Of a stretch of DNA of 16,881 nucleotides, positions 1 through 16,881 are shown in pieces. The position numbers and the translations under genes were made by a program. Each line of letters starts with the position of its first letter. Position 1 is the first letter of the stretch. The DNA is from Chloroflexota bacterium. Its GTDB lineage: Bacteria; Chloroflexota; Anaerolineae; UBA7937; JACPPX01. The stretch covers positions 1 to 16,881 of the forward strand of contig JACPWV010000127.1 in assembly GCA_016196905.1 (NCBI GenBank), written 5' to 3'. Under the pieces are notes generated by a model, which saw only the letters and a program-made list of their open reading frames with translations, made no database searches and was not told the DNA's origin.

Positions 1-204
1 CAGGACTTGACCCCGGAGCACGGTTACCCCCTGCGGCTGGTGGTCCCCCAGCGCTACGCCTGGAAGAGTGCCAAATGGGTGAGAGGGATCGAGTTCATGA
101 AATTCAACCGCCCCGGCTTCTGGGAGCAGTACGGCTACCACATGGACGCCGACCCCTGGGCTGAGGAGCGCTTCGGCACGCCCGACCAGACCAAGTATCG
201 ATAG
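1..204 (+). CDS. Sulfite oxidase-like molybdopterin oxidoreductase, C-terminal end (5' partial)
   Basis: The reading frame is open from base 1 to the TAG stop and gives about 67 residues, so most of the gene lies left of the window. The stretch with [33 protein letters not shown] and DPWAEERF is the recognisable C-terminal signature of the bacterial/archaeal sulfite-oxidase-like family (Moco fold, short form of about 200 residues without the dimerisation domain). Family members bind Mo-molybdopterin; their substrate is usually unknown. The Moco cysteine and the N-terminus are not visible here. A second, longer member of the superfamily lies on the opposite strand at 2081-3112. A strong hairpin follows the stop by about 55 bases. 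Confidence 0.85.
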
Positions 205-259
205 TGAAACAGCGTCTGACCGAGGACGGGATCGCAAAATCAGTTGATGTGATGATAAG

Positions 260-296
260 AAAATCCGGGCTGTCTTCGAGCATAGCCTGGATTTTT
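260..296. terminator. Bidirectional intrinsic terminator between convergent genes
   Basis: AAAATCC (260-266) pairs with GGATTTT (289-295), GGCT (268-271) pairs with AGCC (284-287), and a G-T wobble lies between the two blocks. The loop is 12 bases. The stem ends in T-rich sequence on + and, because it begins with an A run, also on -. It lies between the + strand Mo-enzyme gene ending at 204 and the - strand selD ending at 316, so it can serve both. Confidence 0.8.
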
Positions 297-315
297 ATCT
301 ATAGCGAGAACGAGA

Positions 316-1401
316 TTACCTCTTAGCTAGTCCAGCGGTCGTGTACCCCTCCACCACCTGGATCCCACGCCCCTCGATCACCTCCCCGATCACCCAGGGA
401 CGCCGCCCCTCGCGCGACTCGAAGAGCGAGAGGAGCCGATGGAGGCGATCGGGCGTCACCGCTATAAACAGGCCTCCCGAAGTCTCGGGACAGCACAGTA
501 GGTTCAGCCACTCTTTGGGCAGATCGGCAGGCAGCGCCATTCCCTCGCCTTGGGCTAATAAATATTTCCGGTTGCGCCTCAGGCCGCCCGGGATGTAGCC
601 GCCCCGCGCGTAGTCAAGGGCGCCGGGCAAAATGGGGATCGCTTCCAACTTCAAACGCAGGCCCACTCCGCTGCGCTCGGCCACCTCCCAGGCGTGCCCC
701 AACAGCCCGAAGCCGGTGATGTCGGTGCCCGCACGAATGCCCAATTCGCGCATAATCGCTGCACCGATTCGATTGAGCCTGAGCATGCTCTCCACCGCCG
801 CGGCGACGTGCTCCTTTTCGGCTTTCTGCTCCTTGAGCGCGGTGGTGATCACCCCGCTGCCCAGTGCTTTGGTAAGTATAAGAATGTCGCCCGGCCGCGC
901 GGCGGCTTTGGTTACCACCTGGTCGGGACGGATCGTGCCCGTGACGGCCAGGCCATATTTGGGCTCGGCATCGTTGATGGTGTGCCCCCCGGCGATGACG
1001 CCCCCCGCCTCCGCCACCTTGTCCCCGCCGCCGCGGAAGATCTCGAAGAGGATCTCGCGTGGCAGGTCCTCGGGGAAACCGGCGATGTTGAGCGCGAAAA
1101 GGACCTCCCCGCCCATGGCATAGACGTCGCTCATGGCGTTAGCCGCCGCCACCGCCCCGAAGATATACGGGTCATCCACGATGGGCGGGAAGAAATCCAC
1201 CGTCTGCACGATGGCCACGTCGGGAGCGATGCGATAGACCGCCGCGTCGTCGCTGGTCTGCAGCCCGACCAGGAGATCAGGATGAACCTGAACGCGCAGG
1301 TGGCTCAGTACTTGTTTCAGGTCGCCCGGACCCATTTTGCTGGCTCAACCGGCGCAGGAGGCCAGCGCGGTGAGCCGGATCTCTTCGCGCGTCAGCATCA
1401 T
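316..1401 (-). CDS. selD: Selenide, water dikinase with in-frame TGA read as selenocysteine
   Basis: SelD makes selenophosphate from selenide and ATP, the selenium donor for Sec-tRNA and selenouridine. The protein is 361 residues when started at the ATG at 1401 (a second ATG follows at 1398), behind the strong ribosome site AGGAAGGAGGTGAGG. Codon 19 is TGA (1347-1345). It sits in C16-A-G-U19-A-S-K22-x-G-P25, which aligns with E. coli G-C17-G-C-K20-x-x-P23, so TGA is at the catalytic residue and most likely encodes Sec. Further family motifs are TSDDAAVY (about 49-56), ANAMSDVYAMGG (about 87-98), GGHTI (138-142) and TDITGFGLLGH (226-236). A start at the ATG at 1335 would remove the catalytic residue and has no comparable ribosome site. 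The gene follows the pentaheme cytochrome gene by 20 bases and is likely last in that operon. Assignment to SelD is firm; Sec decoding is inferred from frame, alignment and a hairpin. Confidence 0.95.
1318..1334 (-). promoter_or_regulatory. Candidate bacterial SECIS hairpin in selD
   Basis: On the minus strand the bases after the TGA (1347-1345) form a six-pair stem: UGGGUC (1334-1329) with GACCUG (1323-1318), including two G-U wobbles. The five-base loop is CGGGC. The loop lies 17-21 bases downstream of UGA, about the spacing known for the E. coli fdhF SECIS, and it has G residues near its start as that element requires. SelB binding is inferred, not shown. Confidence 0.5.
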
Positions 1402-1421
1402 CCTCACCTCCTTCCTAGCCC

Positions 1422-2018
1422 CTAGCGCAGTTGTAAGGGGCCGCCCATCTCCTGGTGGCAGCGCACACACTCAGGGAAGAATACATCCCGCGTGCCGAAA
1501 CTGATGGTGGGATCGCCCAGGGGATGGGCCAGGTGACAATCCAGACAGCGAAAGGTCTGCATCGAGTTGGGGATTTCATTGTGAAAATGGTTTTCAAACC
1601 CGGGCTGGTAATAGACGTCCTGATGGCATTTGCTGCAAGCCTGGTCGGGCAGGGGGATGCTCATCATCGCTGGCTGGCGATGGACACCCACCAGGAATTT
1701 TAACGCATCCCAGGCCGACTTGGCCAACACCTGGGCCCGCCCGGCTAACCCCTCCCCGCCGTGGCAGTCGATGCACTTGACCGCCTCTTCGTGGCGCAGA
1801 TGGAAGGTGGCCAGATCGGTGGTCGGCTGTTGCGAATCAATTAGGCGTTGATAGTACTCGAACTCCGGCTGCGTGTGGCAGCTGGCGCAGAAGCTATTAT
1901 TCTGTTCCAGGTGGCTCACATATCCGACCCCGCTCAAGCCCAACCCTAGAGCCAACACCCCGCCGCCTAAAAGAATCCAAGCCAGGTTGCTGCGAGCCCA
2001 AGCCAGCCGATCTCTCAA
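1422..2018 (-). CDS. Membrane-anchored pentaheme c-type cytochrome (NapC/NirT-like)
   Basis: The 198-residue protein has one N-terminal membrane segment (about residues 12-34) and five CxxCH haem-binding motifs: CASCH 44-48, CIDCH 82-86, CSKCH 128-132, CLDCH 158-162 and CVRCH 184-188. The single anchor plus multihaem periplasmic domain is the layout of NapC/NirT/NrfH quinol dehydrogenases, which pass electrons from the quinone pool to periplasmic reductases. The haem count is one more than the usual four. The start is a TTG behind GGGAGGG, with no upstream ATG in frame. It lies 62 bases downstream of the molybdopterin oxidoreductase gene, with a hairpin between them, and 20 bases upstream of selD. 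The likely role is as electron partner of the Mo enzyme; direction of flow is not readable from sequence. Confidence 0.88.
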   Translation of the reverse strand: MRDRLAWARSNLAWILLGGGVLALGLGLSGVGYVSHLEQNNSFCASCHTQPEFEYYQRLIDSQQPTTDLATFHLRHEEAVKCIDCHGGEGLAGRAQVLAKSAWDALKFLVGVHRQPAMMSIPLPDQACSKCHQDVYYQPGFENHFHNEIPNSMQTFRCLDCHLAHPLGDPTISFGTRDVFFPECVRCHQEMGGPLQLR

Positions 2019-2037
2019 TAACCCTCCCGAAAGAAGA

Positions 2038-2060
2038 CGGAGTGGTCTTTTACCACTCCG
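2038..2060 (-). terminator. Intercistronic hairpin, possible attenuator
   Basis: CGGAGTGGT (2038-2046) pairs perfectly over nine bases with ACCACTCCG (2052-2060), with a five-base loop. Read on the minus strand it is followed by TCTTCTTTC, a pyrimidine-rich but imperfect U tract. It lies between the stop of the Mo oxidoreductase gene (2081) and the ribosome site of the cytochrome gene. It may terminate part of the transcripts or protect the upstream mRNA end. Confidence 0.55.
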
Positions 2061-2080
2061 CGCCCCGCTCGCCGATCACC

Positions 2081-3112
2081 TCAGCCGACCTGCACCCAGA
2101 CCACGTGCATGTCCGAGGTCCCGTCGGGGAAGGTATTTTGCAAGAGGCCCGAGGCTGGCCGCTCTTGGGTCCGTCCCTGATCGTCAGTAACCCGCGCCCA
2201 GATGGGCTGTCGACCCGCGCCGGCCTCCCAGCCATAGCTCCACTGCACCCAGACATAAGGGGTGGGCCCGCGCACCAATTCCGCTTCACGCCAGGTGCTT
2301 CCCTCATCGAAGGACAACTCGACCTTGGCGATGCCCGAGGCGCCGGCGAAGGCAAGCCCATCCACGACCACCTTCCCCACCGAAAGGTTTTGGCCGAAGC
2401 GAGGATGATCGATGCGCGCGTTGGGCTTGATGGGAGCGGCATCCGACCAGCCGCGCGTTTCCCAATATCCCTTGTAATCGTTGTCGATCACCTCGATGCG
2501 TTGGATGCGCTTGGGCTGCTTCATCCCGTACACCCCGGGGAAGAGCGCGCGCAGCGGGAAGCCGTGCGCCTGAGGCAAGGTTTCATTGTTCATCTTATAC
2601 ACCAACAGGCTGTGGGGATGTAGGGCCCAGTCGAGGGGGATACTGGTGTGGTAGCCGTCGGTGCACTCGAAGCGCACCTCCACCGCGCCCGGCTTCACCC
2701 CCGCCAGGTTGAGGATGTCCGCCAAGCGCACCCCTTCCCACACCGCGTTGCCGATGAGGCTCCCGCCGGCCGGGTTGCTGATGCACTCCAGCGTGCGCAT
2801 CTCAGTCAGGGAAGGCAAAGCCAGGATCTCGTCGTAAGTCAAGGTCAAGGGACGTTCTACCAGACCATCGACACGAAGTTGCCAACTGGAAACATCCACC
2901 GGCCCGGGGGAGGAGTACTCCAAGACGTAGAATTCCTCGTTGGGGGTGATGCGGATGCCGTCGATCACCAGGGAGACCGGCTCGCTGCCAGGTGGGGAGA
3001 CCGTCTCCACGGCGTGCTCCAACTCCTCCTCCCGACCCTGACAGCCGATGAGGATGACCCCTAGGGTCCCCCCACACCATTTTAGAAATTCACGCCGATC
3101 AATCTCCCGCAT
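2081..3112 (-). CDS. Molybdopterin-dependent oxidoreductase, sulfite oxidase superfamily, exported lipoprotein
   Basis: The 343-residue protein starts with a twin-arginine motif, RREFLK (residues 6-11), then a hydrophobic run ending in the lipobox LIGC24, so it is probably exported folded and lipid-anchored. The Moco-binding fold follows: the Mo ligand cysteine is C110 in TLECISNPAGG, and then come WEGVRL, ECTDGYHTSIPL and GFPLRALFPGVYGMKQPKRI (about 184-203). The C-terminal part (about 240-343, with VELSFDEGSTW and WARVTDDQG) is the Mo-co dimerisation domain. This layout matches sulfite dehydrogenase (SoxC/SorA)-like enzymes, but the substrate cannot be named. It is first in the operon with the pentaheme cytochrome and selD. 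The ATG has GAAGAGG six bases upstream and a promoter about 60 bases upstream. Confidence 0.92.
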   Translation of the reverse strand: MREIDRREFLKWCGGTLGVILIGCQGREEELEHAVETVSPPGSEPVSLVIDGIRITPNEEFYVLEYSSPGPVDVSSWQLRVDGLVERPLTLTYDEILALPSLTEMRTLECISNPAGGSLIGNAVWEGVRLADILNLAGVKPGAVEVRFECTDGYHTSIPLDWALHPHSLLVYKMNNETLPQAHGFPLRALFPGVYGMKQPKRIQRIEVIDNDYKGYWETRGWSDAAPIKPNARIDHPRFGQNLSVGKVVVDGLAFAGASGIAKVELSFDEGSTWREAELVRGPTPYVWVQWSYGWEAGAGRQPIWARVTDDQGRTQERPASGLLQNTFPDGTSDMHVVWVQVG

Positions 3113-3169
3113 CGAAGGCCTCTTCAGCCGAGAAGGTGGAGCCTGGCACCCTCAGTAGCCGATATCTCA

Positions 3170-3198
3170 AGTATTAAAGACAGCGCCCCTTCTGTCAA
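3170..3198 (-). promoter_or_regulatory. Sigma-70 type promoter for the Mo oxidoreductase/cytochrome/selD operon
   Basis: On the minus strand a perfect -35 box TTGACA (3198-3193) is followed after exactly 17 bases by AATACT (3175-3170), four of six matches to the -10 consensus. Transcription would start near 3163, about 50 bases before the ATG at 3112. Confidence 0.65.
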
Positions 3199-3300
3199 AT
3201 CGGATGCGCCCAGTCGGTTTTCGTCAGCGTCCCACACAGGATATGGCCCGCAAATTACGATTTTCTTACGGAGACCACCTTCCCCGAGGCCAATCAAAAT

Positions 3301-3322
3301 AAGGAAGCTCTCAGACTTCCTT
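3301..3322 (-). terminator. Intrinsic terminator after the BNR-propeller gene
   Basis: AAGGAAG (3301-3307) and CTTCCTT (3316-3322) form a seven-pair stem with an eight-base loop. On the minus strand it is followed by ATTTTGATT. It lies 42 bases after the stop of the gene ending at 3365 and separates this cluster from the Mo-enzyme operon. Confidence 0.7.
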
Positions 3323-3364
3323 GCTTTGGGCTAACTTCAGGCGCTGAGCGGTCTCGGCCGCGGC

Positions 3365-4474
3365 TTAGAGTACAGCGCAGGTTACCGAGTAGATCCCAGG
3401 CAGGTAGGCGGCGATGAGCTTCCAGGAATCCCCTTGGTCGTGGCTGGCGAAGAGCTGGCCGGTTTTGGTCCCCACATAGACCCCGCAGGGGTCCAAAGCA
3501 TCGGTGCACAAAGCATGGCGCAGCACGCCCAGCTTTACCGTGGGGCCCTGGGGCAGGCCCCGGGTCAGCCGCTCCCAGCTTTTTCCCCCATCCTCGCTGC
3601 GGTAAACGGTGAACTGATCGCCCAGGTTGTGGCGCAGAGGGGGTGGAGCTTCGACGATGGCGAAGACCACATTCGGATGGTTGAAATCGAGGGCGATGGG
3701 GAAACCGAAATCGGAGGGGAGACCGTTCTGGATGTCAATCCATTCCTCGGCGCCGTTGGTCGACTTATAGATGCCACAGTGATTCTGCTGATAGAGGATG
3801 TTGGGATCCTGGGGATGGATGATCAAATGGTGTACGCACTGTCCGAACTCCGGGTATTTCTCGGGCAAGAAGTCGGCCCGCGTATTTTTGTTCTTCATTT
3901 GCCAGGACGCCCCGCCGTCGTTCGTGCGCATCACCCCCACCGCAGAGATGCCCACCCACATCTGACTCTTGTCGCTGGGGTGCGGGATGATGGAATGGAG
4001 GCACAGCCCGCCCGCCCCCGGCTCCCAGCGCGGCCGGGTGGGGTGGTTATTGAGCCCATTGACAAATTGCCAGGTCTCGCCACCCTCCTGGCTGACGAAC
4101 AAGGCGGCGGGATCCACTCCGCAGTAGACCGTCTCCGGCTCCGTCGCGCGACCCGGCTCGATGACCCAGATATTCTCCAGCTTCAACCCGGTCTCGGTGG
4201 AGAACTGGACCCCCACTTTGGGCGGGTTCCAGGTGCGCCCAAAATCATCGCTGTAAAGGAGGTAGGTGCCGAAAAAGCCACCGTTGTCGGTCGCGAACAG
4301 GCGCGGCATCTCTCGCCGAGTATCCAGGGTGGCGTAAAAGACGCGATGCCCCTCGATGAACGGCCCCTCCACCTGCCATCGGCGGCGCGCCTTATTCGAG
4401 CTAAAGATAAACAGCCCCTTGCGCGTCCCCACCATGAGCAGGATGGTTCCCGGGGCATATCGGCGCTCAACCAT
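3365..4474 (-). CDS. BNR/Asp-box beta-propeller protein (sialidase-like fold, function unknown)
   Basis: The 369-residue protein carries six Asp-box type motifs (S/T-x-D-x-G-x-T/S-W): YSDDFGRTW, VSQEGGETW, RTNDGGASW, KSTNGAEEW, RSEDGGKSW and ASHDQGDSW. These are spaced through the chain as in six-bladed sialidase/VPS10-like propellers. There is no signal peptide, so it is probably cytoplasmic. Automatic annotation often says exo-alpha-sialidase or glycosyl hydrolase, but I see no sialidase arginine triad, so catalysis is unproven. It starts 12 bases after the stop of the MoaD-like gene, an arrangement that points to translational coupling and shared function. A terminator follows. Confidence 0.85.
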   Translation of the reverse strand: MVERRYAPGTILLMVGTRKGLFIFSSNKARRRWQVEGPFIEGHRVFYATLDTRREMPRLFATDNGGFFGTYLLYSDDFGRTWNPPKVGVQFSTETGLKLENIWVIEPGRATEPETVYCGVDPAALFVSQEGGETWQFVNGLNNHPTRPRWEPGAGGLCLHSIIPHPSDKSQMWVGISAVGVMRTNDGGASWQMKNKNTRADFLPEKYPEFGQCVHHLIIHPQDPNILYQQNHCGIYKSTNGAEEWIDIQNGLPSDFGFPIALDFNHPNVVFAIVEAPPPLRHNLGDQFTVYRSEDGGKSWERLTRGLPQGPTVKLGVLRHALCTDALDPCGVYVGTKTGQLFASHDQGDSWKLIAAYLPGIYSVTCAVL

Positions 4475-4486
4475 CTTCCCTCCTCA

Positions 4487-4783
4487 TCACCCGCCGGAGA
4501 TGGCGTGGAGAATGTAGACCACTTCTCCACCGCTCAGCGGGGTGTCTAACTGCTGAAGATAGCGGATGTTCTCGGAGTTCACGAAGATGTTGACGTGTGG
4601 TCGGAGTTCCCCCGTTTCATGGCAAACATGAAAACGCATTCCCGGGTATTGGCGCTCCAGGTCATCGAGGAGCTGGCGCACCGTGGCCCCCTTAGCCGCC
4701 ACCACCGCGCGGTGGCCTGCGGTCCGGCGGACGGCCGGAGGGAGGTGGACCTCGACAGCAACGAGAGGCGATTCAGGGCTCAC
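4487..4783 (-). CDS. MoaD/ThiS-like beta-grasp sulfur-carrier protein
   Basis: The C-terminal 75 residues have the MoaD/ThiS pattern: VRQLLDDLERQYPGM, then HVNIFVNSENIRYL, then TPLSGGEVVYILHAISGG. The chain ends exactly in Gly-Gly, the tail that E1-like enzymes adenylate and convert to a thiocarboxylate in this family. I prefer the GTG start at 4783 (98 residues, normal for MoaD), with AGGGA four bases upstream; an in-frame GTG at 4846 would add 21 residues without family likeness. A TATAAT on the minus strand at 4807-4802 lies just upstream of the preferred start and would fall inside the longer version. The gene lies between the FTR1 permease and the propeller gene. It may serve Moco synthesis for the nearby Mo enzymes or a separate role with the propeller protein. 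Confidence 0.82.
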   Translation of the reverse strand: MSPESPLVAVEVHLPPAVRRTAGHRAVVAAKGATVRQLLDDLERQYPGMRFHVCHETGELRPHVNIFVNSENIRYLQQLDTPLSGGEVVYILHAISGG

Positions 4784-4861
4784 TCGATCCCTCACGGGCC
4801 CATTATAGAACAAAAACGAGGAGGCCACCAGCGTCTCCTCGCCCACCCCCCGATAGCGGGG

Positions 4862-5692
4862 CTAGCTTTGGACGCGATCCAACTGCAAGGCCATCCGGTC
4901 GATCCACCAGCGCACCGAGCTCAGCACCACCACCCAATAGCCCAGATAGCCCAACACCTCCAACAGGGATGGGTTAGCGTTGTAGCCGAAAAGGGCTTTG
5001 AGGACCGACCCCCAGAAGGAGGACTCGTCCAAGAGATGGGCGGTGTTCCAGGCTTCCTCGACCAAGAAAGGCAAGAGCCCCGCCTCCTGGAACTCGTGGA
5101 TCCCATGGGCCAGGAGCCCGGCGGCGAACAGCAATAAAAGCACGCTGGTCACGTCGAAGAAGCGCTGCACCGGAAGGCGCACCGTGGTGGCATAGAGGAG
5201 AGCCCCGATGGTTATGGCGATGGACAAACCCAACAGGCTGCCCCACACCGTCTCCAGCCCGCCCGCTACGAAGGCCGCCGCGGTCAGGAACAACACCGTC
5301 TCCACCCCCTCCCGGAGGACGACCACAAAAGAGAGGCCGGCCAGGGCCCAGTTGTGTCCCTGGCTGACCGCGACCTGAACTTCGCGCTCCAGGGCCACCC
5401 TGATGAAGCGGGCTTGATAACGCATCCAAAAAATCATGTAAGTCAGCACGCCCACCGCCAGCAGCATGGTGGTGCCTTCAAAGATCTCCTCGGCCGGGCC
5501 CTCGAGCTGGGCTCCCGTCCGCTGCAGCCCTATGGCCAAGATCAGGCTGGCCACGACGGCGGCCGCCACGCCGATCCATACGTAGCCTTGGCGATCGAGG
5601 CGGCGGATCTTCCGCAGATAACCGAGCACGATGCCCACCACCAGCGCGGCTTCCAGGCCTTCGCGCAAGGTCAACAAAGCAGCAGCGATCAT
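4862..5692 (-). CDS. FTR1 family iron permease
   Basis: The 276-residue protein is almost entirely hydrophobic, with about seven membrane segments. It holds the two hallmark R-E-G-x-E motifs of the FTR1/EfeU family, REGLE (10-14) and REGVE (127-131), plus EEIFEG (68-73) and HGIHEFQE (196-203). FTR1 permeases take up Fe3+ across the cytoplasmic membrane after oxidation of Fe2+ by a partner. No EfeO, EfeB or multicopper oxidase gene is visible here. The ATG at 5692 places the first REGLE in membrane segment 1, as in the family; a GGGGG run lies just upstream. The gene is divergent from a DtxR/MntR-family regulator and is followed by the MoaD-like gene 15-78 bases downstream, depending on the latter's start. 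Confidence 0.92.
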   Translation of the reverse strand: MIAAALLTLREGLEAALVVGIVLGYLRKIRRLDRQGYVWIGVAAAVVASLILAIGLQRTGAQLEGPAEEIFEGTTMLLAVGVLTYMIFWMRYQARFIRVALEREVQVAVSQGHNWALAGLSFVVVLREGVETVLFLTAAAFVAGGLETVWGSLLGLSIAITIGALLYATTVRLPVQRFFDVTSVLLLLFAAGLLAHGIHEFQEAGLLPFLVEEAWNTAHLLDESSFWGSVLKALFGYNANPSLLEVLGYLGYWVVVLSSVRWWIDRMALQLDRVQS

Positions 5693-5725
5693 CGACCCCC
5701 GAATAATCCCAAGGATGACTCCTAA

Positions 5726-5760
5726 AGCTTACCACAAAGGGCGGGTTTTCGTCAACGAAA
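5726..5760 (-). promoter_or_regulatory. Candidate promoter and palindromic operator upstream of FTR1
   Basis: The palindrome TTTCGTCAACGAAA (5747-5760) has two perfect six-base arms around a CA centre. On the minus strand it contains TTGACG (5755-5750), a five of six match to the -35 box, followed 18 bases later by the extended -10-like TGGTAAGCT. The -10 hexamer is poor, so the promoter call is weak; the palindrome is clear. Placement suggests a repressor site for the permease gene. Confidence 0.45.
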
Positions 5761-5786
5761 TGATAAAAAAACCGATCAGATCGAGT

Positions 5787-5815
5787 TTGACAGGAAATCT
5801 AATCGAAACTATAAT
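5787..5815 (+). promoter_or_regulatory. Consensus sigma-70 promoter of the DtxR/MntR-family gene
   Basis: TTGACA (5787-5792), a 17-base spacer and TATAAT (5810-5815) match the consensus exactly. Transcription would begin at about 5822. This rules out the in-frame ATG at 5814, which overlaps the -10 box, and supports the ATG at 5841. Confidence 0.85.
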
Positions 5816-5818
5816 GGC

Positions 5819-5837
5819 TTTAACGAAAAGAGTTAAA
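5819..5837. promoter_or_regulatory. 19-bp inverted repeat, candidate DtxR/MntR-family operator
   Basis: TTTAACGAAAAGAGTTAAA has perfect six-base arms (TTTAAC and GTTAAA) and a total length of 19 bases, the usual footprint length of DtxR-family boxes. It covers the predicted transcription start directly after the -10 box, a position suited to autorepression. Confidence 0.6.
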
Positions 5838-5840
5838 TTG

Positions 5841-6521
5841 ATGATCGAAAACGCCCTGAACGAGACGGCCGAGGAATATCTCAAGGCTATATACAAGCTG
5901 CAGCACTCTGGCGAAACGGGAAAGGTGAGCCTGACGGCCATCGCCCGGCGGATGGGGGTGTCCGTGCCGGCGGTGATCAGCATGGTCAAGCGCCTGGCGG
6001 CCCTGCGGCTTATACAACGGCTCCCCTACCAGGGAGTGGCCCCCACCCCGGCGGGGGATAAGATCGCTCTGCGCCTGATCCGTCATCACCGCTTAATGGA
6101 GCGCTTCATGGTGGACGCCATGGGCTTCGGCTGGGACCAGGTGGATGAGCAGGCCGATCGGCTGGAGCACGTCATCTCAGAGGCCTTTGCCGACCGGGTG
6201 GAGGTCATGTTGGGCTATCCACGCACCTGTCCCCACGGCGATCCCATCCCCGCCAAAGACGGGTCCCTCCCCGAGTTGCAGCTCATGGCCGTGGCCGACA
6301 TGCATCGCGGCCAGAGTGGCCCCTTCCGGCGCGTGGGCGTGACCGAGCCCGAGGTGCTGAGCTACCTGGGCCAACTGGGCTTCAAGCAGGATGTCCCCGT
6401 GACCTTTTTAGAGAAGGCGCCCTTCCAGGGCCCGGTGCGGCTGCGCGTGGGCGAGAACGAGGTCAGCCTGGGGGCGGAGCTGGCCAGCCAGATCTATGTG
6501 GAGCAATCTGCCTCCGCTTAG
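5841..6521 (+). CDS. DtxR/MntR-family metal-dependent transcriptional regulator
   Basis: The 226-residue protein has the DtxR layout: winged helix (about 1-75, recognition part RRMGVSVPAVISMVKRL), dimerisation/metal domain (about 78-140, with HHRLMER and ADRLEHV) and a C-terminal FeoA/SH3-like domain (about 150-226). Aligned by eye to DtxR, H83, E87, E109 and H110 keep metal ligands. The Met10 position is E12, Cys102 is D106, and His98 is D102; the acidic set is closer to manganese-type MntR than to iron-type DtxR. Start at ATG 5841 follows from the promoter; the ribosome site is weak (AAGAG). In this family, metal-bound protein represses uptake genes, here plausibly the divergent FTR1 permease and itself. 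Metal identity is uncertain. Confidence 0.9.
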   Translation: MIENALNETAEEYLKAIYKLQHSGETGKVSLTAIARRMGVSVPAVISMVKRLAALRLIQRLPYQGVAPTPAGDKIALRLIRHHRLMERFMVDAMGFGWDQVDEQADRLEHVISEAFADRVEVMLGYPRTCPHGDPIPAKDGSLPELQLMAVADMHRGQSGPFRRVGVTEPEVLSYLGQLGFKQDVPVTFLEKAPFQGPVRLRVGENEVSLGAELASQIYVEQSASA

Positions 6522-6747
6522 GCGCTGCCTTCTCCCTCTCTATGATTAGCCCTCCTCTGCTCTAGATATCCCTATAATACGCCCCAACCGGTACTTATGC
6601 CGGAAGCTTGCAGTATAATAGCTAGTTAGCCCGCAGGGCCTGTGCACATGCGACAATCGCGAGCATGGCAAATGTGATTCAAGCGTGCTGGCTAAACTAC
6701 TCAGTCGCTGCGATTTCGTCAAGATGCCGAACATGAGGAGAACAAAT

Positions 6748-7053
6748 ATGATTGCAAGAATGTGGCATGGCCGAGTGCCAACATCCAAAGCAAAGGCATA
6801 CCGAGAATTCTTGAATGCGCGAGCCATTCCAGACTATCAATCCGTTGAAGGCAATCTTAGTGTTCACATCCTTGAACGGCTCGAAGGCAGGGTAACGCAC
6901 TTCATTACTCTGACGTTTTGGAAGAGCATGGAAGTTATCAGAGGCTTTGCAGGCGAAGATATAGAAGCTGCAAAATACTATCCAGAAGACAAAGATTTTT
7001 TGCTCGAATTCGAGCCAAGAGTAATGCATTACGAAGTCGTAGGGCAATCGTAA
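6748..7053 (+). CDS. Small ABM-fold (antibiotic biosynthesis monooxygenase-like) protein
   Basis: The 101-residue protein, from ATG 6748 with AGGAG seven bases upstream, begins MIARMWHGRVP and contains SVEGNLSVHILER, THFITLTFWKSMEVIRGFAG and AAKYYPEDKDFLLEFEPRV. This is the pattern of short dimeric ABM-domain proteins related to quinone or haem-degrading monooxygenases; the substrate is unknown. An in-frame upstream start (6685) lacks a ribosome site and likeness. Base composition is clearly more AT-rich than the flanking genes, and codon choice differs, which suggests transfer. The 226 bases upstream hold no gene, only two isolated TATAAT boxes (6573 and 6614) without good -35 partners. A GTTAGCC at 6625 and GGCTAAC at 7209 bracket the gene. 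Confidence 0.8.
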   Translation: MIARMWHGRVPTSKAKAYREFLNARAIPDYQSVEGNLSVHILERLEGRVTHFITLTFWKSMEVIRGFAGEDIEAAKYYPEDKDFLLEFEPRVMHYEVVGQS

Positions 7054-7396
7054 AACGCGCTTTGAGTGTAGTTGGTCGGCCTTTGGTCGCAGGCACACGC
7101 TATAGCTATAGTGCTACATGCGAAAGAAGGAGCGAGTGCCCTGTACAGGCTCAGAGAAATTGACCCGAAGCAATATCCTGAGACGGCAAGTTTCAACAGT
7201 GTGCGGCGGGCTAACAAGGCGCTGGAGCCGACCGCGCTACCGCGGGGGCATTCAGAAGTTTGTGCCTGTCAGCTTAGTCTGTCGGGAGAGTATTCTTGCT
7301 CGGCCCGGCGGCAGTTGAACTCCGTGCCGCTAGATGTATTGATTAAAGCTTGGTGTTCACGTCTGGCAGTCGGCTTCTCGACCCAAGGGCAGCATA
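7054..7396. other. Non-coding accessory stretch with an attC-like left arm
   Basis: No protein-coding gene is supported here; the short open frames resemble the spurious peptides often translated from such repeats. At 7209-7245 the bases GGCTAACAA, GCGCTGGAGCCGAC and the hairpin CCGCG-ctac-CGCGG look like the left arm and loop of an integron attC or a related dispersed repeat. A complementary right arm is not found. The rest, including the palindromic CTATAGCTATAG near 7102-7113, has no recognised function. Confidence 0.3.
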
Positions 7397-7419
7397 ACCC
7401 CGAGGAGAAGGCTCGGGGT
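7397..7419. terminator. Hairpin downstream of the TolB-like remnant
   Basis: ACCCCGAG (7397-7404) pairs with CTCGGGGT (7412-7419) around a seven-base loop. It lies about 32 bases beyond the stop of the remnant ending at 7451, the same distance as the terminator at 7926-7951 from the intact gene's stop. Loose likeness of the bases in between suggests it is the duplicated, diverged copy of that terminator. Confidence 0.4.
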
Positions 7420-7450
7420 CGTGTCTTGTTACTCCTTTAGGACTCAGCCT

Positions 7451-7590
7451 TCACGGCCGCCAGGCCGGCTGATCTCCATCGGCCACCTGGCGCAGATCGC
7501 TTCCATCGGCGTTGACCACCCATAGGGTGCGGGCGCCCGGCTCCCCCATGGCGATGGCGATCTGGGAGCCGTCCGGCGACCAGACGGCCA
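7451..7590 (-). pseudogene. 3' remnant of a second TolB-like lipoprotein gene
   Basis: About 140 bases match the 3' end of the intact gene at 7982-8121, with roughly 88 % identity by eye and no gaps. The last 46 codons remain in frame, with WSPDGSQIAIAMGEPGARTL and the ending QPAWRP before a TGA stop. Homology stops near 7590, where the hicB promoter begins. No start or upstream coding part is present, so it is a fragment of a duplicated gene. It is in the same orientation as the intact copy. Confidence 0.85.
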
Positions 7591-7591
7591 T

Positions 7592-7620
7592 TAGACAGAT
7601 CGGGGCTGAGATGCTAGAAT
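7592..7620 (+). promoter_or_regulatory. Promoter of hicB
   Basis: TAGACA (7592-7597), a 17-base spacer and TAGAAT (7615-7620) each match the sigma-70 consensus at five of six bases. Transcription would begin near 7627, about 28 bases before the hicB ATG. Confidence 0.6.
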
Positions 7621-7654
7621 GGATCTGTAAAATCTAGAACACGAGGCTCATCCG

Positions 7655-7870
7655 ATGGCAAACGAGTTTACGGCTGTTATCGAACGCGACGGCGACTGGT
7701 TTATCGCCTATTCTCCAGAGGTCCCCGGTGCGAATGGCCAGGGCAAGACGAAGGAAGAGGCTATCCAAAGCCTTTCCGAGGCCATTGCCCTGATCCTTAA
7801 GGACCGTCGTGAAGACGGTTTACGGGGAGCCCCGCCGGACGCGATCCTCGAAAAGGTAGCCATCAAGTGA
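7655..7870 (+). CDS. hicB: HicB-family antitoxin
   Basis: The 71-residue protein has the HicB-like partial RNase H fold pattern: EFTAVIERDGDWFIAYSPEV, then PGANGQGKTKEEAIQSLSEA, then LILKDRRED. HicB proteins neutralise the mRNA interferase HicA. The ATG at 7655 has GAGG eight bases upstream. A GTG overlapping the stop (GTGA, 7867-7870) opens with VKRSEPLR, which resembles the first residues of HicA, but likeness ends after about eight codons, so the toxin gene is missing apart from a stump. There is no separate DNA-binding domain in this short form. The gene is flanked on both sides by copies of the TolB-like 3' end and is followed by a terminator. Confidence 0.85.
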   Translation: MANEFTAVIERDGDWFIAYSPEVPGANGQGKTKEEAIQSLSEAIALILKDRREDGLRGAPPDAILEKVAIK

Positions 7871-7893
7871 AGCGGAGCGAACCGCTCCGTGCG
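7867..7893 (+). pseudogene. Stump of hicA toxin gene
   Basis: The GTG at 7867 overlaps the hicB stop by four bases, a spacing common in hicBA pairs. The first eight codons read VKRSEPLR, like the VKRxELLRHL start of HicA, and then the sequence turns into unrelated bases and the terminator. The core motif with the catalytic histidine (G-x-H) of HicA is absent. The likeness is short, so this could be chance. Confidence 0.4.
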
Positions 7894-7925
7894 GCCTCGC
7901 AGTCCGTTCACGGATCAAAAACATA

Positions 7926-7951
7926 CGACCCCCAACTTATTCTGGGGGTCG
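7926..7951. terminator. Bidirectional terminator between hicB and the TolB-like gene
   Basis: CGACCCCC (7926-7933) pairs with GGGGGTCG (7944-7951), a perfect eight-base stem with a ten-base loop. It is followed on + by CGTTTTT and on - by TATGTTTTTG. It lies 31 bases past the stop of the minus-strand gene and 55 bases past hicB. Confidence 0.85.
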
Positions 7952-7981
7952 CGTTTTTGACGCTTGACTTGCAACAAACCC

Positions 7982-9232
7982 TCATGGCCGCCAGGCGGGC
8001 TGATCCCCATCGGCTACCTGACGCAGGCCACTCCCATCGGCGTTGACCACCCACAAGGTGCGCGCGCCCTGTTCCCCCATGGCGATGGCGATCTGGGAGC
8101 CGTCGGGCGACCAGACCGCAGTGGGTGCGATCCCCCGCGCGCCGGTGCGCGCCTCAGCCAAATCTCGACTGATCACCCACACCTCGCTCTCCGGGTCGCT
8201 CAGATCGAACTGGCCGTCGCCATTGGCATCCATGCGCGCGATGAAGAGAAATCGGGAGCTGTCCGGCGACCAGCTCGGCCGGGCGCCCCAGATATCGCCG
8301 AAAGTGCGCTCGTCATAGCGGCCAATCGAATCCCCCTCGGGAGTGCGCAGGGCTACGGTAAAGCCCGAATCGACCCCGAAGGTGGCAGTCAGGATCCGCT
8401 CTCCGTCGGGCGACCAGCGCGGCCAGAACCCGTCATCAGGCATCATAACGATAGTCTCTTGAGTCACGGGATCGATGATCTTGAGCGAGGGCTCTTCACC
8501 GCCCACAAAGGGATCGCCCGAGTCGCGATAGACCAACCGCTTTCCATCGGGCGCCCAATCGAAGTTATCGGCCGTGTATACGAAATCTCTCTTCGGGTCC
8601 CCAATTTCCCGCACCTGGGAGCCGTCCGCTCTGGCCAGCAGCAGTGCTCCCTCGGCCTCCAGGCCACTCGCATACACGGCCAGCCGGTCGCCTTGCGGTG
8701 AGACAACGACTTTTTCTACCGGCCACAGGCCGCTGAACCAGACCTGAGTGGCGAGCGCCTGGGGTTCCCAGGATCCAACCTCGGCAGCGAAAAGCGTCTG
8801 CTCCATCTGCTGCTCACTCTGGACGAAATTACTCATGAAATACAGTCGCGACCCATCGGGCGACCAAGCCGGTGCGTAGCCTTCCCCAACTTTGCGCGGC
8901 TCGCCGCCGGAGGCTTCCACGACGAAGACGGCGTTGCCGGGTTCCCACGGGTTGCCCCCCTGCACATAGGCTAGCCACTCGCCATCGGGGGACCAGAAGG
9001 GTGGAGAGGCCGAGAAAGTCACCACGCCCGGGGCGCTGAGTCGCTGGCTGGCACCGCTCTCCAGATCCTCTACCCAAATCGCCCCATCGTTGCCTACATA
9101 GGCGATCTGGGGGCCAACCACGGGCGGTGGGGTCGCCGTCGGTGTCGGGGTCGGCGTGGGGGTCGCTGGGCGCGGCAGGCAGCCCGCCGCAAACATCGCT
9201 CCGAGCACCACCCCTACCAGTTTTCGATTCAC
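7982..9232 (-). CDS. TolB-like WD40/PD40 beta-propeller lipoprotein
   Basis: The 416-residue protein starts with a lipoprotein signal ending in AAGC (cysteine 18), followed by a Pro/Thr linker (PTPTPTPT, about 22-37). It then has seven PD40-type repeats whose cores include WSPDGEWLAYV, WSPDGSRLYFM, WAPDGKRLVYR, WSPDGERILTA, WSPDSSRFLFI and WSPDGSQIAIA. It is probably tethered outside the cytoplasmic membrane as a protein-interaction propeller; TolB proper belongs to the Tol-Pal system, but no tol genes are here, so the partner is unknown. The start is a GTG (9232) with GGAGGAG eight bases upstream. A 3' fragment of a sister copy lies at 7451-7590. Confidence 0.88.
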   Translation of the reverse strand: MNRKLVGVVLGAMFAAGCLPRPATPTPTPTPTATPPPVVGPQIAYVGNDGAIWVEDLESGASQRLSAPGVVTFSASPPFWSPDGEWLAYVQGGNPWEPGNAVFVVEASGGEPRKVGEGYAPAWSPDGSRLYFMSNFVQSEQQMEQTLFAAEVGSWEPQALATQVWFSGLWPVEKVVVSPQGDRLAVYASGLEAEGALLLARADGSQVREIGDPKRDFVYTADNFDWAPDGKRLVYRDSGDPFVGGEEPSLKIIDPVTQETIVMMPDDGFWPRWSPDGERILTATFGVDSGFTVALRTPEGDSIGRYDERTFGDIWGARPSWSPDSSRFLFIARMDANGDGQFDLSDPESEVWVISRDLAEARTGARGIAPTAVWSPDGSQIAIAMGEQGARTLWVVNADGSGLRQVADGDQPAWRP

Positions 9233-9278
9233 GCGCGGTACTCCTCCTCTCGATAAGCCTGATTATACCCCAGATCGG

Positions 9279-9307
9279 TTGACAGGCCTGTGCAACTCTT
9301 TTAAAGT
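9279..9307 (+). promoter_or_regulatory. Promoter of the acyl-CoA dehydrogenase gene
   Basis: TTGACA (9279-9284), a 17-base spacer and TAAAGT (9302-9307) lie 28 bases before the ATG at 9336. On the opposite strand TATAAT (9267-9262) is a possible -10 box for the divergent lipoprotein gene, without a clear -35 partner. Confidence 0.6.
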
Positions 9308-9335
9308 TGAACCAATCGGCGTCGGCGGAGGGAGC

Positions 9336-10490
9336 ATGGACTTCGAGCTGAGCGATGAGCAGCGCATGATTCAACGCACGCTGCGGGAATTCACCGATGA
9401 GGTGATCGTGCCTCAGGCGCGGGAGAATGATCGCCAGGAGCGCTTTCCCCGCGAGACCATCCAACAACTGGGCCAGCAGGGCTGGACTGGCGCGCCCGTT
9501 CCCCCGGAGTATGGAGGGATGGGGTTGGACTTCATCAGCGAGGCCATCTTGTTTGAGGAGATCGGCCGCGGCGATTCTTCCATCCGCACCACGCTCTCGG
9601 TGCAGATCTCCCTGGTGGAGCTGACCATCCTGCGCTGGGGTAATGAAGAGCAAAAGAGAACTTACCTGCCCAGACTCGCACGAGCCGAGATCATCGGCTG
9701 CTTCGGCCTGACCGAGCCGGGGGCCGGCTCCGATCCAGCCGGCCTGCGCACCTTCGCCCGGCGCGCAAACGATCGCTGGGTGCTCAATGGTTCCAAGACC
9801 TGGATCTCCAATGGAGGCATCGCCGATCTGGCCATCATCTTCGCCCAGACCGACCCGGCCCAGAAGCATCGGGAGATGGCCGCCTTTTTGGTGGAGCGCG
9901 GGATGCCTGGTTATTCGACGCAAGATATCAAAGGCAAACTAGGCCTGCGCGCCTCCAACACCGCCGAGCTGATCCTGGAGAACGTGGAGGTGCCCAAAGA
10001 GAACTTGCTGAGCAAGGTGGGGGACGGCTTTGCCATCGCCATGAGCGCGCTGGACAACGGCCGCTATGGGGTGGCGGCCGGCTGCGTGGGCATCGGCCAG
10101 GCCTGTATCGAGGCCTCCCTCAAGTATGCCAAGGAACGCCATCAGTTCGGGCGGCCCATCGCCTCCTTCCAGCTGGTGCAGGAGATGATCGCGGACATGA
10201 TCGTGGAGACTGAGGCGGCGCGCCTCCTGGTTTACCGGGCCGGCCACGTCAAAAATCTTGGTAAGAAGAGCACCCTGGAGACCACCATCGCCAAACTCTA
10301 CGCCAGCGAGGCGGCGCTGCGCGCCGCGGACCGGGCCATCCAGATCCACGGAGGGTATGGGTACTCCGATGAGTACCCCGTGGAGCGCTACTGGCGAGAC
10401 GCTCGGGTGGCCACCATCTACGAGGGCACCAGCCAGATCCAGAAGCTGATCATCGGCCGCGAGTCCACCGGCATCGATGCTTTCGCGTGA
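9336..10490 (+). CDS. Acyl-CoA dehydrogenase
   Basis: The 384-residue flavoprotein has the full acyl-CoA dehydrogenase layout: N-terminal helical domain (MDFELSDEQRMIQRTLREF), beta domain with GCFGLTEPGAGSD (121-133) and WISNGG (156-161), and C-terminal helical domain with ERHQFGRPIASFQ (267-279), QIHGGYGYSDEYPVER (336-351) and YEGTSQIQKLIIGR (362-375). Glu363 in YEGT is at the usual catalytic base position of short/medium-chain enzymes. It oxidises an acyl-CoA to the enoyl-CoA and passes electrons to ETF; chain-length preference cannot be read. The start at 9336 follows GGAGGGAG and matches the family N-terminus; upstream in-frame starts only add sequence antisense to the lipoprotein gene. 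It appears to be a single-gene unit. The 223 bases after it hold no recognised gene. Confidence 0.95.
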   Translation: MDFELSDEQRMIQRTLREFTDEVIVPQARENDRQERFPRETIQQLGQQGWTGAPVPPEYGGMGLDFISEAILFEEIGRGDSSIRTTLSVQISLVELTILRWGNEEQKRTYLPRLARAEIIGCFGLTEPGAGSDPAGLRTFARRANDRWVLNGSKTWISNGGIADLAIIFAQTDPAQKHREMAAFLVERGMPGYSTQDIKGKLGLRASNTAELILENVEVPKENLLSKVGDGFAIAMSALDNGRYGVAAGCVGIGQACIEASLKYAKERHQFGRPIASFQLVQEMIADMIVETEAARLLVYRAGHVKNLGKKSTLETTIAKLYASEAALRAADRAIQIHGGYGYSDEYPVERYWRDARVATIYEGTSQIQKLIIGRESTGIDAFA

Positions 10491-10713
10491 GACAAACCCT
10501 TCGACCAGGCCTGTCGTCCGCCCATCTCTCCGCTGTTGGACCGCACGGAGTTCGTTTGTGCGTCCTCCATCTGGCGCACCGCATTGACCCTGGGATCCAC
10601 GATGGCGCGTACATATCGCTTGGCAGGGGTAACCTAGCCTCGCCATCCTCGATGCTCTCCATGCTCAAAGCGTAAAACGGGGGTAAAAGACGAGAGACAA
10701 CCGCGGCTGGGCT

Positions 10714-12642
10714 TTGGCCCTGGGCGCCGCCACATTGCTGCTTTACCTCCCTACCGTTTCGCCAGGAGTAGAGGGTGGGGACCCAGGTGAGTTCCAAATC
10801 GTCCCCTATGTCCTCGGCATCCCCCATCAAACCGGATATCCCCTCTACCTGCTTCTGGGAAAGCTGTGGACCCTCCTCCCGATGGGAAGCATTGCCTATC
10901 GGATTAACTTCCTCTCGACCGTCTTTGCAGCATTGACCAGTTCTCTAACCTTTCTCACCGTCAGGACGCTGGGTGCAGGGCGGATTCCTTCGGCCATTGG
11001 AGGCCTGGCCTTCGCGCTCAGCCCCCTCTTCTGGTTCTGGAGCACCCTGGCGGGCGTCCGCTCCATGGCGGTCTTTTTCTTCGCCCTCCTGATCTGGCTG
11101 GCCTTGGCCTGGAGAGCTCAGCTAACTCAAGGCCCGCGGTCCGAGCGTTGGCTGGACGGGCTAGCCCTGAGCCTGGGGTTGGCCCTGACCCATCACCGCA
11201 CCATCGTCTTAGCCATGCCCGCGCTGGCCCTCTTGATGCTGTGGACGCGACCCCCACTGCGGGTGTCGCTCCGTCGACTGCCGAGGCTGGCGCTTCTCTC
11301 CCTGACTCCCCTTCTCCTTTATCTTTACCTGTGGATTCGAGGGAGTATGGACCCTCCCCTCGAAGTTTTTCCAGTAGTCGACCTGGGAAGCTTTATGAAT
11401 CTCATCTTGGCTCCCAGCGCTGTGCAGGACATCGTCCTTCCCAGCCCCGGCGAGCTTCCCCGCCTTTCCTATCATCTCCTCCAAGGGATAGCCTCCCAAT
11501 TCACAGTGATGGGCATCGTCCTGGGAGCGATGGGAGTGTGGAGAATGCGCCATCGACTTCCCGAGCTGGCTTTTCTCTCTTTTATTTTCGGAGCCACGGC
11601 CATTTTCGCAATCGTCTACGGGGGATACGGGCTGGCCTCCCTGCAGCGGGAGCTGATTTACTTTCTTCTGCCCACCTACCTCGTATTCGCAATCTGGATC
11701 GGGCTCGGCGCCGATTCCCTTTGGCGAGGGCTCACCCAGTGGCACCCTGATCCATCCCTCCGCTATTTCGGCGGTGCGCTCTTGGTGACAGCCATTAGCT
11801 GGATGTTCTTCCAACAAGCCCATACCAGCTATCAAAGCATCGAGCAGGCGCGCGGCGCCCCACTCGATCTTTACCGACAGGCCCTGCGCGGGGAAGCCGC
11901 GAGGCGGATGGCGGTGAGCAGCTTGCGGCAAGCTGATCCGGGAGCTATCGTTCTGAGCGACTGGGAGCAGTTCACCGCCCTGCGCTATTATCAGTTAGTA
12001 GAGGGCTGGCGCCCCGACCTTTATATCAATTATCCCATCGATGGATGGCCAGAATGGCTGGAGCGCGCCCGGGCGGAAGGTCGTGCCTTCTACCTGACCC
12101 GTCACCTTCCCGAGGTGGTGGGCCAACGCTTTCTCACCAGTGAGGGGCCTTTGGTGCGGCTGCAGACCCGTGCTTCTCACGCGATCCCTGAGGATAGCCT
12201 CCCAGCGGCGATCAATTTTGGGGATGAGTTAGAGCTGATCGGCTACTCCTACTTGCAGGAGGGCAGGCCCGCAAGGGCGCCCCGCCTCCGTCCAGGGAGT
12301 GTCTTGTCCGCTGTGCTCTATTGGAGGCCTAAGCGCCCACTGGCAGAGAATTACTCCATTTCGATTCGACTCCTCGATTCTAGTGATCAGCCCATCGCCT
12401 CTGTAGACAACCTCCATCCTGTCCTGTCACTGTATCCCACCAGCCTTTGGGAGCCGGGGGAGATCGTGAGCGATTACTACGAATTGCTTCTTCCACCAGG
12501 AGCAGCGCCCGGGCCATATCGTCTGGCAGTGGTGGTTTACCAGAGAGAGGGGGAAGGTCGCCTCACCAACTTGAGTATCGTGGGCACCGACCCACCTCAA
12601 GAGATGGCTGTCTTGGCTCCTTTCTCAATCCCCGGGACCTGA
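10714..12642 (+). CDS. DUF2723 (TMEM260-like) membrane glycosyltransferase with C-terminal beta-sandwich
   Basis: The 642-residue protein (from TTG 10714) has about eleven membrane segments in its first 370 residues. The first loop holds GGDPGEF (21-27) and GIPHQTGYPLYLLLGKLW (35-52), the hallmark of DUF2723, a GT-C fold family related to protein O-mannosyltransferases. D23 and E26 are the likely catalytic acids. The part after about residue 510 (from INFGDELELIGYSY) is a beta-sandwich-like module, probably outside the membrane and shared with the two glycosyltransferases to the right. The start is a problem: an in-frame TAA lies at 10684, no ATG or GTG follows before the first membrane helix, and no clear ribosome site precedes TTG 10714, so the N-terminus is short. 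Substrates are unknown. Confidence 0.85.
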   Translation: MALGAATLLLYLPTVSPGVEGGDPGEFQIVPYVLGIPHQTGYPLYLLLGKLWTLLPMGSIAYRINFLSTVFAALTSSLTFLTVRTLGAGRIPSAIGGLAFALSPLFWFWSTLAGVRSMAVFFFALLIWLALAWRAQLTQGPRSERWLDGLALSLGLALTHHRTIVLAMPALALLMLWTRPPLRVSLRRLPRLALLSLTPLLLYLYLWIRGSMDPPLEVFPVVDLGSFMNLILAPSAVQDIVLPSPGELPRLSYHLLQGIASQFTVMGIVLGAMGVWRMRHRLPELAFLSFIFGATAIFAIVYGGYGLASLQRELIYFLLPTYLVFAIWIGLGADSLWRGLTQWHPDPSLRYFGGALLVTAISWMFFQQAHTSYQSIEQARGAPLDLYRQALRGEAARRMAVSSLRQADPGAIVLSDWEQFTALRYYQLVEGWRPDLYINYPIDGWPEWLERARAEGRAFYLTRHLPEVVGQRFLTSEGPLVRLQTRASHAIPEDSLPAAINFGDELELIGYSYLQEGRPARAPRLRPGSVLSAVLYWRPKRPLAENYSISIRLLDSSDQPIASVDNLHPVLSLYPTSLWEPGEIVSDYYELLLPPGAAPGPYRLAVVVYQREGEGRLTNLSIVGTDPPQEMAVLAPFSIPGT

Positions 12643-12799
12643 GGTCTCCGGGGACTCGGGAATGACATGTCCGTACGCCATGAATGGTCGATGGAGTTCT
12701 GCCTCTCCCCAATCGTTTCCTTCCTCTGCACCCGCGCCACTCGGTACTCACCTTCCGCGCTTTGCAAGGCTCCGGGCCCGACACCCGGGGGCTCGGCGT

Positions 12800-13130
12800 G
12801 TTCCTTTCCTTCGCTTCGCCTAGCTCGATCTAAATCACTACGACCTGGACAATGCCTTTCTCCTCCCTCCGGCGCTATAAATCCTGAAAGGGGGCAACTG
12901 CCCACGCACAGCCTGCAGACCTCCGTGCTTTTCGCCAGCCCCCCTCTCACGGCCTACATCCAGCTGGCGTCCCGGGTCCTACCCGTTCCCCTGGGGATCC
13001 TCGGCGTTCACCATCGCGCTGAATCCTCTGGCTATTCTCTTTGTGTATTTTGCTGGCGCAGCAGATCGACCCGCGCCTCGTCTCCAGCGCGGTTCTCCTC
13101 CTCGCCATTAACCCTTGGTACATTGAACCG
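12800..13130 (+). pseudogene. Decayed GT39-like glycosyltransferase gene fragment
   Basis: Pieces in different frames line up with the N-terminal part of the intact gene on the opposite strand (13414-15459). LRFA*LDLNHYDLDNA (from 12809, stop TAG at 12821) matches LFRFAYFDLLRYDLDNA. HSLQTSVLFASPPLTAYIQL (about 12906-12965) matches LSLQTSVSLPNPPLMSYLQA. Further on, FTIALNPLAILFVYF and PRLVSSAVLLLAINPWYIE match the following helices. At least one stop and two frameshifts break it, and the C-terminal two thirds are missing. Bases 12643-12799 upstream and 13131-13386 downstream contain nothing I can identify. Confidence 0.8.
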
Positions 13131-13386
13131 ATGCCTGAGGATTGGGAGAGCACCTATCCGAAGTCGTTCAATCATTTCCTCGATGGCGAGGACAGTTTAT
13201 CCACTCAAAACGATGATGTAGGCCTGCCGGTTATGCTTTGCGAGCCGGCGACCAGCGGATTGACCGATCGCCCATTTCATTGACAAGGACACAGACCGTA
13301 ACAGTGAGCGGTCCCATCGCGTTATCGAAGCTGGTCTCAGCGCTCTGCAAGCATAGCTCTGCTTGATCAGTTTCCCAAAGCTTCTA

Positions 13387-13413
13387 TGGGGATCGAAGTC
13401 CAAAGTATCCCCA
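13387..13413 (-). terminator. Stem-loop directly after the GT39-like gene
   Basis: TGGGGAT (13387-13393) pairs with ATCCCCA (13407-13413) around a 13-base loop, abutting the stop codon of the minus-strand gene. No U tract follows, so intrinsic termination is doubtful; it may be an mRNA 3' structure. Confidence 0.35.
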
Positions 13414-15459
13414 CTACGCTGATGCATCCTCGATCCCTATCGGTCCAAGGCGGATCTTGTCCGCCCATGGGTTCCCTTGGGAATCCAGAATCCGAGCGTT
13501 TCGATTGGCGTTGGGATCGTAAAGCCCGGCGTTGATCCAGTAGGTGCCGCTGGCCAGGCTCTCGGGTATCAACAATGGGCCCGTGGCCACGTAGAGGTCT
13601 CCCCCCCGCCACTGGTAGCCGGGAGCCCCTCCCCCGCCCCCCACACTCAACTGCCGCCCTTCAGAATCCACTAAATGGTAAAAGGGCCCGTAGTATTGCT
13701 GGAATCGATCTTGGTGAAGCCTTTCTACGAACCAGTAAGTGGTGATCAGCAGCACATCGCCGGGCTGCGCCGCCTGGGGCAAGTCATATCCCAGTAGACG
13801 AAAACCGTTATCGAAAGAGACCTCAAGGCGACGGGTGGGAAGTCGAACCAACTCCTGGCGTGATCGGGCGGGGAAGACGTAAAAATCCACTTCTCTCCCT
13901 CCGGGAGGCGGGATGGATAGGCTTCCCTCACGGTGGGCATGAGCGAATGCCGGGCCGACTTCCTGAGAGAGAAGAACATAAAGGGCAGCCCGCCCCTCAG
14001 GAACGACCACAAAACCAGCCGGGTCGAAAGCCTGGTAGGATCGAAGCGTTCTTCCTGACAAGGCGATCAGTTCGGCTTCATCCAATTCCGAATACACCTC
14101 CGTCACCCCCCATCGGTCGACCACAGCTGTGATCTTCTGCCCCATCGGCGCGGAGTACCTGAGGGGCAGCCAATACAGGTGTCCCAGGTCAGGCTGGCTC
14201 TCGATCAATTGAAAGAATCGCAACAGGTTGAGTCCAGAGATCGCGACGAAAAGAACGGCCCCAAGGAGGATGGGCCCTTTCAAGTAACGGACGTTGAACA
14301 GGGCGGCCACCCCTCTCCCCACGATGAGATATCCGGCTGGAACAGTCAGGAGTGCGTAATGAGGATGGACGGGGAAAGGGTGCCAGGTCATCAGCGCAAC
14401 CGGAGCAAAAAACCAAATCAGCACGAGGAGACTGGCATTCCACCCTTGTTCGCGTTTGAGAATTGCGCGCAGAGACCAGTACACGCCCAAGGCCAATAAC
14501 CCTACAAATACCAGATGGGTCCACCCCTCAACCGTGCGGCGCAGCGCCAAATCGGATTCGAACTCAGAGGTGCGGGCCAGCGAAAACTCATTGCCATCGA
14601 TTAAGCGCAAGGCATGTTCCAGGGCTTCACCATCCACTTGCCACTGCGCACGGTTGAGGTGGCTCACGGCCTTCGTCGTCGTTTGCCCATCCCTGAGGAG
14701 CCCCACCCCATAGGGCACACAGATCAAGGCCGCCCCTATCCATCCCGCGGCCGTAGCCCGGGGCGGGAGGTGGCGATGAAAAAACACAACCATCAACCCC
14801 GCGGTCAGGAACAGTCCGTAGGCCAATAGAAAAGTCTGCGCGCCAAGGGAGAGGGCGATAAGACCCAGCACTAGCCAGCGACCTCTTCTTCCAGGCTCCT
14901 CGTCCCCCACCGCAGACAGCAGGAGTAAGGCGGACAGGCTCGCGAAGAAGGGCAGAAGCCCTTGCACCCAAGTGAGCCGACTGAAAAAGACCAGCCAGGG
15001 GGATGCTCCCGCCACCAGCGATGCAGCCAAGGCGACGCGCCCATCGAAGTGCCGTTTCCCCATCCAATACACCATCGGCACTACTAAGAGATTCAGTCCG
15101 CTGACCCACAGGAGAGGCGCAAAGGGTGATCGGCTGAAGGCCAGGGGGATCGCCTGGAGGTAGGACATCAGCGGCGGGTTGGGAAGGCTCACCGAGGTTT
15201 GGAGGCTAAGCAGCGGAAAGCCCTGTCCTTCCAACATCTGGATTGCCTGAGCCGTGGGGTAGGCGTTATCCAGGTCGTAACGGAGCAGATCGAAGTAGGC
15301 GAACCGAAAGAGAGCAGCCAGCGCGAGGATGGCCATTAAGGGAAGGTTGACTTTCGTCAAGGCGATCTTAAGCATGGATCTGATCCAAGGACCTGCCGTG
15401 GCAGTGTCTCCCACGGCCCGGCCTCTTGGTCGCTGGGAACCTTCCTGCGAGTCCATCAA
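13414..15459 (-). CDS. GT39-like integral membrane glycosyltransferase with C-terminal beta-sandwich
   Basis: The protein of about 680 residues has about ten membrane segments, then an extracytoplasmic C-terminal part. The first loop carries FDLLRYDLDNAYPTAQAIQMLEGQGFP and, further on, PNPPLMSYLQAIP, as in ArnT/PMT-type GT39 enzymes, with acidic residues in the position of the catalytic Asp. Such enzymes move sugars from polyprenyl phosphate carriers to lipids, glycans or proteins outside the membrane. The C-terminal module (from about VSFDNGFRLLGYDL) resembles those of the flanking glycosyltransferases. The likely start is ATG 15456 with AGGGAG four bases upstream (a TTG at 15459 also fits); an internal ATG at 15375 lies just before the first membrane helix. 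It follows the next gene by 208 bases. A decayed paralogue lies beyond its 3' end on the other strand. Confidence 0.88.
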   Translation of the reverse strand: MMDSQEGSQRPRGRAVGDTATAGPWIRSMLKIALTKVNLPLMAILALAALFRFAYFDLLRYDLDNAYPTAQAIQMLEGQGFPLLSLQTSVSLPNPPLMSYLQAIPLAFSRSPFAPLLWVSGLNLLVVPMVYWMGKRHFDGRVALAASLVAGASPWLVFFSRLTWVQGLLPFFASLSALLLLSAVGDEEPGRRGRWLVLGLIALSLGAQTFLLAYGLFLTAGLMVVFFHRHLPPRATAAGWIGAALICVPYGVGLLRDGQTTTKAVSHLNRAQWQVDGEALEHALRLIDGNEFSLARTSEFESDLALRRTVEGWTHLVFVGLLALGVYWSLRAILKREQGWNASLLVLIWFFAPVALMTWHPFPVHPHYALLTVPAGYLIVGRGVAALFNVRYLKGPILLGAVLFVAISGLNLLRFFQLIESQPDLGHLYWLPLRYSAPMGQKITAVVDRWGVTEVYSELDEAELIALSGRTLRSYQAFDPAGFVVVPEGRAALYVLLSQEVGPAFAHAHREGSLSIPPPGGREVDFYVFPARSRQELVRLPTRRLEVSFDNGFRLLGYDLPQAAQPGDVLLITTYWFVERLHQDRFQQYYGPFYHLVDSEGRQLSVGGGGGAPGYQWRGGDLYVATGPLLIPESLASGTYWINAGLYDPNANRNARILDSQGNPWADKIRLGPIGIEDASA

Positions 15460-15667
15460 CTCCCTAGCCGTGTTTCACTCCACGACGATCTCCGCCAGAG
15501 GCGCGCGCTAGATCTCCTGGATGATCTTCCCGATTATCCATGCTTCGTCGGAAAAGATTCTCGGTTCGGAAACCCAGCCAGGCGGGCCCTGTTGGCAATA
15601 GGAGCCAAAGGACTTCTCCGAAAAGCGAGACTAAGCAGCTCACTCGCGAGGTGTCAATGTTCGTCAC

Positions 15668-16881
15668 CTAAGGAGATACCCGCAGGTTAGCCAAAACCAG
15701 ATAATCCCCTCGTAGTGCTTCTAGCGGATCGTAGACCGGCAGACGTTGACCGGACTGGAGCTCATACATACCAACCAGGAGTCGATACTCGCCGGACGGG
15801 GCTTGTGGATCCACCGGGATGGTATAGGTATCCCGGATCACATCGCCTGGCCTCCACTCTGAAGTGAGAAACCCACCCCCTTGAGGAGGCTGATCCCATT
15901 GCCCCCAGATGCGATCCTGGGTGTCGACCAAGTGCGTGAATACGTGATAGGAGGTAGTTACCTCCGCGAGAGCACGCCAATAAAGGACGAGTTGTAGGGA
16001 GCCCCCCGGTGCCAAGACCGCCGAGGAAACGTTGGTTGGGGATTGATCCTGGATGGATAGGTCGAATCCGATTAACTCGATTCCCTCGCCCAGGCGCCAT
16101 CCCGAGAAATAGGCCATTCGCTGCAGAAAGCTCAGGGGAGTCTCGTACAAAGCTAGGCGAAAATCTGCGATGGACTGGGTTTCAACGAGCAAGGTATGGC
16201 GATCCAGCCATCGCCCGATCATGCCCCGATCCCTATCTCCGATGGGCAGGTACCATATGCGTGCATGTGTGGTAGTCAACTCCCGAAGCTGCTCTTCGAT
16301 GGCAACGCTGCTGGTTTCATTTGTCGGAGGCAGGACCACCGAGGTTGCGAGCCCACGATAATAATAAACCAAGGCGGGATCAGGATAGGTTTCGATGATC
16401 ACGTCCCCTTCTTGGGCTCGCTCTCGCAGGTAGCTGGCGAGGGCTCGCCAATCGGGACTTTTGCGCTGCTGGGGGTCATGATAATACCGGTCGAGAGCCA
16501 CCCCTTGAGGGAGCGAGAAGAGGGCCAGGGTCGCCAGAGCCACCAGGGTGCTCCAGGGTTGTCGCAGCAGGAACGAACCAAACTTCCATACGCCTGCAGC
16601 CCACGCGATCAGGTAGGCGGGTGCGAGGGCGTTGAGATAGCGCTCGCGGAAGAGGGGGCGCCAGGTATCGATCACCCACACGGCCAGGAGAGGAATGAAG
16701 AGATAAACGACGAGGAAAATGAAAAGCCGAGGCTTCACCCTCCACGTCGACAGCAGCCCTAGGATGAGAAGACCTAAGTAAACCCCACCCAAGAGCACAG
16801 GCATTTCCAGCCACCGGCCCTCCCCTTGGGCCAAAGCGTTGGCCATCCTCCAAGCCATCTCGGGTAAGGATGGCGCATCAC
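15668..16881 (-). CDS. GT39-like membrane glycosyltransferase, C-terminal part (5' partial at right edge)
   Basis: The frame is open to the right edge, with DAPSLPE before the internal Met at 16858, so the N-terminus and catalytic loop lie outside the window. About 404 residues are visible. There are four or five membrane segments (about 20-135, including VYLGLLILGLLSTW and FIFLVVYLFIPLLAVWVI), a soluble part with DVIIETYPDPALVYYYRGL, and a C-terminal beta-sandwich module (from ELIGFDLSIQD to YRLLVGMYELQSGQ). The middle part with WRPLFRERYLNALAPAYLIA is typical of GT39-type proteins of Chloroflexota-like genomes. The module matches those in the two glycosyltransferases to the left. It is in the same direction as the 13414-15459 gene. 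A 67-codon open frame directly after its stop has no recognised family and is not called. Confidence 0.82.
   Translation of the reverse strand, partial: DAPSLPEMAWRMANALAQGEGRWLEMPVLLGGVYLGLLILGLLSTWRVKPRLFIFLVVYLFIPLLAVWVIDTWRPLFRERYLNALAPAYLIAWAAGVWKFGSFLLRQPWSTLVALATLALFSLPQGVALDRYYHDPQQRKSPDWRALASYLRERAQEGDVIIETYPDPALVYYYRGLATSVVLPPTNETSSVAIEEQLRELTTTHARIWYLPIGDRDRGMIGRWLDRHTLLVETQSIADFRLALYETPLSFLQRMAYFSGWRLGEGIELIGFDLSIQDQSPTNVSSAVLAPGGSLQLVLYWRALAEVTTSYHVFTHLVDTQDRIWGQWDQPPQGGGFLTSEWRPGDVIRDTYTIPVDPQAPSGEYRLLVGMYELQSGQRLPVYDPLEALRGDYLVLANLRVSP

Follow-up and report, generated by a model that had tools for sequence, protein, structure and literature searches.

The window, by which we mean the whole stretch of 16,881 nucleotides analysed here, belongs to an Anaerolineae-type Chloroflexota whose genome assembly comprises 1.41 Mb in 227 contigs and is 64.9% complete. 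It carries selD, the gene for selenophosphate synthetase, with a gene for a multihaem cytochrome c in front of it on the same strand (Table 1). Two different MsrP/SorA-like molybdopterin oxidoreductase genes (1-204 and 2081-3112) flank the selD-cytochrome pair. Further along the window, a gene for a DtxR-type iron-dependent repressor with a FeoA domain (5631-6521) lies beside a gene for an FTR1/EfeU iron permease (4862-5692) on the opposite strand.

Table 1. Features of the selD region of the window (nt, position counted from the U of the in-frame UGA)
Feature	Positions	Strand	Basis or remark
MsrP/SorA-like molybdopterin oxidoreductase, C-terminal part, convergent	1..204	+	profile match
selD, selenophosphate synthetase	316..1401	-	TIGR00476, 373.6 bits; PDB chain 3u0o_A, E=5.8e-77
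Candidate bacterial SECIS hairpin, weak	1318..1334 (nt 14-30)	-	-5.7 kcal/mol; loop CGGGC at 1324-1328
Internal ATG, false start of gene callers	1333..1335	-	ORF list and sequence
In-frame UGA, predicted to be read as selenocysteine	1345..1347	-	equivalent of Cys17 of E. coli SelD; TGA there in relatives
Double ATG start, 1401 or 1398	1396..1401	-	read from sequence
Shine-Dalgarno-like AAGGAGGTGA	1404..1413	-	read from sequence
Multihaem cytochrome c, NapC/NrfH-like, below most curated cut-offs	1422..2018	-	20 nt before selD start
Molybdopterin oxidoreductase, sulfite oxidase/SorA-like superfamily	2081..3112	-	profile matches

An earlier, sequence-only reading had traced the selD frame from ATG 1401/1398 through TGA 1347-1345 and past ATG 1335; these coordinates proved exact, AAGGAGGTGA stands in front of the start, and the frame stays open past the TGA to TAA 318-316 (minus strand). 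The product has 361 amino acids from 1401 (360 from 1398) when the TGA is counted as one residue, namely residue 19 in the numbering from 1401. Its match to the selD profile TIGR00476 (cut-off 125 bits) covers positions 1-309 of the 311 of the model and spans residues 9-318, so that it starts ahead of the TGA residue. The alignment with PDB 3u0o, which we take to be Escherichia coli SelD, placed the TGA residue on Cys 17, the catalytic residue to which it had been assigned before, and the following lysine on Lys 20. The context had been given as C-A-G-U-A-S-K-x-G-P and reads C-A-G-U-A-S-K-M-G-P in the window. Selenocysteine (Sec) at this position of SelD had been put forward as known, which agrees with passages of PMC4561486 according to which 19% of the SelD genes of reference prokaryotes have Sec, always at the Cys17 position. 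Open reading frame calling by a mechanical rule returned the 339-amino-acid part from ATG 1335 alone.

In genomes G003, G005 and G007 of the same order (loci L097, L099 and L100), TGA occurs at the same site as in the window. In the 15 codons that precede the TGA, all 15 residues of the window recur in each of these loci, and every comparison gives 8 synonymous changes but not one non-synonymous change, whereas the remainder of selD differs by 110-118 synonymous and 113-119 non-synonymous changes (111 and 119 for L097; Fisher p=0.007 for the contrast with the part before the TGA); as the three loci are closely akin (SelB of these genomes shares 92-94% identity with SelB of G005), they amount to nearer one comparison than three. 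Because the residues are unchanged despite 8 synonymous changes, the stretch before the TGA is, as judged from these codon comparisons, translated and under selection as protein. Conservation upstream of 1335, whose absence had been named as one of two results that would speak against the earlier reading, is thus strong. The residues before the TGA align with SelD proteins of solved structure and are kept in relatives, which on the sequence level means that the upstream frame with its TGA is not due to chance. The convergent MsrP-like gene adjoins selD in these three genomes as well (73-75% identity over 60 amino acids), and this shared neighbour supports vertical descent of the locus.

The constraint on the upstream codons also bears on the possibility that translation starts at ATG 1335 and yields a 339-amino-acid protein, in which case the upstream frame would encode a short leader peptide. 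This start has been chosen for 106 of the 120 public homologues listed (see below), but on reading the sequence no Shine-Dalgarno-like sequence was seen before 1335, and a strong one precedes 1401. The truncated protein would be devoid of the equivalents of Cys17 and Lys20, and the methionine at 1335 is not conserved, being replaced by R, L, I, T, A or V in many relatives. We give this alternative almost no credence.

The frequency of the in-frame TGA was examined in a panel of 150 genomes (that of the window plus 149 relatives). SelD scored above the cut-off in 125 of them, with 130 such matches in total. After three matches with the site uncovered were left out (G060, G090 and one fragment in G009), 124 of the remaining 127 have one in-frame TGA, its position at the Sec site being inferred from the TGA count for rows whose locus was not fetched. 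The three matches free of TGA are in G055 (contig C515, Cys), G111 (Cys) and G037 (codon read as ANN). At the residue level, 131 rows were read, composed of the window and three overlapping sets of 30, 20 and 80 loci (113 distinct regions; the set of 80 holds the best of 407 loci). U occupies the site in 122 of these rows and C in 8, of which 6 are distinct; one row has an ambiguous codon. The nearest relatives named are metagenome-assembled genomes of Chloroflexi and Anaerolineales, with Rokuibacteriota and others further out (among the best 80 of 407 loci). The window adds to the evidence that SelD in this bacterial class mostly takes the Sec form. The exceptions have features of their own. 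G055 has two SelD copies (L104 and L105), a Cys form within a long open frame and a separate Sec form; fusion of an NADH dehydrogenase-like domain to Cys-SelD is recorded in a passage of PMC4561486. In G111 (L103; 97% complete), SelD is the Cys form and selA, selB and tRNA-Sec were not found, which would make it an orphan SelD. In G037 (L102), otherwise a single-contig genome, the Sec codon reads ANN with another N close by.

UGA might be read as sense throughout the genes of this organism, or the TGA might come from an assembly error; nothing was found in favour of either, and we regard both as extremely improbable. UGA is also used as an ordinary stop, ending 5 of the 12 open reading frames examined in the window, and other, independent genomes from the order and from the class have this TGA too.

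The sequence-only reading had further called for selA, selB and tRNA-Sec in the genome, which is supported for the relatives. In the window's genome, the selA gene is intact (contig C210, 83-1417; 582.8 bits, no internal stop). Neither selB (profile TIGR00475 and the SelB protein of G005 as queries) nor tRNA-Sec (RF01852; 150 of the 224 candidates scored) was found in the 64.9%-complete assembly, and both are present in relatives of the same order. The selB searches gave just weak matches below the cut-off, seemingly to other translation GTPases; the nine hits to RF01852 were all below the gathering score, and the eight that were fetched are tRNA-Ser, Leu, Trp, Thr or Gly according to ARAGORN. 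SelB was above the cut-off in all seven same-order genomes of the two other families; hits to tRNA-Sec of at least 70 bits were obtained in G002, G003, G004 and G008, hits of about 50 bits only, which may be tRNA-Ser, in G005 and G007, and none of at least 70 bits in G006. Since same-order relatives have these genes, their absence from the window's assembly is probably an assembly gap. Over the panel, SelB was above the cut-off in 113 of the 121 genomes with TGA-SelD, as compared with 7 of the 25 without SelD above the cut-off (Fisher p=1e-11; G037, G060, G090 and G111, in which the site is ambiguous, uncovered or Cys, are left out).

If the absence were real, the family would have lost Sec decoding and selD would be a relic, its product either a peptide of 18 residues or a truncated, non-functional protein. 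This would agree with the lack of selB and tRNA-Sec matches in the assembly and with the only same-family genome examined, G001 (80% complete), in which none of the four Sec genes (selD, selA, selB and tRNA-Sec) was found; loss of the whole Sec trait in G001, and hence loss in the window's family, is possible. A protein of PF00384 containing TGA was likewise not found in the window's genome (none in two fragments), and none of its five PF00578 matches has an in-frame TGA. Yet two unlinked genes would both be missed in an assembly of this completeness at a rate of about 0.35 x 0.35 = 0.12, and seven further genomes with TGA-SelD are likewise without SelB above the cut-off. The intact selA and the unchanged residues before the TGA also speak against a relic, as does P0001, a 97% identical public homologue that is on five contigs of another source. 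We consider loss of decoding highly improbable. The selenouridine trait (SelD with MnmH/YbbB) was considered as the purpose of SelD and rejected; no match to mnmH/ybbB was obtained in any of the nine genomes searched, the incomplete one of the window included.

For the RNA signal, nucleotides were numbered from the U of the UGA. Most relatives of the class have two possible hairpins after the UGA, a proximal one at about nt 15-28 and a distal one at about nt 30-46. Under a strict criterion, which asked for GU at nt 37-38 and for 5 bp or more of stem counted outward from pair 35:41, the distal hairpin was found in 39 of the 45 distinct Sec sequences from the same class and in 34 of the 61 remaining distinct ones; with the GU loop not required, the count was 91 of 106. 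The G36-C40 pair (loop G-GUN-C) is present in 24 of these 39 and 26 of these 34. The GU-loop hairpin agrees with the bacterial SECIS pattern N1-G-[G/U]-N-N2 at a spacing of 16-37 nt, as given in a passage of PMC13188914. It was not found in the window (1318-1302, minus strand), L097, L099, L100, L023 or L033; since the last two come from other parts of the class, the lineage of the window is not alone in lacking it.

The sole hairpin common to the window, L097, L099 and L100 is the proximal GGGUC-CGGGC-GACCU, whose loop is identical in 4 of 4. Its loop CGGGC, 5-6 bp including G-U, and spacing of 16 nt are within the geometry of the bSECIS consensus in the relevant passages of PMC13188914 (loop of 3-9 nt, upper stem of 4-16 bp, G in the first two loop positions, 16-37 nt from the UGA), but its energy misses the threshold there (-5.7 vs -7.5 kcal/mol or below), and another fold of the region reaches -8.7 kcal/mol. 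When 41 nt were folded with the UGA and the next 10 nt free to pair, the alternative hairpin had a pair probability of about 0.85 and the proximal one 0.01; the proximal hairpin may still be favoured, because a ribosome positioned at the UGA would be expected to open the upstream bases. Among 300 synonymous recodings, 2% folded as stably as the window's sequence in the short proximal stretch, and 90% and 100% were at least as stable in the longer and the distal stretch, respectively, so that recoding speaks for a hairpin in the proximal stretch only. Against dinucleotide shuffles, no unusual local RNA stability was detected in four stretches of the window (z -0.34 to 0.86); nt 10-48 were unremarkable (z 0.61). 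A search of window positions 1-2200 with Rfam gave four matches, all below the gathering score and none convincing.

Across 103 Sec rows, the distal hairpin was more stable than in synonymous recodings (mean z -1.85), and p<=0.05 was reached in 55 of the 103 rows for the distal and 31 for the proximal hairpin; the corresponding values in the Cys rows were 1/6 and 0/6, six rows being too few for a firm contrast. In a column-pair control with 106 distinct Sec rows, 83.3% of cells were paired in the distal hairpin vs 68.5% after shuffling, and 68.1% and 71.7% in the two proximal registers vs 63.6% and 67.7%; none of 500 shuffles reached any of these values, but column shuffles ignore relatedness and so lend weak support to the proximal hairpin. 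A run of identical codons over GPGD in the proximal hairpin was considered as evidence for a hairpin and rejected: it is the only run of at least four among 206 residue-invariant codons, and about two such runs are expected by chance (73 of the 206 codons are identical).

Other UGA sites are found in the same order. Its nine genomes examined gave 40 matches to PF00384, nine with in-frame TGA (in G002, G003, G004, G007 and G008), and the six TGA sites that were read stand in what we take to be a formate dehydrogenase-like context. By eye, all six (G002, G003, G004, two in G007, and G008) have a GGUCU loop at nt 22-26; the minimum-energy fold includes this hairpin in three (L206, L207 and L208) and takes other forms elsewhere. 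G003 and G007 have selD without the GU-loop hairpin, yet their formate dehydrogenase-type genes keep the GGUCU-loop element. As a separate observation, the near-perfect palindrome CTCCTGGAGATCTCCAGGAG spans nt 17-36 in selD of Rokuibacteriota loci such as L126 and L142 and is a third type of SECIS candidate.

The recoding signal in the window's selD is plausible but weak, and this is the only part of the case that is not routine. It points to a lineage with a diverged RNA signal for recoding. A bolder version, which we hold to be rather unlikely, is that in the window's genome and the same-order family f3 selD lost the canonical GU-loop SECIS and has its UGA recoded via the proximal CGGGC-loop hairpin, while the formate dehydrogenase-type genes (G003 and G007) keep the GGUCU-loop element. 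If so, one SelB would read two types of SECIS, or the inefficient decoding of selD would itself have a function, namely selenium-dependent self-limitation.

Taking together the frame, the alignment, the conservation and selA in this genome, and selB and tRNA-Sec in relatives, we conclude that selD of this organism very probably encodes a selenoprotein with Sec inserted at UGA 1347-1345. Ribosomes would start selD at 1401 or 1398, and at the UGA, SelB with Sec-tRNA(Sec) would insert selenocysteine, presumably guided by the RNA hairpin just downstream. The Sec would replace catalytic Cys17 and, with the lysine three residues on, form selenophosphate from selenide and ATP. Selenophosphate would then be used by SelA for Sec-tRNA(Sec), so that the synthesis of full-length SelD may depend on its own product in a feedback loop.

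The consequence lies mainly in annotation. Public proteins were searched with the 339-amino-acid query, which has no part before the TGA, under length limits that would have let full-length proteins in; 7968 of the 7998 proteins scored were at E <= 1e-60, and the best 120 were listed. The motif before the TGA is in 0 of these 120. According to the alignment, 106 start at the equivalent of Met 1335 and 13 later; the remaining one, P0116, begins 8 residues ahead of that Met with a stretch that does not resemble a SelD N-terminus. P0001, the closest among the listed matches, has 337 amino acids and starts at the Met equivalent. The expectation that gene callers would drop the active-site residue was therefore borne out, as 119 of the 120 listed proteins begin at or after the Met following the TGA: the nearest public SelD sequences are cut just after the catalytic residue. 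Structure prediction, cloning and pathway calls based on such truncated sequences would go astray.

Passages of PMC1794560 name FdhA and SelD as the most widespread bacterial selenoproteins, state that Sec-decoding organisms without FdhA have Sec-SelD, and give three selenoproteins for Chloroflexi; PMC5736913 concerns formate dehydrogenase. No description of SelD in Anaerolineae was found in the titles and abstracts listed from the open-licence literature on selenoproteins of Chloroflexi or Anaerolinea.

Sec-containing SelD is a long-known selenoprotein family, to which the window's selD adds a member. Compared with the Sec-containing SelD/SPS2 family, it likewise has Sec at the Cys17 position, a lysine three residues on and a full-length match to the model; no difference in the protein was seen in the window, and most of the relatives examined have a stronger candidate SECIS. 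The SelD proteins of class relatives that have the GU-loop hairpin share with it the gene and the position of the UGA and often the context CAGUA(S/A)K. The closest solved structure by sequence, 3u0o, has Cys where the window's SelD has Sec. PDB 2yye/2zod, which we take to be SelD of Aquifex aeolicus with Sec as the natural residue at the site, gives an alignment of nearly full length with the common context (U/C)A(S/A)K(M/V)GPGDL, although at 230 bits only, and Aquifex presumably belongs to another phylum than the organism of the window.
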